DNA from: Streptomyces europaeiscabiei
Lineage (GTDB): Bacteria > Actinomycetota > Actinomycetes > Streptomycetales > Streptomycetaceae
Direction: 5' to 3'
NCBI RefSeq assembly: GCF_036346855.1
Contig: NZ_CP107841.1
Coordinates: forward strand, 9,862,001 to 9,926,000
Length of the DNA: 64,000 bases
The stretch's first letter is position 1. Each line of letters begins with the position of its first letter. This document shows, one piece after another, positions 1 through 64,000 of this stretch. The notes beneath the pieces are model-generated. The model was not told the DNA's origin. It ran no database searches and saw only the letters and a list, made by a program, of their open reading frames with translations. Made by a program: the position numbers and the translations under genes.

Positions 1-76
1 GCGGCGGCCCCACGAGCACGAGCACAGCAGCCCCGAGCAGGGCGAGGGGGGTGCGCAGCCGCACGAATGCCACCAC
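1..76 (-). CDS. N-terminal end of a secreted or membrane protein (partial)
   Basis: Reading leftward from a GTG at 76 (or the in-frame GTG at 64) gives a short basic stretch (VRLR) followed by a hydrophobic run rich in Leu, Ala and Val, which is a typical signal peptide or first membrane helix. The gene runs off the left edge, so no domain is visible. It is divergent from the CitA-like kinase gene, and such kinases often regulate a neighbouring tricarboxylate uptake gene (TctC-type binding protein). That identity is inferred from context only. No clear ribosome site is seen before either start. Confidence 0.4.
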   Translation of the reverse strand, partial: MVAFVRLRTPLALLGAAVLVLVGPP

Positions 77-300
77 CTGTCGGTTGGGTCGAGGGCAACA
101 GTGACCTGGGCCACATCGTGCCCGCGGGGGGCGGGCCTGACGCACTTGCGGAAGCAACGGAGGTTGTGGTCGTAGTGGTCGCGGCCCCTGTCACCTTATG
201 AGCACGTCCCGCACACCTCTCTTTCCCGGACCGCACGCGGGCGCCATGATTGTGCGACCCACCGCACAAGGCGGCGCCCAAGCCGCGGGACCCCGGGTGC

Positions 301-501
301 GGCGTCGGCAGGAGAGTAGAGCGAGACGCCCGACGTGGCGTCGGCAGGAGAGTAGAGCGAGACGCCCGACATGGCGTCGGCAGGAGAGTAGAGCGAGACG
401 CCCGACATGGCGTCGGCAGGAGAGTAGAGCGAGACGCCCGACGTGGCGTCGGCAGGAGAGTAGAGCGAGACGCCCGACATGGCGTCGGCACGAGAGAAGA
501 G
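301..501. repeat. Five 36-bp tandem repeats plus a degenerate sixth copy
   Basis: Copies start at 301, 337, 373, 409 and 445. They are identical except for an A/G difference at the next-to-last base (ACGT or ACAT ends). A partial, diverged sixth copy begins at 481. Each unit starts GGCGTCGGCAGGAGAG and carries GACGCC near its end, so GGCGTC and GACGCC form a small inverted repeat inside each unit. There are no spacers, so this is not CRISPR. The array lies between the divergent secreted-protein start (76) and the kinase start (508), the natural place for iterated regulator sites. The period is a multiple of three, so all frames stay open through it. Confidence 0.9.
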
Positions 502-507
502 TCCGTC

Positions 508-2187
508 GTGGTGTTCCGTCGCCATACCCTCGCAGGCGAGATGCTGGTCCTCCAGCTCGCCATCGTCGTGGTGGTGCTGGTGGCGGTCGCCGCGGTCTCG
601 CTCACGCAGTCGGCGGCGACCTTCAACCGGGTCGAGGGCCGCCGGGTCACCGCGCTCGCCGAGCAGCTCGCCGCGAACCCCCTGGTCCGCGACCGGCTCG
701 CCCAGTCCGTCGCGCACGAGGCGCTGGCACCCCTGGTGAACTCCACCCAGACCCAGTCGGGGGTCACCTCCGTCACCGTGGCCGATGCCGACGGCCGGAT
801 CGTCAGCTCCACCGACCCCACCGTGATCGGTGACCCGATGCCCACCGGCCGGGGTGCCGTCGCGGGCCGCGGCTGGTCCGGCCCGCTGACCTTCGACGGC
901 AGCCGCGAACTCGTCGCCCAGGTGCCCGTGCTCGGCGCGACGACGAAGGACAACCTCGGCCTGCTCCTGGGCACGGTGATGATCGGCGAGGCCTCCCCGA
1001 CCGCGTGGCAACGCCTCAGCGGCGCCTCCTCCTACCTCCTCGCCTACCTCGGCATCGCCAGTGGCCTCGGCCTCGCCGGCTCCTGGCTGCTCGCCCGGCG
1101 CGTCAAACGGCAGACCCTCGGCCTGGAGCCCCAGGAGATCGCCGGCCTCGCCGAACACCGCGAGGCCATGCTCTACGGCATCGCCGAGGGCGTGGTGGCC
1201 CTGGACCCCCAGCACCGGCTCACCCTCGTCAACGAGATGGGGCGGCGCCTGCTCGACCTGCCCGAGGACTGCGTCGGCAAGAGCCTGGCCGACCTCGGCG
1301 TGGAGGGACGACTGCGGGACGTCCTGGCCGGAGCGCAGGAAGAGGGGCCGCACACACGCGACGAGGTCGTCGTACGCCGGGGCCGGGTTCTGGTGATGAA
1401 CCGGATGACCGTCACCAAGGACGGCCGCCACCTCGGCTCCGTCACCACCCTGAGGGACCGTACCGAGCTGGCCCGCCTCGAACGGGAGATCGGCTCCTTC
1501 CGCAGCTCCTCCGAACTGCTGCGCGCCCAGGCCCACGAGTTCGCCAACCAGCTGCACACCATCTCCGGGCTCATCCAGATCGGAGAGCAGGACGAGGTCG
1601 TCCACTACATCCGCGCGCTGAGCCGGCACCGCCACTCCCTCGACGTCACCCTCAGCCGCCGCGTCCGTGACACCACCGTCGCCGCCCTGCTCATGGCGAA
1701 GACGTCCCTCGCCGCCGAACGCCGGGTCACCCTGCGGATCTCGGACGCCACCGCACTCGACCGGCTCGCCCCCGAGGACGCCGCCGACGTGGCCACGGTG
1801 GTCGGCAACCTCGTCGACAACGCCGTGGACGCGGCCGCCACCACCACGACCGTGCCCGACGATCCCGAGTCCTGGGGCGGCGCCGACAGACGCGAGGCCT
1901 GGGTCGAGGTGGAACTGTGTCAGGACGCCTCCAGCGTGGAGATAGTCGTCCGTGACTCGGGCCCCGGCGTGGCCCCGGAACTCGCCCGCGAGGTCTTCTC
2001 CCACGGCTTCACCACCAAGGCCGCGCGGGAAGGCGAACGCGGCATCGGACTCGCCCTCACCCGCCTGGTCTGCGAACGGCACGGCGGTGAGATCTCGGTG
2101 ACCAACACCACCGACGGTGCCATGTTCACCGCCCGCATGACCGTCAGCCACCTCGCCGACGCGGTGGCGGAAGGAGCGACACCATGA
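508..2187 (+). CDS. CitA/DcuS-type sensor histidine kinase
   Basis: Membrane sensor kinase of about 559 residues. The order is: a first membrane helix (about residues 12-32), an extracellular PAS-like sensor region, a second helix (about 175-200), a cytoplasmic PAS domain (about 220-320), a phosphoacceptor box with His in HEFANQLHTISGL (about residue 342), and an HATPase domain with the N box near 430 and a GIGLAL box near 511. This is the CitA/DcuS family layout, which senses citrate or C4-dicarboxylates in other bacteria; the ligand here is unknown. I place the start at GTG 508 or 511, just before the first helix and after a GAGAAGAG ribosome site. The frame is open further upstream through the tandem repeats, so a longer form cannot be excluded. 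Its stop overlaps the next start (ATGA). Confidence 0.88.
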   Translation: MVFRRHTLAGEMLVLQLAIVVVVLVAVAAVSLTQSAATFNRVEGRRVTALAEQLAANPLVRDRLAQSVAHEALAPLVNSTQTQSGVTSVTVADADGRIVSSTDPTVIGDPMPTGRGAVAGRGWSGPLTFDGSRELVAQVPVLGATTKDNLGLLLGTVMIGEASPTAWQRLSGASSYLLAYLGIASGLGLAGSWLLARRVKRQTLGLEPQEIAGLAEHREAMLYGIAEGVVALDPQHRLTLVNEMGRRLLDLPEDCVGKSLADLGVEGRLRDVLAGAQEEGPHTRDEVVVRRGRVLVMNRMTVTKDGRHLGSVTTLRDRTELARLEREIGSFRSSSELLRAQAHEFANQLHTISGLIQIGEQDEVVHYIRALSRHRHSLDVTLSRRVRDTTVAALLMAKTSLAAERRVTLRISDATALDRLAPEDAADVATVVGNLVDNAVDAAATTTTVPDDPESWGGADRREAWVEVELCQDASSVEIVVRDSGPGVAPELAREVFSHGFTTKAAREGERGIGLALTRLVCERHGGEISVTNTTDGAMFTARMTVSHLADAVAEGATP

Positions 2188-2888
2188 ACGGCACGAGCAG
2201 CCCGCCCGGCACGGTCGACGTGCTCGTGGTCGACGACGACTTCATGGTGGCCCGGGTCCACCGCACCTTCGTAGAACGCGTCGAGCCGTTCCGCGTCGTC
2301 GGCGTCGCCAGCACCGGGGAACAGGCGGTCGCGGCCGTCGACGAGCTGCGCCCCGACCTGGTCCTGCTCGACCTCTACCTCCCCGACGGCTTCGGCCTCG
2401 ACGTCATACCCCGGCTGCGGACCGCGGGACACGACTGCGATGTCATGGTCATCAGTGCAGCCCGGGAGGCCGACAGCGTGCGCGGCGCGGTCCGCCACGG
2501 TGTCGTCGACTACCTCCTCAAACCGTTCGAGTTCGAGGAGCTGCGCTCCCGGCTCCAGCGGTACGCCGCCCAGCGCGGCCGTCTGCTCACCACCGTCGTA
2601 CGCGGCCAGGCCGACGTCGACCGCGTTCTCGCCGGAGCCACCGCGCCCGCCTCGGCGGCCGGCGCCCTGCCCAAGGGCATGAGCGTCGAGACCGCCGAGC
2701 TGATCGAGGGCACCCTCCGCGGCACCGACGGAACCCTCTCCGCCACCGAGTGCGCCTCCCTCACCGGCATCTCCCGGGTCAGCGCCCGCCGCTACCTGGA
2801 GTACTTCCACGGCACCGGCAGCGCGGACGTCTCCCTGCGCTACGGGGTGGCCGGGCGGCCGGAGCGGCGGTACAGCTGGCGGGCGTGA
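2184..2888 (+). CDS. CitB/DcuR-type response regulator
   Basis: Response regulator of 234 residues, translationally coupled to the kinase by a 4-bp ATGA overlap. The receiver domain has the acidic pocket in VVDDDF, the phosphoacceptor Asp in LLDLYLPDG (about residue 63) and the conserved Lys in LLKPF (about residue 113). The C-terminal 70 residues hold a helix-turn-helix (SATECASLTGISRVSARRYL) like that of CitB/DcuR regulators. It should bind DNA when phosphorylated. The tandem repeats at 301-501 are an attractive but untested target, which would make the pair autoregulatory and a controller of the divergent gene. Confidence 0.9.
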   Translation: MNGTSSPPGTVDVLVVDDDFMVARVHRTFVERVEPFRVVGVASTGEQAVAAVDELRPDLVLLDLYLPDGFGLDVIPRLRTAGHDCDVMVISAAREADSVRGAVRHGVVDYLLKPFEFEELRSRLQRYAAQRGRLLTTVVRGQADVDRVLAGATAPASAAGALPKGMSVETAELIEGTLRGTDGTLSATECASLTGISRVSARRYLEYFHGTGSADVSLRYGVAGRPERRYSWRA

Positions 2889-3067
2889 GGGCGCACGGGA
2901 CCCGGTCGGCTGCCGCCGCAGCCCCAGGTGCCGTCGTGCGACGTCGAGGACCTCCTCCGGCCGGTCGTCGAGGTGGACGTGGCCGCGGGAAACACGCACA
3001 TCAGTTCCACACGTCCACACGCCGCTGTCGACCGCTGAGGTCATGGACGAACTCGCTTCCTGTTCCT

Positions 3068-3104
3068 GGTCGAGGCCGAGGTCGAGGCCGAGGTCGAGGT
3101 CGCG
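3068..3104. repeat. Short 12-bp tandem repeat
   Basis: About three consecutive copies of GGTCGAGGCCGA, the last diverged, in the gap between the convergent response regulator and the STM4011-like gene. The 229-bp gap shows no other feature I can support. Confidence 0.6.
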
Positions 3105-3117
3105 CAGGCGTCGATGC

Positions 3118-4011
3118 TCATGGTCTGCGCCCGAGGGTCACCCGCTGAGGAGGAAGCCCGTGTCGTGCCTCCACCGTCGGTACGCGTTCCAGGACGCCGC
3201 CCGCGAAGACGTCGTACAGCGGGAGCGTTTCGAGGTGGACGTACCCGATGTGGCAGTCGCAGACGGACAGGGGACACGGGCGGGGTGCGAGTGCCGTGCG
3301 GAAGGAACCGTCGTAGAGGTTGCCCAGTTCGGCCTTGACGAAGTGGCAGCGGCGCACGGTTCCTTCGCCGTCCACCGATATGACCGTCGAGCCGGTACGG
3401 CAGGCGCGGCCCGCCGAGCGGTGCGGGTGGCGGCTGAAGGGGAAGAGGGGGTCCAGCTCGCTCCACACCGCGGCCTCTTCGTCGGTGTAGGTGCGCCCCT
3501 CGGCGGCGTTCACCCACAGATACACCTGCTCCGGCAGGTCCCCGCGCAGCCGGCGGGCGTGCTCCAGGTGCTCGGGAAGGCCGACGATCCCCACGCTGAA
3601 GCGGATCCCCGTCCCGGCCAGCCGACGGGTCTTGTCGAGGAACCGCTCGTACGGGGTCTGCCCGGGGTGGTACGTGCACCACAGGGCCACGGTGTCCGGG
3701 TCGGCCTGCGCCAGCCACTCCGTGCGGCAGCTGAGGTTCGTCTGGATCGCCACCCGGTCGATGTGCGGTTCATGGGAGAGGTCGACCAGGGCCTTGCGGT
3801 ACCAGGAGCGCACCAGCCCCTCGCCCCACGGCGTGAACAGCACCGACAGCCGGTCGCCGGTCTGTTCCCGAGCCCAGGTGGTGAAACGGTCCAGGGCCGC
3901 GCGGTCGGCCCGCAGCTGAGCCGTCGAGTCGCGGCGCTTGGCGAACGGGCAGTACGGGCAGTCGTAGTCGCAGGAGGCGAGGGGGCCGCGGTAGAGGATC
4001 GTCAGGTCCAT
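3118..4011 (-). CDS. Radical SAM protein, STM4011 family
   Basis: 297-residue radical SAM enzyme. The cluster-binding motif is at the very N-terminus, C14-x3-C18-x2-C21 (CDYDCPYC). The C-terminal third has a further set of cysteines (CRTG, then RCHF, then CPLSVCDC followed by GY) that resembles a SPASM-like auxiliary cluster site, as in peptide- or protein-modifying radical SAM enzymes. It matches the STM4011 family and is the last gene of the five-gene cassette, starting 13 bases after its upstream neighbour stops. The substrate is unknown. Two different radical SAM proteins in one operon suggests a multi-step modification. Confidence 0.85.
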   Translation of the reverse strand: MDLTILYRGPLASCDYDCPYCPFAKRRDSTAQLRADRAALDRFTTWAREQTGDRLSVLFTPWGEGLVRSWYRKALVDLSHEPHIDRVAIQTNLSCRTEWLAQADPDTVALWCTYHPGQTPYERFLDKTRRLAGTGIRFSVGIVGLPEHLEHARRLRGDLPEQVYLWVNAAEGRTYTDEEAAVWSELDPLFPFSRHPHRSAGRACRTGSTVISVDGEGTVRRCHFVKAELGNLYDGSFRTALAPRPCPLSVCDCHIGYVHLETLPLYDVFAGGVLERVPTVEARHGLPPQRVTLGRRP

Positions 4012-4024
4012 GGTTCCGGTCCCG

Positions 4025-5365
4025 TCACTTCAGCTCGTACTCGGCCATCGCGGCCCGTACGGCGGGGGAGAAGAAGCCGGGCCCGATGGCGTCCGAGTGG
4101 GCCAGCCCCTCGGCGGAGAGCTTCAGCAACCCGGTGTCCGTGTCCGCCAGCCAGCCCCGCCCGGCCAGCAGGTCCAGCTCCAGCGGGAAGTCCGCGTACG
4201 GGTCCGACCCGAACCGCCGCCCGTATTCCGCCACCGGCAGCCCCCGCGCCTGGAGCAGCGACTGCAGCAGATGGCGGCGCCGCGCCTCGTCCTCGTCGAC
4301 CTCGCGGCCGTGCACGGCCCGGCCGAAGTCCTCGGTGGCCGTGTAGTCGTCGATGATCGTGCGGATCTGTCCCATGCCGACCGCGTAGTCGAAGGAGTAG
4401 TGCAGCTTCGACGTGTAGGAACGCGCGCCGCAGCCCAGGCCGATCATGCCGTCGGTCTGGCAGACGTAGTCGTCCGGCCCCTGCGGCGGCGCGTCCGTAC
4501 GGCGGAACATCCGCATGGAGACCTGCTCGTAGCCGTGCGCGAGCAGATGGTCGCGGCCCTCGCGGTAGCGCCGCAGCCGGGCCTCGTCCCAGTCGCGGCC
4601 CGCCACCTCCGGGTCCGCGTGGCGGCCGAGCCCCGTCAACGGCCGGACGTACAGCGGATAGAGGTAGATCTCCTCCGGCAGCCAGGCGAGGGCGGCGTCC
4701 AGCGACACCCGCCAACTGGCCGCCGTCTGCCCGTCGATGCCGTAGATCAGGTCGATGTTGAGGACCGGGATACCCGTGTCGCGGATCCGTGACAGCGCCG
4801 CCTCCACATCGGACCGCCGCTGCGGGCGTACGGCCGCACGCGCCTCCTGAGCCACGAAGCTCTGCACACCGAGGCTCAGCCGCGTGGTGCCCCGGTCCGC
4901 CAGCACGGCCAGCCGGTCGGCCGTCGCCGTGGCGGGGGAGGCCTCGACCGACAGCGGGACCGCCCGCAGGTCCGCGCCCATGTGCCGCTCGGCGATGTCG
5001 CACAGCCGCTCCAGCTCGGCCGCCTCCAGATAGGTCGGCGTGCCGCCGCCGAACGCGGCGTTCGCGAACCGCGTCGGCTCCGCGTCCCCGAGCGCCTCCC
5101 GCACCGCGATCGCCTGCCGTTCGAGGGCGTCGAGATAGCGGCCGGTCAGTCCGTCGGGCGCGCCGATCCGCGTGAAGAGATTGCAGAAACCGCAGCGCAC
5201 CTCGCAGAACGGTATGTGCGCGTACAGCGACAGCGCCTGCCGGGACTCCCCGGCCCACAGGTCCGCGAGCCGTGGGCTGCCGGGCAGCTTCCGGTACGCC
5301 GTCTTGTGCGGGTAGGCGTACACGTAGTGCTGATAGGGGCGGACCACGGTGTCGGTCACGGTCAT
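4025..5365 (-). CDS. Radical SAM protein, STM4012 family (HemW/HemN-like)
   Basis: 446 residues starting at ATG 5365, which overlaps the stop of the preceding gene (ATGA). The radical SAM motif is C54-x3-C58-x2-C61 in IPFCEVRCGFC. It is followed by a GGGTP motif and a C-terminal region as in coproporphyrinogen III oxidase-like (HemN/HemW) proteins. Members of this subfamily in the STM4011-4015 cassette are often annotated as coproporphyrinogen oxidase, but cassette membership argues for a different, unknown substrate. The longer open frame upstream of 5365 is unsupported because it runs through the neighbouring gene. Confidence 0.86.
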   Translation of the reverse strand: MTVTDTVVRPYQHYVYAYPHKTAYRKLPGSPRLADLWAGESRQALSLYAHIPFCEVRCGFCNLFTRIGAPDGLTGRYLDALERQAIAVREALGDAEPTRFANAAFGGGTPTYLEAAELERLCDIAERHMGADLRAVPLSVEASPATATADRLAVLADRGTTRLSLGVQSFVAQEARAAVRPQRRSDVEAALSRIRDTGIPVLNIDLIYGIDGQTAASWRVSLDAALAWLPEEIYLYPLYVRPLTGLGRHADPEVAGRDWDEARLRRYREGRDHLLAHGYEQVSMRMFRRTDAPPQGPDDYVCQTDGMIGLGCGARSYTSKLHYSFDYAVGMGQIRTIIDDYTATEDFGRAVHGREVDEDEARRRHLLQSLLQARGLPVAEYGRRFGSDPYADFPLELDLLAGRGWLADTDTGLLKLSAEGLAHSDAIGPGFFSPAVRAAMAEYELK

Positions 5366-6210
5366 GCGGACGGCTCCAGGAAGAAGTGGCTGTAGGGGAC
5401 GGTCCACACGGCCTCGTGGCCGAGACGGTGCCCGGTGTAGCCGTCCTCGCCGTACGTGGTCCCGTGGTCGGAGCAGACGACGGCGAAGCAGCGGCGCCGT
5501 GAACTCATCGCGGCGAAGAGCCGCCCGATGTGCCGGTCGATGTAGACGAGGGCCGCCGCGTGCGTGACCAGGCTGTCGCCCGCCTCGCGGGTGGCGCCCG
5601 GCAGATGGAACCAGTTGGGCTGGTGCAGTGCCGAGGCGTTGAGGAACAGGAACAGCCGATCCTCCGCCGGCAGTTCGGCCACGATCCGCTCGGCGCGGGC
5701 CACCTGGGACTCGAAGGACGTCGGTGACGCCACGGAGAACTCCGGCTCCCAGTGGCTCTCCTGGAACAGGCCCGGCAGGACGCTGCCGAGTGCGCCCTGC
5801 TTGTTGAAGAAGCCGACACCGCCTACGCACACCGTGCGATAGCCGTGCCCGGCGAGCGCCGACACCAGGTCGGGGCTGTCGAAGACGAAGGTGCGCCCCG
5901 CGGTCGTCTCGCTGTCGGCGAACCGGCCGGCGAAGAGACGCGGGTGCGGTCCCGGCGCCGCCGGGGTCGGCAGGAAACCGGCGAACATCGCCTGGTGCGA
6001 GGCGTAGGTGAAGCTGCCGGGCGCGTGCCGCTTCTCCCAGGTGCCTCCCGGCAGGTGGGCGGTCAGGTTCGGCAGCCGGCCCTCCGCCGCCAGCTCCACG
6101 GCCACGTCGTACCGCAGGGTGTCGAGGGTGAGCAGCAGCAGGTCGTCGCGGCCCACCACTTCGTTCATGTCGGGGGCGCAGGCCGCGCCGGCCGTGTCAG
6201 AAGGGTGCAT
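5362..6210 (-). CDS. Sulfatase/alkaline-phosphatase-fold hydrolase, STM4013 family
   Basis: 282 residues. The N-terminal strand LLLLTLDTLRYDV carries the metal-binding Asp of the alkaline-phosphatase superfamily, and the C-terminal part has the SDHGTTYGEDG metal motif typical of sulfatase-like hydrolases. No signal peptide is seen, so it is probably cytoplasmic. The start at ATG 6210 has an AAGGA ribosome site and overlaps the end of the upstream gene by about a dozen bases; ATG 6168 is a less likely alternative. It belongs to the cassette and presumably cleaves or transfers a phosphate- or sulfate-type group on the shared substrate (inference). Confidence 0.82.
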   Translation of the reverse strand: MHPSDTAGAACAPDMNEVVGRDDLLLLTLDTLRYDVAVELAAEGRLPNLTAHLPGGTWEKRHAPGSFTYASHQAMFAGFLPTPAAPGPHPRLFAGRFADSETTAGRTFVFDSPDLVSALAGHGYRTVCVGGVGFFNKQGALGSVLPGLFQESHWEPEFSVASPTSFESQVARAERIVAELPAEDRLFLFLNASALHQPNWFHLPGATREAGDSLVTHAAALVYIDRHIGRLFAAMSSRRRCFAVVCSDHGTTYGEDGYTGHRLGHEAVWTVPYSHFFLEPSA

Positions 6211-7372
6211 GGTCTTTCCTTGCCCGAGGGTGGTGCGAGGGGGCGGGGGACAGTGCGTCGCGCACCGCCGCGAGCTGTGCCGCGTAGGTGTCCAGGCCCT
6301 CCGCCGGGCCGCCCGGCAGGCCGGTCAGCCGGGGCAGCAGATCGCCGAAGGCGTTGACCTCGCCCACGGCGAACCGCCGCCAGCCGATCGCCGGCAACAG
6401 GTCCACGCCGACGCACAGCGTGCCCGGGAAGCAGGCGGCGGCCCGTTCACAGATGTCGAGCGCCTGCCTCCAGCGGTCGCCCGCCGCGTCCACGACCGAC
6501 GTCAGATCGCCCCGGGCCCCGCCGAGATGGAGATTGGTCATCGGGAAACGGCTGGTGCGGACGACCGCGTGCGTGGCCCGGCCCGCCACGACCAGGACCC
6601 GCAGATCGGCGGACCTGCCCTGCGCGGACGCCTTCGGCAGCCAGCGCTCGACGTGCAGCCCGTCGGCCGCGAGGACGTCGACGATGCCGGCGATCTCCCG
6701 CTCGTCCGAGTAGCGCCGCACCCGCAGCGAGTTGTGCAGCCGAAGCGGGGCGTGCAGCCGGCCGTCGGCGGTCACCTCCACCGAGGTGGTGGCCCTGATC
6801 CGTCCGCTCGCCGTCGACTCGACGGCCAGCACACCGGACGCGGAGGACCCGTGGGCCGGTTTCACGAACACACGCGGCATGCCGTGCTCCCGCATCGCCG
6901 CCCGCACGTCGTCCCAGCCGCGTACCGGCCGCGCGTCGCCCGAGGTGGGCGACGGGGGCACCGGGACCCCGGCCGCGTCGAGCCGGGCGTGGCACAGCCG
7001 CTTGTCGAACAGCACCGGCAGATCCGCCGGATCGTCCAGCCGCAGCCCGCCCCGCAACGACCCCACCGCCGCCAGGAAACGGGTGTACCAGGTGGCCGAG
7101 CCCTCCACCCGGGTCGGATCGTCGACGCCCCGCAGCAGCCGGTCCACCTCGGCGTTCTCTCCCGGCGAGTCCAGCCGTACGATCTCGTCGTCGGCGAACA
7201 TGTGCCCGCCGTCGCGCAGCACGTCCCGCCACTCGACCACACGCGGCGTGCCGACACCGGCGGCCTCCGCCGCCGCGACGAACAGCCCGACCCGCCGGTT
7301 CTCCCCGTTACCGACGACCACCCACCTGTACGGGCCGGGCCCCGCCCCCGCCGCACCGCTCCAACCGGACAC
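6197..7372 (-). CDS. ATP-grasp-like protein, STM4014 family
   Basis: 391 residues with a GTG start at 7372 behind an AAAGGGGGAT ribosome site. The central motif VFVKPAHGSSASGVLAVES looks like the ATP-binding Lys loop of ATP-grasp ligases. The acidic motif VGEVNAFGDLLPRL near the C-terminus fits the metal-ligand segment of the same fold. ATP-grasp enzymes join a carboxylate to an amine or thiol, so this member may make an amide or peptide bond on the cassette product (family knowledge plus inference). It overlaps the STM4013 gene and follows the STM4015 gene by 36 bases. Confidence 0.8.
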   Translation of the reverse strand: MSGWSGAAGAGPGPYRWVVVGNGENRRVGLFVAAAEAAGVGTPRVVEWRDVLRDGGHMFADDEIVRLDSPGENAEVDRLLRGVDDPTRVEGSATWYTRFLAAVGSLRGGLRLDDPADLPVLFDKRLCHARLDAAGVPVPPSPTSGDARPVRGWDDVRAAMREHGMPRVFVKPAHGSSASGVLAVESTASGRIRATTSVEVTADGRLHAPLRLHNSLRVRRYSDEREIAGIVDVLAADGLHVERWLPKASAQGRSADLRVLVVAGRATHAVVRTSRFPMTNLHLGGARGDLTSVVDAAGDRWRQALDICERAAACFPGTLCVGVDLLPAIGWRRFAVGEVNAFGDLLPRLTGLPGGPAEGLDTYAAQLAAVRDALSPAPSHHPRARKDHAPF

Positions 7373-7408
7373 ACCATCCCCCTTTTTCGCTCGCGAGCTT
7401 CTACGCGC

Positions 7409-8377
7409 TCACTCGCCCACCGCGACGAACCGCCAGACCGTGCCGTCCTCCTCCTCGTCCGACTCGGCGTCGTCGGCGTCGACGTCGACCTGGACCCCGG
7501 CGGCCTCCAGGGAGTCCCGGAGGCGGTCGCGTATCGCCGCGCTGAGGTAGTTGTGGTGCAGGTCCAGCGTGGTGAGGTGGGTGAGCGGCTGGCCCGTGAG
7601 CAGCGCGGTCGCGCCGTCGTCGGTGAGGACGCCCATCGACAGGTCGAGGACGTCGAGGCGGGCCACCACGGGCGCCGAGGCCACGGCCGCGCAGATCTCG
7701 TCCTGCATCTCGCTGTTGCGCAGCGCCAGGTGCTTGAGGGCCGGCAGCCGGGTGCCCGCGAGGATCGGCGCCAGGTCGGCCACCTCGGAGTCGCCGCCGT
7801 ACTCGGACGTGCCCAGCCACAGGTCCAGCTCGACGAGGGCCGGCAGATCGCTGCCCGCGATCCCCCGGACGGCGTCGACGGGCATGCCGCCGGTCTCGAC
7901 CGTCAGGGACCGCAGCCGCTCGTGCCGCAGCGTCGGGAAGCCGAGTCCCTGGCCGCCCCGCACACCGAACTCCTCCAGCTCGGTGAAGGCGTTCAGCAGC
8001 GGGCCCACATCGCCCTGGTTGATCCAGGAGATCTCGCACTCCTCCACCACCATGTCGCCCAGGAACAGCGCGCGCAGCGCGGGCAGCCGGTCCTTCGCCG
8101 CGACGAGGGCCTCGACGATCTTCTCGGGGCCGTTGTCGTACGCCTCGCTCCAGGACCCCACGACCAGCGCCCGCACCTGCGTGGTGTCGACCGAGGCCAG
8201 GAACCGTGCGAACGCGTCCTCCCACTCCTCCTCGCTGTCGTACGAGTCCACGGCGATGCTCCAGGCCACCGACTCGGGAGCGGGCAGGTGCCCCACGCCC
8301 TCCGAGTCCTTCACCGACGTGGGGAAGCGGTGGACCGGCAGGCCGTGGAAATCCTCCAGATGGCTCCCGATGGTCAT
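7409..8377 (-). CDS. Leucine-rich-repeat protein, STM4015 family
   Basis: 322 residues from ATG 8377, chosen because it has a GAAGGGG ribosome site 9 bases upstream; the longer frame to 8500 lacks one. It contains about eight leucine-rich repeats, for example LKHLALRNSEM, LDVLDLSMGVL and LTTLDLHHNYL, and a very acidic C-terminus (a stretch rich in Asp and Glu around DAESDEEE). It is the first gene of the cassette. LRR proteins bind partners rather than catalyse, so it may be the substrate, the scaffold or the recognition subunit for the enzymes that follow (inference). Confidence 0.85.
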   Translation of the reverse strand: MTIGSHLEDFHGLPVHRFPTSVKDSEGVGHLPAPESVAWSIAVDSYDSEEEWEDAFARFLASVDTTQVRALVVGSWSEAYDNGPEKIVEALVAAKDRLPALRALFLGDMVVEECEISWINQGDVGPLLNAFTELEEFGVRGGQGLGFPTLRHERLRSLTVETGGMPVDAVRGIAGSDLPALVELDLWLGTSEYGGDSEVADLAPILAGTRLPALKHLALRNSEMQDEICAAVASAPVVARLDVLDLSMGVLTDDGATALLTGQPLTHLTTLDLHHNYLSAAIRDRLRDSLEAAGVQVDVDADDAESDEEEDGTVWRFVAVGE

Positions 8378-8489
8378 GTGCGCCCGCCCCTTCGTTCCAT
8401 GTCCATGGGCGGCAGCCGAGTCCGTACCCGGTGCGCCCGCTGTGCACCCGGAGCACACAGTGCCGCCGGGTAGGGGAGTTGTACCAAGT

Positions 8490-8583
8490 CCGACTGACAT
8501 CGTGTGCGGCGGACCCCTGTCCTGTGGACAAACAGTCGTGCCCGACCCGGCGAACCGCCGTGCGCGGGCCGGATGTCAGTCGG
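8490..8583. promoter_or_regulatory. 12-bp inverted repeat in the divergent promoter region
   Basis: The sequence CCGACTGACATC at 8490-8501 is repeated exactly as its reverse complement GATGTCAGTCGG at 8572-8583. A third near copy (GATGTCAGTGG) lies at 8622-8632 inside the damage-type promoter. The 308-bp gap separates the STM4015-like gene (leftward) and the 108-aa gene (rightward), so the sites could serve both. The leftward copy resembles the -35 part of the PafBC consensus but lacks a clean -10 at the right spacing. Confidence 0.55.
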
Positions 8584-8623
8584 TGGCAGAGCCACGAACA
8601 CCGGAACCCGCTACGAGTATCGA

Positions 8624-8645
8624 TGTCAGTGGCTGCCTCTACGGT
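8624..8645 (+). promoter_or_regulatory. RecA-independent DNA-damage promoter (PafBC/RecA-NDp type)
   Basis: TGTCAGTG (8624-8631), exactly eight bases, then TACGGT (8640-8645). This fits the actinobacterial RecA-NDp consensus TTGTCRGTG-N8-TAnnnT, recognised with the PafBC activator, apart from the first T. The inner bases GGCTG and CTCTA also match the mycobacterial recA P1 promoter. Transcription would begin near 8652, giving a leader of about 35 bases before the ATG at 8686. Confidence 0.75.
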
Positions 8646-8685
8646 TTTTTCGTGGCACACCGAGTGCCCGACGGGAGGGAGACCC

Positions 8686-9012
8686 ATGTACCGGCAAGGA
8701 GACGTCCTCATCGCGCCGCTGGCGGAGAGCGCCGTGCCCGGCAGTGCGCTCGACGCAGCCTCGGAACCCCGCGACGGGCGCGGCCGGCTCGTCCTCGCCC
8801 TCGGCGAGGTCACCGGTCACGCCCACGCCGTGGTCGGCCCCGGCCGTCTCATCCGCGAGGCGAGCGCGTTCGGGCCGATGCTGCTGCACGTGCCGGAGGG
8901 CGCCCGCGTCGTCCACGAGGAGCACGCGGTCATCTCCCTGCCCAAGGGCTGGTACCGGGTCGTACGCCAGCGCGAGTACGTGCCGGGGTCGGTGCGGATC
9001 GTGGCCGACTGA
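8686..9012 (+). CDS. 108-aa conserved protein paired with DUF6745
   Basis: Small soluble protein with an N-terminal QGDVLIAPL motif, a central GEVTGHAHAVVGPG segment and a C-terminal HEEHAVISLPKGWYRVVRQREY stretch. I recognise the pairing with a DUF6745 gene as recurrent in actinobacteria and other phyla, but no function is known to me. The conserved His residues (GHAHA, HEEH) could bind metal; this is only a visual impression. The ATG at 8686 has a strong GGGAGGGAG ribosome site. It is first in a two-gene unit behind the PafBC-type promoter. Confidence 0.75.
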   Translation: MYRQGDVLIAPLAESAVPGSALDAASEPRDGRGRLVLALGEVTGHAHAVVGPGRLIREASAFGPMLLHVPEGARVVHEEHAVISLPKGWYRVVRQREYVPGSVRIVAD

Positions 9013-9086
9013 AGCCGTGAGGCAGACGGTGGCCGTGGTGTGCGGCGGCCCGCAGGTGACAGGCATCGGGACACAGGAGGAACGGC

Positions 9087-10112
9087 GTGACGGAACGGAC
9101 GAGTTGGCGGGCGGTGGCGGCGGCCACCGGGACGGGCGACCGCGCCCGGACCGAGGCGGGCGTACGGCTCGCCTACCGGCGGGCGGGGCTGCGGGAGCCC
9201 GAGCGGATCGTGTGGGCCCGCTCGCCCCTGGAGGCGGTACGCCTGCTGTCGGGAGCACCGGCGGAGGGCGGCGAGGCGCTGCCGGCGACCGGGGCGAGCG
9301 TCCGCGACGCGGTCCGCAACAGACCCGTCGCCGCCGAACGTGCCCGGCTGCACACCCGGCTGGGCCCCACCGGCTGGAGCGACCACTGGCATGCGACGGG
9401 CGCCGACCTCTGGGAGACGACCCGGCCGCTCGTCGACCGCGTCCGCACGGGCGTCATGGAGGCCCTGGCCCCCGCCGACCGCAAGGAGGAGACCGGTATC
9501 CGGCTGCTTCTCCTGGATGCCGTCCTGGGCCAGCACGACGCGGCCTGGCTCTCGGCCTTCGACGCGGCCCCCGCTCTCGACGGACTCGCCGAGGTGGCCC
9601 GCACGGCCGGCTGGTGGTGGCCGTACGAGAACGTCGCGGTCGTCGCCGAGCGGCCCGTGGAGCTTCACCGGGACGAGGCGGGCCGACTGGACCGCGGCGA
9701 CGGACCCGCCCTCGCCCACACCGACGGATTCGCCCTGCACGCCTGGCGCGGACTGCCCGTCCCCGGCGAGTTCCTCGACCGGCTGGGCGCGCTGACCCCG
9801 GCGGAGATCCAGGCGGAGGAGAACGCGGAGCTGCGCCGCGTGATGCTCGAGTACTACGGCTACGACCGCTATCTGGAGGAGTCCGGGGCGAAGCCGGTGC
9901 ACCGCGACGAGACGGGTGTGTTGTGGCGCATAGCCCTGCCCGGCGACGAGGACGTGGTGATGGTGGAGGTCGTCAACTCCACGCCGGAGCCGGACGGCAC
10001 GAGCCGTACCTACTGGCTGCGGGTGCCGCCCACGACGACCACGGCCCGCCAAGGGGTGGCCTGGACGTTCGGGCTGAGCGCCGAGGCCTACGAGCCCTTG
10101 CGGCAGACCTGA
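9087..10112 (+). CDS. DUF6745 domain protein
   Basis: 341 residues with a GTG start at 9087 and an AGGAGGAAC ribosome site. The recognisable features are a central ENVAVVAERPVELHRDEAG block, a DGPALAHTDGFALHAWRG block and a C-terminal segment (YWLRVPP, then VAWTFGLSAEAYEPLRQT) typical of DUF6745. There is no signal peptide or membrane helix. The function is unknown. It lies 74 bases after the 108-aa gene and is likely cotranscribed with it, hence possibly DNA-damage induced. Confidence 0.8.
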   Translation: MTERTSWRAVAAATGTGDRARTEAGVRLAYRRAGLREPERIVWARSPLEAVRLLSGAPAEGGEALPATGASVRDAVRNRPVAAERARLHTRLGPTGWSDHWHATGADLWETTRPLVDRVRTGVMEALAPADRKEETGIRLLLLDAVLGQHDAAWLSAFDAAPALDGLAEVARTAGWWWPYENVAVVAERPVELHRDEAGRLDRGDGPALAHTDGFALHAWRGLPVPGEFLDRLGALTPAEIQAEENAELRRVMLEYYGYDRYLEESGAKPVHRDETGVLWRIALPGDEDVVMVEVVNSTPEPDGTSRTYWLRVPPTTTTARQGVAWTFGLSAEAYEPLRQT

Positions 10113-10133
10113 GCCCCGCCGCGGCTCTCGGGG

Positions 10134-10754
10134 TCACTCGAACCGTGAGGTGTCGCCGGCGCCCTTGCGGATGATCTCCGCCTCGCCGCTGGAGAAGTCG
10201 ATGACGGTCGTCGGCTCCGTGCCGCAGTCGCCGGAGTCCACCACCGCGTCGACCAGGTAGTCGAGGCGTTCCTTGATCTCCCAGCCCTGCGTCAGCGGCT
10301 CCTCCTCGTCGGGCAGCAGCAGGGTGCTGGAGACGAGCGGCTCGCCCAGCTCCGCGAGCAGGGCCTGGGCCACGCGGTGGTCGGGGATGCGCACACCGAC
10401 GGTCTTCTTCTTGGGGTGCAGGAGCTTGCGGGGCACCTCCCTGGTCGCGGGGAGGATGAAGGTGTAACTGCCGGGCGTCGACGCCTTCACGGCGCGGAAC
10501 ACGTCGTTGTCGACGTGCACGAACTGACCCAGCTGAGCGAAGTTCTCGCACACCAGGGTGAAGTGGTGCCGGTCGTCGAGCTGCCGGATCGTACGGATCC
10601 GCTCGATGCCGTCACGACTGCCGAGCTGGCACCCCAGCGCGAAGCAGGAGTCCGTCGGATACGCGATGAGCCCACCCTGACGGATACTGTCGGCCACCTG
10701 CCCGATGGCGCGCGGCTGGGGGTTGTCGGGATGAACGTCGAAGTACTTGGCCAT
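10134..10754 (-). CDS. YciO/Sua5/YrdC-type protein (threonylcarbamoyl-AMP synthase family)
   Basis: 206 residues covering one complete YrdC fold. The N-terminus has IRQGGLIAYPTDSCFALGC, the family ATP/threonine pocket, followed by KASTPGSYTFILPAT, then KKKTVGVRIPDH, and near the C-terminus a VDSGDCGTEPTTVIDF segment. The length and the central Lys-rich loop resemble the YciO branch rather than full Sua5. Members make threonylcarbamoyl-adenylate for tRNA t6A or bind RNA; YciO's exact role is less certain. It has its own start 10 kb from other translation genes and is convergent with the DUF6745 gene. Confidence 0.82.
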   Translation of the reverse strand: MAKYFDVHPDNPQPRAIGQVADSIRQGGLIAYPTDSCFALGCQLGSRDGIERIRTIRQLDDRHHFTLVCENFAQLGQFVHVDNDVFRAVKASTPGSYTFILPATREVPRKLLHPKKKTVGVRIPDHRVAQALLAELGEPLVSSTLLLPDEEEPLTQGWEIKERLDYLVDAVVDSGDCGTEPTTVIDFSSGEAEIIRKGAGDTSRFE

Positions 10755-10807
10755 TGACCGAGCTTATGCCTCGGAGGGCCGCCCGCCCGTCGGTGGGGCC
10801 GCAGGCC

Positions 10808-10862
10808 CCTCGAAGAGGCGCGGGGAACTGCGCGACCAGCCACGAACCACCGCAGCCGAACC
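10808..10862. repeat. Dispersed Streptomyces intergenic repeat
   Basis: The segment around GCGCGGGGAACTGCGCGACC, followed by an AGCCACGA motif, is a very common intergenic repeat in Streptomyces chromosomes (recognised from general knowledge). It lies between two minus-strand genes. Confidence 0.6.
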
Positions 10863-10897
10863 ACGGTCCGCAGTCCCCCCAGCCCTTGAGTGGAGCG

Positions 10898-12262
10898 CTA
10901 CGCGCCACTCTCCCGCAGCATGTCCTCACGCTCGACGATCTTCACGCGCGCGCGGCCCTGCGGCTCGCCCAGCGCCTTCTCGGCGGCGTCGAGCTTGTAC
11001 CAGCCCTCCCACGTCGTGAAGCGGACGTCGCGCTCCGCGAGGAAGGCGTCGACGGCCTCCGGGTCGGGCGCGGTGGGCTCGTGCAGCCGCCCGTTGGCGA
11101 AGTCGTCCAGGAGGTTGGAGACGGTCTCGTTGGCGTCGCCCTTGGTGTGCCCGATGAGACCCACCGGACCACGCCGGATCCAGCCGGTGACGTACGTCGA
11201 CTGCAGGTGCGCGCCGGTCTCCTCGATGACCCGGCCGCCCTCGTCCGGGACGGTGCCCGACTCGACGTCCCAGGGCAGCTTGGGCAGCTTGTCCGAGAGG
11301 TAGCCGACCGCGCGGTACACGCCGGTGACGTCCCAGTCCTTGAACTCGCCGGTGCCCTTGACGTTGCCGGTGCCGTCGAGGGCGGTGCGCTCGGTGCGCA
11401 GACCGACGACCTTGCCGTCCTCGCCGAGGATCTCGGTGGGCGACTCGAAGAAGTGCAGGAACAGCTTGTGCGGGCGGTCGCCGATGTCGCGGATCGCCCA
11501 GTTCTCCAGGGTCTTGGCGACCATGTCGGCCTGCTTGTTGCCGCGCCGGGTCGCGATGGAACCCTCGTCGTAGTCGATGTCCTCGGGATCGACGATGACC
11601 TCGATGTTGGGGGAGTGGTCCAGCTCCCGCAGCTCCATCGGGGAGAACTTCGCCTGCGCCGGGCCGCGGCGGCCGAAGACGTGGACCTCCAGCGCCTTGT
11701 TGGCCTTCAGACCCTCGTGGACGTTGGCCGGGATCTCGGTCGGCAGCAGTTCGTCGGCCGTCTTGGCGAGGACGCGGGCCACGTCGAGCGCGACGTTGCC
11801 GACCCCGAGGACGGCGACCTTCTCGGCCTCCAGGGGCCAGGTGCGCGGGACGTCCGGGTGGCCGTCGTACCAGGAGACGAAGTCGGCCGCGCCGTAGGAG
11901 CCGTCGAGGTCGATGCCGGGGATGTCGAGCGCGCGGTCGGCCGTCGCGCCCGTGGAGAAGATCACGGCGTCGTAGAACGCGCGCAGATCGTCCAGGTTGA
12001 TGTCCCCCGGGTAGTCGACGTTGCCGAAGAGACGGATCTGCGGCTTGTCGAGCACCTGGTGCAGGGCGGTGATGATGCCCTTGATGCGGGGGTGGTCGGG
12101 GGCCACGCCGTAACGGATGAGTCCGAACGGGGCGGGCATCCGCTCGTAGAGGTCGATGGACACACCGGGCTCGGTGGCCACGTCGGACTTCAGCAGCGCG
12201 TCGGCGGCGTAGATCCCGGCGGGTCCGGCTCCGACTATGGCTACCCGCAGAGGGCGGGGCAT
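10898..12262 (-). CDS. fprA: Ferredoxin/adrenodoxin-type NADP+ reductase
   Basis: 454 residues from ATG 12262 behind GAAGGGAACC. The N-terminal FAD site is VAIVGAGPAGIYAADALL, followed by APFGLIRYGVAPDH and a second dinucleotide fold VAVLGVGNVALDVARVL for NADPH. The C-terminus has a GWIRRGPVGLIGHTKGDA motif. This is the adrenodoxin-reductase-like FprA family, which passes electrons from NADPH to ferredoxins. Gene symbol is by family similarity to mycobacterial FprA. A possible iron-repressor box lies 50 bases upstream, which would make it iron-regulated. Confidence 0.9.
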   Translation of the reverse strand: MPRPLRVAIVGAGPAGIYAADALLKSDVATEPGVSIDLYERMPAPFGLIRYGVAPDHPRIKGIITALHQVLDKPQIRLFGNVDYPGDINLDDLRAFYDAVIFSTGATADRALDIPGIDLDGSYGAADFVSWYDGHPDVPRTWPLEAEKVAVLGVGNVALDVARVLAKTADELLPTEIPANVHEGLKANKALEVHVFGRRGPAQAKFSPMELRELDHSPNIEVIVDPEDIDYDEGSIATRRGNKQADMVAKTLENWAIRDIGDRPHKLFLHFFESPTEILGEDGKVVGLRTERTALDGTGNVKGTGEFKDWDVTGVYRAVGYLSDKLPKLPWDVESGTVPDEGGRVIEETGAHLQSTYVTGWIRRGPVGLIGHTKGDANETVSNLLDDFANGRLHEPTAPDPEAVDAFLAERDVRFTTWEGWYKLDAAEKALGEPQGRARVKIVEREDMLRESGA

Positions 12263-12312
12263 GTTCAGGTTCCCTTCGAGCGGAGGAAAGCAACTCGACG
12301 GCAACCCTAAAC

Positions 12313-12331
12313 TAAGGTGACCCTTACCAGG
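12313..12331. promoter_or_regulatory. Candidate DmdR/IdeR (DtxR-family) iron box
   Basis: TAAGGTGACCCTTACCAGG agrees with the DtxR/DmdR consensus TTAGGTTAGSCTAACCTAA at 13 of 19 positions, including AGGT, the CT at the centre and ACC on the other side. It has TAAGG/CCTTA arms. It sits about 50 bases upstream of the reductase start and about 125-145 bases upstream of the rightward gene. Confidence 0.5.
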
Positions 12332-12475
12332 TACGCGGGTCGGGTCTATGACCTCATAAAGCGATCTTATGCCATGCGGAGGAATGGACAGACGGCGGGG
12401 GAGGGCCGGGACCGGCGGCGGACACCGGCGTCCAGCCATGTGTTTGCCGAGGCGATGAACGGCAACGCGGTCTCC

Positions 12476-12925
12476 ATGAATCGACCGAACAAGGACCCGA
12501 ACGAGAACTCCGCGTCCGCCGAGACGGCCGCGGCCAAGGCCCGCCGGACCACCGGCAGGGCAACGGCACCGGCCACCCAGGGGGCGAAGACGGCCTCGAT
12601 CAAGCTGGACGACGCGGCTTCGTCGGCCAAGGCCGGCGCCGGGCGCGCGGCCGACACGACCAAGCGCGCGGTCGACAGCACCAACAGTGCCGTGCACAGC
12701 GCGGTCAAGGGCGTCGAGGCGGGCCGCCAGGCGGTCGTCCAGGCCTCCGGCCAGGTGGCCGCCACCGCCAGGACGGCCATGACCGTCATCGCCCACCGCA
12801 AGCTCGTCGCCGCCGGTGTGGGCGCGGGCCTGACGGCCCTGACCGCCGCTTCCTACGCGGTCGGCCGCCGCTCCGGACGCCATGTCCAGGGCCCGCTCAC
12901 CCGGCTCACGGGCGGCCGCATCTGA
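12476..12925 (+). CDS. Small Ala-rich protein with a C-terminal membrane helix
   Basis: About 149 residues from ATG 12476; ATG 12455 and further upstream starts are possible and none has a strong ribosome site. The protein is low-complexity: Ala, Thr, Lys and Arg rich with repeated short motifs such as AKARRTT and TTKRAVDSTNSAV. It ends in one hydrophobic helix (LVAAGVGAGLTALTAASYAVG) and a basic tail. I do not recognise a family. It resembles amphipathic Lys/Ala-rich envelope- or DNA-associated proteins only in composition. It is divergent from the ferredoxin reductase gene. Confidence 0.5.
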   Translation: MNRPNKDPNENSASAETAAAKARRTTGRATAPATQGAKTASIKLDDAASSAKAGAGRAADTTKRAVDSTNSAVHSAVKGVEAGRQAVVQASGQVAATARTAMTVIAHRKLVAAGVGAGLTALTAASYAVGRRSGRHVQGPLTRLTGGRI

Positions 12926-12947
12926 CGGCCGGCCGCCGCCAGGGCCA

Positions 12948-12984
12948 CGCGCGGGAAGCGGCTCACCCGGCCGTTTCCCGCGCG
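12948..12984. terminator. Bidirectional hairpin terminator
   Basis: Perfect 10-bp arms CGCGCGGGAA and TTCCCGCGCG with a 17-base loop, between two convergent genes ending at 12925 and 13008. Confidence 0.7.
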
Positions 12985-13007
12985 ACGGCTCGCCGTACCC
13001 GACGGTC

Positions 13008-13991
13008 CTACCAGCGGCTCTCCACCTGCTCCTTGATGCGCCGGTCGTACAGGTCCCGGATCGCCGTGAGCGTCCCGTCGGACAGCTCCGGCAGCGCGGC
13101 GGCCGCCGCGTTGGCGCGAGCCTGGTCCGGCGTGCGGGCACCCGGGATGACCGTGGTGACGCCCGGCAGCTGGATGATCCAGCGCAGTGCCAACTGGGCC
13201 GGGGTGTAGCCGTTGGGAGCCAGCGCGGCGAACTCGACCGCCGCCTCGACGCCCGTGCCGTAGTCGACGCCGGAGAAGGTCTCGCCCTGATCGAAGGACT
13301 CGCCGTGGCGGTTGTACGTACGGTGGTCGTTCTCCGCGAAGACCGTGTCCTTCGTGTACTTGCCGGACAGCAGCCCCGAGGCCAGCGGAACCCGCGCGAT
13401 GATCGCGACCCCCGCCTTCTCGGCCGCCGGGAGGACGTCGAGCAGCGGTTTCATGCGGAACGGGTTGAGGATGATCTGCACGCTCGCCACGTTCGGCCGG
13501 GCGATCGCCGTCAGCGCCTCGGCGCAGGTCTCCACGCTGACGCCGTACGCGGCGATGCGCTCCTCCTCGACCAGTGTGTCGAGGGCGTCGAACACCTCGT
13601 CGGAGGAGTAGACGGGCGTGGGCGGGCAGTGCAGCTGGACCAGGTCGAGACGGTCCACGCCGAGGTTGCGGCGGGACCGGTCGTTCCAGGCCCGGAAGTT
13701 GTCCAGGACGTAGTTCTCGGGGATCTGGTCCACGCGACGGCCCATCTTCGTCGCGATGAACACATGGAGGTCGGGCCGGCTCCGCAGGAACGTGGCGATG
13801 GTCTGCTCGCTGCGCCCGTCGCCGTAGACGTCTGCGGTGTCGAAGAAGGTCACCCCCGACTCGGCCGCCGCCTCCAGCACCGCCAGGGCCTCCGTGTCGT
13901 CGACGTCACCCCAGTCGGCGCCGAGCTGCCATGTACCGAGACCGACGACGGATGCGTGCTGATCCGACCTACCGAATGCGCGTTCTTCCAT
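13008..13991 (-). CDS. Aldo/keto reductase
   Basis: 327 residues, full family length. The catalytic tetrad is visible: D51 and Y56 in FFDTADVYG, K82 in ATKMG and H121 in VQLHCPP. It has the usual (beta/alpha)8 pattern and the C-terminal nucleotide-binding segment GVTTVIPGARTPDQARAN. Such enzymes reduce aldehydes or ketones with NADPH; the substrate cannot be read from the sequence. It starts at ATG 13991 and stands alone, separated from neighbours by a terminator on its 3' side. Confidence 0.92.
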   Translation of the reverse strand: MEERAFGRSDQHASVVGLGTWQLGADWGDVDDTEALAVLEAAAESGVTFFDTADVYGDGRSEQTIATFLRSRPDLHVFIATKMGRRVDQIPENYVLDNFRAWNDRSRRNLGVDRLDLVQLHCPPTPVYSSDEVFDALDTLVEEERIAAYGVSVETCAEALTAIARPNVASVQIILNPFRMKPLLDVLPAAEKAGVAIIARVPLASGLLSGKYTKDTVFAENDHRTYNRHGESFDQGETFSGVDYGTGVEAAVEFAALAPNGYTPAQLALRWIIQLPGVTTVIPGARTPDQARANAAAAALPELSDGTLTAIRDLYDRRIKEQVESRW

Positions 13992-14056
13992 GGCGCCAGT
14001 CTGTCACCTGCCCTGTCGTCCGCTCCGCAGGGCCAGTGGCATGGCCGCCGACACGG

Positions 14057-15022
14057 TCAGTGCGGGAAGGCGCGCGGCTGGCGCTGCCGGGGCAGCTCGT
14101 CCCGGAACTCCTCGACGACCGAGCTGATCTGCCGGGTGAGTTCGGTCTTCTCCAGCCGGTCCAGGTAGAGGTTGCGGTGGGCGAGTCCCACCGCGTCCAC
14201 GCAGAAGTACATCGCCATCAGCGGGTTGATGAACAGTTCGCTGTTCCGGGTCCGGTCGGTGAAGCGGACGTCGCCGAACTCGCCGCGCACGGCGGCCGCG
14301 ACCGAGCCGTTGACGATGCTGGGGTGGGTCGGCGTGCACTGCTGTGCGTGCGCCACCGCGTCCACGTACAGGGCGCCCTCACGGCTGTCGCGGGGCAGCG
14401 AGAAAGCGCCGAGGTAGGCGCCGTCACGCTCCAGCGCGGCCAGGTTCTCCAGGACCAGCGAGTGGTTGACCCCGTGGTAGGCGTCCACGCCGAAGCCCAG
14501 ACAGGCCACCAGCCGCTCAGGGACCTCGTCGAGACCGGCGACGGCGCCCAGACTCGCCATGTCCTCCTCCGGCGTCCCGAGCCCGTGCTCGTCGCCACGC
14601 ATCAGGATGTCGGTGCCGCCGTCCACCAGGACGACGGCGTCCACCCCGCCCAGATGTGCGATGAGCGCGCGGTAGGCAGCCCGCAGGGGTGCCACACCCG
14701 TACGGGACAGCGCGTACACCGTGCTGGGCAGCCGGTGCAGGGCCAGCCACTGGGCGAGGGCGCGCTCGGGGAAGTAGTCGCCGCGGAACGTGGTGTCCGG
14801 GCCGATGGCCGCGACGTCCTGCTCCAGCCACACGTCCATGCTCAGGCCGTACAGATCGGCGAAGGACAGGTTCGCGAGGTGGACCTCCTTGCCGGCCGAC
14901 CGCAGGGAGAGGGCCAGCGGCAGGCCGGCGTAGACGTCGAAGCCGCCGCCGGCACCGGCTATGAGCACGCGCCGCGCGTCGCGCAGGCGCGTGAAGAAAG
15001 GGGGTTGCTGGAGGGAGAACAC
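14057..15022 (-). CDS. DUF1152 family protein
   Basis: 321 residues. Near the N-terminus is a Gly-rich loop VLIAGAGGGFDVYAGLPLAL like a dinucleotide-binding or sugar-metabolism fold, and later VDAVVLVDGGTDILMRGDE, both typical of DUF1152 proteins. The family has no proven activity. No signal peptide is seen. The gene starts near ATG 15022, with only 35 bases to the aldo/keto reductase start on its 3' side, so the two may be cotranscribed. Confidence 0.75.
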   Translation of the reverse strand: MFSLQQPPFFTRLRDARRVLIAGAGGGFDVYAGLPLALSLRSAGKEVHLANLSFADLYGLSMDVWLEQDVAAIGPDTTFRGDYFPERALAQWLALHRLPSTVYALSRTGVAPLRAAYRALIAHLGGVDAVVLVDGGTDILMRGDEHGLGTPEEDMASLGAVAGLDEVPERLVACLGFGVDAYHGVNHSLVLENLAALERDGAYLGAFSLPRDSREGALYVDAVAHAQQCTPTHPSIVNGSVAAAVRGEFGDVRFTDRTRNSELFINPLMAMYFCVDAVGLAHRNLYLDRLEKTELTRQISSVVEEFRDELPRQRQPRAFPH

Positions 15023-15203
15023 CGGGGGAAGTTAACAGGGTGGTGCGCGGGGTGCCCGCGAATTGCGGGAGCGATGCCCGGGACCCACGGGAACCGATCC
15101 GAGAACATCCCGGATTTCCTCGGCGAACGACGGTGACGCGGGGCCGGGCCGCCGGTTACCGTACCGGTCGGTAACCGGATCGCAAGCACCGCAGGAGGCC
15201 CTC

Positions 15204-15986
15204 ATGCCGCAGCTCGAAGTCGACGGCGCCGCGCTGACGTACGACGACGAGGGCCCCCGCGACGGCGACGGCGTGCCCCTCGTGTTCGTCCACGGCTGGA
15301 CCGCGAACCGGCACCGCTGGGACCACCAGGTGGCGCACTTCGCCGCGAAGCGGCGCGTGATCCGGCTCGACCTGCGCGGGCACGGCGAGAGCGGCGGCGC
15401 GGGGGTGCGCACGATAGAAGAGCTGTCGAGAGACGTGCTCGCCCTCCTGGATCACCTGGAGGTCGAGCGGTTCGTCCTCGTCGGCCACTCCATGGGCGGC
15501 ATGATCTCCCAGACCATCACCCTCGCCCACCCCGAGCGGGTCGAGCGCCTGGTGCTGGTCAACTCCATCGGCCGCATGACCTACAGCCGTGGCCGTGGCC
15601 TGCTGATGGCGGCCTCCGCCCGTGTCCCCTTCAAGCTGTTCGTCGCCGCCAACATCCAGCGGGCCTTCGCTCCCGGCTACCCCCGCGAGGAGATCCGCGC
15701 GTACATCCGCGCCTCCGCGGCCACCCCGCGCGAGGTCGTCATGACCCTGTACGGCGCCATGCGTGCCTTCGACGTCCTCGACCGCCTCGGCGAGATCGGT
15801 ACGCCCACCCTCCTCGTCCACGGCTACCACGACATCCAGCTGCCCGTCTCCCAGATGCTCCGCATGGCCAAGGCCTGCCAGGACGCCGAGGTGCGCATCC
15901 TGGACGCCGGCCATGAACTGCCCGTGGAGAAGCCGGCGGAACTCACCGCCACCCTCGACCGCTTCCTCACCGGCACCCGCTCCTGA
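15204..15986 (+). CDS. Alpha/beta hydrolase
   Basis: 260 residues from ATG 15204, which follows a GCAGGAGG ribosome site. The oxyanion-hole motif is VFVHGWTANRHRW. The nucleophile Ser lies in GHSMGGM (about residue 96), the acid is probably in LVHGYHDIQLP, and the His is in LDAGHELPVEKP. This is the standard serine hydrolase triad. Substrate unknown; the proportions resemble esterases or lactonases. It is divergent from the DUF1152 gene. Confidence 0.9.
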   Translation: MPQLEVDGAALTYDDEGPRDGDGVPLVFVHGWTANRHRWDHQVAHFAAKRRVIRLDLRGHGESGGAGVRTIEELSRDVLALLDHLEVERFVLVGHSMGGMISQTITLAHPERVERLVLVNSIGRMTYSRGRGLLMAASARVPFKLFVAANIQRAFAPGYPREEIRAYIRASAATPREVVMTLYGAMRAFDVLDRLGEIGTPTLLVHGYHDIQLPVSQMLRMAKACQDAEVRILDAGHELPVEKPAELTATLDRFLTGTRS

Positions 15987-16022
15987 GCCCCGCCCGCCGA
16001 TCGCCGACCGGGCCGGGCGTGG

Positions 16023-16805
16023 TCAGCGCGAGTGTGTCCTCCCCCGGCCCAGCAGGCCGCCAAGAGTCCGCAGCCACCCGAGGGCGGCGCCGACGACCGC
16101 GCGGGTCCGGGGCAGGCGGTCGATGTCCGCGGCGAGGGACAGGGCCGCGCCCGTCCAGGCGAAGCCGAAGGACCACACGGAGAGCCACTCGCACAGGTAC
16201 AGGGGCGTGATCAGCCAGTCGTCGCCCACCTTGGTGGCCGCCGCCGCGGCGGCGAGCGCCATGAAGACGAGGATCAGCACACCGGCCACGAGGTAGGGGC
16301 GCCGTACGTAGGACCGTTCCTTGATGCCCGGAGCCCCGTACATGAAGAGGCAGAAGGCCGCCATCGCCGTCAACAGGCCGATGGCGAAGACCTGGTGGAA
16401 CACGGAGACCGTCTGCTGGCCCGTGTCGCCCCCGGAGCCCGGCGCCGTGGGGAAGAGGGCGACACCCAGGGCGAAGACCCCGGCGACCGTGCCCAGGATG
16501 TCGTGGAACTTGTTGAAGCGGTACACGACCAGGAAGATCCCGAGGGCGCACAGCCCGCCGACGAAGATGTCGCGGGTGCTGGTGTAGTACGAGCCGCTCA
16601 TGGAACCGGGCCAGGCGTCCTCCCCGGCCCGGCCGTCGAGCCGCGCCGCGATCCAGTTGCCGGCCGGCAGCGCCAGGGGCAGCAGGACACCGATGACCCC
16701 GACCCCCAGGCGCAGCCGCATGACCGTCCGCGCGTCCTGGTCCTTCTTCCCGGCCGCCACCCTGTGCCGCAGGGGCTCGGCGGCGCTCCCGTCCGTCGCG
16801 CTCAC
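16023..16805 (-). CDS. Integral membrane protein, six or more helices
   Basis: 260 residues from GTG 16805, chosen for its GAGGAGGTGCCC ribosome site; the frame upstream is not supported. Hydrophobic segments include LGVGVIGVLLPLALPAG, DIFVGGLCALGIFLVVY, ILGTVAGVFALGVALFP, VFAIGLLTAMAAFCLFMY and LVAGVLILVFMALAAAAAA. A MSGSYYTSTRDIFVG motif precedes the second helix. It looks like the DUF998-type membrane proteins common in Streptomyces, but I am not certain of the family. Confidence 0.7.
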   Translation of the reverse strand: MSATDGSAAEPLRHRVAAGKKDQDARTVMRLRLGVGVIGVLLPLALPAGNWIAARLDGRAGEDAWPGSMSGSYYTSTRDIFVGGLCALGIFLVVYRFNKFHDILGTVAGVFALGVALFPTAPGSGGDTGQQTVSVFHQVFAIGLLTAMAAFCLFMYGAPGIKERSYVRRPYLVAGVLILVFMALAAAAAATKVGDDWLITPLYLCEWLSVWSFGFAWTGAALSLAADIDRLPRTRAVVGAALGWLRTLGGLLGRGRTHSR

Positions 16806-16916
16806 GGGCACCTCCTCACGCTCACGAAGCGCGCGAGGCGAAGGCGTGCCCGCCACCTGACGATGTCCGGTGGCGATCGAACACAAACTCGAACGCAGGT
16901 TCAGGGGCCGTGCGTA

Positions 16917-17804
16917 TCAGCCGGTCAACTGCCCTTCCGCGGCGACCAGCAGCTCCGTCACCCGCAGACCGAAGGCGGCGTCGCACGGATGCGGGCGGCC
17001 ACTACGGGCGGCCGCCAGCAGCGCGTCCCCCGCCCGCACCAGAGCCGGTACGGCACCTTCGTCGGACGTGGGCAGTACGGTCGTCCCGGTCCGGCCGCGC
17101 AGCTCCACCGTGGCGCCGCAGGCCGCGGGCGGGGCGGTGAGGCTGAGGGTGACCGTGCTGGACGCCCCGCCGGTGTGCAGGAGGACCAGATGGACCGTGT
17201 CCCCGGGCCCGCGCACGGCGGCGGCCACCTTCTCCACGTCCCCGAGGACCGGCAGCAGCACGGACAGGGCATGCGGGCCCACATCCCACAGGCCACCCTT
17301 CTCGCGCCGCCACGGCGAGGCCGTGAAGGGGCTGTCGCTCTCTTCGTCGAACAGCGACCCGAACCACTCCGCACGGGCGGTGAACCAGCCCCCACCGGCG
17401 GCCTGTTCGGTGATCCACGCGTCGATCGCCGTCTGGAAACGGGCGGTGAAGAAGACGACGGACGCGACCTGGGCCTCCTCGACCGCCTCGACGACCGCCC
17501 GCCCCTCCTCGACGTCCGTCGCGAGGGGCTTGTCGAGCAGCAGATGGCAGCCGGCACGGGCGGCACGTGCGGCGAGCGGCGCCTGGACGGAGGGCGGCAG
17601 CGCCACGGCCACCGCGTCCACGTCGGCGAACAGGGCGTCGACGTCCTCGTACACGGGCACTCCGCCGTGCCGGGCGGCGAGTTCCTTGGCCGCCTCCGGC
17701 CGCCTGCCCCACACCCCCGCGAAGTCCAGCTCCTGGTGCGCGCTCAGCGCGGGGGCGTAGGCCATCTCGGCCCACGGTCCTGTTCCGAGCAGTCCGATAC
17801 GCAT
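16917..17804 (-). CDS. Gfo/Idh/MocA family oxidoreductase
   Basis: 295 residues, start ATG 17804 with an AAGGAGAG ribosome site. The N-terminal Rossmann loop is MRIGLLGTGPWAEM, the catalytic Lys sits in LLLDKPLATDVEEG, and the C-terminal alpha/beta domain has GGLWDVGPHALSVLLP. Such enzymes oxidise or reduce sugars and inositols with NAD(P). The substrate is not evident. It lies 48 bases downstream of the phosphatase gene, so read-through from that gene is possible. Confidence 0.88.
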   Translation of the reverse strand: MRIGLLGTGPWAEMAYAPALSAHQELDFAGVWGRRPEAAKELAARHGGVPVYEDVDALFADVDAVAVALPPSVQAPLAARAARAGCHLLLDKPLATDVEEGRAVVEAVEEAQVASVVFFTARFQTAIDAWITEQAAGGGWFTARAEWFGSLFDEESDSPFTASPWRREKGGLWDVGPHALSVLLPVLGDVEKVAAAVRGPGDTVHLVLLHTGGASSTVTLSLTAPPAACGATVELRGRTGTTVLPTSDEGAVPALVRAGDALLAAARSGRPHPCDAAFGLRVTELLVAAEGQLTG

Positions 17805-17866
17805 GTTCCGGTCTCTCCTTGCGCGTTGGGGGCCGTGTCCACGGGGACACGGACCGCCGACGACCG

Positions 17867-20644
17867 TCAGGGCAGTGCCTGCTCGGTCCAGATGGTCTTG
17901 CCCGTGGGGGAGTAGCGGGTGCCCCAGCGCTGGGTGAGCTGGGCGATCAGGTACAGGCCGCGGCCGCCCTCGTCGGTCGTGGCCGCGTACCGCAGATGGG
18001 GCGAGGTGTGACTGCTGTCGGTGACCTCGCAGATCAGCTGGCGGTCGTGGATGAGCCGGACCCGGATGGGGCCGCCGCCGTACCGGATGGCGTTGGTGAC
18101 CAACTCGCTGAGGATCAGCTCGGTGGTGAACTCCAGCTCCTCCAGGCCCCATTCGGCCAGCTGCCTGGTGGCGTCCGAGCGCGCCCGGCCGACGGCCGCC
18201 GGGTCGCCGGGCACCTCCCACTCGACGACACGGCCCCCGTCCAGCGCACGCGTACGGGCGACGATCAGCGCGATGTCGTCGCTCGCCCGGCTCGGCGGCA
18301 GCGCGTCGAGCACCGCCTCACAGGTGCCCTGCGGTGAGGTGTCGGCCCCGGCCAGCGCGGTCCGCAGCAGTTCGAGCCCGTCGTCGATGTCCCGATCCCG
18401 GTGCTCGACGAGCCCGTCGGTGTACAGCACCAGCCGGCTGCCCTCGTCGAGCTCCAGCTGGGCCGTCTCGAAGGGCAACCCGCCCAGGCCGAGCGGCGGA
18501 CCGGCCGGCACCTCGGGGAAGTCGACCGTGCCGTCGGGCCGGGCCACCGCGAGCGGCGGATGGCCGGCGCGCGCCACGTCGCAGCGCCGCGAGACCGGGT
18601 CGTAGATCGCGTACAGGCAGGTCGCCCCGGTGATCGGGGCGGTGCCGTCCAGGACCGCCTCGTCCTGGTCGATGCGGCTGACCATCTCGTCGAGCAGCCC
18701 GAGGATCTCGTCCGGAGGCAGGTCCAGCGCGGTGAAGTTGTGGACGGCGGTACGCAGCCGCCCCATCGTGGCCGCGGCGTGCAGCCCGTGGCCCACGACA
18801 TCGCCCACGACGACCGCTACCCGGGTGCCGGACAGGGGCAGTACGTCGAACCAGTCCCCGCCCACCCCGGCCTGCGCGGGCAGATAGCGGTAGGCGACGT
18901 CCAGGGCGCTCTGCTCGGGAAGGTTGCGGGGCAGCAGGCTGCGCTGCAGGGTCTCGGCCATCGTGTGTTCGCGTGTGTACCGGCGCGCGTTGTCGATGGA
19001 GACCGCCGCGCGGGCGACGAGTTCCTCGGCGAGGGCCAGCTCCTCCTGGTCGAACGGCTCGGGCTTCTCCGAGCGCCAGAAGTTCGCGACACCCATCACC
19101 AGCTGGCCCACGCGCAACGGCACGGTGATCAGCGAGTGGATGCCGTACTCGACGACCTGCGCGGACCGCTCGAAGTCCTGCGCCCGCCAGCCGGGTGCCC
19201 GGCTGAGGTCGGCCACGAGGGTCGAACTGCCGCTGTCGATGCTGCGGGCCTGCGGCGAGGAGGGGACGAGGTCGATACGTTCGCCCACCTTGTACAGGGG
19301 CGCGTCCTTGCGGATCCCGCTGCACGCCGTGCGGCGCAGTGTGGTGACCGTGTCGGGTTCTTCGCCGCTGAGCGCCGCGGGGGCGAGGTCCACGGTGACG
19401 AAGTCCGCGAACCGGGGGACGGCCACCTCCGCCAGTTCCTCGGCGGTGCGGGTCACGTCCAGGCCGGTGCCGACGCCCACTCCGGCGTCGTAGAGCAGCC
19501 TCAGGCGCTCCCGCGCGGCCTCGGCGCGGCCGGACAGGGCGCGCAGCTCGGTGGAGTCACGGAGGGTGGCGACGCTGCCGGAGGGCTCGCCCTGCAGATC
19601 GGTGGCCCGCTGGTTGACCGCGAGCAGCCGGTCGCCGACCAGGTGCACCTCGTCGTTGGCGACGCGTCCCGAGGTCAGCAGGTCGGCCATGTGCGATTCG
19701 AGGCCCAGGGCGAGGACGTTCTGCCCCTCGGCGTCCGCGGGCAGGTCGAGCAGTCGGTGTGCCTCGTCGTTGGCGAGCAGCAGCCGGCCCCCGCCCCCGA
19801 TGATGATCACGCCCTCCCGCACGGCATGCAGCACCGCGTCGTGGTGCTCGTACATGCGGGTCATCTCGGACGGACCGAGGCCGTGGGTCTGGCGCAGGAG
19901 CCGCTTGCTGACGAGTGCCGTGCCCGCCGTGGCCAGGGCGAGGGCCGCCGCGGCGGCGGCCAGTACGAGGGGCAGCTGCTGGTCCGCGACCCCGCCCACG
20001 TTCTCGGTGGTGATCCCGGCCGACACCAGGCCCACGACCTTGCCGTCCGGATCCTTGATCGGTACCACGGCCTGGACGAGCGGGCCGAGGGTGCCGTTGA
20101 CCTCCTCGGTGAAGGACTCGCCCTCCAGCGCGGGTCCGAGGGTGCCGACGAACTTCTTGCCGATGCGGTCCGTCTTCGGATGGGTGTAGCGGATCCCGTC
20201 GGTGTTCATCACGACGATGAAGTCGACCTTGGACTGGATCCGGGCGGCCTCGGCCCTCGGCTGGAGCACCGCCGTCGGATCGTCGCTGGTCAACGCCTCC
20301 CGGGTGCCCGGCGCGTTGGCGAACGTCTCCGCCACGGCGAGCGAACGGTTGTGCGCTTCCTCGGTGCTGTCGTGCCGTACCTGGAGGACCAGCGCCACCA
20401 CGGCCGACACGACCAGCACCAGCACGATCACCACCTGCAGCAGGAACACCTGCCCGGCGACACTGCGCCCGCTCAACGCCGATCGCAGGCCCGCCAGCGG
20501 ACCCTGCCCGTGTCCCGGCTCCCGACTTGCGGCGTCCCCGGATCCGTGCGGTACCCGCCGGGCGCGGTCGTCCCGGCCCTGCGCGGGCCGACCCTGAGGG
20601 CGGCGGGTCGATTGAGAGCGAGATCGACCCAGGAGACGGACCAT
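17867..20644 (-). CDS. Membrane sensor with PAS, GAF, SpoIIE phosphatase and HATPase domains
   Basis: About 925 residues. A first helix (FLLQVVIVLVLVVSAVVALVL), an extracellular single-Cache domain of the CitA/DcuS type (with KVVGLVSAGITTENVGG) and a second helix are followed by a PAS domain, a GAF domain (from about ALSGRAEAARERLRLL), a PP2C/SpoIIE phosphatase domain with GDWFDVLPL and VVGDVVGHG metal motifs, and a C-terminal RsbW-like HATPase (ILSELVTNAIRYGG). It would sense a ligand outside and control a sigma/anti-sigma cascade by dephosphorylating an anti-anti-sigma factor. The start at ATG 20644 is a best guess since no strong ribosome site precedes it. Confidence 0.85.
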   Translation of the reverse strand: MVRLLGRSRSQSTRRPQGRPAQGRDDRARRVPHGSGDAASREPGHGQGPLAGLRSALSGRSVAGQVFLLQVVIVLVLVVSAVVALVLQVRHDSTEEAHNRSLAVAETFANAPGTREALTSDDPTAVLQPRAEAARIQSKVDFIVVMNTDGIRYTHPKTDRIGKKFVGTLGPALEGESFTEEVNGTLGPLVQAVVPIKDPDGKVVGLVSAGITTENVGGVADQQLPLVLAAAAAALALATAGTALVSKRLLRQTHGLGPSEMTRMYEHHDAVLHAVREGVIIIGGGGRLLLANDEAHRLLDLPADAEGQNVLALGLESHMADLLTSGRVANDEVHLVGDRLLAVNQRATDLQGEPSGSVATLRDSTELRALSGRAEAARERLRLLYDAGVGVGTGLDVTRTAEELAEVAVPRFADFVTVDLAPAALSGEEPDTVTTLRRTACSGIRKDAPLYKVGERIDLVPSSPQARSIDSGSSTLVADLSRAPGWRAQDFERSAQVVEYGIHSLITVPLRVGQLVMGVANFWRSEKPEPFDQEELALAEELVARAAVSIDNARRYTREHTMAETLQRSLLPRNLPEQSALDVAYRYLPAQAGVGGDWFDVLPLSGTRVAVVVGDVVGHGLHAAATMGRLRTAVHNFTALDLPPDEILGLLDEMVSRIDQDEAVLDGTAPITGATCLYAIYDPVSRRCDVARAGHPPLAVARPDGTVDFPEVPAGPPLGLGGLPFETAQLELDEGSRLVLYTDGLVEHRDRDIDDGLELLRTALAGADTSPQGTCEAVLDALPPSRASDDIALIVARTRALDGGRVVEWEVPGDPAAVGRARSDATRQLAEWGLEELEFTTELILSELVTNAIRYGGGPIRVRLIHDRQLICEVTDSSHTSPHLRYAATTDEGGRGLYLIAQLTQRWGTRYSPTGKTIWTEQALP

Positions 20645-20894
20645 GTGCCCATGTCTACACTGCCCCGCGCCCGGAGGCGAGAGGGGGTCACGCACGGTCA
20701 CGGCCGATGGCGTCGGTCGTACGGCCCACGAAGCGTGCGCCACCGCTGCGACCTCGCTGTGACCACCTGTGACGTGCCGCTTCCTATCAGGTTCCTGTGA
20801 ATTTACGAGACGTTTGAACGCATGGGGCTCCGGCTCCGTATTGGGCTGGGGTTTTTCATGCCCGGACCCGACCACGACGTTGTAGGAGTTATCC

Positions 20895-23048
20895 GTGGGA
20901 CGCACCACCAGGCGCAGACGCCCATCAGGAGCCCGGCGCGCGACCTCTGCCGCGATCGCGCTGATCTTGGGCGGAGGCGGGCTCGTCGCCGTCAACGTCT
21001 ACGCGTCGGCCACCGAGGACGACTCGACCGACGACTCCGTCCAGCAGGTCAACTCCGCCGCCGGCACGATCGACTGCCCGGACGTCGGCGATGAACTGAC
21101 GGAGGTCCCCGACGGGGCACGGGGCGAGGTCGACAAGGAACTCGCCGCCCTGGACCAGCAGGTAGCCGAGGCCTACCAGCGGCTGCAGAACTCCGCGCAG
21201 GCCCAGCAGCAGGACGGCGGCTTCGCCGACAACGCGATCATGAACCCGCTGAAGGAGAAGCGGGCCGCGACGATCGAGCGGATCGCGATCGCCATCGACC
21301 GTGTCGGCGACCGCCCCGACGGACTCGACTCCCTGGCCGCCTGCGAACTGCGCCCCGCCGAGAACTGGAACGCCGACCAGAACGGTGGCGAGCAGAACGG
21401 TGGTGACCAGAACGGCGGCGGTCAGAGCGGCGGCGGTCAGAACGGCGGCGACGACGGTCAGGGCCAGGGCGACCAGCAGGGCGGGCAGGGCAACGGTGGC
21501 CAGGCCGGCAACGGGCCGGTGGCCGCGGACTACGCCGACATCAAGTCCGTCCAGCCGAACGCCGGGAACCGGGGCGGGCAGCAGAACGGCTCCACCGGCT
21601 CCTTCACCACCGCCTGCGGTGTGAACGCGAACGGTCTGTTCAACTCCGACAACGTCATCGTCGCCCCCGGTGTCTCCAACGGCGCCCACCACTTCCACGA
21701 CTATGTCGGCAACCAGGGCAACAGCGCGTTCTCCAGCGACGAGGACCTCGCGGCGGCCGACACCAGCTGTGAGAACCAGGGCGACAAGTCCTCGTACTTC
21801 TGGCCGGTGATCCGGCTGCAGAACGGCACCGCCGAGCAGGACGCCAACTCTCCCGGCGGCGGCATCGAGGGCAACGCCGGTGAGATCGTGACGCCCAGGG
21901 AAGTCACGATGTCGTTCGAGGGCAGCCCGCGCGGTGACGTCACGGAGATGCCGCGACTGCTGCGCATCATCACCGGCGACGCCAAGGCCTTCGTCAACGG
22001 AACGGCCAACGCCAACGCGTCCTGGAGCTGCACCGGATTCGAGGACCGTCAGCTGAAGGACAAGTACCCGCTCTGCCCCGCCGGCAGCGACGTCGTGCGC
22101 ACGTTCAAGTTCCAGAGCTGCTGGGACGGCCGCAACATCGACAGCGCCAACCACCGCACCCACGTGGCTTTCGCCGCCGCGGACGGCAGCTGCGCAGCCG
22201 GCTTCAAGGCCATCCCGCAGTTGGTCCAGCGCATCGTCTACGACGTCGACGCGCCGAGCCTCCAGGACGGCGGCCGTACGACCCCGCTGTTCGCCGTCGA
22301 CGCCTTCCCCGAGCAGCTCCACAAGCCCGTCACCGACCACGGCGACTTCATCAACGTCTTCGACGAGGACCTGATGCGGGAGATGGTGGACTGCATCAAC
22401 GACGGTCGCGAGTGCGACGCGGCCGACGTCGGCGGCGACCAGGGCGATGACGGTGGCCAGGACAACGGTGGCGACCAGGACAACGGTGGCGACCAGGGCG
22501 GCGACGCCGGTCAGGGCGACGACCAGGGCCAGGACCAGGAGCAGCCGGGTGGCGACCAGGGCCAGGACCAGAATCAGGGCCAGGACCAGGACCAGAACGA
22601 CGGTCAGGACCAGGAGCAACCGGGCAACGACCAGGACCAGGACCAGGGTCAGGACCAGGACGACAACACGGCCGAACCCACCGAGACCGCGCCGGCTCCC
22701 GGCGGTACCGACGACGAGGCGAACCAGGGCGGCGACAAGGAGCCCCAGGTCTTCGGCTCGGTGAAGGCGACCCAGCGCGGCAACGCCGCCGGGAACGAGG
22801 GCGGCGAGGACGCCGACAACGGCGCGGACGACGGCGGTGACGCCGGAGGCGCGGTCGTGGCCCCCGAGCAGACGGCGCCCGCCGCCAACATCCCGTCGGC
22901 CGCCGGTCAGCCCGGATCGCAGGGATCCCAGTCGGCGACGGGCGACCTCGCCGAGACCGGGGCGCAGCTGTGGCCGGCGATGATCGGCGGCGTGGCCGTG
23001 CTCGCCGGATTCGTCCTGCTCCGCCGGGTCAGGCGCGGGAGCTACTGA
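20895..23048 (+). CDS. DUF1996 secreted protein with LAxTG sortase signal
   Basis: 717 residues from GTG 20895 (ribosome site GTAGGAG). It has a twin-Arg-rich N-terminus and helix ([20 protein letters not shown]), a Gln/Asn/Gly-rich linker, a DUF1996 domain (about residues 245-490, with [14 protein letters not shown]), a long acidic GQDQ/DQDQ low-complexity stretch (about 510-610), then LAETG (about 685-689), a hydrophobic helix and an Arg-rich tail. The last three parts are a class E sortase signal, so it should be anchored to the cell wall. DUF1996 is common in fungi and actinobacteria; its activity is unknown. Confidence 0.9.
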
Positions 23049-23075
23049 CCCCGCAGAACCGTCCGGATGCGGTCC

Positions 23076-23146
23076 CCATGCTCCGCCAACCTTGTTGATT
23101 TGAGCAGGAATCGATCCTGTATCGAACGACTCGGGGCGGAGCATGG
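23076..23146. repeat. 12-bp inverted repeat around a small promoter region
   Basis: CCATGCTCCGCC (23076-23087) and GGCGGAGCATGG (23135-23146) are exact reverse complements 47 bases apart. The right copy covers the ATG of the following relic. Between them is a lower-GC stretch with a CAGGA-TCCTG palindrome and TTGTTG/TTGATT hexamers. Confidence 0.6.
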
Positions 23147-23520
23147 CGGAGGTCCGGGCCCGGCGGCTGCCGCTGCTCGGTGATGTCGCCTCGGCCGCCG
23201 TGGTCCTCGTGGCCATGGTGGCCGTACGGCTGGGCTCGGGAAGCGGCACCGATGCCTCCCTGCCCGTGACGATCGTGCTCGGCGTGGTGATCGCCGGAAG
23301 CCTGGCGGCCGGGCGCCGCGCCCCGCAGGCCGGGTACGTGGTGGGCACGGCCGGGCTGGCCGTGGAGGCACTATGGGTGGGCCCGGTCCGCTGACACCGG
23401 TCGCGAACCTCATCGGCGTCCCCTCGCGGGATGAACGCGATGAACGCGATGAACGCGATGAGCGCGGGGGGCGGTTCTGGCGTCGGACGTGTGGCGGGCC
23501 GTACGTCCGCAGGGCCGCCG
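23143..23520 (+). pseudogene. Relic of a membrane sensor kinase N-terminus
   Basis: The 83-codon frame from ATG 23143 encodes four hydrophobic stretches (LLGDVASAAVVLVAMVAVRL, LPVTIVLGVVIAGSLAAG, APQAGYVVGTAGLAVEALW) like the membrane domain of a two-component sensor kinase. It hits a stop at 23392-23394. In the next frame the sequence continues sensibly as PLTPVANLIGV, which normally follows in such kinases, so a one- or two-base frameshift has occurred. After that only a 9-bp repeat and unrecognisable sequence follow; no kinase core is present. Confidence 0.55.
23431..23466. repeat. 9-bp tandem repeat (four copies)
   Basis: ATGAACGCG occurs three times in tandem from 23431, followed by ATGAGCGCG. 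It lies inside the kinase relic, just after the recognisable part ends. The stretch 23467-23989 contains no gene I can support. Confidence 0.8.
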
Positions 23521-23989
23521 CCGGCAGCGGCTGCTGTGGTGGTGCGGGGCCGCGCCCTGACGGCCTCCGGGGTGTTGCACGGGGTGGTGGCGGTCGTGGA
23601 CGCGGAGCCGTGGTGGGGGCCGGTGTCCTGGCGTAACCGGTGGTGTTCGGGGTGCCCTTCGGGCTGTTGATGTGGTCGGTGGTCCGGATCGTGCGGCAGA
23701 TGCCCGCGCGATGGTGGGTGCGGGTCCCGGCAGGCGACCGGACGCGGGAAAAACCCCGCTCGTCGAGCGAACCGGACGGTGACCCCCGTGCGTCCACAGG
23801 CTGTGGGGCCTGTACCTTTCACGCGTCGGCGGGCGGTGCGAACGACCCGTTCGGGCCATGTCCCAGGCGGTGGTCACGAATGGAAGTCGATCTATGTCGG
23901 CGCCCGAGAATCACCTGTCGCGGCATCGAGTTTCGGCCGTACACTGACAATTCGTAAGCATGCGGGTGGAGTTGACGGGGGGATCCGAG

Positions 23990-25579
23990 ATGTCCGGGGA
24001 TCAGTACGGCGTAAGAGACCAGGACGGCTGGAGCCACAGCTTCGTCGTGCCGCCTGTGCCGCCCATGCCGCCGGGGCCGCCGCCCGGCCCGGCGGACGCC
24101 TGGCGGGCCGTCGGGGTGGGCCTGCTGAACCTCAGCGGTCTCGGGCTCGGCTACGCCCTGATCCGCCGCCCGCTCCTCACCCTGGTGTGCTGGGCGGCCA
24201 CGGGTCTCCTCCTCTTCACCGTGCTGCCGGCCGACCCTGACGGCGTCTCGGGCACGACCCTCACCGTCTACGGCCTGTTCCTCCTCCTCGTGGCCGTCCA
24301 CGGTGCCTTCCTCGGCCTGCGCAACCGCCTGGTGTGGCCCGCGAAGTCTCCACTCGCCATCGCGCTCGGCGTGCTCCTCCTCGGCGTACCGGTCGCGGGC
24401 GGTCTGCTCTACGAGACCGCGCGGAAGGAGGCCGTCGAGGCGATGCTCCTGGATCGGCTGGAGAAGGCCGACGACCTCGTGGACAAGGCCTCCGGCGAGT
24501 CCTTCTCCACGACCCAGTCCGAGTTCCGCAGGGCGCTGACCGCGTACGACGACCTGCGTACCGACCACCCCGACTCCCGGGCGGCCGAGAAGGTCCCGGA
24601 CCGGCTGAAGACCTTCTACACGACCGTCGGCGCCCCCTACGAGAAGCAGGAGTACTGCGCCGCGGTCGCTCCCCTCGAATACCTGCGCACGGTCCCGCAG
24701 ACCGTGAGCAAGCAGGACCTCGGCTCGCTGGCCACCTGGCCCGACGACCGGCTCGCCACCTCGCTGTACGAGTGCGCGTCCGCCGGCCTGGCGGGCGACA
24801 CCGCGGGCTGGCAGGACCAGTTCAGCGACCTCCTCACCACGTTCCCCGACTCGGACCAGGCCGCGAAGGTCGAGCCCGACGTCAAGGCGGCCGTCGACAA
24901 GGCCGTCAAGGCCGTGGGCGGCGACGACCCGTGCACCGCCGTGGACGAGCTGGGCACGCTCGGCTCCCAGGTCAAGGCGCTGCCGGGAGACAAGGCGGGT
25001 GTGGCCGACGCCCTCGCCGCCGACGCCGGACGGGCCGAGAACGCCGCGTCCGCGGGCGTCTACACCTGTGGCGTGGACCAGTACAAGGACGGCGACTTCG
25101 CCGAGGCGGTGACGTCGATGAACGACTTCGTCGACGCCAACAAGAAGCACAAGAACGCGCCGCGCGCCAAGAAGATAGCGATCGCCGCCGAGATCGCGCA
25201 GGAGGTCCCGGCGGCCGGCAAGAAGCTGCCCACGACGCGTTCCGGCGGCAGCATCTCCGTCACGGTCAAGAACGACAGCCCGGACGAGATCCAGGTCATG
25301 TACACCGGCCCGGTCACCGGCACCTTCACCCTCAAGGGCTGCGGCACCTGCTCCAGCTACAGCTGGAGCAGCACCCTCGTCACCGGGTTCAAGCCGTGCA
25401 GCGGCAACGACAACTACCCGCAGCGCACGATCAGCCTGCCGGTGGGCACCACCTACTTCCTGCACAAGCCGAAGGGCGACAACGCGTCCAGCGCCGCCTC
25501 CGACACCGCCAAGCTGGAGTCGGGCTACATCTACACAGAGTGCGCCTATGTGACCTCGGGCTACGGCCTGGACTCCTGA
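23990..25579 (+). CDS. Membrane protein with tetratricopeptide-like exterior region
   Basis: 529 residues from ATG 23990; ATG 23960 is an in-frame alternative without a better ribosome site. A Pro-rich N-terminus (VVPPVPPMPPGPP) leads to about four hydrophobic helices (to about residue 150). A long helical region with repeated hydrophilic motifs follows (RTDHPDSRAAEKV, LTTFPDSDQAAKV), like TPR/BamD-type repeats. The last 110 residues form a beta-rich domain with paired cysteines (KGCGTCSSYSW, TECAYV). It looks like a membrane-anchored protein exposing TPR-like repeats. No function is known to me. Confidence 0.7.
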   Translation: MSGDQYGVRDQDGWSHSFVVPPVPPMPPGPPPGPADAWRAVGVGLLNLSGLGLGYALIRRPLLTLVCWAATGLLLFTVLPADPDGVSGTTLTVYGLFLLLVAVHGAFLGLRNRLVWPAKSPLAIALGVLLLGVPVAGGLLYETARKEAVEAMLLDRLEKADDLVDKASGESFSTTQSEFRRALTAYDDLRTDHPDSRAAEKVPDRLKTFYTTVGAPYEKQEYCAAVAPLEYLRTVPQTVSKQDLGSLATWPDDRLATSLYECASAGLAGDTAGWQDQFSDLLTTFPDSDQAAKVEPDVKAAVDKAVKAVGGDDPCTAVDELGTLGSQVKALPGDKAGVADALAADAGRAENAASAGVYTCGVDQYKDGDFAEAVTSMNDFVDANKKHKNAPRAKKIAIAAEIAQEVPAAGKKLPTTRSGGSISVTVKNDSPDEIQVMYTGPVTGTFTLKGCGTCSSYSWSSTLVTGFKPCSGNDNYPQRTISLPVGTTYFLHKPKGDNASSAASDTAKLESGYIYTECAYVTSGYGLDS

Positions 25580-25595
25580 CGCGCACCCGGTGACC

Positions 25596-25633
25596 GGAGG
25601 GCCGCAGGGGCGGCTCAGCTCCTGCGGCCCTCC
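25596..25633. terminator. Strong bidirectional terminator
   Basis: Perfect 13-bp arms GGAGGGCCGCAGG (25596-25608) and CCTGCGGCCCTCC (25621-25633) with a 12-base loop. It lies between convergent genes and its right arm covers the last codons of the leftward gene. Confidence 0.8.
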
Positions 25634-26079
25634 ACCCACCCGGCGACGTCGTCGAGGTCCTTGGTGACGGCCTTGCGCACGGCGCGGGCGCCGACGGAGC
25701 CCATGACCTTGGCGAGCAGACCCGCGACGGCACCGGTCGCATCCGCCGAGAACGTCATGAGGATCGTCGTCGACTCGGGTCCGTCCGCCCGCAGCACCCA
25801 CTCCGAGACATAGCGGGAGCCGTGCGACTCGGCCTCCACCACATAGCGCTCGGGCGGCTCGCTGACGGTCACCCACATCTCCTCGGTGGCGTCCTTGCCG
25901 AACATGCGCCGCGTCTCCCGCCACCGCGTGCCCACCCCGAAACCCCCGTCCGTGAGGACCTCCACCCGCGTGACACCGCTGAGCATCCGATCCATCCGGC
26001 TGAGGTCCGTCAGGGCCTCCCACACCCGCCCCTGAGAAGCGGCGACCCGCCGCTCGACTACGACACTTCTGCTGGTCAT
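25615..26079 (-). CDS. SRPBCC/polyketide-cyclase-type protein
   Basis: 154 residues from ATG 26079 (GGGAG site four bases upstream; ATG 26088 also possible). The pattern of a long N-terminal strand, RVWEALTDLSRM, a central set of strands (GTRWRETRRMFG, YVVEAESHGSRYVSEW) and a long C-terminal helix (LLAKVMGSVGARAVRKAVTKDLDD) is the helix-grip fold of the START/SRPBCC superfamily, which binds hydrophobic ligands. The exact ligand is unknown. It is convergent with the TPR-like membrane protein gene. Confidence 0.8.
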   Translation of the reverse strand: MTSRSVVVERRVAASQGRVWEALTDLSRMDRMLSGVTRVEVLTDGGFGVGTRWRETRRMFGKDATEEMWVTVSEPPERYVVEAESHGSRYVSEWVLRADGPESTTILMTFSADATGAVAGLLAKVMGSVGARAVRKAVTKDLDDVAGWVEGRRS

Positions 26080-26379
26080 GACTCCCATGAAAGCACCGGG
26101 CACCGCCCCCCGCCCCGTGACGGCCGCCGCCCCGGCCGGCCCGCCAGGTTGCGTAGACGGGGTGCGTAGTTTCACGGACGACCGCGCGGGAGGCGTTCTG
26201 AGAGGCTTGGATCTTCGGGTGCGGCCGGGGCCCCTGAGACCGCATGGAAGGGATCGGGCCGCGGGTACTTCTCCTCCACACGTTCGAACACGACACCCTG
26301 CCGCCCGGTCCGGCGGCCCTTGTGGGCGAGCCCCGTCTCCGTCGCCGCACCCCATCCACCACGACACGAGGAGAAGCCG

Positions 26380-27369
26380 ATGACCGAACGCCCCGAGGGC
26401 GCGCAGGATCAGCCGTCCGCGTCCCCGGCCTGGCCGCCCCCGGCCCAGCCCGACCCGCGGGCAGCCACGCCCCAGCAGGCCCCGCCCGCCGCGCAGTCCC
26501 AGCCACAGGGGCCGACTCAGGCGCCGACGCCCACTCAGGCGGAGATACCGATCCCCGCGCAGGCGCAGGCGCCGACCCCGAGCGCCTACCCCTACCCCAA
26601 TCCCCAGTCACCGGCCGGCTACGGCCCCCCGGTCGCGCCGCCGCCGGCCCAGGCCCATCCGTACGGCCAGCCTGCGGGCGGATACCCGCCGGGCGGCTAC
26701 CCGCCCCTCGGTGCCCAGCCCACGACGGGCGCCGGCGGACGCGCCGTGCTGTGGGCGCTGGTGGGCGCGGTGGTGGCCTCCGCCGCGTGGGCCGGCGGTG
26801 TCTTCCTGCTCGGCAAGGACGAAACGGAGGCGGACCTGCGCGGATACCAGGCCAAGTCCAACCTCTGTTCCTCGGTGGAGTACTCGTCGTTCAAGAACGA
26901 GTACCCGGAGGAGGACGACGCGCCGGTGAACAACTCCCTGGAGCACGCGGCCCTCGACCAGAGCTACTGCAGCATCTCCCTCAAGACGTCGTCGACCTCC
27001 TCCCTCTCCGACGCGTACTTCTCGGTCCAGATGGACCTCCACAAGAAGACCGACCCCGGCCCCGAGTTCACCGCCCTGTGGTCCGAGTACGACCAGCGGT
27101 ACGAGGACTACGACGTGGACGAGGTCTCCGGCTTCGGCGACGAGGCGTATCTCGTCACCGAGGACACCAGCTCCGGCAACGACACCAGCGGCAGCCGGTC
27201 GGCCACCCTCGCGGTGCGCGACGGCTGGATGACGTACGAGATGAGGTGGAGCGCCTACGGTTCCACCTACGACGACGTGGCGATGCCGGAGGTGGACGAC
27301 GTCGTGGAGTGGCTCAAGAACGACACCAACGCGACGCTGGACAACCTGCGGGACTCGGACGGGATCTAG
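26380..27369 (+). CDS. Membrane-anchored protein with Pro/Gln-rich N-terminus
   Basis: 329 residues from ATG 26380 (GAGGAGAAGCC site). The first 115 residues are Pro, Gln and Ala rich and cytoplasmic (many PxxP and QAQAP repeats, PPGGYPP). One membrane helix follows (AVLWALVGAVVASAAWAGGVFLLG), then an extracellular region of about 190 residues, rich in Ser, Tyr and Asp, with two cysteines (LCSS, YCSI). The layout is common in actinobacterial envelope proteins of unknown role. Neighbour genes give no hint. Confidence 0.65.
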   Translation: MTERPEGAQDQPSASPAWPPPAQPDPRAATPQQAPPAAQSQPQGPTQAPTPTQAEIPIPAQAQAPTPSAYPYPNPQSPAGYGPPVAPPPAQAHPYGQPAGGYPPGGYPPLGAQPTTGAGGRAVLWALVGAVVASAAWAGGVFLLGKDETEADLRGYQAKSNLCSSVEYSSFKNEYPEEDDAPVNNSLEHAALDQSYCSISLKTSSTSSLSDAYFSVQMDLHKKTDPGPEFTALWSEYDQRYEDYDVDEVSGFGDEAYLVTEDTSSGNDTSGSRSATLAVRDGWMTYEMRWSAYGSTYDDVAMPEVDDVVEWLKNDTNATLDNLRDSDGI

Positions 27370-27527
27370 GGCTGATCTAGGGCACCGGACCCAGGACACC
27401 GGATCCAGGGGCCGGTCGATGGCATCAGGACGAAGCCGCAGGGCTCGAACCCACGGGCGAACCCACGGACGGACGGAGGCGGGGCGCGTACGCCACCGCC
27501 TCCGGCCCCTTTCGTACCCGGCGCGGC

Positions 27528-27893
27528 TCAGTCGTCCTTCGCCTTGGCGTAGTCCTTCGCCATCTGTCCGGCGAAGTCGTACAGCAGGACCTGCTCGTCG
27601 CCCACGACCCACGCGTCGTGCCCCGGCGGGCACACGAAGGCGTCGCCCGGCCCGACCTCACCCTCACCACCGTCGTCCATGCGGATGTGCATACGTCCTT
27701 GGACGACATAGCCGTTGTGGTGGACCTGGCAGCTCTCCGTGCCCGCGATGGGGGCGACGGACTCCGACCAGCGCCAGCCCGGTTCGAACGTGGCCACGGC
27801 GAAGTCGAGCCCCGTGAGGTGAACGGCTTCGAGGTGACCCCGTGGGAAATCGCGCCGCTCGTCCGGCTTCTCGACCGTCTTGATCTCCAGCAT
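27528..27893 (-). CDS. Cupin domain protein
   Basis: 121 residues from ATG 27893, chosen for its perfect AAGGAGCC site. It is a single cupin barrel. The metal-binding motif 1 is partly kept ([20 protein letters not shown]) and motif 2 appears as [19 protein letters not shown]. Such small cupins bind metal and act as isomerases, dioxygenases or sensors. The specific activity is not evident. It is divergent from the MMPL transporter gene. Confidence 0.85.
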
Positions 27894-28040
27894 GGCGGCT
27901 CCTTCCGTTCCGTCCCACCTCCCCATCGTCCGCCTGTCAAGCCGGGGCCGCCAACCGGGGGACCGGGCGCCGCAGGAGGTGCCGGGCCGACGGGAGCATC
28001 GTGTAATGGGGTCCGGGAGATCGCTCCCGAGGGAGATGCG

Positions 28041-30335
28041 ATGCGCTCAGGTCGTTCCGCCGGGGAAGGCGGGGTCAGGGCCGCGGCGGGCAGGCTGCGG
28101 CGACTCGGCGAGTGGTGCGCCCGGCACTTCGTGGTCGTCATCGTCGCCTGGCTGGTCGCCCTCGCGGCCCTGCAGGTGCTGAACCGGTCCTACGGCGGCG
28201 ACTACTCGGACGACTTCGACCTCCCGGGCGTGCAGTCCACGCAGGGCCTGGACGTCCTGAAGAAGCACGATCCGGCGGCCGGCGGCTACAGCAGCCAGAT
28301 CGTCCTGCACGACAACGACAAGACGCTCACCTCCCTCGGCTCCCAGATGTCCGACACGGTCGACGACCTGCAGAAACTGCCGCACGTGCTGTCGGTGCAG
28401 AACCCGCTCACCGCACCTTCCACACAGCCGTCGCAGTCGTCGTCCCAGTCGCAGCAGCCGAACGTCGGCCCGCTGTCGTCCGACCAGAAGACGGCGTACA
28501 TCACCATCCGCTTCGACGAGCAGCCCTCGACCCTCGGGGACGGCTACCTCGACGGCGTGGACGACTCGGTCAAGCCGCTGCGGTCGGCGGGCGCCGAGGT
28601 CGAGTACGGCGGGCCGCTGGGCGAACTGGCCCGTCCCGCGCCCGACGACCGGGTGAGCGAACTCATCGGGTTCGCGGTGGCGATCGTCGTCCTCCTCGTC
28701 GGCTTCGGCAGTGTCATCGCGGCAGGTCTGCCCCTGGTGACCGCGCTGCTGAGCGCGATCGGTGGCCTCGCCTGTCTCGGACTGCTCGCCGCCGCCTTCA
28801 CCTTCGCCACCGTCTCCCCGACCCTGGCGACGATGATCGGCCTCGGTGTGGGCATCGACTACGCCCTGTTCCTGATCACCCGTCACCGGCAGAACCTCAT
28901 GAACGGCGCCGACCCGGTGCGCGCGGCCGGGTACGCCGTGGCGACCAGTGGCCGCGCCGTACTCGTCTCCGGCTGCACGGTCATCATCGCCCTGTGCGGG
29001 CTGTACACGTCCGGAGTGAGCTTCATCGGGAAACTCGGCCTCGCGGCGGCGGTCACCGTGGTCTCGGCGGTCATCGGCGCCCTGACCCTGGTCCCGGCCC
29101 TGTTGGGGCTCATCGGCCGCCGCATCGACCGCTACCACGTGCGCAGACCGGTCGCCGAGACAGGCGTCGAGGAGGGCGCCGAGATCGAGGGCACCTGGCA
29201 CCGCTACGCCCAGCGCGTGGAGCACCGGCCCTGGCGGTTCCTGGCCGCGGGCGTCACGACCATCGCGATCCTCGCCATCCCGGTCTTCTCCATCCAGCTC
29301 GGCCACATCGGCGACGGCGCCGACCCCACCTCCTTCACCGACCGGCGCGCCTACGACCTGATGACCGACGCCTTCGGCCCCGGCTCCAACGGCCCCCTCA
29401 CCGTCGTCATCGACCAGACCTCCGTCCCGTCGTCCGACCGCCAGAGCCTCCAGAGCACCGCGCAGAAGAACCTCGACGCCGTGGAGGGAGCCCACGCGGT
29501 CACCCCGCTCTCCGTCACCCAGGACGGGGACGTCCTCGTCGGCACGGTCTACTCGAAGGAGTCCCCGCAGAACGCCGACACCACGGACCTGGTGAACCGC
29601 CTGGTCGACGACACCCTGCCCGCCTCCGTCTCCGGAACCAAGGCCGAGGGATACGTCACCGGCACCACGGCCTCCCAGGTCGACTTCCGCGACATCGTGG
29701 CGAGCCGGCTGCCGCTGATCATCGCCGTCGTCGTGGCCCTGGCCTTCCTGATCATCCTCATCGTCTTCCGGGGCCTGCTCGTCGCGCTGAAGGCGGCGGC
29801 CCTCAACGTCCTGTCCATCACCGCCTCGTACGGTGTGGTCGTCGCCGTCTTCCAATGGGGCTGGGGCGGTCCAGCGCTGGGCGTCTCCGGCAAGGTACCC
29901 ATCGAGAGCTATGTCCCGATGATGATGTTCGCCATCATCTTCGGGCTGAGCATGGACTACGAGATCTTCCTGCTCTCCCGTGTCCACGAGGCCTGGTTGC
30001 GCACCGGCGACGCCCGTGCCTCCGTCGCCCACGCCCTGGAGATCACCGCGCGCGTCATCACCTGCGCCGCCCTGATCATGGTGAGCGTCTTCGCCGCGTT
30101 CATCATCAGCGACAACATCGTCGTCAAGATGCTGGGCCTCGGGCTCGCCGTGAGTGTCCTCATCGACGCGACGGTCGTACGGCTGCTCCTCGTCCCGGCG
30201 GTGATGACCCTCCTCGGCCCGCACGCCTGGTGGACCCCGCACTGGCTGGACCGCGTGCTGCCGCACATCGACGCGGAGGGGAACACGGCCGAACGGCCGG
30301 TCCCGCAGGGGCAGGACCGACCGCTCGGCAACTGA
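28041..30335 (+). CDS. MMPL-family RND transporter
   Basis: 764 residues from ATG 28041, behind GAGGGAGATGCG. It has twelve hydrophobic helices in the duplicated RND pattern. Each half carries the proton-relay motif with a charged residue and Tyr: [17 protein letters not shown] (about residue 270) and [14 protein letters not shown] (about residue 635). Extracytoplasmic porter domains lie after helices 1 and 7. MMPL proteins export lipids or drugs; a lipid role is possible but not shown by neighbours. It ends at 30335, followed by a convergent protease gene. Confidence 0.92.
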
Positions 30336-30356
30336 CGTGCCTCAGTGGAAGGGTGA

Positions 30357-30385
30357 CTGACGATCCATCAGATCGCGATCGTCAG
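30357..30385. terminator. Hairpin between convergent genes
   Basis: Arms CTGACGATC (30357-30365) and GATCGTCAG (30377-30385) are exact reverse complements with an 11-base loop. The right arm includes the stop codon of the leftward protease gene. Confidence 0.6.
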
Positions 30386-32661
30386 AACGTCAGCTTCCAG
30401 CTGTTGATGTAACCGGTGTCGAGGCTGGCCACGTCCTGGACCCGCAGCTTCCAGGTTCCCGCGGCGGTCTCGGAGGAGGCGTCCACCGTGTACGTCGCGA
30501 CCACGTTGTCGGCCGAGTCGGACGAGGAGGAGTTCTTCAGCCGGTACGCCGTGCCGTCCGGAGCCACGAGGTCGACGACCAGGTCACCGCGCCAGGTGTG
30601 GACGATGTTCACGTCCACGGTGAGCGCGCTGGGCGCCGCTCCGGCCCGGTTGACGTTGATCGGGGACTCGACGGTGGAGTTGTCGGGGATCTGGTAGTCG
30701 GCGGTGTTCTCGAACACCGACTGGTTCCCCTCCTCGTCCACGCGCCAGGCGAAGCTCGCCGTCCCGGTCTCGTCGGCCGCGTCCGTCACGGTGACGGTCG
30801 GGGTCCAGTTCCCGGCCGTGGTCGGGGTGCCCGAGATACGTCCCGTGGCGGCGTCGATGGACAGCCCGTCCGGCAGACCGGTGGCCGCGTACGACAGGGC
30901 GCCCGCGTTGGTGGACGACGCCTGGACGTCCAGGGTGACCGCCTGCCCGGTCAGGGTGTACTGAGCGGCCGGCGGAACGACCGTCACACCGTCGAGGATC
31001 CGGGAGCCGACGTTGATCGCGGCCCAGGCGTTGGCGGTGTTGTTGTAGGTGACCGAACCGAGCCCGTACAGGTCGGCGGCGGCCCGCAGGGTGTGGGTAC
31101 GGGCGGCGGCGTAGTTGGTCGTGGACGTCATGTACGTGGTGAGCGCCCGGAACCAGATCTTCTCGGCGGCCTCGCGACCTATCGCCGTCACCGGCAGTCC
31201 GTCGAAGGTCGGTGAGTCGTAGGAGACGCCGTTGACGACCTTCGCGCCGCTGCCCTCGGAGGCCAGGTAGTACCAGTGGTTGGCCGGGCCCGAGGAGTAG
31301 TGGACGTCGATGTTGCCGAGCGTGGAGGACCAGTAGTCGCGCGAGGAGCCGTCCTTGCTGGGCCTGTCCATGTAACGCAGCGGTGTGCCGTCGCCGTTGA
31401 TGTCGATCTTCTCGCCGACCAGGTAGTCCCCGACGTCCTCGCTGTTGCCGGCGGCGAACTCCACGGCGGCGGCGAAGATGTCGGAGGTCGCCTCGTTCAA
31501 CCCGCCGGACTCACCGCTGTAGACGAGGTTGGCGGTGACCGACGTCAGACCGTGCGTCATCTCGTGCGCGGCCACGTCGATGGAGGTGAGCGGGTTGGCG
31601 TTGCCCGACCCGTCGCCGTACGTCATGCAGAAGCAGGTGTCCTGCCAGAACGCGTTGACGTAGTTGTTGCCGTAGTGGACCCGGCTGTACGGGGCGACCC
31701 CGTCGTTGCGCAGTCCGTTGCGGCCGTGGACGTTCTTGTAGTAGTCCCAGGTCAGCGCGGCCCCGTAGTGCGCGTCGGCGCCCGCGGTCTCCAGGTTGGC
31801 GGTGGTCCCGTCACCCCAGACGTCGTCGGTCCCGCTGAACAGCGTGCCCGTCCCGGACGAGCCGCGGTTCAGGTTGTACGTCCGGTGGTTGCCCCGGTCC
31901 GCGTCGGTCAGCGTGTACGACGAACCCGACTGGCTGGTGCCGAGCGTGACCGTGCCGCTGTAGCGGGTGTTGCCCGTGCCGGTGTGCACGGCCTCGTACT
32001 CGTACAGCTTCTTCCCGGTCTGCGCGTCGGTGATGACGTGCAGCTCGCTGGGCGTGTCGTCGTGCTGGAAGCCGCTCACGACGGTCTCGTAGGCGAGGGT
32101 CGGTGTGCCCTTCGCCGCCCAGACGACCTTGCGGCTGCTGTCCGCCTCGGTCTTGGCGGAACCCTCTTCCTTGGCCGCCGCGAGCGCCTGCTTCTCGGCC
32201 GCGGCCTTGCTGACCTCGGCGCTGAGGTCCGACACCTTCAGCTCGGGCTTGTAGGCCCGGGTGACGCTCTCGACCGCGCCGCTCTGGGCGGCGTGGACGA
32301 CCAGGTCACCGCCGAGCACCGGGAGCCCGGCGTAGGTGCGCTCGTAGCGGGTGTGCACGGTGCCGTCGGCGTCCTTGACGACGTCACGGACCCGCAACTC
32401 CTCCTGGCCGCCCAGGTCGAGGCGGTCCGCGGTCTTGTCCGTGGCCTTCTCGGCCTTCTGGACGAGGGCGGCGCGCTGAGCGGGAGTGAGCTGGGCGGGC
32501 AGTGCGCCGCGGTCCGGTTTGGCGGCCGCGGGACGGGCGGTGCCTTCGCCGCCGTCACCGCGTGCCATCGCCGGGGCGCCAGGGACCGCGACGGCGAGGA
32601 CCGCCGCCGCGACTACGAGGGCGGCCGTGGCCGTAGTACGTCTGTGGGGGGTGGATCTCAC
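30382..32661 (-). CDS. Secreted M4 (thermolysin-type) metalloprotease with P domain
   Basis: 759 residues from GTG 32661 with an AAAGGAGTTC site. The protein has a signal peptide (residues 1-34, cleavage near APAMA-RG), an FTP/PepSY propeptide, and a peptidase M4 core with HEMTHGL (zinc ligands, about residue 364) and GGLNEATSDIF (third ligand Glu). An Ig-like domain follows (about 545-640), then a proprotein-convertase P domain at the C-terminus (ADYQIPDNSTVESPI through SWKLTF). It is a complete, active-looking exported neutral protease. The P domain probably aids folding or substrate binding. Confidence 0.93.
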   Translation of the reverse strand: MRSTPHRRTTATAALVVAAAVLAVAVPGAPAMARGDGGEGTARPAAAKPDRGALPAQLTPAQRAALVQKAEKATDKTADRLDLGGQEELRVRDVVKDADGTVHTRYERTYAGLPVLGGDLVVHAAQSGAVESVTRAYKPELKVSDLSAEVSKAAAEKQALAAAKEEGSAKTEADSSRKVVWAAKGTPTLAYETVVSGFQHDDTPSELHVITDAQTGKKLYEYEAVHTGTGNTRYSGTVTLGTSQSGSSYTLTDADRGNHRTYNLNRGSSGTGTLFSGTDDVWGDGTTANLETAGADAHYGAALTWDYYKNVHGRNGLRNDGVAPYSRVHYGNNYVNAFWQDTCFCMTYGDGSGNANPLTSIDVAAHEMTHGLTSVTANLVYSGESGGLNEATSDIFAAAVEFAAGNSEDVGDYLVGEKIDINGDGTPLRYMDRPSKDGSSRDYWSSTLGNIDVHYSSGPANHWYYLASEGSGAKVVNGVSYDSPTFDGLPVTAIGREAAEKIWFRALTTYMTSTTNYAAARTHTLRAAADLYGLGSVTYNNTANAWAAINVGSRILDGVTVVPPAAQYTLTGQAVTLDVQASSTNAGALSYAATGLPDGLSIDAATGRISGTPTTAGNWTPTVTVTDAADETGTASFAWRVDEEGNQSVFENTADYQIPDNSTVESPINVNRAGAAPSALTVDVNIVHTWRGDLVVDLVAPDGTAYRLKNSSSSDSADNVVATYTVDASSETAAGTWKLRVQDVASLDTGYINSWKLTF

Positions 32662-32980
32662 GCGAACTCCTTTGCTGCGGCCGACGTTGGACGAACGGCC
32701 GTACGAAGGACCCGGTGCACGGGTCGAGGCACCGGGTTGTGCAGGGAGTGCTGCGATGCGGGTGCGCGTGCGCCGTCGTGAGACGGGATGGGCACAGAGT
32801 GACAGACGTGAGGCGGGTATGTCAGGGGCATATCAAGTCTTTGGCCGGAAACTGATCGATCACTGACCACTGGTGACCAGGCGCTTCCCGGCGGCGGCGG
32901 TCCCGCGAGCGAGCGTGCGGGGTCGTCCTGGTCTCGTCGGATGTACTCCGGAACGCCCCCGCACGGTGGCCCGACAAACA

Positions 32981-33027
32981 GTGGCGCGGGCCCGGGCGGT
33001 TGGTGAAACCGCCCAGGCCCGCGCCAC
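32981..33027 (-). terminator. Very strong hairpin terminator
   Basis: Outer arms GTGGCGCGGGCC and GGCCCGCGCCAC are perfect 12-bp partners. The inner GGGCGGTT and AACCGCCC extend the stem with small bulges. It lies 36 bases past the stop of the DUF574 methyltransferase gene on the minus strand. Confidence 0.8.
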
Positions 33028-33062
33028 TCCACCTCACGGCATCACGCCGTCACTACGTGGTG

Positions 33063-33878
33063 TCACGGCTTGCGGGCGAGGCCGCCGTGTTCGGCGATGA
33101 CCAGCGGGGCCGGGTCGGTGGTGTCCGGGCGCCAGAGGGGGACCGAGACCACGCCGGGGTCCAGCAGTTCGAGGCCGTCGAAGAACGAGGTGATCTCGTC
33201 GACGGTGCGCAGGTTGTACGGCACGGCGCCGCTCTCGTTGTACCCGTCCTGGGCCCGTTCGAAGACCGGGTCGATGCCCCGGGAACCGTCGTTGATGGAG
33301 AGATAGCTCCCGGACGGCAGCGCGCCCAGCAGACGGTCGACGATGGAGCGCGCCTGGTCGTGGTCGGCGACGTGGCCCAGGATGTTGCTGAGGATCAGCG
33401 CGGTGGGCCGGCTGAGGTCCAGCGTGTCGGCGGCGGCCGCGAGGATGCGGTCCGGGTCGAGCACGTTGGAGTCGACGTAGGCGGTCGCCCCCTCCGGCGT
33501 GGAGTAGAGCAGGGCGCGGGCGTGGGCCAGGACCATCGGGTCGTTGTCGACGTAGACGATCCGTGTCTCAGGGGCGATCCGCTGGGCGACCTCGTGGGTG
33601 TTCTCGGCGGTCGGCAGGCCCGTTCCGACGTCCAGGAACTGGCGTATGCCCGCCTCGGCGACCAGGTACGTGATGTTGCGCCGCAGGAACGCGCGGCTGC
33701 TGCGGGCGATGGTCACGATGCCGGGGAACACGGCGGTGTACGCGTCACCGGCCTGCTCGTCGACGGGGTAGTTGTCCTTCCCGCCCAGCCAGTAGTTCCA
33801 GATACGGGCCGAGTGCGGCACCGAGGTGTCGATCTTCTGATGCGCCGCGGGTCCGGGCGTGGTCGCGTGGTCGGTCAT
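33063..33878 (-). CDS. SAM-dependent methyltransferase, DUF574/Methyltransf_19
   Basis: 271 residues from ATG 33878. It begins with a typical family segment (TSVPHSARIWNYWLGGKDNY) and has QFLDVGTGLPT as SAM motif I, IVYVDNDPMV as the acidic loop and ILSNILGHVAD as motif IV. The family is large and specific to actinomycetes, with many paralogues and no assigned substrate. The region upstream (33879-34571) contains no clear promoter and holds a degenerate reading frame (see next entry). Confidence 0.88.
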   Translation of the reverse strand: MTDHATTPGPAAHQKIDTSVPHSARIWNYWLGGKDNYPVDEQAGDAYTAVFPGIVTIARSSRAFLRRNITYLVAEAGIRQFLDVGTGLPTAENTHEVAQRIAPETRIVYVDNDPMVLAHARALLYSTPEGATAYVDSNVLDPDRILAAAADTLDLSRPTALILSNILGHVADHDQARSIVDRLLGALPSGSYLSINDGSRGIDPVFERAQDGYNESGAVPYNLRTVDEITSFFDGLELLDPGVVSVPLWRPDTTDPAPLVIAEHGGLARKP

Positions 33879-34419
33879 GTCTACCGTCCGTCTTTCAGCC
33901 GAAGCGAGGAGTTCCAGACACAACTTACGTCCCGACACCCGTTCTCCGTACGTCAGTTCACATTTCCGGTGGGCTCACAGAGGAACCCGGTCCCGAGGAC
34001 GAGTTTGACGGTTCTGCGCTGCTCGGGGGCGATCGCACGCCGTGACGAACAGCAGTGAGCAGGACCGGTTCACCCAGGACGGAACCGTTCCTAGGGACTG
34101 AGCGGGAGTGAGTCCTGTTGCCAGGTCTCGTGCTCGGCCGAACGCCCCGGACGGTGTTGGGCGTTCTGGTTTGCCCGCGTTCGCTCCGCGTCCGGGCCCG
34201 ACGGATCGTGTCCGTGGTCCGGGAATGCGGCGGCGCGGGGTTCCTCACACCCAGAAACCCGGCCTGCACCAGCCGCTGGGGCGCCCAGCACTGGCTGCGG
34301 CTGATCGGCGCGCATCGGCCCTCCGCCCCGTCAACGGCTTCCTCCTCGGACGCTACCGTGAGATCGGGCCGCAGGTCACGCTGTACCGCCCGGCACCCCT
34401 GCTGAGCGCAGGCGGGAAC

Positions 34420-34521
34420 ATGGTGACGGTCCTCGAACTCGAACGGCTCGGCGGGGAACTGGAGTTGCGGGACCGTCCCGAGCCGGGACCGCCGGAGGAG
34501 TACGTCGAGGAGTTCGACTGA
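34420..34521 (+). CDS. Short reading frame, possible gene remnant
   Basis: The sequence 34101-34520 shows plus-strand coding bias that rises toward its end. The last part reads LELERLGGELELRDRPEPG and ends in a strongly acidic tail. The ATG at 34420 gives 33 residues. The upstream part of the frame is open to 34108 but has poor amino-acid composition. I do not recognise it and consider it either a small gene or a decayed 3' end. The rest of the 33879-34571 gap holds only weak palindromes such as GGAACCGTTCC at 34081. Confidence 0.25.
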   Translation: MVTVLELERLGGELELRDRPEPGPPEEYVEEFD

Positions 34522-34571
34522 CCCGAGTAGCGTGCGAGTTGGCACGGACCGGGCGGCTGAAGGGGATCGAC

Positions 34572-35411
34572 ATGCCTGATGGATGGGAGTGGGACCGCAC
34601 GCTCTTCCAGGGAAGCGCGGCCCACTACGAGCGAGGCAGGCTCCCGTACGCCCCCGGCTTTCCCGAAGCGTTCGCCGAGGCCCTCGGTCTGGACGGCCGG
34701 GGCAGACTCCTCGACGTCGGCTGCGGCCCGGGGACCGTGCTGCTGCCGATGGCACGGTTCTTCACGGAGGCGGTCGGCGTCGATCCGGACGAGGACATGC
34801 TGTCCGAGGCCGGGCGGCAGGCCGGGCGCCGAGGGGTGACCAACGCGCGCTGGGTGGCCGCCCGCGCCGAGGATCTGCCGGCGGGACTGGGGGCGTTCCG
34901 GGCCGTGGTGTTCGCGCAGTCCTTCCACTGGACGGATCGCGACCGTGTCGCAGCCACCGTGCTGGAGATGCTGGATCCGGGCGGCGCGCTCGTCCACGTG
35001 AGCGACCTGAAACACCCGCTTCCCGAGCCTCCGCCTCCGCCGTTGCCCGCTCCGCCGTACGACCGCATCGCTGACCTGGTGCGCCGATATCTGGGCCCGT
35101 TGCGCCGTGCGGGGCAGGGCGTGCTGGTCAACGGCACGCCGGGCGGGGAGGAACTCATCATCGAGCGCGCCGGTTTCCGGAACTTCGCACGACTTGTGGT
35201 GCCGGCCGGGGAAGTCGTCACCCGCACCACGGACGACATCGTCGCGTGGACGTTCTCCCGATCCGATTCGGCGCCGCACCTGCTGGGCGACGGACTCGCG
35301 GACTTCGAACGGGACCTGCGTGCGCTGCTGGAGGAGACGGCCCCCGACAACCGCTTCGCGGAGCGCCTTCCGGCCACCGAGATCAGGACCTGGCGGAAGC
35401 CTCCGAAGTGA
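34572..35411 (+). CDS. Class I SAM-dependent methyltransferase
   Basis: 279 residues from ATG 34572 with an AAGGGGATCG site. SAM motif I is LLDVGCGPGTVLLPMA. The acidic end of strand 2 is AVGVDPDEDML, motif IV is AVVFAQSFHWTD and a post-IV region follows. The FHWTD signature is that of the SmtA/UbiE-like family. The C-terminal half, rich in prolines near residue 155, is the substrate domain. The substrate is unknown. It is not part of an obvious operon. Confidence 0.88.
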   Translation: MPDGWEWDRTLFQGSAAHYERGRLPYAPGFPEAFAEALGLDGRGRLLDVGCGPGTVLLPMARFFTEAVGVDPDEDMLSEAGRQAGRRGVTNARWVAARAEDLPAGLGAFRAVVFAQSFHWTDRDRVAATVLEMLDPGGALVHVSDLKHPLPEPPPPPLPAPPYDRIADLVRRYLGPLRRAGQGVLVNGTPGGEELIIERAGFRNFARLVVPAGEVVTRTTDDIVAWTFSRSDSAPHLLGDGLADFERDLRALLEETAPDNRFAERLPATEIRTWRKPPK

Positions 35412-35727
35412 ACGCTGACGTCAGCGGCGGTCCGTCGGCGCTGTCGGTGGCCGCCGTCGGCCGCTGTCGGCCGCGGGCGGTCTCGTGCCCGGGAGAGATC
35501 GAGAAGCCACCCCTGGGGCGGAGGTGAGCAGCAGGGGGTCGGGTACGCTCGGCGGGTCCGGGGTGTTGGCAAGCTCGGGGCTTTGACCGGCGACCGCGCC
35601 CACCTGGCTCCTGCTCGAAGCGGGGTCCGTCTCATGACGGGTGGTCGCCTGTCGCACGCCCGGTGCGCCCACCGTGACCGTCCGGGACCCACCTTTCCAC
35701 CGGATCCTGGAAGGAAGCGACGAGATC

Positions 35728-35772
35728 ATGCGCGTCAGTGTGGCCCGAGGCCTGACGGAGGCCCGCCGATGA
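35728..35772 (+). CDS. 14-residue upstream open reading frame
   Basis: An ATG at 35728 behind GGAAGGAAGC encodes MRVSVARGLTEARR and stops in a 4-bp ATGA overlap with the start of the hydrolase gene. The strong ribosome site and the coupling suggest a translated leader peptide, but the small size leaves doubt. Confidence 0.3.
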   Translation: MRVSVARGLTEARR

Positions 35773-36848
35773 CCGGCGGCGCAGAGCCCGTCCTCCTGCG
35801 CACCGCCGGCCGGGCCGCCCACATCATCCTCAACCGCCCCAGGGCCCTCAACGCCCTCAACCACGCCATGGTGCGGCGCATCGACGAGGCGCTGACCGCC
35901 TGGGAACACGACCCGGCCGTGCAGACCGTCGTCATCACGGGCGCGGGGGAGCGGGGCCTGTGCGCGGGCGGCGACATCCGTGTCGTCCACGACGACGCCC
36001 GCGACGGGGACGGCACCGCCTCGGCCGCGTTCTGGTACGACGAGTACCACCTCAACGCCCGTATCGCCCGCTACCCCAAGCCGTACGTCGCCGTCATGGA
36101 CGGGATCGTGATGGGCGGCGGTGTCGGGGTCTCCGCGCACGGCCGCGTACGTATCGTCACCGAGCGATCGAGGATCGCCATGCCCGAGACCGGCATCGGC
36201 TTCGTACCGGACGTCGGCGGCACCCATCTCCTGGCCCTCGCGCCGGGCGAACTCGGCACTCTCCTCGCCCTGACGGGCGCTCGGATCGGCGCCGGGGACG
36301 CCCTGCTGTGCGGACTCGCCGACCACTACGTGCCGTCCACGTCGCTCGGGCACCTCCTCGACGACCTCGCCGAACTGCCCGTAGGGGAAGCCGTCGCCCG
36401 GCAGGTGCGGCAGCCGCCGGCCGGCGAGCTGGCCGGACGGCGGGAGTGGATCGACTCCTGCTTCGCCGCAGACACCGCCGAGGAGATCGTCCGGAGGCTC
36501 CTCGCCCACGGCGACCCGGCGGCGAAGGAGACCGCCGAGACGCTGCTCGCCAAGTCGCCCACCGCCGTCAAGGTCACCCTGACCGCCGTGCGCCGCGCCC
36601 GGCGGCTCGGCTCCCTGGAGAGAGCGCTGGAGCAGGAGTACCGCGTCTCCTGCGCGGCCCTGGCCACCGCCGACCTGGTCGAGGGCATCCGCGCCCAGGT
36701 CATCGACAAGGACCGCAACCCCCGCTGGTCCCCGGCAGGCCTCGCCGACGTCACCGACGCCGACGTGGAGCGCTACTTCGAACCCCTCGGCGACCGCGAA
36801 CTCGGCCTCGCCCGGCCCGACGACCCCACGGGGGAGACGGCCCGGTGA
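35769..36848 (+). CDS. 3-hydroxyisobutyryl-CoA hydrolase (crotonase fold)
   Basis: 359 residues from ATG 35769 behind a GGAGG site. It has the crotonase oxyanion loops: GERGLCAGGDIRVVHDD and GIVMGGGVGVSAHGRVRIV, followed by AMPETGIGFVPDVGGTHLLA, where the catalytic Glu and Asp of HIBCH lie. The C-terminal ERALEQEYRVSCAAL and VDKDRNPRW-like segments are characteristic. This enzyme releases CoA from 3-hydroxyisobutyryl-CoA in valine breakdown. No other valine-pathway gene is adjacent. A coupled short frame lies just upstream. Confidence 0.9.
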   Translation: MTGGAEPVLLRTAGRAAHIILNRPRALNALNHAMVRRIDEALTAWEHDPAVQTVVITGAGERGLCAGGDIRVVHDDARDGDGTASAAFWYDEYHLNARIARYPKPYVAVMDGIVMGGGVGVSAHGRVRIVTERSRIAMPETGIGFVPDVGGTHLLALAPGELGTLLALTGARIGAGDALLCGLADHYVPSTSLGHLLDDLAELPVGEAVARQVRQPPAGELAGRREWIDSCFAADTAEEIVRRLLAHGDPAAKETAETLLAKSPTAVKVTLTAVRRARRLGSLERALEQEYRVSCAALATADLVEGIRAQVIDKDRNPRWSPAGLADVTDADVERYFEPLGDRELGLARPDDPTGETAR

Positions 36849-36956
36849 GCGAGCCCGGCCGCACACCGCCGTACGCCGAAGCCGCACACCGCCGTACACC
36901 GGACAACACACGGCCCCCGCCCCGAAGCGCGCGAGTTCGCGGAATCCTGGACGCCT

Positions 36957-36985
36957 TGAGCTTTGAGCTTTGAGCTTTGAGCCTT
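36957..36985. repeat. 7-bp tandem repeat
   Basis: Three to four copies of TTTGAGC (last one as CTTGA) directly after the hydrolase region. The stretch 36849-37115 contains only this repeat and a weak 42-codon frame starting GTG 36845. Confidence 0.7.
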
Positions 36986-37115
36986 GAACCGGACCGTGGT
37001 TGCCGCCCTGGGTGGCAGTGGCGTGCGGGTTCGGTGGAGCGGTGGCTGATGTCGGCGGTCGTTGTGGGCGCAGGGTTCGACAAGAACCCGAAGCCGTCTC
37101 CTTCCTACCGGCTTC

Positions 37116-37490
37116 CTACCGGCCGATGCTGGCGCACGTTACGGCACCCTCGGCCCGACAGGACCAGCAATTCCCGCCTTGGCAACGGCCCGCTCCCGTG
37201 GCTGGAGGTCGCCGTCGCGTCCTGCTGAGTTCCTGTGCAGGTCGGTACAGGTTCTGGGCGGCGTACATGGCAGCGAGGGTACGGAGCAGGAGGCGGAGCG
37301 CGGTTTCGGGCAGGTGGGGCTGGAGGCGGGAGCCGAGGCAGCCGTCGATGAGGCCGCCGAGGCCCAGCCGCCAGTCGGGTGCGATGGGGCCGGGGCCGGC
37401 CTGGGCCAGTGCCGGGTGGGCGGCGGCCCCCGGAGACGGAGGTGGTGAAGGTCGCGGCGAGCGTGGCCGTTGCGACGCGGGCCATGGGCA
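37116..37490 (-). pseudogene. Unrecognised, frameshifted protein remnant
   Basis: Two minus-strand frames must be joined to obtain protein-like sequence. The upstream part reads MPMARVATATLAATFTTS. A shifted frame then gives IAPDWRLGLGGLIDGCLGSR and continues LLLRTLAAMYAAQNLYRPAQE to a stop at 37118. The second part has regular helical character and good codon bias. I do not recognise the family. There is no intact start, so it is probably a decayed gene. Confidence 0.35.
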
Positions 37491-37675
37491 TGCCGCGCGC
37501 GGCGAGGATGGGGTGTCGTATCAGTGAGCCCAGAAGCCGCCAGTTGTCGATCCGCAGACGCTATGACTCCAAGGTCAGTAACGACTGCGACACCCAAGGC
37601 ACCTCGATCACTTCGGAGTAGTGCGGCGGGTCGCGAAGTGTTCCCCGCCGCAGGGGCCGATATCAGCGTGTGCGG

Positions 37676-38371
37676 CTACTTCGCCGGCTGGGCCGCTTCC
37701 AGGAGCTGCTTCACCACGGCCGCGTTCTTGCCGTGGGCTTTCTTCTCCAGGCCCTGAAGTCCACCGGCGTTCTCGCCGGTGCTGGTCTTCCCGGCGCTCT
37801 CGCCGGTGCCGACCTTCCCGTCGTCGTAGGGCATCGCGTGCGAGGTGGCGCCCCACTTGCCGTCATCGCCCTTCACCAGCAGGGCGATGTACTTGTGGCC
37901 CTCCTCGTAGCGGGGCTCGCCCTGCCAGGCGAACTCCCGCTCGCTGCCGCCCTCCCACCACCAGCCCAGGAGCTCGACCGGGTAGGTCTTTGGCGCGGCC
38001 TCGGCACCGGGCTTGGACCACAGAACCTGATCGACCTTCATCGTCGCGGTGCGCGGGATGTGCCCTTCACCGTTGTCCTTCTTGTCCTTTGGCAGCGCAC
38101 CCCTGCGTTCGCTGCCGGGCGCCATCTCGATCACGACGGCGTGGTCGCCGTGCGTGACCCAGTCGGACGCGGTCAGGGTCGGGAACCCCGCCAACATGTG
38201 GGCCGCGACCGCCGGCGGCCCCTCGCCACCGCCATTGGCGGTGGCGACACCGGCGAACGTCCCACCGGCCACGGCAGCCACCGCGACAGCAAGAGCAGTC
38301 AAGCGCCCGCGCCGGGTCACGGGCAGCCACCGCCGGCCCGCAGCGGACTGGTCACTCTTCACACGAAACAT
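37676..38371 (-). CDS. Secreted protein, unknown function
   Basis: 231 residues from ATG 38371 (AGGGAAAG site). A basic N-terminus and a helix (LTALAVAVAAVAGGTFAGVATA) form a signal peptide or anchor. The mature part is hydrophilic, with GDHAVVIEMAPGSER, KVDQVLWSKPGAE, PVELLGWWWEGGSERE and YIALLVKGDDGKWG segments, and a Gly/Thr/Ser-rich region near the C-terminus (STGENAGG). It follows the metzincin gene by 83 bases on the same strand, so the two may be cotranscribed; it could be a partner or inhibitor, but this is a guess. Confidence 0.65.
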   Translation of the reverse strand: MFRVKSDQSAAGRRWLPVTRRGRLTALAVAVAAVAGGTFAGVATANGGGEGPPAVAAHMLAGFPTLTASDWVTHGDHAVVIEMAPGSERRGALPKDKKDNGEGHIPRTATMKVDQVLWSKPGAEAAPKTYPVELLGWWWEGGSEREFAWQGEPRYEEGHKYIALLVKGDDGKWGATSHAMPYDDGKVGTGESAGKTSTGENAGGLQGLEKKAHGKNAAVVKQLLEAAQPAK

Positions 38372-38454
38372 GAAACGGCTTTCCCTCATGTGGTCTGGTA
38401 CAGCCCGACGCCTCGACGGCCGCCCGGCAGAATCGGTGCCCGCAGCAGGGCCGG

Positions 38455-39135
38455 TCACGGCTTGACGTAGACATCGTTGATCTGGCCGACGTTGTGCGAC
38501 CCGAGATTCGTCCAGGAAATCAACTGCTCAGCGGAGCCACCCGTGCGCATGCAGCCCAGGTCGCTGTCCGCATAACTTTGCGCGGGTGAGGCCTCGCCCC
38601 CGTGGGTGAGGCCGACGGCATGCCCGGTTTCGTGGCAGACAACGGCCTTCCAGGGGTTCGCCGACCCGCCACCCATGTTGTCGAAGCTGATGTGGTGCTG
38701 GTCGCACTCGTACTCGCTCGCGGCGTCATTGCACCAGGTCACGCCATTGACACCGGCGGCAAGACTCGGGTCGTTCCAGTCGAAGATGATGTCCGTCTCG
38801 GACGAGCCGTCGTACTGCATTTCACTGCCCGTGTGCTCGTGCCGTTCGAGATCGGTGGGCCCGTACTCATCCCCAAGCACTTCGCGCACATCGTTGTCGT
38901 CGGCGGTGGTCATGCCCGCCTCGATGCCGAAAGTCGGGTAGCCGTTGTCGGTCCGACAGCAATAGCCGTCGTCCTCACAGTCCCAGTACGTGTTGTCGGC
39001 CTTGTGCATGTTGTCGAAGCTCGCCGCCTGGGCGGTCAGCACAGCGCCGACAAACAGGGCGCCGGCCATGGCCATGACCGTGAAGATTTTTCTCGCGCTC
39101 CGCTGGAGGAGTACCTGCACGCGTTTGCCCCTCAT
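38455..39135 (-). CDS. Secreted metzincin-type zinc protease
   Basis: 226 residues from ATG 39135 (GGAAGTCG site). The signal peptide is FTVMAMAGALFVGAVLTAQA. The zinc-binding motif is HETGHAVGLTHG, an exact HExxHxxGxxH metzincin signature, followed by a CMRTG segment that may hold the Met-turn. Several cysteines (DCEDDGYCC, WCNDAASEYECD) suggest disulphides. It is small, like snapalysins and matrixin-like bacterial proteases, but is not obviously either. A lower-GC promoter region lies upstream (39136-39270). Confidence 0.8.
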   Translation of the reverse strand: MRGKRVQVLLQRSARKIFTVMAMAGALFVGAVLTAQAASFDNMHKADNTYWDCEDDGYCCRTDNGYPTFGIEAGMTTADDNDVREVLGDEYGPTDLERHEHTGSEMQYDGSSETDIIFDWNDPSLAAGVNGVTWCNDAASEYECDQHHISFDNMGGGSANPWKAVVCHETGHAVGLTHGGEASPAQSYADSDLGCMRTGGSAEQLISWTNLGSHNVGQINDVYVKP

Positions 39136-39269
39136 CGACTTCCGGCCGATTCCTCCCCCGGCCGGGTGCAGGCGTTCGACTATATCTTTACAACATCATC
39201 TCTCGGCATGGAAGATCATGCTCCCGTTGTGAATGACCGTCAGAAACGTGATTTCGCAATGTTTGCCCA

Positions 39270-39475
39270 CTTTTAATGGGCTGGTTGGCCGCCCTCCCGC
39301 ACCACCGGTTTCCCCCTCGAACGCGGTGTCGTCGGGAACGGCGAGGCCGCAGCGACGATCTCGGGAAAGGCCGCCATCAGGCCTCCACCGGGGCGGGAAC
39401 GGATCAGGATCCGGCCGCCGGGCCACCTCCCAGCAGTGCCCGGTAGCCGTCCCACTACGGTTCCGCCGCGTGTTC
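39270..39475 (-). pseudogene. Relic of an ATP-dependent DNA ligase
   Basis: On the minus strand the sequence EP-stop-WDGYRALLG, then (after a frameshift) WPGGRILIRSRPGG and MAAFPEIVAAA, then PDDTAFEGE in a third frame, reproduces the N-terminal nucleotidyltransferase core of bacterial ATP-dependent DNA ligases (motif I KWDGxR and the region before motif III). The catalytic Lys codon is TAG. At least two frameshifts are present and the rest of the gene is missing. Confidence 0.6.
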
Positions 39476-39593
39476 CGGATGGAGTACGCAGTCGGGTGTG
39501 GGGGTGGCGAGCATCGGCTCCGGCAGGGACCAGGTCGAGGACATGGTCGAAGGTGTTCCACCGTGAGCAGGCGACGGGGCGGGTGTCGCCCGG

Positions 39594-39719
39594 TCAGCGG
39601 ATGCGTGGCAGGGCCTTGTCCGGGTGCGCGGTCTGTACGTATTTCACCGCGACGCCGGGGTGAATGCCGAACAGCCGGACGAGGTGCACTGGGTCGGCGG
39701 TCTGCTGGGCCTCGTAGAG
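39594..39719 (-). pseudogene. C-terminal half of an integrase-like gene, split by insertion
   Basis: Minus-strand frame ending LYEAQQTADPVHLVRLFG, then VKYVQTAHPDKALPRIR and stop. The FGI-HPGVAVKYV pattern is the usual C-terminal end of a class of long actinobacterial integrase-like proteins. The frame continues seamlessly from the fragment at 45211-45430 if the Tn554-like element between them is removed (see findings). Both parts are relics. Confidence 0.7.
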
Positions 39720-39941
39720 TTTACCGACCGCGGGAGCTCGGATACCGGCTCTGAACTGCGACGATTCATAGACTACATGTCCGTGTCGGCGAGTTGGGAT
39801 CGTTGTTGTCGCTCGTTCGTGTGGTCGTCGTGCCGCGAGCGGGAGCACGGTGCGCGAGGCTCGCAGCGCCGGGGGTGCCTGGGCCCCCGTCCCGTTGCAA
39901 ACCAGTCGCCCAGGGGGCGTGGGGTCGGACACGATACGGCC

Positions 39942-40730
39942 ATGACTAGCAATCTCTTGCTTGGCCGGGCCCGGGAGCTATGGAGTGAGCTGGCGGTGAC
40001 GCCAGTGAAGTTCTCCTCCTCAGAGGGGGCGAACATTGTGGTCTCGCCTGCCTCGCAGTTGTGTCCGCCGTTGTGGACGGGGGTCGTGGTCCTCGGCGGC
40101 GCCAGCATCGTCACCGTGCCGAGCGTGCAGGTCGCCGAGCTGATGGCGGGCGCTTCAAGGAAGCTGTCCAATGAGGAGCTCGTCGACGAGGGTCGCTTGC
40201 GTGAAGTGTTGCCCGTCCTCGACGTACTTGGGCCCGCGTCCCTCCTCTATCTCGACCGCGCCGACTTCTTTCCTGTGCAAGGAGGCGCCGCTGTCGAGAA
40301 GGTGACGTGCGGCGACGATGAGCTGGCCGAGCTCCTGGCCCGCGCTGGTGAAGAGGACGCCGGCGAAAGCGGCTTGGAGGACATCACGTCTCCCGCATTC
40401 GTCCTCCGTGACGGTGACAAGGTGGTTGCCGCGGCCGGCTACCAAGCTTGGCCTCGGTCGGTGGCTCACCTCAGTGTGTTGGTTGAACCGGACCATCAAG
40501 GCCGGGGGCTGGCGCGGGTCGTGGCGTCTGCGGCGGTGGCCCATGCACTGGACGCCGGGCTGCTTCCGCAATGGAGAGCACGGCCGTATCCGTCAAGGCG
40601 TGTGGCGCTTGCGCTGGGCTTCCAGGAGCTGGGTTCCCAGCTCAGCATTCGCCTCGGCGACGGCGGCCCGCCAGCCTTGGCCGGTGAGCCGCCATCTGAA
40701 CTCGACCGAGCTGATTCAACGCACCGTTGA
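39942..40730 (+). CDS. GNAT-family acetyltransferase (transposon cargo)
   Basis: 262 residues from ATG 39942. The N-terminal half has no recognised fold. The GNAT domain occupies about residues 150-245: SPAFVLRDGDKVVAAAGYQ, then the acetyl-CoA loop VLVEPDHQGRGLARVVAS and LALGFQELGSQLSIRL. It is the only non-recombinase gene in the element, and its 3' end overlaps that of the DUF6262 gene by 15 bases (tail to tail). GNAT enzymes acetylate amines, including antibiotics, so a resistance role is possible but unproven. Confidence 0.8.
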   Translation: MTSNLLLGRARELWSELAVTPVKFSSSEGANIVVSPASQLCPPLWTGVVVLGGASIVTVPSVQVAELMAGASRKLSNEELVDEGRLREVLPVLDVLGPASLLYLDRADFFPVQGGAAVEKVTCGDDELAELLARAGEEDAGESGLEDITSPAFVLRDGDKVVAAAGYQAWPRSVAHLSVLVEPDHQGRGLARVVASAAVAHALDAGLLPQWRARPYPSRRVALALGFQELGSQLSIRLGDGGPPALAGEPPSELDRADSTHR

Positions 40731-41300
40731 GTCGGCGATCTGGGCTTCGAGGTCGGCGACGCGTCGGTCCTGGAAGCGGAGATTTGAGCGCGCGGCTTTG
40801 AGTCGTTCGTCGAGAGTGCGGTTGTCGGTGGTGAGCTGGCGGACCCGTTGCTTGAGTGTGGTGTTCTCGGTGGTGATCCGCTGGATCGCCTCCTCTGTCC
40901 ACTCGGCCTGCAAGTCGCGGATCTGGCCGAGGAGTTTGCCGATGTGGGTGCGCTGGGTGAGGATCTCAGCGTGGGCGGCGTTGAGGGCGTCCTCGGCGTT
41001 CAGCGCGCGTTGACGCCAGGTCGCCTCGTGCTCGTTGTCCTGGTCGGCGAGCATCTGGGACCGGCGTTCGCCGGTCTTGGCCATGGCGGTGGCGACCGCG
41101 GTCCTGGCCTCGGGATTGTCGTAGAGGAAGGTGCGCGAGACGTCCGCGCGGCGGGCGACGGCGGCGACGCTGACCTGGGCCTTCTCCCGCCGGATCCGAG
41201 CGATGGCCTCGTGAACCCGCTGGAGGGCGGCCTCTGCTCTGCGACGGCGGGCCGCCAGGGCGGCGGCTGTGCGAGGTTCCGGGACGGTGGCGGGGTTCAT
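40716..41300 (-). CDS. DUF6262 protein (TnpC-like)
   Basis: 194 residues from ATG 41300, overlapping the TnpB-like stop (ATGA). A helix-turn-helix-like N-terminal part (VSVAAVARRADVSRTFLYDNP) leads to a long coiled coil (AEDALNAAHAEILTQRTHI through LRFQDRRVADLEAQI). This is DUF6262, the companion of paired tyrosine recombinases in Tn554-like elements, where TnpC aids orientation and frequency of transposition. It is the last gene of the transposition operon. Confidence 0.88.
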   Translation of the reverse strand: MNPATVPEPRTAAALAARRRRAEAALQRVHEAIARIRREKAQVSVAAVARRADVSRTFLYDNPEARTAVATAMAKTGERRSQMLADQDNEHEATWRQRALNAEDALNAAHAEILTQRTHIGKLLGQIRDLQAEWTEEAIQRITTENTTLKQRVRQLTTDNRTLDERLKAARSNLRFQDRRVADLEAQIADSTVR

Positions 41301-43906
41301 CTGCGTGCTTCCTCGTCGTCGGCCGTTGTGTACTCGTCGCTGTACTCGCCCTCGTCGTGTCCAGCGGCGAGGTCGGTGGCGCGGAAGGCGGTGGACCACA
41401 CGCGGTGGAAGTAGTCCTGGGGTTTGCGCAGGTCTAGGGCGAGGGCGTCATCGAGAAGGCCGAGGCCGGACAGGGCCTTCTCCAGGCCGTCGATGGCGCG
41501 GGCGGTGGGCTCGAAGTACTGGTGGAGGTAGTCGGCGGTCGCGTCGTCCGGGGCACCTTCGGCCAGCAGCCGCCACTGCTCGCGTTTGCGGCGCCAGTAG
41601 AGAAGGTCGGCGCCGGACAGGACGAACTTGTCGCAGTTGTGGCAGTCCAGGTTCCACGGACAGGCACCGCCGTCGACGACGGGCTGGAAGGTGCAGAAGC
41701 CGCCCTCGGCCGGGGTACTGCGGCGGGACAGATCGATGGCCATGGCCTGGGCCTGTTCGCGGGTGAGCGGGGTGGCCTCCCCAGCGAGGAGTTCACCAGG
41801 TTGGGCGGTGCCCGGGCCGGCGACCCAGACGCGCTGCAGCACGTCCTCCAGATCAGAGCTGGTCAGGTGGACATAGTGCTCGGCCATGCGGTCGGAGACC
41901 TGACCGAGGTAGCGGCGGATGTGCGTCAAGGTGGCCCCGGCCCGCAGCAGGCTGGTGGCCAGAGTATGCCGGGCCTGGTGCGGAACGTACTGGCCGAGGT
42001 CAAGCTGTCCCAGCCAGCGGCGGAAGCCGCGGTGGAACCAGCTATAGGTGAGGGATTCCTCCCCACCGAGGTTGCGGACCCGGGTGGGGAAGAGAGCCAT
42101 ACGGGTCCGTTCCGACCGGGTGGGCTGGCGGCCGTGCCGGGCTGCGAACCGGGCCAGAGTCTTTCGCTGACGCTCGGCGAGCACCTTGTAGAGGTAGTCG
42201 GGGATGCGAATGGCGACGTCGTAGTTGCCGACCTTGGTCTGATCGTGCCAGAACATCGCCAGTCCGCCATACCTGCCGATGCAGTCCAGCGGCACCTTCA
42301 GGACCTCACCGCTGCGGCGGCCGGTGATGATGATCGTCTCCCAGATGTCCCTCATGCCCTGGTCCAGCGGGTCATAAGTCTCCGCGAGTTGAGCCAAGTT
42401 GCTCTCATCGGCAAGAGCACGTGCGACGTCGTCGGGGAACGGGCGGCGAGAGGGTCGCGGCGCTTCCCCACCGGCAGCCGGCATGGCGGCAACAAAAGCG
42501 TGGCCAAGCCCCAGATCGTGCACCTGTCCGGACTCCAGCGCCTCGCGCAGGAGCTTGCGGGTGTAGTTGAAGACGGGTCTGCGCGTGTTCGTGGTGACGA
42601 TCGACGGTGTTCCATCGGCGCGTTTCATCACCAAGGACGGCAGGCCGTTGCGTTCACGGTGCCGCTGGTCAGCAACGAACCGCGTCATGTGCTCTTCGCG
42701 CAGCAGGGAGGGATCATGGCCCCCGCCGGGTGCGTCGACCTCAAGAAATGCGCTCAGCTCGGTGATCGCCCGGCGGATCTGGTCGAACGGGCTCCTGCTG
42801 CGAGGGCACTGTGGGGAGCGCATCAGGGCAGCCAGGTAGTCCCACAAGAGATCACGCAGCCAGCGTTGAGACACCCCAGTCAGGTCGAAGTGGCCGCGCC
42901 GGTGCGGAATGCGAATCCCGAAGTGCTCGGTCTCGATGAACCCTGCTTCCCGGGTGTCAGCCGGAGCGAAGTAGACCAACCGGAGCGTGTTGGACATCTC
43001 GCGGGCCACCAGGCCCGTCGACCGGCGCTCTCCTCCGATGCTCAGGTCGGTGAGGGAGCTCAGTTCGTGGCCGCGGCATGAGTTGATCAGGTCCTGAACC
43101 CAGGGCAGTTCCCACTTGGCACGCTGTTGCTGGGCGTGAGCAAACAGGCTCCACTGGACCTCAGCCTTGGCCAGCGGCCTGAGCCCGAGCAGATTGATTT
43201 GTCCCGGGCGTGGCACCGGAGTAGCTGTCGCGCACCATCGCCGGAACTCCGCGAGGTCAACGTATGCGACGGGGACCGGCCGCCCATTCTGCTCGTAGCG
43301 TGACCACCACTGCTCCGGCAGCGATACTCCTCCGGGACTGCCGTGTGACCGGTAACGCTCCTCGTGCCACACGCATAGCCCCGTCGGCGCGTGCGCAAGA
43401 TCGCGGCAGACCACGACCTGACATCGCCCGTAACCCGTGAGGGGTTCCTGGTCGCCCAGCCACTGATCGAACCCAGTATCAACACCGTGGGCGGTCCTGT
43501 GAGCGTGCCAGCGCCGCTGATGGCGGTAGCAGAGATGAGTGCCGGCACTCTGAGCAGGCCGGACCAGACAGATCCGGCAGGTGATCTCGTGAGCTCTCTC
43601 GGCGAGAGCCAAGGGCCGGGCGGTGCGCAGGAACTCACCTTTCGTGCCACCGCGGGCGCGTTCAACGCGCCACTGCTCGTTGTGGACCGAGCAAAGATCC
43701 CTGGTGGACGTCCGCCACCGTTCGCATCCGTTTACCAGACACGCCCAGGAGTAGACCGGGTGCTCTGGCGGGATCTGAATGATGTCCGCCCGATACAGGG
43801 GGTCGAAGCTCGGCCCGTTGATCAGCGCGCTCAGAATCTCCAATCGGTCCCGGCCTTCGCGATCCGGACGGTCGGTGTGGAGCGGCAGCAGAGAGGTCGC
43901 GGTCAC
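41297..43906 (-). CDS. Tyrosine recombinase, TnpB-like
   Basis: 869 residues from GTG 43906, which overlaps the TnpA-like stop (GTGA) behind GGGAGAGGA. The N-terminal third has many CxxC/H pairs (ACLVNGCERW, LCSVH, ITCRICLV, LCYRHQRRWH), perhaps zinc-binding. The catalytic core shows the first Arg in ITGRRSGEVL, HQARHTLATSLL (His-x-x-Arg and the second His region) and the nucleophile Tyr in MAEHYVHLT. A further cysteine cluster follows (GACPWNLDCHNCDKF). It works with TnpA to move the element. Confidence 0.88.
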   Translation of the reverse strand: MTATSLLPLHTDRPDREGRDRLEILSALINGPSFDPLYRADIIQIPPEHPVYSWACLVNGCERWRTSTRDLCSVHNEQWRVERARGGTKGEFLRTARPLALAERAHEITCRICLVRPAQSAGTHLCYRHQRRWHAHRTAHGVDTGFDQWLGDQEPLTGYGRCQVVVCRDLAHAPTGLCVWHEERYRSHGSPGGVSLPEQWWSRYEQNGRPVPVAYVDLAEFRRWCATATPVPRPGQINLLGLRPLAKAEVQWSLFAHAQQQRAKWELPWVQDLINSCRGHELSSLTDLSIGGERRSTGLVAREMSNTLRLVYFAPADTREAGFIETEHFGIRIPHRRGHFDLTGVSQRWLRDLLWDYLAALMRSPQCPRSRSPFDQIRRAITELSAFLEVDAPGGGHDPSLLREEHMTRFVADQRHRERNGLPSLVMKRADGTPSIVTTNTRRPVFNYTRKLLREALESGQVHDLGLGHAFVAAMPAAGGEAPRPSRRPFPDDVARALADESNLAQLAETYDPLDQGMRDIWETIIITGRRSGEVLKVPLDCIGRYGGLAMFWHDQTKVGNYDVAIRIPDYLYKVLAERQRKTLARFAARHGRQPTRSERTRMALFPTRVRNLGGEESLTYSWFHRGFRRWLGQLDLGQYVPHQARHTLATSLLRAGATLTHIRRYLGQVSDRMAEHYVHLTSSDLEDVLQRVWVAGPGTAQPGELLAGEATPLTREQAQAMAIDLSRRSTPAEGGFCTFQPVVDGGACPWNLDCHNCDKFVLSGADLLYWRRKREQWRLLAEGAPDDATADYLHQYFEPTARAIDGLEKALSGLGLLDDALALDLRKPQDYFHRVWSTAFRATDLAAGHDEGEYSDEYTTADDEEARR

Positions 43907-45114
43907 TTCCTCTCCCCCCAGACCGTACGGAGCGCGGCGTCGAAGTCCGGGTCGTGGACGTCGACGTGCCCGTAGATCTCGTCGACCATCGTGGCCGAGG
44001 CCCAGCCGCCGGCGTCCCGGGCGATCAGCAGATTGCCGTGGGCGGCGTCGAGAACGGCCGAGGTAAAGGAATGCCGGAAGGCATGGGGCTTCACAAGTCC
44101 CAGACCGGCGCGTTTCCCAGCCCGGCCAAGCATCCGGCGGGCCGCGACCGGCGCCCACGGATGCCCGGTGTTCGCGCCGCGCAGCTGGACGAGGAGCATC
44201 CCGTGCCCGGCCTGCCCGCGCGGATACTCGCCGCCGGTGAGGTACTCGAAGTAGGTGTGCACCATCGCCGGGCTGACCCGCTTGATCAGCCCGCCGGTCA
44301 CCGTCCCGCCCTCGAGGCGCCACGGGTGCTTGGTCTTCGCCTCGGCCCGGTTCGGGTTGCCGGGCCGGTGGCAGATGTGGACGTGGGGGGTGCGGCATTC
44401 GCCGCAGGCCGCGTTCTCGCGCAGGTGCAGGTCGACCAGGTGGAGCCCGCAGAGCTCGCCGATCCTCAAGCCTCCGTCCGCGAGCCAGGTGACCACCAAT
44501 CGGTCCCGGGCCGAGTTCACCACCGTCAGGAGCCTCTCCCGGGCTCCCTCGGGGAGCATCTTTGGGTGCCGTCGGTGCGGGCCCTTCGGCGCGAGCGGGT
44601 TGGCGGGCAGCGCGGACTTCACGTGTCCGAGGAAGGAACGACGCCGGTCCACTCGCGACGGCAGCCGGGACGTGTCGAGCTTCTTGCCGAGTTCGCCGTT
44701 GACGCCGAGGGATGCCTGGTGCAGGTAGAAGCCCTTCAAGCAGGCCGCCGCGGTCGACAGAGCGGAGCGGCCGTAGGGGCGCTTGCCGACCCGCCACGGT
44801 TCTCCGAGCGGCATCCGGATCTCGGCGCCGACGACGCCCATGTATCGCTCAAGATCCCGCAGCACGACCTTGTCGAAGGCCAGGCACTCGCGCTCCAACC
44901 ACCGCAGGTGGTCCACCAGCAAGTACGCGTACGTCCTCTGCGTGCCCGAACCGTCATGGACACGCAGGAACCGGTCCGCCTCCTTGTGGACCGTGCCCTC
45001 GGGCCAGACGATCGTCCACGACCGCCGTCCATCCTTCCGCTCGATCGGCTGGACCCTCAAGTCCCCGACCACCACGTGCCGTACCACTCGTCCTCCGTAC
45101 CGACTCCGGAACAT
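43903..45114 (-). CDS. Tyrosine recombinase, TnpA-like
   Basis: About 403 residues from ATG 45114 (start uncertain; the frame is open to 45165, still inside the element). The N-terminal part is a SAM-like core-binding domain. The catalytic motifs are the first Arg in DGGLRIGELCGL, HAFRHSFTSAVL (His-x-x-Arg) and the nucleophile Tyr in MVDEIYGHVDVHD. First gene of the transposition operon; its upstream region holds an internal copy of the end repeat (45132-45142), where recombinase binding could also control transcription. Confidence 0.88.
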   Translation of the reverse strand: MFRSRYGGRVVRHVVVGDLRVQPIERKDGRRSWTIVWPEGTVHKEADRFLRVHDGSGTQRTYAYLLVDHLRWLERECLAFDKVVLRDLERYMGVVGAEIRMPLGEPWRVGKRPYGRSALSTAAACLKGFYLHQASLGVNGELGKKLDTSRLPSRVDRRRSFLGHVKSALPANPLAPKGPHRRHPKMLPEGARERLLTVVNSARDRLVVTWLADGGLRIGELCGLHLVDLHLRENAACGECRTPHVHICHRPGNPNRAEAKTKHPWRLEGGTVTGGLIKRVSPAMVHTYFEYLTGGEYPRGQAGHGMLLVQLRGANTGHPWAPVAARRMLGRAGKRAGLGLVKPHAFRHSFTSAVLDAAHGNLLIARDAGGWASATMVDEIYGHVDVHDPDFDAALRTVWGERK

Positions 45115-45131
45115 GACAGACGTCCCGGTCC

Positions 45132-45142
45132 CGGTCGGTAAA
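45132..45142. repeat. Internal copy of the element end repeat
   Basis: CGGTCGGTAAA, identical in sequence and orientation to the right-end repeat at 45200-45210 and 68 bases inside it. Likely an accessory recombinase site; it also lies just before the TnpA start. Confidence 0.7.
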
Positions 45143-45210
45143 CGAGCCCATGACGCCAACGTCACAGGTCCAGACGGACATCATGGGCGGCACTACCCAC
45201 GGTCGGTAAA

Positions 45211-45430
45211 GTAGAGGATGCGGTCGGCCCACACCTGGCGGGGCAGCAGTCCGATCTGGTCGAAGGTGGCCCTGCGCGCGCAGTAGCTGATCGGTGGGGA
45301 TGCCGGGTGCCGGTAGGTCCGGGAAGTGATCAGCAGATGCGGGTTGGTGGCCTCGGGCCAGCGCCGTCGGCGTTCGCGCAGCCAGTCGGCCACAAGGCCG
45401 GTGCTCAGCTCGTCGTGGTGGACGGTGTGG
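45211..45430 (-). pseudogene. Upstream half of the split integrase-like gene
   Basis: Minus-strand frame reading HTVHHDELSTGLVADWL, RRRRWPEATNPHLLITSRTY and LLPRQVWADRILY before it runs into the transposon end. It is the N-terminal continuation of the fragment at 39594-39719; together they give about 115 residues of an integrase-like C-terminus. The start of the gene is missing because of an older deletion joined directly to the HTH relic, so it was already broken before the transposon arrived. Confidence 0.7.
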
Positions 45431-45436
45431 ATGTGT

Positions 45437-45556
45437 TCACAAGGCGGCGACCTTGCTCAGCGACGGCGTGAACCCCGCCTTCGCGAGCGCCGCCTGCAGA
45501 TCGACCGGTCGTCAGATGTCGCGCTTGGCTGCCGCCCAGCGCAGATTCCACTTCAC
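45437..45556 (-). pseudogene. Relic of a small HTH regulator
   Basis: From GTG 45556 the frame reads VKWNLRWAAAKRDI, then TGA, then RPVDLQAALAKAGFTPSLSK and VAAL, then a second TGA. Intact members of this family, which sit between two integrase genes, have Trp at both stop positions (a KWNLR start and a helix-turn-helix core). The first stop is a nonsense change; the second is at the deletion junction. The start overlaps the upstream recombinase stop (GTGA). Confidence 0.65.
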
Positions 45557-45810
45557 CGCAAGCTCCCCCTGTCCGCGATCAGCCGCTGCCCGGCCCGCGT
45601 CGCCGACGACCTCCAGCGGTCCGCCTGCTCGGGATCAGCCTGGGCCGTCGCCAGGTAGTTGACCGTCGTAGTCGTCCAGACATGTCCGAGCATTCGTTGT
45701 ACCTCCCACAACGTCATCCCGCGCTCGTAGTTGTGGGTCGCGCACGCATGCCGCAGCAGATGCGGGAACAACCGCGGCACCGGCCCCGGCAGATACAGCC
45801 CGTGATGACC
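45553..45810 (-). pseudogene. C-terminal fragment of a tyrosine recombinase
   Basis: Minus-strand frame with LFPHLLRHACATHNYERGMT, WEVQRMLGHVWTTTTVNYLA and an ADRWR-rich tail. His-x-x-Arg, the second His (LGHVW) and the Tyr (NYL) of the recombinase active site are all kept, but the N-terminal domain and first Arg are absent. The fragment begins about where the divergent GNAT promoter starts. It is the first member of the decayed integrase/HTH/integrase set. Confidence 0.7.
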
Positions 45811-45852
45811 AGCCAGGAACCCGTGCGTACTCCAGTTCGGTAGGCTGCCGAC

Positions 45853-46383
45853 GTGACCGACACCCTCCACGGAATACGGATCAGAGCCGGCGCTCCGGCC
45901 GACGCTCCGGCCATCCTCGGCATGCTCGACGCGGCGGTGGCCTGGATGAACGAGCGCGGCAACACCGAGCAGTGGGGCACGATCCCGTACTCACGGCGGC
46001 CCGACGGGGTGGCACGGGTCGAGCGGTACACGACCGAGAACACCCCGTACATCGCGGAGCTGGACGGAACACCCGTCGGCGCCCTGGTGCTGGACTCCGG
46101 CCCCAGCCCCCAGATGCCGATCGCACCGGCCGGGGAACCCGAGAGGTACGTCCGGCTGCTGGTCTCCGACCGCCGCCACGCCGGTCGGGGCATCGGGGCG
46201 GCCCTGCTGGCCCACGCCGCCGAGGAGACCCGCCGGGCCGACGTACGGCTCCTGCGGGTCGACTGCTGGGCGGGCGGCGGCGGTGACCTCGTCGCGTTCT
46301 ACGAACGCAACGGCTTCATCCCCACCGACCGCTTCCTCTCCGGCACCTGGCCGGGCCAGGTACTGGCCAGGCGCGTCGACTGA
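45853..46383 (+). CDS. GNAT-family acetyltransferase
   Basis: 176 residues with a GTG start at 45853. The domain is complete: IRIRAGAPADAPAILGML at the start, YVRLLVSDRRHAGRGIGAAL as the acetyl-CoA loop, then LLRVDCWAGGGGDLVAFYERNGF. The cysteine in the DCW segment and the LVAFYERNGF end motif are typical for this subfamily. The substrate is not evident. It is chromosomal, divergent from the relic recombinase and not part of the transposon. Confidence 0.85.
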   Translation: MTDTLHGIRIRAGAPADAPAILGMLDAAVAWMNERGNTEQWGTIPYSRRPDGVARVERYTTENTPYIAELDGTPVGALVLDSGPSPQMPIAPAGEPERYVRLLVSDRRHAGRGIGAALLAHAAEETRRADVRLLRVDCWAGGGGDLVAFYERNGFIPTDRFLSGTWPGQVLARRVD

Positions 46384-46425
46384 CCGTGCGGCCAGGAACC
46401 ACCGACGGTTGTCGCCGGGTGCCGT

Positions 46426-46444
46426 GATCGACCACCGGTCGATC
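46426..46444. terminator. Small hairpin between convergent genes
   Basis: GATCGACC and GGTCGATC are exact partners with a 3-base loop, between the GNAT gene (ends 46383) and hemC (ends 46464). No T tract follows. Confidence 0.45.
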
Positions 46445-46463
46445 CGGCAGGCCCGGGCGCGGG

Positions 46464-47396
46464 TCAGTGGGCGATGCCGTCGATGAGATCCCGGGCGCCC
46501 TGGCGGAGCAGGGCGACGGCGACGGAGGTGCCCAGGGTCGCGGGGTCGAGACGGCCGGCCCATTCGTGGGCGTTGATGACCGTCTTGCCGTCGGGGGTGA
46601 ACACGGAGGCGCGGAGGGAGAGTTCGCCGCTGCGGTCCGTGCGGGCGAACCCGGCGATGGGGCTGTTGCAGTGGCCCTGGAGGACGTGCAGGAACATCCG
46701 CTCGGCGAGGGTTTCGCGGTGGGTGTCAGGGTCGCCGAGGCCGCTGACGGTGTCGATGGTGAGGTCGTCGCCTTCCCGGCACTGGAGCGCCAGGACGCCC
46801 GCGCCGATCGGCGGCATCATCGTCTCGACGGACAGGATCTCGCTGATCACGTCCGCGCGGCCGATCCGCTCCAGCCCGGAGACGGCCAGCAGCAGCGCGT
46901 CCGCCTCGCCGGCGGCGAGCTTCTCCAGACGGCGGTTGGCGTTGCCCCGGAACGGCACGCACTCCAAGTGCGGGTGGGAAGCGGCGAGTTGCGCCGTACG
47001 CCGTACGGAGGAGGTGCCGATACGAGTCCCGGCGGGCAGCTCGTCCAGGGTGCGCCCGGCGGGGTCCACGAGCGCGTCACGGATGTCGTCCCGCTTCAGG
47101 AACGCGGCGAACATCGTGCCGGCCGGGAGGGGCCGGTCGGCGGGAATGTCCTTCACACAGTGCACGGCGAGGTCCGCCTCGCCCGCGACGAGCGCGGCGT
47201 CGACCTCCTTGGTGAACGCCCCCTTGCCCTCGACCTGGGAGAGATCGCCCATCCACTTGTCCCCGGTCGTCTTCACGGGGATCACTTCGGTGCGCAGCGC
47301 CGGGTGGAGCACGGCGAGCTCGGCGCGTACACGCTCCACCTGGGCCAGAGCCATGGGCGAGTCTCGGGAAACGATGCGAATCAGGTCCTGCGACAT
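46464..47396 (-). CDS. hemC: Hydroxymethylbilane synthase (porphobilinogen deaminase)
   Basis: 310 residues, complete. The dipyrromethane-binding Cys is in GHCNSPIAG, the substrate-binding Arg residues are in [10 protein letters not shown] and [12 protein letters not shown], and KDIPADRP near residue 95 is conserved. The enzyme joins four porphobilinogen units in tetrapyrrole synthesis. The usual Streptomyces hem cluster (hemA-hemD) is not next to it, so this may be a second, dispersed copy. The start at ATG 47396 lacks a strong ribosome site; the frame upstream is low-complexity and unlikely to be coding. Confidence 0.9.
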
Positions 47397-47537
47397 GAAG
47401 GCACGATAGCCCCTCGGGCCCGGCCCCGTTGACCACCCTCGACCCCGGTCCTGACCCGGGTCCTGATCCCGGCCGGGCTCCACCCTCGACGACCATCCGG
47501 GACGACCAGCCCGAACGGTCGGCCTCGGCGACCGGTC

Positions 47538-49781
47538 TCACACATCCGCCTGCTGGTACTGCCCGAGAAAGTCGAACTCCCGGTCGACCACACGGAACAG
47601 GAACAGCGCGTCGTGGTTGTATCCGTTGGCCGAGGTGTACGCGACGGTCCGGCTGATGCCCTTGTAGGCCACCTCGCGCATACGACGTACGATCGCCCCG
47701 CGTTCCGTCAGGGGCGAGTCCCCGCTCGCGCACACCTCGGCCAGGAACAACACCGCGTCGTACGCCTCCGCCGCGTACCAGCCTGGACGCTCCCCGTACC
47801 GTGCCTCGTACGCCTTGGTGAACGCGCGGGCCGCCGGGGCGGCCGTCGGATCGATGAAGGTGGTGGCGAACACCCAGCCGTCGGCTGCCGGGCCCGCGCT
47901 CTTCAAGAACCGTGTGCCGAAGGCCCGTTGGGTCGCGACCCGGGCCCCGGAGAACCCGGCCCCGCGCAGCGCCGCCGCGAAGGCACCCGCCCGCTCCTGG
48001 CCCCCGCTGAACACGACCGCGTCCGCGCGATCCGTGACGACCTTCGTGGCGAGCGCGGTGGCGTCGAACTTGCCTGCGGCGACACTCGTGACGCTCGTGT
48101 CCCTCCCGTCACGGCCCAGTGCCCGCTGGATGAAGTTGCAGAGGGCCCAGGCGAAGTCGCCCTCGGCCCGGTCGTCGACCAGGAACACCTTGCGGGCGTC
48201 GACCTTGCCCGAGAGATAGACGTTGCACGGGGCGGCGAGCAACTCATCGGTCGGCGACAGTTGTGCATGCGAACGCAGTGTGGACAGGCCGGCCTCCCTG
48301 ACCTGCGCCGTCACCCCCACCGAAACGGTGACCACGGGCAGCACGGCCTTGGTGTACGTGGTCTCCGTGGCGAGGAAGCAGTCGTCCGAGGTGGGCCCCA
48401 GCACCGCGAGGACCCGCTTGTCCGCCACGAGCCGTCGGGCCCGGTCCAGGGTCCGGTCGGGCTCGCCCCCGTCGTCGTACGCCCGAAGTTTCAGCCGCAA
48501 CGGCCGGTCGGCGTCGGCGTTGACGCGCGCCACGGCCAGCCGGGCGCCGTTGAGCTGGGCCCGCCCGACCTCGCCGGTCGCGCTGGAGAGGTCGCCCTGG
48601 AAGGCCACGGCGAGTTCGGTGCGTGGGGCGGACGACGGTGAGGCGCCCGCGCCGGCCTTCCTGCCGCCACGGTTGCTCCACCACCAGGCTCCGCCGCCGG
48701 CCGCCAGCACCCCCGCCGCCCCCGTGGAGCCGAGCGCCAGGAACCGGCGGCGGCTCGCGCCCGGGGGCACGGCTTCCGGCCGCTTCAGGGACGTCACCGT
48801 CACCGCGTCCGAGCCCATCGGACCCTTCGTGACCGCGACGGCGTCCCCACGCGCGGTCGAGGCCGGTGCCGACACCCGGGTCGGTTCGATCGCGCCCATG
48901 GCGAGCACGATCGCGGACCGGTCCGCGATCAGCCGGGTCACCGGCTCCGGCAGCCACCGCTCCCGGTCGGCGGGCACGGCCGCGTCGAGCGCCGCACCGA
49001 CCTCGACGGCGGTCGGCCGCCGCGCCGGGTCCTTGTCCAGGCACGCCCGTACGACCGGTTCCAGCGCCGCCGGGAGGCCGGCCAGCTCCGGATCGTCGTA
49101 GACCGTGCGCAACAGCATCCCGGCGGCCGCGCCGCCGCCGAACGGCCGTACGCCGGTCGCGGCGAAGGCCAGGACGCAGCCCAGCGAGAAGACATCGCTG
49201 GGCGGGCCGACCCCCGCGCCGCGCGCCCGGGCCTGCTCGGGCGACAGGAAACCGGGCGAGCCCACGATGACGCCGGTGGACGTGAGCGCCGTACCCTCCG
49301 GCGTGCGCGCGATACCGAAGTCGATCAGGCGCGGACCGTCCGGGGCCAGCAACAGGTTGCCCGGCTTCACGTCGCGGTGCACCAGCCCCGCCCGGTGGAC
49401 GGCGTCCAGTGCCTCGGCGAGCCGCAGCCCCAGCACGCACACGGACGCCGGCGACCACGGCCCGTGATCCTCCAGCGCCTCCGTGAGCGAGGGACCCGGT
49501 ACGAACGCGGTCGCCAGCCACGGATCCTCCGCGTCGGCGTCCGCGCCCAGCAACGGGACCACCCAGGGGCTGTCCACCTGCCGGGCCACCTCGATCTCCC
49601 GGCGGAACCGGGCCCGGAACCCCGCGTCGTCCGCGTAGGACGCCCGTACGACCTTGACCGCGGCGAAGGCCCCGCCCGGTGCGCGGGCCAGGAAGACGAC
49701 GCCCATGCCTCCGGCACCGAGCCGTCGCAGCAGGCGGTAGTCGCCCAGCCGCGACGGATCGGTGGTACGCAGCGGCTCCAT
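47538..49781 (-). CDS. Receptor Ser/Thr kinase with extracellular solute-binding domain (copy 2)
   Basis: 747 residues from ATG 49781, overlapping the previous stop by one base (TGATG). The N-terminal kinase has LGAGGMGVVFLA, AAVKVV, HRDVKPGN and RLIDFGIA, all conserved, so it should be active. After a Ser/Thr-rich linker, one helix (FLALGSTGAAGVLAAGGGAWWW) leads to a C-terminal periplasmic-binding-protein fold (about residues 395-747, with ELAVAFQGDLSSATGEVG and VLAVLGPTSDDCFLA) of the branched-chain amino-acid receptor type. It is likely a one-component sensor: extracellular ligand, cytoplasmic kinase. Confidence 0.88.
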   Translation of the reverse strand: MEPLRTTDPSRLGDYRLLRRLGAGGMGVVFLARAPGGAFAAVKVVRASYADDAGFRARFRREIEVARQVDSPWVVPLLGADADAEDPWLATAFVPGPSLTEALEDHGPWSPASVCVLGLRLAEALDAVHRAGLVHRDVKPGNLLLAPDGPRLIDFGIARTPEGTALTSTGVIVGSPGFLSPEQARARGAGVGPPSDVFSLGCVLAFAATGVRPFGGGAAAGMLLRTVYDDPELAGLPAALEPVVRACLDKDPARRPTAVEVGAALDAAVPADRERWLPEPVTRLIADRSAIVLAMGAIEPTRVSAPASTARGDAVAVTKGPMGSDAVTVTSLKRPEAVPPGASRRRFLALGSTGAAGVLAAGGGAWWWSNRGGRKAGAGASPSSAPRTELAVAFQGDLSSATGEVGRAQLNGARLAVARVNADADRPLRLKLRAYDDGGEPDRTLDRARRLVADKRVLAVLGPTSDDCFLATETTYTKAVLPVVTVSVGVTAQVREAGLSTLRSHAQLSPTDELLAAPCNVYLSGKVDARKVFLVDDRAEGDFAWALCNFIQRALGRDGRDTSVTSVAAGKFDATALATKVVTDRADAVVFSGGQERAGAFAAALRGAGFSGARVATQRAFGTRFLKSAGPAADGWVFATTFIDPTAAPAARAFTKAYEARYGERPGWYAAEAYDAVLFLAEVCASGDSPLTERGAIVRRMREVAYKGISRTVAYTSANGYNHDALFLFRVVDREFDFLGQYQQADV

Positions 49782-52261
49782 CAGGCTGTCAACGGCGCGG
49801 GGCCGCCGTACACGAACGCCCCGTCCTCGACACGCCAGAGGTAGGCGCCGGTGCCGTCGATGGTCGGCAGGCCGTTCTTCTGGAACCCGTACGTCCTGGT
49901 GACGCCCTGGTACTTGGCGGCCCGCAGCGCGGTGAGCAGTTCCTCGCGGGTACGGCTCTTGGACGGGAGGTCCCCGAGCGACTTGAGCACCATGGAGGTC
50001 ACGTCGTAGGCCTCCGCCGCGTACCGGGGCGGCGCCTTCTTCCACCGCTTCCGGTAGGCGCTCACGAACGCCTTCGCCTCGGGGATGTCCGTCGGGTCGA
50101 CGACCGGTGCGACGATCGTCCACCCCTCGGCGGCCTCCTTCGCGGCCGTGAGGAAACGCGGGTCGAGCAGGGCCGGTCCGGAGGCGCGGGCACCGGAGAA
50201 GCCGCGCTCGCTGAGCGTCCGGGCGAACGACGCGCCCCGGTCGGGCAGACCGGCGAAGGCGAAGGAGTCGGTGCCGACGGCCAAGAGATCGTCCACCGTG
50301 TCCCCGAAGCCGGACCGCAGGGTGCTGACCACGCGGGGCAGGAACGGCTGCCCGGCCGTGTGCAGTTGCCTGCTCAAGCTGCTGCTGACCTCAGCGCCGT
50401 AGTCGTCGGCGGCCCGGTCGACGACCAGACCGATCCTGCGCGGGCGGGTGCTCCGCAGGACCGCGTCGAGGTAGACGGGTAGCACAGAGTCGGGCAGCCG
50501 TGTGTGCAGGAACGAGCGGAAGCCCTGCACGACGAGGGCGATGGCGCCGGGGGACACCGCGAGTACGGGCAGGAGGGCGGCGTCGTACGCGACCAGCGCG
50601 GACATGGCGGTCGCGTCCGTGGTCGGGCCGACCACGGCGAGGACGGAAGGGTCATCGGCGAGTCGCTTCGCGAGCCGGGCCGATTCGGCCGGGTCGCCGG
50701 CGTCGTCCACGGCCCGCACGTCCACCTGGAAGGGGGCGTCGCGTCGCGCGTTGAACTCCTCGACGGCCAGCCGCAGTCCGCGTTCCTGGGCCTTGCCGGT
50801 GGCGCGCTGGTCGCCGCTGAGGTCGCCGTGCAGCGCGACGGTGTAGGCGGGGCGCCGGGAGGCGACGGCCGGCTTCTTGGCGCCCGAGCCGTCGTCCCTG
50901 CCCAGGGCCCACCAGGTCGTGGCGCCCCCTGCGGCGAGGAGCGCGCCCGCGCCGGCGAGCAGGATGCGACGCCTCGCCGGCGCTTCGGGCGGGTCGGTGG
51001 CCGCCGTGGGCCGGGTGTCGTCGGTGCCGGACGCCGGGGACGCGGTGTCGTCGTCGGAGGCGGAGCGCCGCGGACCGCTCCCCTTCGGGGACCCGCCGCC
51101 CGGGGCGGTGCCCGCGGGCGGGGGGTCGGCCGAGATCTCGGTGTGGTCGATGTCCGGCAGCGCGAGCGCTTCGGTCGAACGCCGGGCGATCAGCCTGATG
51201 ACCTCCTCGGGGAGCCAGGAGGCGGGGACGGTGCCAGGCGCGTCGGCGGGCTCGGCCGGCGTCTCGCGGACTTCGGTATCGCGGACCTCGGCCTCGTCGT
51301 CCGCGCCCTCGGCGGCCGTGCCCCCCTCGTCGTCCGCGGCCTCGGCAGGCGTCTCGGCGGGTGTCTCACCGGACCCTGCGTCCGGGCCGTCCGCCGCCCC
51401 TCCGGGAGCCGAACTCTCCATCCCCTCCCCGGAGACTCCGCCCTCCGCGGAGTCTCCGGGCAGCAACTCCCGTACGACCTCCTCCACCTCGGGTCGGCGA
51501 ACCGGGTCCTTCTCCAGGCAGCGGGACAGCAGGTCAACCAGCGCGGCCGGGACACCGTCGAGGTCGGCCGGGTCGTGCACGGCCCGGTAGAGGAGCGCGT
51601 CGAGTGCCCCCGCGCCGAACGGCGGGCGGCCCGTCGCCGCGAACGCCAGGACACAGCCGAGGGAGAACACGTCGCTGGGCGCGCCGATGGTCTGACCGCC
51701 ACGCCCTTCGGCCTGCTCCGGCGAGAGATAGCCGGGCGTGCCGACCACGAACCCCGTCGCCGTGAGCGAGGTGTCCTCGGGCGCCCTGGCTATTCCGAAG
51801 TCGATGAGCCGGGGCCCGTCCGGCGCGAGCAGGACGTTGCCCGGCTTGAGGTCCCGGTGGACCAGCCCCGCCCGGTGGACCTCGCCCAGCGCCAGCGCCA
51901 GCCGGCCCCCGAGGATCCGCAGCCCGTGCTCGGTGAGCGGCCCGTGCGCGGCCACCGCCTCGGCGAGGGACGGACCGGGTACGTACGCCGTCGCCAGCCA
52001 GGGCGCCTCCGCGTCCGCGTCGGCGTCCACCAGCGGCACCGCCCACGGGCTGCTGATGCGCCGGGCGACCTCGACCTCACGCCGGAACCGTCCCCGGAAA
52101 CCCGCGTCCTCGGCGTACTCCGCCGCCAGCACCTTGAGCGCCACCAGCGAGCCGGCCGACGTGCGCGCGAGATACACGACGCCCATGCCGCCGGCGCCGA
52201 GCCGGCCGAGCAGACGGTGGTCGGCGATCCGCGCGGGATCGGAGGAACGCAGCCGCTCCAT
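49781..52261 (-). CDS. Receptor Ser/Thr kinase with extracellular solute-binding domain (copy 1)
   Basis: 826 residues, paralogous to the next gene. Kinase motifs: LGAGGMGVVYLA, VALKVL, HRDLKPGN and LIDFGIA. The linker (about 285-450) is longer and very acidic (Glu/Asp/Ala/Pro rich). One helix follows (RRILLAGAGALLAAGGATTWW), then the ligand-binding domain (YTVALHGDLSGDQRATG, VLAVVGPTTDATAMSAL). The two genes look like a tandem duplication whose binding domains have diverged, suggesting different ligands. It is coupled to both neighbours by TGATG overlaps. Confidence 0.88.
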   Translation of the reverse strand: MERLRSSDPARIADHRLLGRLGAGGMGVVYLARTSAGSLVALKVLAAEYAEDAGFRGRFRREVEVARRISSPWAVPLVDADADAEAPWLATAYVPGPSLAEAVAAHGPLTEHGLRILGGRLALALGEVHRAGLVHRDLKPGNVLLAPDGPRLIDFGIARAPEDTSLTATGFVVGTPGYLSPEQAEGRGGQTIGAPSDVFSLGCVLAFAATGRPPFGAGALDALLYRAVHDPADLDGVPAALVDLLSRCLEKDPVRRPEVEEVVRELLPGDSAEGGVSGEGMESSAPGGAADGPDAGSGETPAETPAEAADDEGGTAAEGADDEAEVRDTEVRETPAEPADAPGTVPASWLPEEVIRLIARRSTEALALPDIDHTEISADPPPAGTAPGGGSPKGSGPRRSASDDDTASPASGTDDTRPTAATDPPEAPARRRILLAGAGALLAAGGATTWWALGRDDGSGAKKPAVASRRPAYTVALHGDLSGDQRATGKAQERGLRLAVEEFNARRDAPFQVDVRAVDDAGDPAESARLAKRLADDPSVLAVVGPTTDATAMSALVAYDAALLPVLAVSPGAIALVVQGFRSFLHTRLPDSVLPVYLDAVLRSTRPRRIGLVVDRAADDYGAEVSSSLSRQLHTAGQPFLPRVVSTLRSGFGDTVDDLLAVGTDSFAFAGLPDRGASFARTLSERGFSGARASGPALLDPRFLTAAKEAAEGWTIVAPVVDPTDIPEAKAFVSAYRKRWKKAPPRYAAEAYDVTSMVLKSLGDLPSKSRTREELLTALRAAKYQGVTRTYGFQKNGLPTIDGTGAYLWRVEDGAFVYGGPAPLTA

Positions 52262-53118
52262 CAGCCCTCGCCTCCGCCCAGCTCGTATGCCACCCGGTCG
52301 AGCATGGTGACGGTGCCACGGGTCACGTACGGCTCCAACTCTTTGACGGTGTATCCCTCGGCGCCCTTCAGCGACACCGCTACGGTCACCTGGCCGAGCC
52401 GAGTGACCATCCACCGGTACATGGCCTCGCCGCCGGCGGTCAGATAGACGCCGTCCTCCAGGATCGAGTCATCGGCGTAGTTGTTGTCGCGTATGCCGCG
52501 GGGGGTGCCCACGGACATCAACTTCGCGATCCGCTCGTCGGCGCGCACCTGCTGCTCCGGGCAGCGCAGCGCCTCCTCCAGCGTTTCGGACAGATGGTCG
52601 TCGGCGCCGAGCACCGTGGTGTGCACGGTCACCGTCGCCGTCACCCTGACCGTGCCGCGCTTCCCGGTGCCCGGCAGTTCGCTGTAGAGGGACAGCGAGG
52701 CGAGCACACCGTCGGGCAGTGCCCGACGCTGCCACCGGCACTCCTCGTCCAGTACGGCGGCCGTGCCTTCGGCGCTGCGGGCGAGGGGTTGTGCCCGGAA
52801 GCCCGCGCCCCAGTCCTGTGGCCGCATCGCGACCGCCTCCGCCAGCGCGGCGCCCTGCTGCCTCGAACGGGGCACGCGATCCGGGTCCGCCTCGAACGGC
52901 GTCATGGACGGTGTCGCCGACGGCTTCCCGCCCTCCGCCGACACCTGCCCGGTCGCGGAAGCGGAAGGTGTCGGGGACCCCGACGCCTTGGCACCGGGCT
53001 CGGCCGCCTGCTTTGACGCCCCCACGCTGCAACCGCCCAGCAGCACCGCGGCGGCGGCCCCCGACGCGACGGCCCTCAGCCGCCAACCACCTCTTCGTCC
53101 AGCCGATTTGTCGTCCAT
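52261..53118 (-). CDS. Lipoprotein preceding the receptor kinases
   Basis: 285 residues from ATG 53118 (GAGGGGACGG site). The lipobox is AAAVLLGGCSVG, with Cys about residue 31 as the lipid site. A Ser/Thr/Pro/Ala linker follows (SGSPTPSASATG), then a domain of about 200 residues with LDEECRWQRRALP and ALRCPEQQVRA. No known family was recognised. It is first in a three-gene operon with the two receptor kinases, so it may present ligands or respond to their signal (inference). Confidence 0.8.
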   Translation of the reverse strand: MDDKSAGRRGGWRLRAVASGAAAAVLLGGCSVGASKQAAEPGAKASGSPTPSASATGQVSAEGGKPSATPSMTPFEADPDRVPRSRQQGAALAEAVAMRPQDWGAGFRAQPLARSAEGTAAVLDEECRWQRRALPDGVLASLSLYSELPGTGKRGTVRVTATVTVHTTVLGADDHLSETLEEALRCPEQQVRADERIAKLMSVGTPRGIRDNNYADDSILEDGVYLTAGGEAMYRWMVTRLGQVTVAVSLKGAEGYTVKELEPYVTRGTVTMLDRVAYELGGGEG

Positions 53119-53225
53119 CGCCGTCCCCTCCACCGCGATACCCCGTGCGTGACCGGTGATCGTACAGAGGTACGCAATCCCGGCGGGAGCGGTTCCCGGG
53201 AGTCTCTTCGCACACGCCCGAAGCA

Positions 53226-53284
53226 TTGACGCGGAAGAAGAACTGTCCCACTCTGAACAGATGTTCAGAACAAACGTTCAGAAC
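53226..53284. promoter_or_regulatory. Promoter with overlapping palindromic operator
   Basis: TTGACG at 53226 and CACTCT at 53249 are spaced 17 bases and could be -35 and -10. TCTGAACA-GA-TGTTCAGA (53252-53269) is a perfect 8-bp-arm palindrome covering the ATG at 53261, and two GTTCAGAAC copies follow in direct order. GAAC-N-GTTC palindromes are typical TetR-family operators; the TetR gene at 55655 in the same operon is the natural candidate. Confidence 0.55.
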
Positions 53285-54829
53285 GCGGGCCGTGATACGG
53301 ACAGTTGCGGCGAGGGGCACACCAGCAGGCACACCGGCAGCCGCGCCGACGTGGTGGTGATCGGCGGCGGGATGGCCGGCATGGCGACGGCGCTGCGCCT
53401 GCAGGCGGCGGGTCTGTCCACGATCGTGCTGGAGGCGCACGGCCACGCGGGCGGCTGTGCCGGCTACTACCGCAAGCGCGGCTTCTCCTTCGACGTGGGC
53501 GCGACCACCCTGGTCGACTTCGGCCCCGGAGGCGTCGGCGGCGAACTCCTCGACAGCGTCGGCATTCCCCTGCTGGACGCACAGGAACTACCGGGCTACC
53601 AGGCACACCTGCCGGACCGACAGATCGTGCTCCACCGTGATCAGACCGCCTGGCACGCCGAACGGCTGCGCACGCTCGGCGACAGCGAGCGGCATCGCGC
53701 GTTCTGGGACCTGCTCGACCGGCTCGCGCACACCTTCTGGCGCGCCAGCCGGGCGGGCGTACGGCTGCCGATCCGCGGCCCCGCCGACGCCCTCCACGAC
53801 CTGCGGGCGGTCGGCTGGTCCGGACTCCCGTACGCCCGGCACCTGAACCGGACCCTGGGGGACGCGCTGCGGGACCACGGCCTGCGCGCGGACGCCGCGC
53901 TGGTCGGGCTGCTCGCCATGCTCGTCGAGGACACCGTCCACACGGGTGTCGACGACGCCCCCCTCATCAACGCGGCGCTCGGGGTGACCATCCGGGGCGC
54001 GGGCCTCAGCAGACACAACGGCGGCATGCACGGCTTCTGGCGCGTGCTGGTCGGGCGCTACCGAGAGCTGGGCGGCTCACTCCGGACCGCCTGCCGTGTC
54101 ACGCAGATCCGACACGCGGCCGGTGGCTACCGGTTGACGACCCGGCAAGGGAGCTTCCACGCCCGCCGGATCGTCAGCGCGGTCCCCGCCGTCACCACGG
54201 CGGCGATCTGCGCCGGGCTCCCCGTCGCCCCCAGACTCCGGAGATACCTGCGACGCGACGCGGATGCCGTCGGCGGCGCATCGGTCGTCTTCCTCGGAGT
54301 CCCCGAATCCGAGGTCGCGGACCGGACACTGACCCACCATCAACTGCTCCGGTCCTACGACCGTCCCCTCGGCGACGGCAACAACATGTTCGTCTCCGTG
54401 TCCGCCCCCGGAGACCCGCTCAGCGCACCGCCCGGCCATCGCGCCGTGATGATCTCCACCCACACCGACCTCGTCGACTGGCGCGACCTCGGCCCGGCGG
54501 AGTACGAGCAACGCAAGAAGGAGACCGGGGAACAACTCCTAGCCCACGCACGGCGCGTGTACCCCCGGCTCGGGGAACGCGCCGTGATCGCCCAGACCGG
54601 GACGCCCCGCAGCTACGAACGGTTCGCCTTCCGGCCGCAGGGCGCGGTCGGCGGCGTACGCCAGCGCCTGGCCAACACCAACCAGCACGCGATTCCGCAC
54701 GACCTCGGCGGCCCCGGCCTGTGGCTGGTGGGCGACTCGACGTGGCCGGGCCTCGGCACCGTCGCCTGTGTGCTGGGCAGCCGCATCGTCGCCGAAGGAC
54801 TGCTGAAGGAGAGAAGACGCGCGGGATGA
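53261..54829 (+). CDS. FAD-dependent oxidoreductase (phytoene-desaturase/retinol-saturase-like)
   Basis: 522 residues. FAD motif VVVIGGGMAGMATALRLQAAG leads to LEAHGHAGGCAGYYRKRGFSF, as in CrtI-type and retinol-saturase-like proteins. The C-terminal LWLVGDSTWPGLGTVACVLGS is the second FAD site. No ribosome site precedes ATG 53261, so the mRNA may be leaderless, which fits the promoter position. Its stop overlaps the desaturase start (ATGA). Together they suggest a lipid or polyene modification step. Confidence 0.82.
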   Translation: MFRTNVQNAGRDTDSCGEGHTSRHTGSRADVVVIGGGMAGMATALRLQAAGLSTIVLEAHGHAGGCAGYYRKRGFSFDVGATTLVDFGPGGVGGELLDSVGIPLLDAQELPGYQAHLPDRQIVLHRDQTAWHAERLRTLGDSERHRAFWDLLDRLAHTFWRASRAGVRLPIRGPADALHDLRAVGWSGLPYARHLNRTLGDALRDHGLRADAALVGLLAMLVEDTVHTGVDDAPLINAALGVTIRGAGLSRHNGGMHGFWRVLVGRYRELGGSLRTACRVTQIRHAAGGYRLTTRQGSFHARRIVSAVPAVTTAAICAGLPVAPRLRRYLRRDADAVGGASVVFLGVPESEVADRTLTHHQLLRSYDRPLGDGNNMFVSVSAPGDPLSAPPGHRAVMISTHTDLVDWRDLGPAEYEQRKKETGEQLLAHARRVYPRLGERAVIAQTGTPRSYERFAFRPQGAVGGVRQRLANTNQHAIPHDLGGPGLWLVGDSTWPGLGTVACVLGSRIVAEGLLKERRRAG

Positions 54830-55662
54830 CCGCATCCGAGAACCCAGGACCCGCCGGGCCACCGAGCCCCCCGGCCCCCGGTCTGCCGACCCTGGCCGAA
54901 CTCGGCGAGGATCTGCTCGTCACCACTCGCCGGCGGCGGATCGTCGCGCTGGTCCGGCCGGGCGCCGGAGTGCTGGCCTTCGCCGGCGCGGTGTGGCTCG
55001 GCTGGTGGTGGCTGACACCCGTGATCGTGTTCGGGATCTTCGTCGCCGTCGTGACCGTCACCCACGACGTGGTGCACCGCACGATCGGCCTGTCGCCACG
55101 CGCCACCGACTGGGCGCTGTTCGCGATGGGACTGGCCCTGCTGGAGAGCGGCCACGCCTACCGCGCCACGCACACCCAGCACCACCGCCTCTTCCCCCAC
55201 CCCGACGACCCGGAGGGCCATCCCGCCGAACTGTCCCTCCTGGGCGCGATCTGTCACGGCCCCGTGTTCCTCGTTCGCCTCTGGTTCTGGTCCTACCGGC
55301 GCGGACGGGACCGGCGCTGGCTGCTGGCGGAGGCCGTGGCCCCGTTCGCCGCGCCGGTCGGGGGAGTGCTGCTCCTGCCGTACACGCCGGGACTGCTGGT
55401 CTATACGGTGATGGCGATCGTCGGAAGCTGGGTGTACCCGCTCCTGACGGTGTATCTGCCGCACCACGACTACGGAGACACCCCGTTGACGCAGACCCGC
55501 ACGCTGCGCGGGAGGATCATCCCCGCCGTCTTCCTGGAACTCACGTACCACCTGGAGCACCACCTCTACCCGCGGGTGCCCAGCCACCACCTCCCGGAAC
55601 TGGCGCGCAGACTCGAAGGCCACTTCGCCGCCCACGGAGTACGGCCGGTGCGCGTTGTCTGA
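54826..55662 (+). CDS. Fatty-acid desaturase / hydroxylase family membrane enzyme
   Basis: 278 residues from ATG 54826. The three His boxes of the membrane di-iron desaturases are present: HDVVH (about residue 80), HTQHH (about 122) and HLEHH (about 245), with additional His in YLPHHD. Hydrophobic helices lie between boxes. Such enzymes insert double bonds or hydroxyls into acyl chains or carotenoid rings. It is coupled to the FAD oxidoreductase and the TetR gene in one operon. Substrate unknown. Confidence 0.85.
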   Translation: MTASENPGPAGPPSPPAPGLPTLAELGEDLLVTTRRRRIVALVRPGAGVLAFAGAVWLGWWWLTPVIVFGIFVAVVTVTHDVVHRTIGLSPRATDWALFAMGLALLESGHAYRATHTQHHRLFPHPDDPEGHPAELSLLGAICHGPVFLVRLWFWSYRRGRDRRWLLAEAVAPFAAPVGGVLLLPYTPGLLVYTVMAIVGSWVYPLLTVYLPHHDYGDTPLTQTRTLRGRIIPAVFLELTYHLEHHLYPRVPSHHLPELARRLEGHFAAHGVRPVRVV

Positions 55663-56314
55663 CACCCGCGGCACCCCCGAAACGGGCAACGGCCGTGGCG
55701 CTCAAGGTGCTCGTGGCACCCGTGACCGGGTCCTGGAAGCCGCCCTCGTCTGCCTGGTCCGCAACGGCTACGGCGGGACCACCGCGCGGGCGATAGCCCA
55801 GGCGGGCGACTTCGCACCCGGAGTGATCTACTACCACTTCGCGGACCTGGACGACCTGTTGGTGGCGGCGCTGGAACGGACCAGCGGAGCCCGCATCGAC
55901 CGCTACCGGGCCGAACTGTCCGGTATCGACCGTGCCGTTCCCGCGATCGCACGGCTGCGCGAGCTGTACGACGAGGACACCGAGACCGGGCACATCGCCG
56001 CAGTCCAGGAGCTGTACGCCGGGGCGAGACCCGGAACACGGCTGGCGGCCCAACTGGCCCTTGAAACCCGGAAATGGGAGGACCTGGCCGAGGAACAGCT
56101 CACGGTCCTCCTGCGCGGCAAACCCCTCGCGTCCGTCGTCCGGGTTCGCGTACTCGCCGGCGCCGCGGTGGCCTTCTACCTCGGTATGGAAACCCTCACC
56201 CACCTCGACGGCGACCGTTCCCGCCCGGCCACCCTCTTCGCCCAGGCAGCCCGGCTCGCCGCGATCTTCGACCGCGTACCCCGCCTGAAGAGACGGGCGC
56301 GCCGGGTGCGCTGA
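55655..56314 (+). CDS. TetR-family regulator
   Basis: 219 residues. The start at TTG 55655 overlaps the desaturase stop; an in-frame alternative is not obvious. The N-terminal HTH is VLEAALVCLVRNGYGGTTAR, then AIAQAGDFAPGVIYYHFADLDDLL, the TetR signature. The C-terminal helical domain probably binds a small hydrophobic ligand. As the last gene of the operon it is likely autoregulatory on the palindrome at 53252-53269. Confidence 0.85.
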   Translation: MSDTRGTPETGNGRGAQGARGTRDRVLEAALVCLVRNGYGGTTARAIAQAGDFAPGVIYYHFADLDDLLVAALERTSGARIDRYRAELSGIDRAVPAIARLRELYDEDTETGHIAAVQELYAGARPGTRLAAQLALETRKWEDLAEEQLTVLLRGKPLASVVRVRVLAGAAVAFYLGMETLTHLDGDRSRPATLFAQAARLAAIFDRVPRLKRRARRVR

Positions 56315-56365
56315 CCGAAGGAGTGGAAAGTGGAGAGAGTGGAAGGTGCCGAAGGAGTAGAAGGA

Positions 56366-56890
56366 ATGTCCGTGAACGTCCCCCACCCACCCCCGCCGCC
56401 CACCCCGAGGCTCGCCCTCCGGCAGATGACGGAGGACGACCTCGACGACATGGCCGCGCTGCTCGGGGACCCGGACGTGATGCGCCACTACCCTCGCCCC
56501 CGGACCCGGGAGGAAGCCCTGGCCTGGATCGACTGGAACCAGGGCCTCTACCGGCGGGAGGGGTACGGACTCTGGCTGGTCACTCTCCGCGCCACCGGCG
56601 AGTTCGTCGGCGACTGCGGTCTGACACCGCAGGAGATCGAAGGAGTCACCGAGTTGGAGGTCGGCTACCGCGTCCGGGCCGGCCTTCAGGGGCACGGCTA
56701 CGCCACCGAGGCGGCGGCAGCCTGCCGTGACCACGCCCGCGACGTCCTCCACGCGAAGCGGCTCGTCGCGATCATCCGCCCCGACAACCGCCCGTCCCAA
56801 CGGGTCGCGGAGAAGATCGGCCTCCCCTTCGAACGCGACGCGATCTCCCGCTCGGGCCTCCCGGTCCACATCCACGCCGCGTCCCTGTGA
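56366..56890 (+). CDS. GNAT-family N-acetyltransferase (RimJ/RimL-like)
   Basis: 174 residues from ATG 56366, chosen for the GGAGTAGAAGGA site just before it; upstream in-frame ATG 56330 has only repeated GAAGGA sequence. Motifs: PRLALRQMTEDDLDDMAALL, GLWLVTLRATGEFVGDCGL, VGYRVRAGLQGHGYATEAA and AIIRPDNRPSQRVAEKIGL. This is the RimJ/RimL-type subfamily that acetylates protein N-termini or small amines. It follows the TetR gene by about 50 bases. Confidence 0.88.
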   Translation: MSVNVPHPPPPPTPRLALRQMTEDDLDDMAALLGDPDVMRHYPRPRTREEALAWIDWNQGLYRREGYGLWLVTLRATGEFVGDCGLTPQEIEGVTELEVGYRVRAGLQGHGYATEAAAACRDHARDVLHAKRLVAIIRPDNRPSQRVAEKIGLPFERDAISRSGLPVHIHAASL

Positions 56891-56961
56891 CGGTTACCGC
56901 CCCGGCCCCTCGGCCCGCGCCTGCGCGGGCGATCCGGACCTGATGCGTGGCCGAGCGTGGT

Positions 56962-58314
56962 TCACCGCGCGTCACCCGTCGCCAACCTTCCCTGCACGGT
57001 GGCGGGTTCGTCGGCACCCGAAGGTGTTCCCGTCCCGCCGCCACTCCGGTGGATCAGTGTCACGCCGAGCACCGCGAGCAGGGAGGCCGCGGACAGTGTG
57101 TACAGGCCGCCGTTGGTCGTGCCGGTCGTGTCCTTGAGGTAGCCGAAGAGGGTGGGGGAGACGAAACCGCCCAGGTTTCCAAGAGAGTTGACGACCGCGA
57201 GCCCCGGCGCGGCGATCCTCAGGTCGAGCCCCGACTGCGCCATGGGCCAGAACAGGGTGGCCGCGCACTTCCCGCCGACCGCGGCCAGCGTGATGGCCGC
57301 CAGGCCGAACCAGGGGGAGCCCAGCGTGGCCAGGAAGGTGCCCGTGGCGGACAGGACCAGGGCGGCGGCCAGGTAGGGACGGCGGTCGGGGGCGCGGTCG
57401 GTGAACCGGCTCACCGAGTACATCGCGATCACCGCGCAGATCCACGGGATCGCCGACAGCAGACCGATCTGGAACGGCGACAGCCCGCCGATCTCCTCGA
57501 CCAGACTGGGAAGCCAGAAGGTGATGGCGTACCCGGTGAGGGCCATCGCGAAGAACACCGTGGTCAGCAGTGCGACCTGAGGGTGGACCAGCAGCTTCAG
57601 CCGCGACACCCTGGGGGCCCGGCTGCGCGCCTCCTCGTCCCGTGCGACCGCCGCGCCCAGCGCGTCCTTCTCCTCCGCGGTGAGCCACTTGGCGTCCTCG
57701 ATGCGGGAGACGAGGAAGAACCCGGCGACGAAGCCGACGACGATGGAGAACAGCCCTTCCAGCACGAACATCCAGCGCCATCCGGCGAACCCGCCGACGC
57801 CGTGCAGTTCCAGCAGCGCCCCCGTGATCGGCCCGGTCACGATGTACGCCGTGGCCGAGCCGCCCAGGAAGATCGCGCTCGCCCGGCCCCGGCTGGAGTC
57901 CGGCAGCCACTGGGTGAAGTAGAGGAGGACACCGGGGAAGAAGCCGGCCTCCGCGACACCGAGGAGGAAGCGCAGCCCGTAGAACATCCATACGTTGTGG
58001 ATGAAGCACATCGCCACGATCACCAGACCCCAGGTGATCATGATGCGGGTCAGCCAGACGCGGGCCCCGAAGCGCTCCAGGAGCATGTTGCTGGGTACTT
58101 CGAACAGGGCGTACCCGATGAAGAAGAGACCCGCGCCGAGTCCGTACGCGGTGGCGCTCACCCCGACGTCGGCCCGTAGCTCGTCCTGCACGAAGCCGAC
58201 GTTCGTCCGGTCCATCTGGTTGATCAGCAGCATCAGGACGAGGATCGGCAGCATGCGGCGCAGGAACTTGCCGACGGCACGCCGTTCGGCATCGGGTATG
58301 ACGCGTTCTGACAT
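56962..58314 (-). CDS. MFS transporter, anion:cation symporter type
   Basis: 450 residues from ATG 58314 behind GGAGGGAGAG. Twelve hydrophobic helices; the first loop has INQMDRTNVGFVQDEL and the conserved motif FEVPSNMLLERFGARVWLTR after helix 3, then LRFLLGVAEAGFFPGVLLYF. These are the marks of the phthalate/tartrate/hexuronate (ACS) branch of MFS. It imports organic anions with protons or cations. The exact substrate is not shown by its neighbours. Confidence 0.9.
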   Translation of the reverse strand: MSERVIPDAERRAVGKFLRRMLPILVLMLLINQMDRTNVGFVQDELRADVGVSATAYGLGAGLFFIGYALFEVPSNMLLERFGARVWLTRIMITWGLVIVAMCFIHNVWMFYGLRFLLGVAEAGFFPGVLLYFTQWLPDSSRGRASAIFLGGSATAYIVTGPITGALLELHGVGGFAGWRWMFVLEGLFSIVVGFVAGFFLVSRIEDAKWLTAEEKDALGAAVARDEEARSRAPRVSRLKLLVHPQVALLTTVFFAMALTGYAITFWLPSLVEEIGGLSPFQIGLLSAIPWICAVIAMYSVSRFTDRAPDRRPYLAAALVLSATGTFLATLGSPWFGLAAITLAAVGGKCAATLFWPMAQSGLDLRIAAPGLAVVNSLGNLGGFVSPTLFGYLKDTTGTTNGGLYTLSAASLLAVLGVTLIHRSGGGTGTPSGADEPATVQGRLATGDAR

Positions 58315-58469
58315 CGTTGTCTCTCCCTCCGGTTGTTCACATGCGTGAACCACCGTCACGTACGTAGGAATGGCGGGAACCTTACGGAGGGCTTGCCTCC
58401 GGGTCAATGGGCTGGTCCCGTAATCACGTATGTGAACTGGAGGGTGAGGGTGCTGTGTGGGAGGGGGGT

Positions 58470-58913
58470 TCAGTCGGCGTAGACCCTGCCCTGCTTCACC
58501 ACGAAGTGGGCGGGGTCGGAGCAGCCGAGCGAGGGGGTGAGCAGCAGACTCACGGTGAGCGGGGCGGGCTCGGTGCCGGCGGTCGAAAGCTGGCAGACGG
58601 CGCCCTTGCCCGTGAGCGGGTACCAGAACCAGCCGTCCACGTCTCCGACGGTCACGCGGTCCGACTCCTTCCAGGCGCCGGCGGACCGCGTGTAGACCTG
58701 CAGGCGTACGGAGGCTGCGTACTCGTCCTCCGTCGAACGCAGTGCGGTCAGAGTGATCTTGTAGTCGGACCCCAGGACGGACGAGGCGATCTGTTGTGTC
58801 TTCGGCGCGGCGGAGTCCGCGTTCGACGCGCCGGCGCCGGCGGCTCCGAGAGCGGCGGTCAGCAGGACGGTGAGGGCCGCGGCGGTGCCGCGACGGGTGC
58901 GGGTCGAGCTCAT
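58470..58913 (-). CDS. Small secreted protein, unknown
   Basis: 147 residues from ATG 58913 (GACGGGGGAAC site). The signal peptide is AAALTVLLTAALGAAGAGAS. The mature part is a beta-rich domain with YKITLTALRSTEDEYAASVR, VTVGDVDGWFWYPLTGKGA and LLLTPSLGCSDPAHFVVK. Two Cys (VCQLS, GCSD) may form a disulphide. The family is not recognised. Likely secreted, perhaps wall-associated. Confidence 0.7.
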   Translation of the reverse strand: MSSTRTRRGTAAALTVLLTAALGAAGAGASNADSAAPKTQQIASSVLGSDYKITLTALRSTEDEYAASVRLQVYTRSAGAWKESDRVTVGDVDGWFWYPLTGKGAVCQLSTAGTEPAPLTVSLLLTPSLGCSDPAHFVVKQGRVYAD

Positions 58914-58987
58914 GTGTTCCCCCGTCGGAACGAGTCGGGACAAAGAGTGGTTTTGTTCCGTTCGGTGAGGAAGACGAGGCAAACGGT

Positions 58988-59125
58988 TCAAAGGTTGTGT
59001 GGCGGCCGACGATGTCCCCGGATCGAGTGGATGAGGAGCAGCGCGATGTCGTCGCTGCGCGGCGCGGAGCGACGGGTGTGCCGGACGAGGGTGTGCCGGA
59101 CGAGGGTGTCGGCGACCGCGGTCAT
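58988..59125 (-). pseudogene. C-terminal relic of a SpoIIE-type phosphatase
   Basis: The minus-strand frame ends in RSDDIALLLIHSIRGHRRPP, like the last strand of PP2C/SpoIIE phosphatases (DDIALL motif). Upstream the frame holds a 15-bp duplicated unit (GTGTGCCGGACGAGG, twice on the plus strand at about 59080-59109) and then loses homology. No phosphatase core is present. The remaining stretch to 59214 shows nothing else. Confidence 0.4.
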
Positions 59126-59214
59126 CGCCGTCGGCCCTGCCTGCGCCGGCCGAGGGCCCGGCATCGGAAGGCGCGCACAGGGACCCCGCCCGACGTCCTC
59201 GCCTCCCGGGCAGG

Positions 59215-59556
59215 TCAGAGCGGACCGCCGCCGAACCCGATCTCGTTCCCGTCCGGATCCTCGTACGTGACCTTGCGTACGCCGTTCGCGTAGGTCTCGC
59301 GGGTCCTGGGCTCCAGGCCCCGCCCGGCGATCCCGGCGACGCGGGCGTCCAGGTCGTCGACGAAGACGGTGTGCAGGGCGTGGCCGCCGCGTCCGGGCCG
59401 GTGCTCGATGTACACATACCGGTGCTCGGACAGCTCCCACACGGCCTCCGCGTCGTTCGGGAAGAACGTCGGCGGGGAGCCGAACAGACGCTCGTACCAG
59501 GAGAGCGCCGCTGTGTAGTCGTTCACGGGAATACCTGCGAAGAGGACGACGGGCAT
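59215..59556 (-). CDS. VOC-family (glyoxalase/bleomycin-resistance-like) protein
   Basis: 113 residues from ATG 59556. The pattern IPVNDYTAALSWYERLFG at the start, YVYIEHRPGRGGHALHTVFV in the middle and VTYEDPDGNEIGFGG at the end is the usual two-repeat VOC fold with possible metal ligands His/Glu. Such proteins act as isomerases, dioxygenases or binding proteins. Function not specific. Confidence 0.85.
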   Translation of the reverse strand: MPVVLFAGIPVNDYTAALSWYERLFGSPPTFFPNDAEAVWELSEHRYVYIEHRPGRGGHALHTVFVDDLDARVAGIAGRGLEPRTRETYANGVRKVTYEDPDGNEIGFGGGPL

Positions 59557-59586
59557 GACCCCATGGTAGGTCCGGCGAAGCGCCGG

Positions 59587-59620
59587 CCCGCACCCCGAAC
59601 GGCGAAGCGGTGGGTGCGGG
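59587..59620. terminator. Hairpin between two minus-strand genes
   Basis: CCCGCACCC and GGGTGCGGG are exact partners with a 16-base loop. It lies after the double esterase gene (ends 59654) and before the VOC gene, so it would end transcription from the esterase. Confidence 0.55.
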
Positions 59621-59653
59621 CGGCGCGGGTTCCGCCCAGGTGCGCCGTGCGCG

Positions 59654-61648
59654 TCAGACGCCGATCCTGGCGGCGATGATCGGGGCGAGACGGTCGGTGA
59701 TGGCGCGGTGCCCCTGGTCGTTGGGATGGACGGAGTCGGTGAGGTCGCCGGAGCCCAGCCAGCCCGTGGTGTCGACGAAGGAAAGCCGGGAGTCCCCGCC
59801 CGCGATCGCCCCCTGGACGGCGGCCTCGGTCTGCGGGACGAACCGGCCGCGGAAGGTCTCCAGCGCGAAGATCCAGGCCTGCGGATGGGCGGCTCGGACC
59901 TTGCGCAGCAGACTGGTGTAGGCGGCCTGGAACTGCGCCGAACTCACCCCGTGGCCCACGTCGTTGGTGCCCAGGTTGATGACGACGGCGTCGGCTCGGT
60001 AGCGGGCGGTGTCCCAGTCGGGTGTCGCCGCGTTCGGGTTGAGTTTGGTGTACTGCCGCTCCAGACCCACGCACCCGTCCGCCGCGGCGACCAGGCACGC
60101 CCCGCCCTGGGCGATCTGCGTGTGCTCGGTGCCCAGCCGCTCCCCGATCAGCCAGCCGTACGCGGTACGGGCGTTCTGCGAGGTCGTCGTGCCCACGGTG
60201 ATCGAGTCGCCGACGAACTCGACCGTCCTGGCCGGCGCGGGCGCGGCGAAGGTGGTCGCACCGCTGTCCAGGACCAGCCCCTGGAATACGGCGTCACCGC
60301 GATAGGAGCCCGCCACCACCTGGTAGTTGACCTGGAGCGTGTGGCGGCCGGAGGACAGCGCGGCCGGGGTCAGGTTCACCGTTCCCTTCACGTCGTCGTA
60401 GAACTTCACGGGCCCGTTGTCGATCCGCGCCCAGAAGTCGATCGTGCCGCGCTGCTTCAGCTGGACGGTCCGCCCGGTGAAGCCGACGCGGTAGTAGGCA
60501 CCGGCCCAGTAGGGCGTGTACGCGGTGCTGGAGCCGGCGGTGTCCCAGCGTCCGACGAACTTGATGTTCGGGTCGCCGGGCTGTCCGGGAGCGGCCGGCT
60601 TCACGGAGGCGGACGCCGTGCCGCTCAGGGCGGTACCGATGACGGAGGCAAGCCGGCCCGCGAACTTGGTGTGGCCCGCCTCGTTGGGATGCCCGTTGCC
60701 GTCCTCGTAGTCGGCGCCGTCCGTGAGCCAGCCGCTCGTGTCGACGTAACGGACCTTGCCGTCCCCGGCGTTGTTGCGCGCGCCGACGGCCGCCCTGGTC
60801 TCGGTGACGTACCGCTTCTTGAGCGTCTGCACCGCGAAGAGGACCGCGTCCGGGTACTTGGCGCGGACGTCCCGCAGGAAGGCGGTGTACGCCGACTGGA
60901 ACGCGGCACCGGACACCCCGTGCCCGATGTCGTTGGTACCGAGGTTGATGACGACCGCGCTCGCCCGGTAGCGGGAGAAGTCCCAGTTCGTGGCGCCCGT
61001 ACTGGCCGACTTGAAGAACTGACCGCTCAGTCCGGTGCAGCCGGACTGCGCGACGAGGCAGTAGCCGGAGCGGGCGATCTGCGTGTGCCGCATGCCCAGC
61101 CGCTCGCCGGTCTTCCACGCGTACGAGTCGAGCGCCAGCCGGTCGGTGAGGGCACCGGCGGTGATGGAGTCGCCGACGAACTCGATCAGCCCGGCCGACG
61201 CCCCCGGAGCGACCGTACGGGCCCCGGAGTCCAGGACCAGGCCCTGGAAGGCCGTGTCCCCGGACCGGTAGGTGATCCGCAGGGTGTGCGTGCCCGACGC
61301 CAGGGGCTGGGGGGTGAGGTTCACGGTGCCGCGTACGCCCGCGTGGAAGACGTCGGGTCCGCCGTCGACGCTGACGTAGAAGTTGACCGCGTCCCTCGCC
61401 TTCACCTTCACCGTGGTGCCGGTGAAGGACGTCTGTACGTACGCGCCGGTCCAGTTGGCGACGGCCGTCGTGCCGGAACTCGTGTCCCAGCGGCCGACGT
61501 AGGCGATGTTGGGGTCGGAGACCGAGCCGTCGCCCGGCGCGGCGTGGGCGTGGGTGATGCCGGCCAGCGACACCAGACAGGCGACGAGCACGGCCGTGAG
61601 GACGGCCGCGAGGCCGCGTCTGCCGGACCTGTGGGGGGAGGTCTGCAT
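59654..61648 (-). CDS. Secreted double-module SGNH/CE2-like carbohydrate esterase
   Basis: 664 residues from ATG 61648 (GAAAGGATCC site). The signal peptide is AAVLTAVLVACLVSLAGITHA. It is followed by two repeats of one module, each with a jelly-roll (YVGRWDTSSGTTAVANW and FVGRWDTAGSSTAYTPYW) and an SGNH hydrolase (FVGDSITAGA/FVGDSITVGT, INLGTNDIGHGV/INLGTNDVGHGV, HPNEAGH/HPNDQGH). All catalytic residues appear in both copies. The order and motifs match CE2-type acetyl esterases that deacetylate plant polysaccharides. A CebR palindrome stands just before it. Confidence 0.88.
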   Translation of the reverse strand: MQTSPHRSGRRGLAAVLTAVLVACLVSLAGITHAHAAPGDGSVSDPNIAYVGRWDTSSGTTAVANWTGAYVQTSFTGTTVKVKARDAVNFYVSVDGGPDVFHAGVRGTVNLTPQPLASGTHTLRITYRSGDTAFQGLVLDSGARTVAPGASAGLIEFVGDSITAGALTDRLALDSYAWKTGERLGMRHTQIARSGYCLVAQSGCTGLSGQFFKSASTGATNWDFSRYRASAVVINLGTNDIGHGVSGAAFQSAYTAFLRDVRAKYPDAVLFAVQTLKKRYVTETRAAVGARNNAGDGKVRYVDTSGWLTDGADYEDGNGHPNEAGHTKFAGRLASVIGTALSGTASASVKPAAPGQPGDPNIKFVGRWDTAGSSTAYTPYWAGAYYRVGFTGRTVQLKQRGTIDFWARIDNGPVKFYDDVKGTVNLTPAALSSGRHTLQVNYQVVAGSYRGDAVFQGLVLDSGATTFAAPAPARTVEFVGDSITVGTTTSQNARTAYGWLIGERLGTEHTQIAQGGACLVAAADGCVGLERQYTKLNPNAATPDWDTARYRADAVVINLGTNDVGHGVSSAQFQAAYTSLLRKVRAAHPQAWIFALETFRGRFVPQTEAAVQGAIAGGDSRLSFVDTTGWLGSGDLTDSVHPNDQGHRAITDRLAPIIAARIGV

Positions 61649-61670
61649 GGGGATCCTTTCTCACCGGAAG

Positions 61671-61684
61671 TGGGAGCGCTCCCA
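61671..61684. promoter_or_regulatory. CebR (LacI-family) operator
   Basis: TGGGAGCGCTCCCA, a perfect 14-bp palindrome identical to the established Streptomyces CebR box. CebR represses cellulose-utilisation genes until cellobiose or cellotriose binds. It lies 23 bases upstream of the esterase start, where a repressor would block transcription. Confidence 0.88.
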
Positions 61685-61866
61685 TGAGCAGCCTTCCCAC
61701 GGAACCAGCGGGTCGGATCGCGGTCAAGGGGGCCTGCGGTGAAGGAAGTCGGCCCATCGCCCGGACGTGGAAGCCCGGCGTGATCCCCGATGCCAACCTC
61801 TGTGCCATCGCGACCATCGCCGGCGCCTCGTTCACGTGGTGCTCCGCGTGGATGTGTTCCGGGTTC

Positions 61867-62343
61867 TCAGCCCGCGGCCCTCCTGATGAGCTCGCCGATC
61901 CGTGCCTCCGTGTCCGCGGTCAGTTCCGTGAGGGCGTACGTGGTGGGCCACAGGGGGCCCTCGTCGAGCTGTGCCTGGTCGCTGAAGCCGAGCGTGGCGT
62001 ACCGGGACTTGAACTTCTGCGCGCTCTGGAAGAAGCAGACGACCTTGCCGTCCCTGGCGTACGCGGGCATGCCGTACCAGAGCTTCGGTGAGAGGTCCGG
62101 CGCTTCGGACCGGACGATCTCGTGCAGCCGTTCGGCGAGGACACGGTCCGCGTCCGACATGCCGGCGATCTTCGCGAGCACATCGCTCTCCCCGTCCGCC
62201 TTGGCCGTGCGCGGGCTGCGACGCGCGGACGCCTTCAGCTCCTGGGCGTGCTCCTTCATCGCGTCGCGTTCCTCGGCCGTGAACCCGTCGAACCTCGCCT
62301 CGGCCGTGCCGCTGCTCCGGGTGGACTTGCGTGTGTTCGTCAT
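61867..62343 (-). CDS. DUF1801/YdhG-type protein
   Basis: 158 residues from ATG 62343 behind a GAAGGAAACC site. The N-terminal 60 residues are charged and helical ([19 protein letters not shown]). The C-terminal part has the DUF1801 signature: [21 protein letters not shown], then [15 protein letters not shown]. The fold is small alpha/beta; the biochemical role is unknown, although relatives are implicated in iron or heme handling. Alone on its strand near the PPOX gene. Confidence 0.8.
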
Positions 62344-62449
62344 GGTGGGTTTCCTTCCTCGCACTGTCTGAATCTGTTCGTAGAACTCGGTTCTTCGTTG
62401 TCGTCCCGGCAACGAGCCACTTCGTTCCGGGGCGCGCCGGCGCGGTGTT

Positions 62450-62911
62450 TCAGGTGCGCCAGCGGCCGTCGCGCATCAGCTCACGCCCCGTCAGCTCGTT
62501 CGCCTCGCGCCACGCCTGGACACGGCGCGGGGTGATACGGAACCAGCGGTACGGCGTGGCCGACGCCCGCGGGTCGAAGCCGGTGCGCGCGGCGAACCGG
62601 TCCCCCCGCTCCCGCGGCAACGCGTCGATGGGGAGGACCTCGACCTCGCCCTCGATCATGACCACGTCCCGGGTGGGGCCCAGCCCCAGCCGAGTGGCCC
62701 CGGTCGCGGCCAGGTTCCCGCCGGTCGGGCTGTCGGCCGGGGTGGCCACCAGTAGCGTCTCGCCGTCCCAGTCGAAGGACAGCGGCACCAGATACGGCAC
62801 ACCGTCCACCGAGGCGCTCGCCACCCAGGCATCGACGTCGTGGGCGAGCCGGTGCTCGGTGTCACGGCGACGCTCCCAGCGGGGGCGTGGGCCGGCGGAC
62901 GAACCGGTCAT
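62450..62911 (-). CDS. Pyridoxamine 5'-phosphate oxidase-like flavin protein
   Basis: 153 residues from ATG 62911, with AGGAG five bases upstream; GTG 62917 is too close to the site. The split-barrel pattern is [35 protein letters not shown] and [19 protein letters not shown], ending [17 protein letters not shown]. It likely binds FMN or F420. Function not specific. Divergent from the LuxR-type regulator. Confidence 0.83.
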
Positions 62912-62981
62912 GGTCACTCCTGTGGTCCTCGGTTGCGTGGTGGAGGGCCGCGACCCGCCAGGTGTGTCCGCCAGGCGCGCT

Positions 62982-63074
62982 CTCCGTGGTCACAGCCTCT
63001 CCCCGCGGGGCCACGGCCCGCCTCCGTGGTGAGCACGGAATTCACCACGGAGACGCCACGGAGCGACGGATAAT
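62982..63074. promoter_or_regulatory. Inverted-repeat operator and promoter of the regulator gene
   Basis: CTCCGTGGTGA (63022-63032) and TCACCACGGAG (63042-63052) are perfect 11-bp partners with 9 bases between. Further half sites are CTCCGTGGTCAC (62982-62993) and CCACGGAG (63056-63063). GATAAT (63069-63074) is a good -10, placing the start of transcription at about 63081, the GTG itself, so the message may be leaderless. Confidence 0.6.
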
Positions 63075-63080
63075 GGGCCG

Positions 63081-64000
63081 GTGTCCAGTCCAGTGGTCTC
63101 GGCTCGGGAAGCCGAAGTGCTCGCGCTGCTCGGTGAGCACCTCAGCAACGCGGAGATCTCCGCGCGGCTGTTCATCTCCGTGCGCACGGTCGAGTCACAT
63201 GTCTCCGCCCTGCTGCGCAAGCTCGACGAACCGGACCGGCGGGCGCTCTCCCGGCGCGCGGCCGAACTGGCCCGCGCCGCGCGGCCCCGTCCGGCACCCG
63301 CACTCCCCGTACCGCTGACCGCGTTCGTCGGCCGGGCGCGCGAGCGCGCCGAGCTGGCCGAGGCGGTGAAGACACGCCGGCAGGTGACGGCGGCCGGTCC
63401 GGGCGGAGTGGGCAAGACCCGGCTCGCGCTCGCGGTGGCCGCCGACGCGGCCGGTGACTTCGCCGACGGGGTGTGGTTCGTCGACCTGGCCCCGGTCACC
63501 GACCCGAAGCGGGTGGGGGCGGCGGTCGCGGCGGCCGTGGGGGTCGGCGAACAACCCGGGCGCGGTGTCGACGAGTCGGTGCTGGCCGCCCTGGCGGACC
63601 GCCAGGCGCTGCTGGTGCTGGACAACTGCGAGCAGATACGCGACGGGGTGGCGCCGTTCCTGGAACGGCTGCTGGTCGCCTGCCCGCGGCTACGGGTCCT
63701 CGCGACGAGCCGGGCCCGGATGATGGTGCCGTTCGAATGGGTCTTCCCGGTTCCGCCGCTGTCCTGGGACGCCGGCGCCGAGTCGGACGCCGTGGCCCTG
63801 TTCATGGAACGGGCCGCGGCGGTCGGCCCGCCACCGGAGCCAGCCGTACGCGATCGGATCGCGGCCATCTGCGAACGCCTCGACGGCATGGCGCTCGCGA
63901 TCGAACTCGCGGCCGCACGATGGCCCACCCTCGGACTGGACGGACTCACCGCCGGGCTCTCCGACCAGCTGCGGATCCTCGCCGGCGGCCCCCGCGCGGA
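63081..64000 (+). CDS. LuxR-HTH / NB-ARC ATPase regulator (partial)
   Basis: Starts GTG 63081 and runs off the right edge (306 residues seen). The LuxR-type HTH is at the N-terminus (SAREAEVLALLGEHLSNAEI, RTVESHVSALLRKL), unlike most such proteins that carry it at the C-terminus. An NB-ARC/AAA ATPase follows: P-loop GPGGVGKTRLALAVA (about residue 104), Walker B LLVLDNCEQIRDG, then a LATSRARM sensor-like motif. It is likely a signal-sensing transcription regulator. The remainder is outside the window. Confidence 0.85.
   Translation, partial: MSSPVVSAREAEVLALLGEHLSNAEISARLFISVRTVESHVSALLRKLDEPDRRALSRRAAELARAARPRPAPALPVPLTAFVGRARERAELAEAVKTRRQVTAAGPGGVGKTRLALAVAADAAGDFADGVWFVDLAPVTDPKRVGAAVAAAVGVGEQPGRGVDESVLAALADRQALLVLDNCEQIRDGVAPFLERLLVACPRLRVLATSRARMMVPFEWVFPVPPLSWDAGAESDAVALFMERAAAVGPPPEPAVRDRIAAICERLDGMALAIELAAARWPTLGLDGLTAGLSDQLRILAGGPRA

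Follow-up and report, generated by a model that had tools for sequence, protein, structure and literature searches.

The window (the whole 64,000-nucleotide stretch of DNA that was analysed) very probably holds a complete Tn554-related transposon that is moved by TnpA and TnpB, with residues 1 to about 640 of TnpB as the putative part that chooses the target. The intact element covers 39720-45210 (5,491 bp) in the genome of Streptomyces europaeiscabiei. It has base-exact ends, a tnpABC operon, a cargo gene and a target site of DRIL/YEA codons in an integrase-like gene, and like ends occur in relatives at unrelated sites. The element class itself was already known. The parts of the element and its flanks are as follows.

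39594..39713, minus strand: host gene fragment, C-terminal side of the junction (EAQQTADPVHLVRLFGIHPG...)
39714..39719, no strand: left 6-bp core GTAGAG, on the tnpA-distal side
39720..39730, plus strand: left terminal inverted repeat TTTACCGACCG
39731..39790, plus strand: left-end DNA CTCTGAACTGCGACGATTCATAGACTACATG
39942..40730, plus strand: cargo gene, GNAT acetyltransferase, 262 aa
40716..41300, minus strand: tnpC, DUF6262 (PF19776, 44 bits), 194 aa
41297..43906, minus strand: tnpB, long tyrosine recombinase, 869 aa
41990..43906, minus strand: TnpB residues 1 to about 640, whose identity tracks the target
43364..43741, minus strand: three CCCH modules of TnpB
43903..45114, minus strand: tnpA, tyrosine recombinase, 403 aa
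45132..45142, plus strand: internal direct copy of CGGTCGGTAAA, upstream of tnpA
45200..45210, plus strand: right terminal inverted repeat CGGTCGGTAAA
45211..45216, no strand: right 6-bp core GTAGAG, on the tnpA-proximal side
45217..45456, minus strand: fragment of the integrase-like host gene on the N-terminal side (...VWADRI, with L-Y supplied by the core)

The terminal inverted repeats are perfect over 11 bp, and the initial annotation had placed both them and the GTAGAG flanks (39714-39719 and 45211-45216) correctly. The gene overlaps that it described are also real: GTGA at 43903-43906 joins the tnpA stop to the tnpB start, and ATGA at 41297-41300 joins the tnpB stop to the tnpC start. 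The products of tnpA and tnpB both match Phage_integrase in Pfam. Absent from that annotation were the internal copy of the right repeat, which lies 68 bp in from the right end, and the GNAT cargo gene, which meets tnpC tail to tail. Both NCBIfam hits of the GNAT gene fall far short of the required scores (20.8 against 420 bits and 14.9 against 125 bits), so we claim no function for it.

We rejected the terminal pattern as proof on its own, because random sequence yields such patterns too. Searching for an 11-bp inverted repeat with equal outer 6-mers, 1 to 12 kb apart, gave 2 pairs in the window and a total of 12 across 20 random Markov windows; the other pair in the window, at 6490 and 17972, is expected by chance. 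We regard the ends as settled by sequence comparison, since dozens of relatives at other sites have them in common, and not by the repeats alone. TnpA relatives were found in 45 of the 392 genomes of the genus, own genome included (E up to 1e-60), and at 78 loci in a named collection, mostly in Streptomyces and also in other actinobacteria. After duplicate removal the 128 loci came to 102, window included. In 91 of these distinct loci a right end could be called, and in 40 both ends. Calling ends by motif (the right end with at most 3 mismatches, the left by its pairing) is partly circular; the left-end calls of L037, L082 and L101 are less sure, and the left core of L050 comes from an exact motif match. 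Independent of the motif, the DNA from tnpA to the right end is alike in near relatives up to the terminal AAA, after which it becomes site-specific, and host reading frames run on across the element in many loci. The right end in near relatives has the layout CGGTCGGTAAA, 57 bp, CGGTCGGTAAA. In 39 of the 54 elements with TnpA identity of at least 75% the copy at -68 matches exactly, and in 45 it has at most one mismatch. On the left, the DNA at 39731-39790 has a close match in 9 of the 11 left ends compared (window included), L109 and L112 being divergent. The annotation of a complete Tn554-like element with base-exact ends is supported.

We compared the Tn554 family through a Tn558-type element on plasmid pSN134, which we take to be Tn558 (locus L230). 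The initial annotation had suggested aligning TnpA and TnpB with the Tn554 recombinases, and this bore out the relationship: both are homologous to the Tn558-type products, and the order tnpA-tnpB-tnpC is the same. The DUF6262 TnpC (same Pfam family matched) and the C-terminal cysteine cluster of TnpB are also shared. However, the Tn558-type TnpB, at 637 aa, has none of the three CCCH modules, whereas the window TnpB has 869 aa, and the Tn558-type TnpC has 121 aa against 194 aa here. Tn554 itself targets radC (att554), which is not a family-wide trait; the target in the window is instead an integrase-like gene.

The element is a member of the actinobacterial Tn554-related class of Van Houdt et al. 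2012 (PMC3414803). As described in the available parts of that paper, the class pairs a tyrosine recombinase of abnormal length (611-828 aa) with an ordinary one (about 350 aa) and occurs in Streptomyces, Mycobacterium, Rhodococcus and others. In two of its families most couples have a TnpC-related third gene, which other families lack, and no recognisable domain is matched by the long N-terminal extension. The window element is alike in having recombinases of 869 and 403 aa in the same direction and a third gene of the DUF6262 family. It adds base-exact ends, cores and a target gene, which those parts of PMC3414803 do not give. Other known systems are more distant. Strand-biased circularizing integrative elements (SE), in the available part of PMC10214605, have two tyrosine recombinases (one large), an auxiliary gene, a 6-bp core and target specificity, as here; their core genes are intA-tfp-intB-srap with Tfp encoded between the recombinases, whereas the window element has three genes, no Tfp and a direct tnpA/tnpB overlap. 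Recombinase-in-trio (RIT) elements, so far as the available descriptions go, share the overlapping recombinase genes and terminal inverted repeats, but have three tyrosine recombinases where the third gene here is DUF6262.

With the element and one core removed, the host DNA reads CGC-ATC-CTC-TAC-GAG in frame, as the initial annotation had it, and the joined frame is ...VWADRI-LY-EAQQTADPVHLVRLFGIHPG.... Of 150 related genomes, 18 (counting the own genome) contain the host sequence, and apart from the window locus it occurs in them uninterrupted at 21 places. In each of the 21 the alignment runs unbroken through the core position, with DRIL-[D/E/N]-EA or variants such as DRIY-D, DRQL-E and DRIP-F. 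Because these homologues read straight through the site, the annotated target, an integrase-type C-terminus, is right. In the nearest of them (L208, 79% identity) CTGTAG stands in place of the window's CTCTAC, giving a stop at the same codon position. We rejected the idea that excision would restore an intact host gene: the gene is also broken upstream, and its open frame ahead of the junction is a mere 82 codons long. Open frames at the uninterrupted places span 541-921 codons in 8 of the 21 and 91-293 in the other 13, so short or decayed copies are common. Beside the host fragment, at 45553-45870 on the minus strand, is a decayed C-terminal remnant of a second tyrosine recombinase. Next to the host fragment, at 38455-39135 on the minus strand, is a gene for a secreted-looking protein with HETGHAVGLTH, a metalloprotease-like signature.

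The proposed mechanism is as follows. TnpA and TnpB would jointly exchange strands at the 6-bp core between the GGTAAA/TTTACC arms, with TnpC in an assisting role, and the predicted circular junction is CGGTCGGTAAA-N6-TTTACCGACCG. On insertion the target core would stay on the tnpA side, and the core brought in by the element would lie at the opposite end, as described for Tn554-related and strand-biased elements, and TnpB residues 1 to about 640 would choose the target DNA. We counted the single full copy in the whole 10.95 Mb of the own genome against this explanation, and the activity of the element is unproven.

A DDE transposon with terminal inverted repeats and a 6-bp target duplication would look alike in its repeats and identical flanks. 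We rejected this on the Pfam result and on the cores of the relatives, and we give it hardly any chance. No DDE family appears among the Pfam matches of the four element proteins, and two tyrosine recombinases are present. In the 40 elements with both ends, the cores are identical in 21, differ by one base in 11 and by two to four in eight; the 19 unequal pairs are not a product of target duplication. Another rival is an ordinary element that is cut out and pasted in through a double-stranded circle with a short core, like Tn916 and the phage integrases, and does not use the copy-out route that has been proposed for strand-biased elements. We consider this unlikely, though well worth keeping in mind, since the gene set, DUF6262 and the cysteine cluster match the Tn554 family, and the staphylococcal tnpABC element Tn552-II shows biased core incorporation into its circle in the available part of PMC12486829.

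The junction had also been said to prove insertion polarity. This does not stand, because the two GTAGAG cores in the window are identical and the native one cannot be told from the other. In the Tn554 family insertion uses a short core, brings in the donor core and makes no target duplication. Relatives with unequal cores lend limited support to a native core next to tnpA. The TniA-like site (DEW-V-NN-WQNR) was read in 30 homologous loci, taken from 80 of the 249 positive genomes; its core codons are not fixed, Ala coming first in 25 of the 30 intact homologues. We scored five loci with unequal cores at this site, leaving out L082 and L101, whose left flank was not readable as the same gene. 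The tnpA-proximal core is the better fit in L100 (clearly), L050 and L048 (by a small margin); in L047 both cores fit equally well, and in L113 the proximal one is slightly the poorer. This is thin evidence, and it agrees with the scheme for Tn554 and SE, in which the native core is on the tnpA side and the carried-in core on the other (available parts of PMC10214605 and PMC12486829). The same-genome pairs L044/L048 and L089/L090 lack the core expected from direct copying of one to the other. The TniA-like site is hit in both orientations (groups 4 and 6); L044 and L048, which have identical TnpA and TnpB, lie in TniA-like genes of one genome in opposite orientation.

Relatives insert at differing sites, often in DNA that encodes conserved motifs. 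Comparing flanks gave 11 groups of two or more loci and 24 singletons, the window among the latter. The targets backed by Pfam are a TniB-like/AAA_22 gene, a Mg-chelatase (ComM-like) gene, another AAA_22 gene and a creatininase gene. In the TniB-like, ComM-like and second AAA targets the core encodes a residue pair ending in aspartate, which we take to be that of the Walker B motif. Other targets we named by what we assume to be their motifs: NUC (VIVEYK), HAD (LFLDVDG), ATP-grasp (WWFLE) and TniA; a Pfam search of the pieces of these four that we tried gave no match. The largest group (group 0) has 14 loci at one right-flank site, GTCCGTCACCCTCACACGCC (L061, L063, L068, L070, L072, L076, L080, L081, L128, L139, L140, L145, L158 and L160). 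Some of its elements are near contig or chromosome ends, and L072 and its duplicate L073 are at both ends of one chromosome.

We compared the proteins of elements with the same and with different targets. Full-length TnpA and TnpB are present in 54 of the 102 loci, 31 of them with TnpA identity of at least 75% to the window. Nine of the 31 (window included) have no shared target label; from the 22 labelled elements we dropped the near-identical L048 and L090, and the remaining 20 form 37 same-target and 153 different-target pairs. Mean identity of TnpA is 87.1% for same-target and 83.8% for different-target pairs. For TnpB it is 69.4% against 46.5% over residues 1-230, 76.8% against 51.2% over 230-470, 82.4% against 59.8% over 470-640, and 89.0% against 85.0% over 640-870. 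None of 2,000 label shuffles reached any of these five differences, so what separates the segments is the size of the difference and not bare significance. By each of the three TnpB segments up to 640, all 19 elements for which a match was possible have a nearest neighbour with their own target; TnpB 640-870 gives 16 such cases and TnpA 15. Per residue, with 19 elements (the single creatininase element left out), the gap in TnpB is below 0.1 after residue 660 and near zero after 720. TnpC identity shows no difference between same-target and different-target pairs (0.78 vs 0.775, 19 elements). In quick trees of the 19 labelled elements, the fewest target changes are 3 for TnpB 1-640 (the minimum), 4 for TnpA, 5 for TnpB 670-840 and 8 for TnpC; TnpA thus follows the target too, though weakly.

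Identity at fourfold-degenerate sites separates the same region. In different-target pairs (194 pairs, 22 elements) it is 0.67 for TnpA, 0.69 for TnpB 670-830, 0.65 for TnpC and 0.48 for TnpB 1-640; in same-target pairs (37) the values are 0.71, 0.72, 0.64 and 0.65. This pattern points to exchange of older modules, and not to faster protein change alone. The three CCCH modules lie in this region, with C57 C62 C73 H76, C111 C114 C127 H130 and C163 C168 C179 H182 invariant (numbered in alignment A1, one above the annotated TnpB start).

Cargo is independent of the target. The GNAT gene is common to the window, L035 and L047 (84-85% identical) at three different sites; similarly, L034 and L045 share a nucleotidyltransferase family and L042 and L104 an APH family, one member of each pair having been scanned. 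Three elements are exceptions to the match between TnpB module and target. L037 has a NUC-type module (93%) but lies in a different gene, with which the half-site GA[AG]TTCAAG is shared; this fits reading of DNA rather than choice of a gene. The module of L049 is 90% identical to that of L034 at a different site with no clear likeness by eye. L137, with a module 80% identical to that of the ComM-type L075, is in a different gene, also with no clear likeness of site by eye.

The link between TnpB 1-640 and the target could come from shared descent only, with settled lineages that stayed at their sites and a region that evolves fast for other reasons. The three exceptions and the weak tracking of the target by TnpA speak for this. 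However, TnpC shows no difference and TnpB past residue 720 almost none, the fourfold identity of 0.48 in TnpB 1-640 seems to reflect a different, older history, and L037 is in another gene with a shared half-site. On balance we are inclined to doubt shared descent as the whole account, and we give it serious weight. What we tentatively propose, with confidence a little short of even, is that an N-terminal part of TnpB (1 to about 640, with the three CCCH modules) is exchangeable and selects the target. A backbone of tnpA, tnpC, the TnpB C-terminus and the ends would be re-aimed by swapping this part, independently of cargo and often onto DNA for motifs that are conserved in widespread genes. 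The window module would be the one for DRIL/YEA DNA of integrase-like genes; a module of this type was not met in another element of this comparison. The evidence for a targeting module is correlational, with the three exceptions above.

Among the open-access titles and abstract openings that our searches listed, none reports target modules or zinc modules for these elements, and the role of the long recombinase extension is left open in the available parts of PMC3414803, which defined the class. The class becomes a testable system through its exact ends, its cores and at least six target groups that recur. If the TnpB module does set the target, these elements would form a naturally occurring family of tyrosine recombinases that can be re-aimed; this would bear on how new recombinase specificity evolves and might inform recombinase engineering.

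The own genome (G000) holds further sequences of note. A 39-bp stretch (G000:C1:3283501-3283539; L002 1501-1539) matches the conserved left end at 92%, with no further element match, and is likely a relic of a related element. There are also two TniA-like transposase genes (G000:C1:4830927-4831304 and 2810232-2810606), which are possible targets for relatives of the window element.
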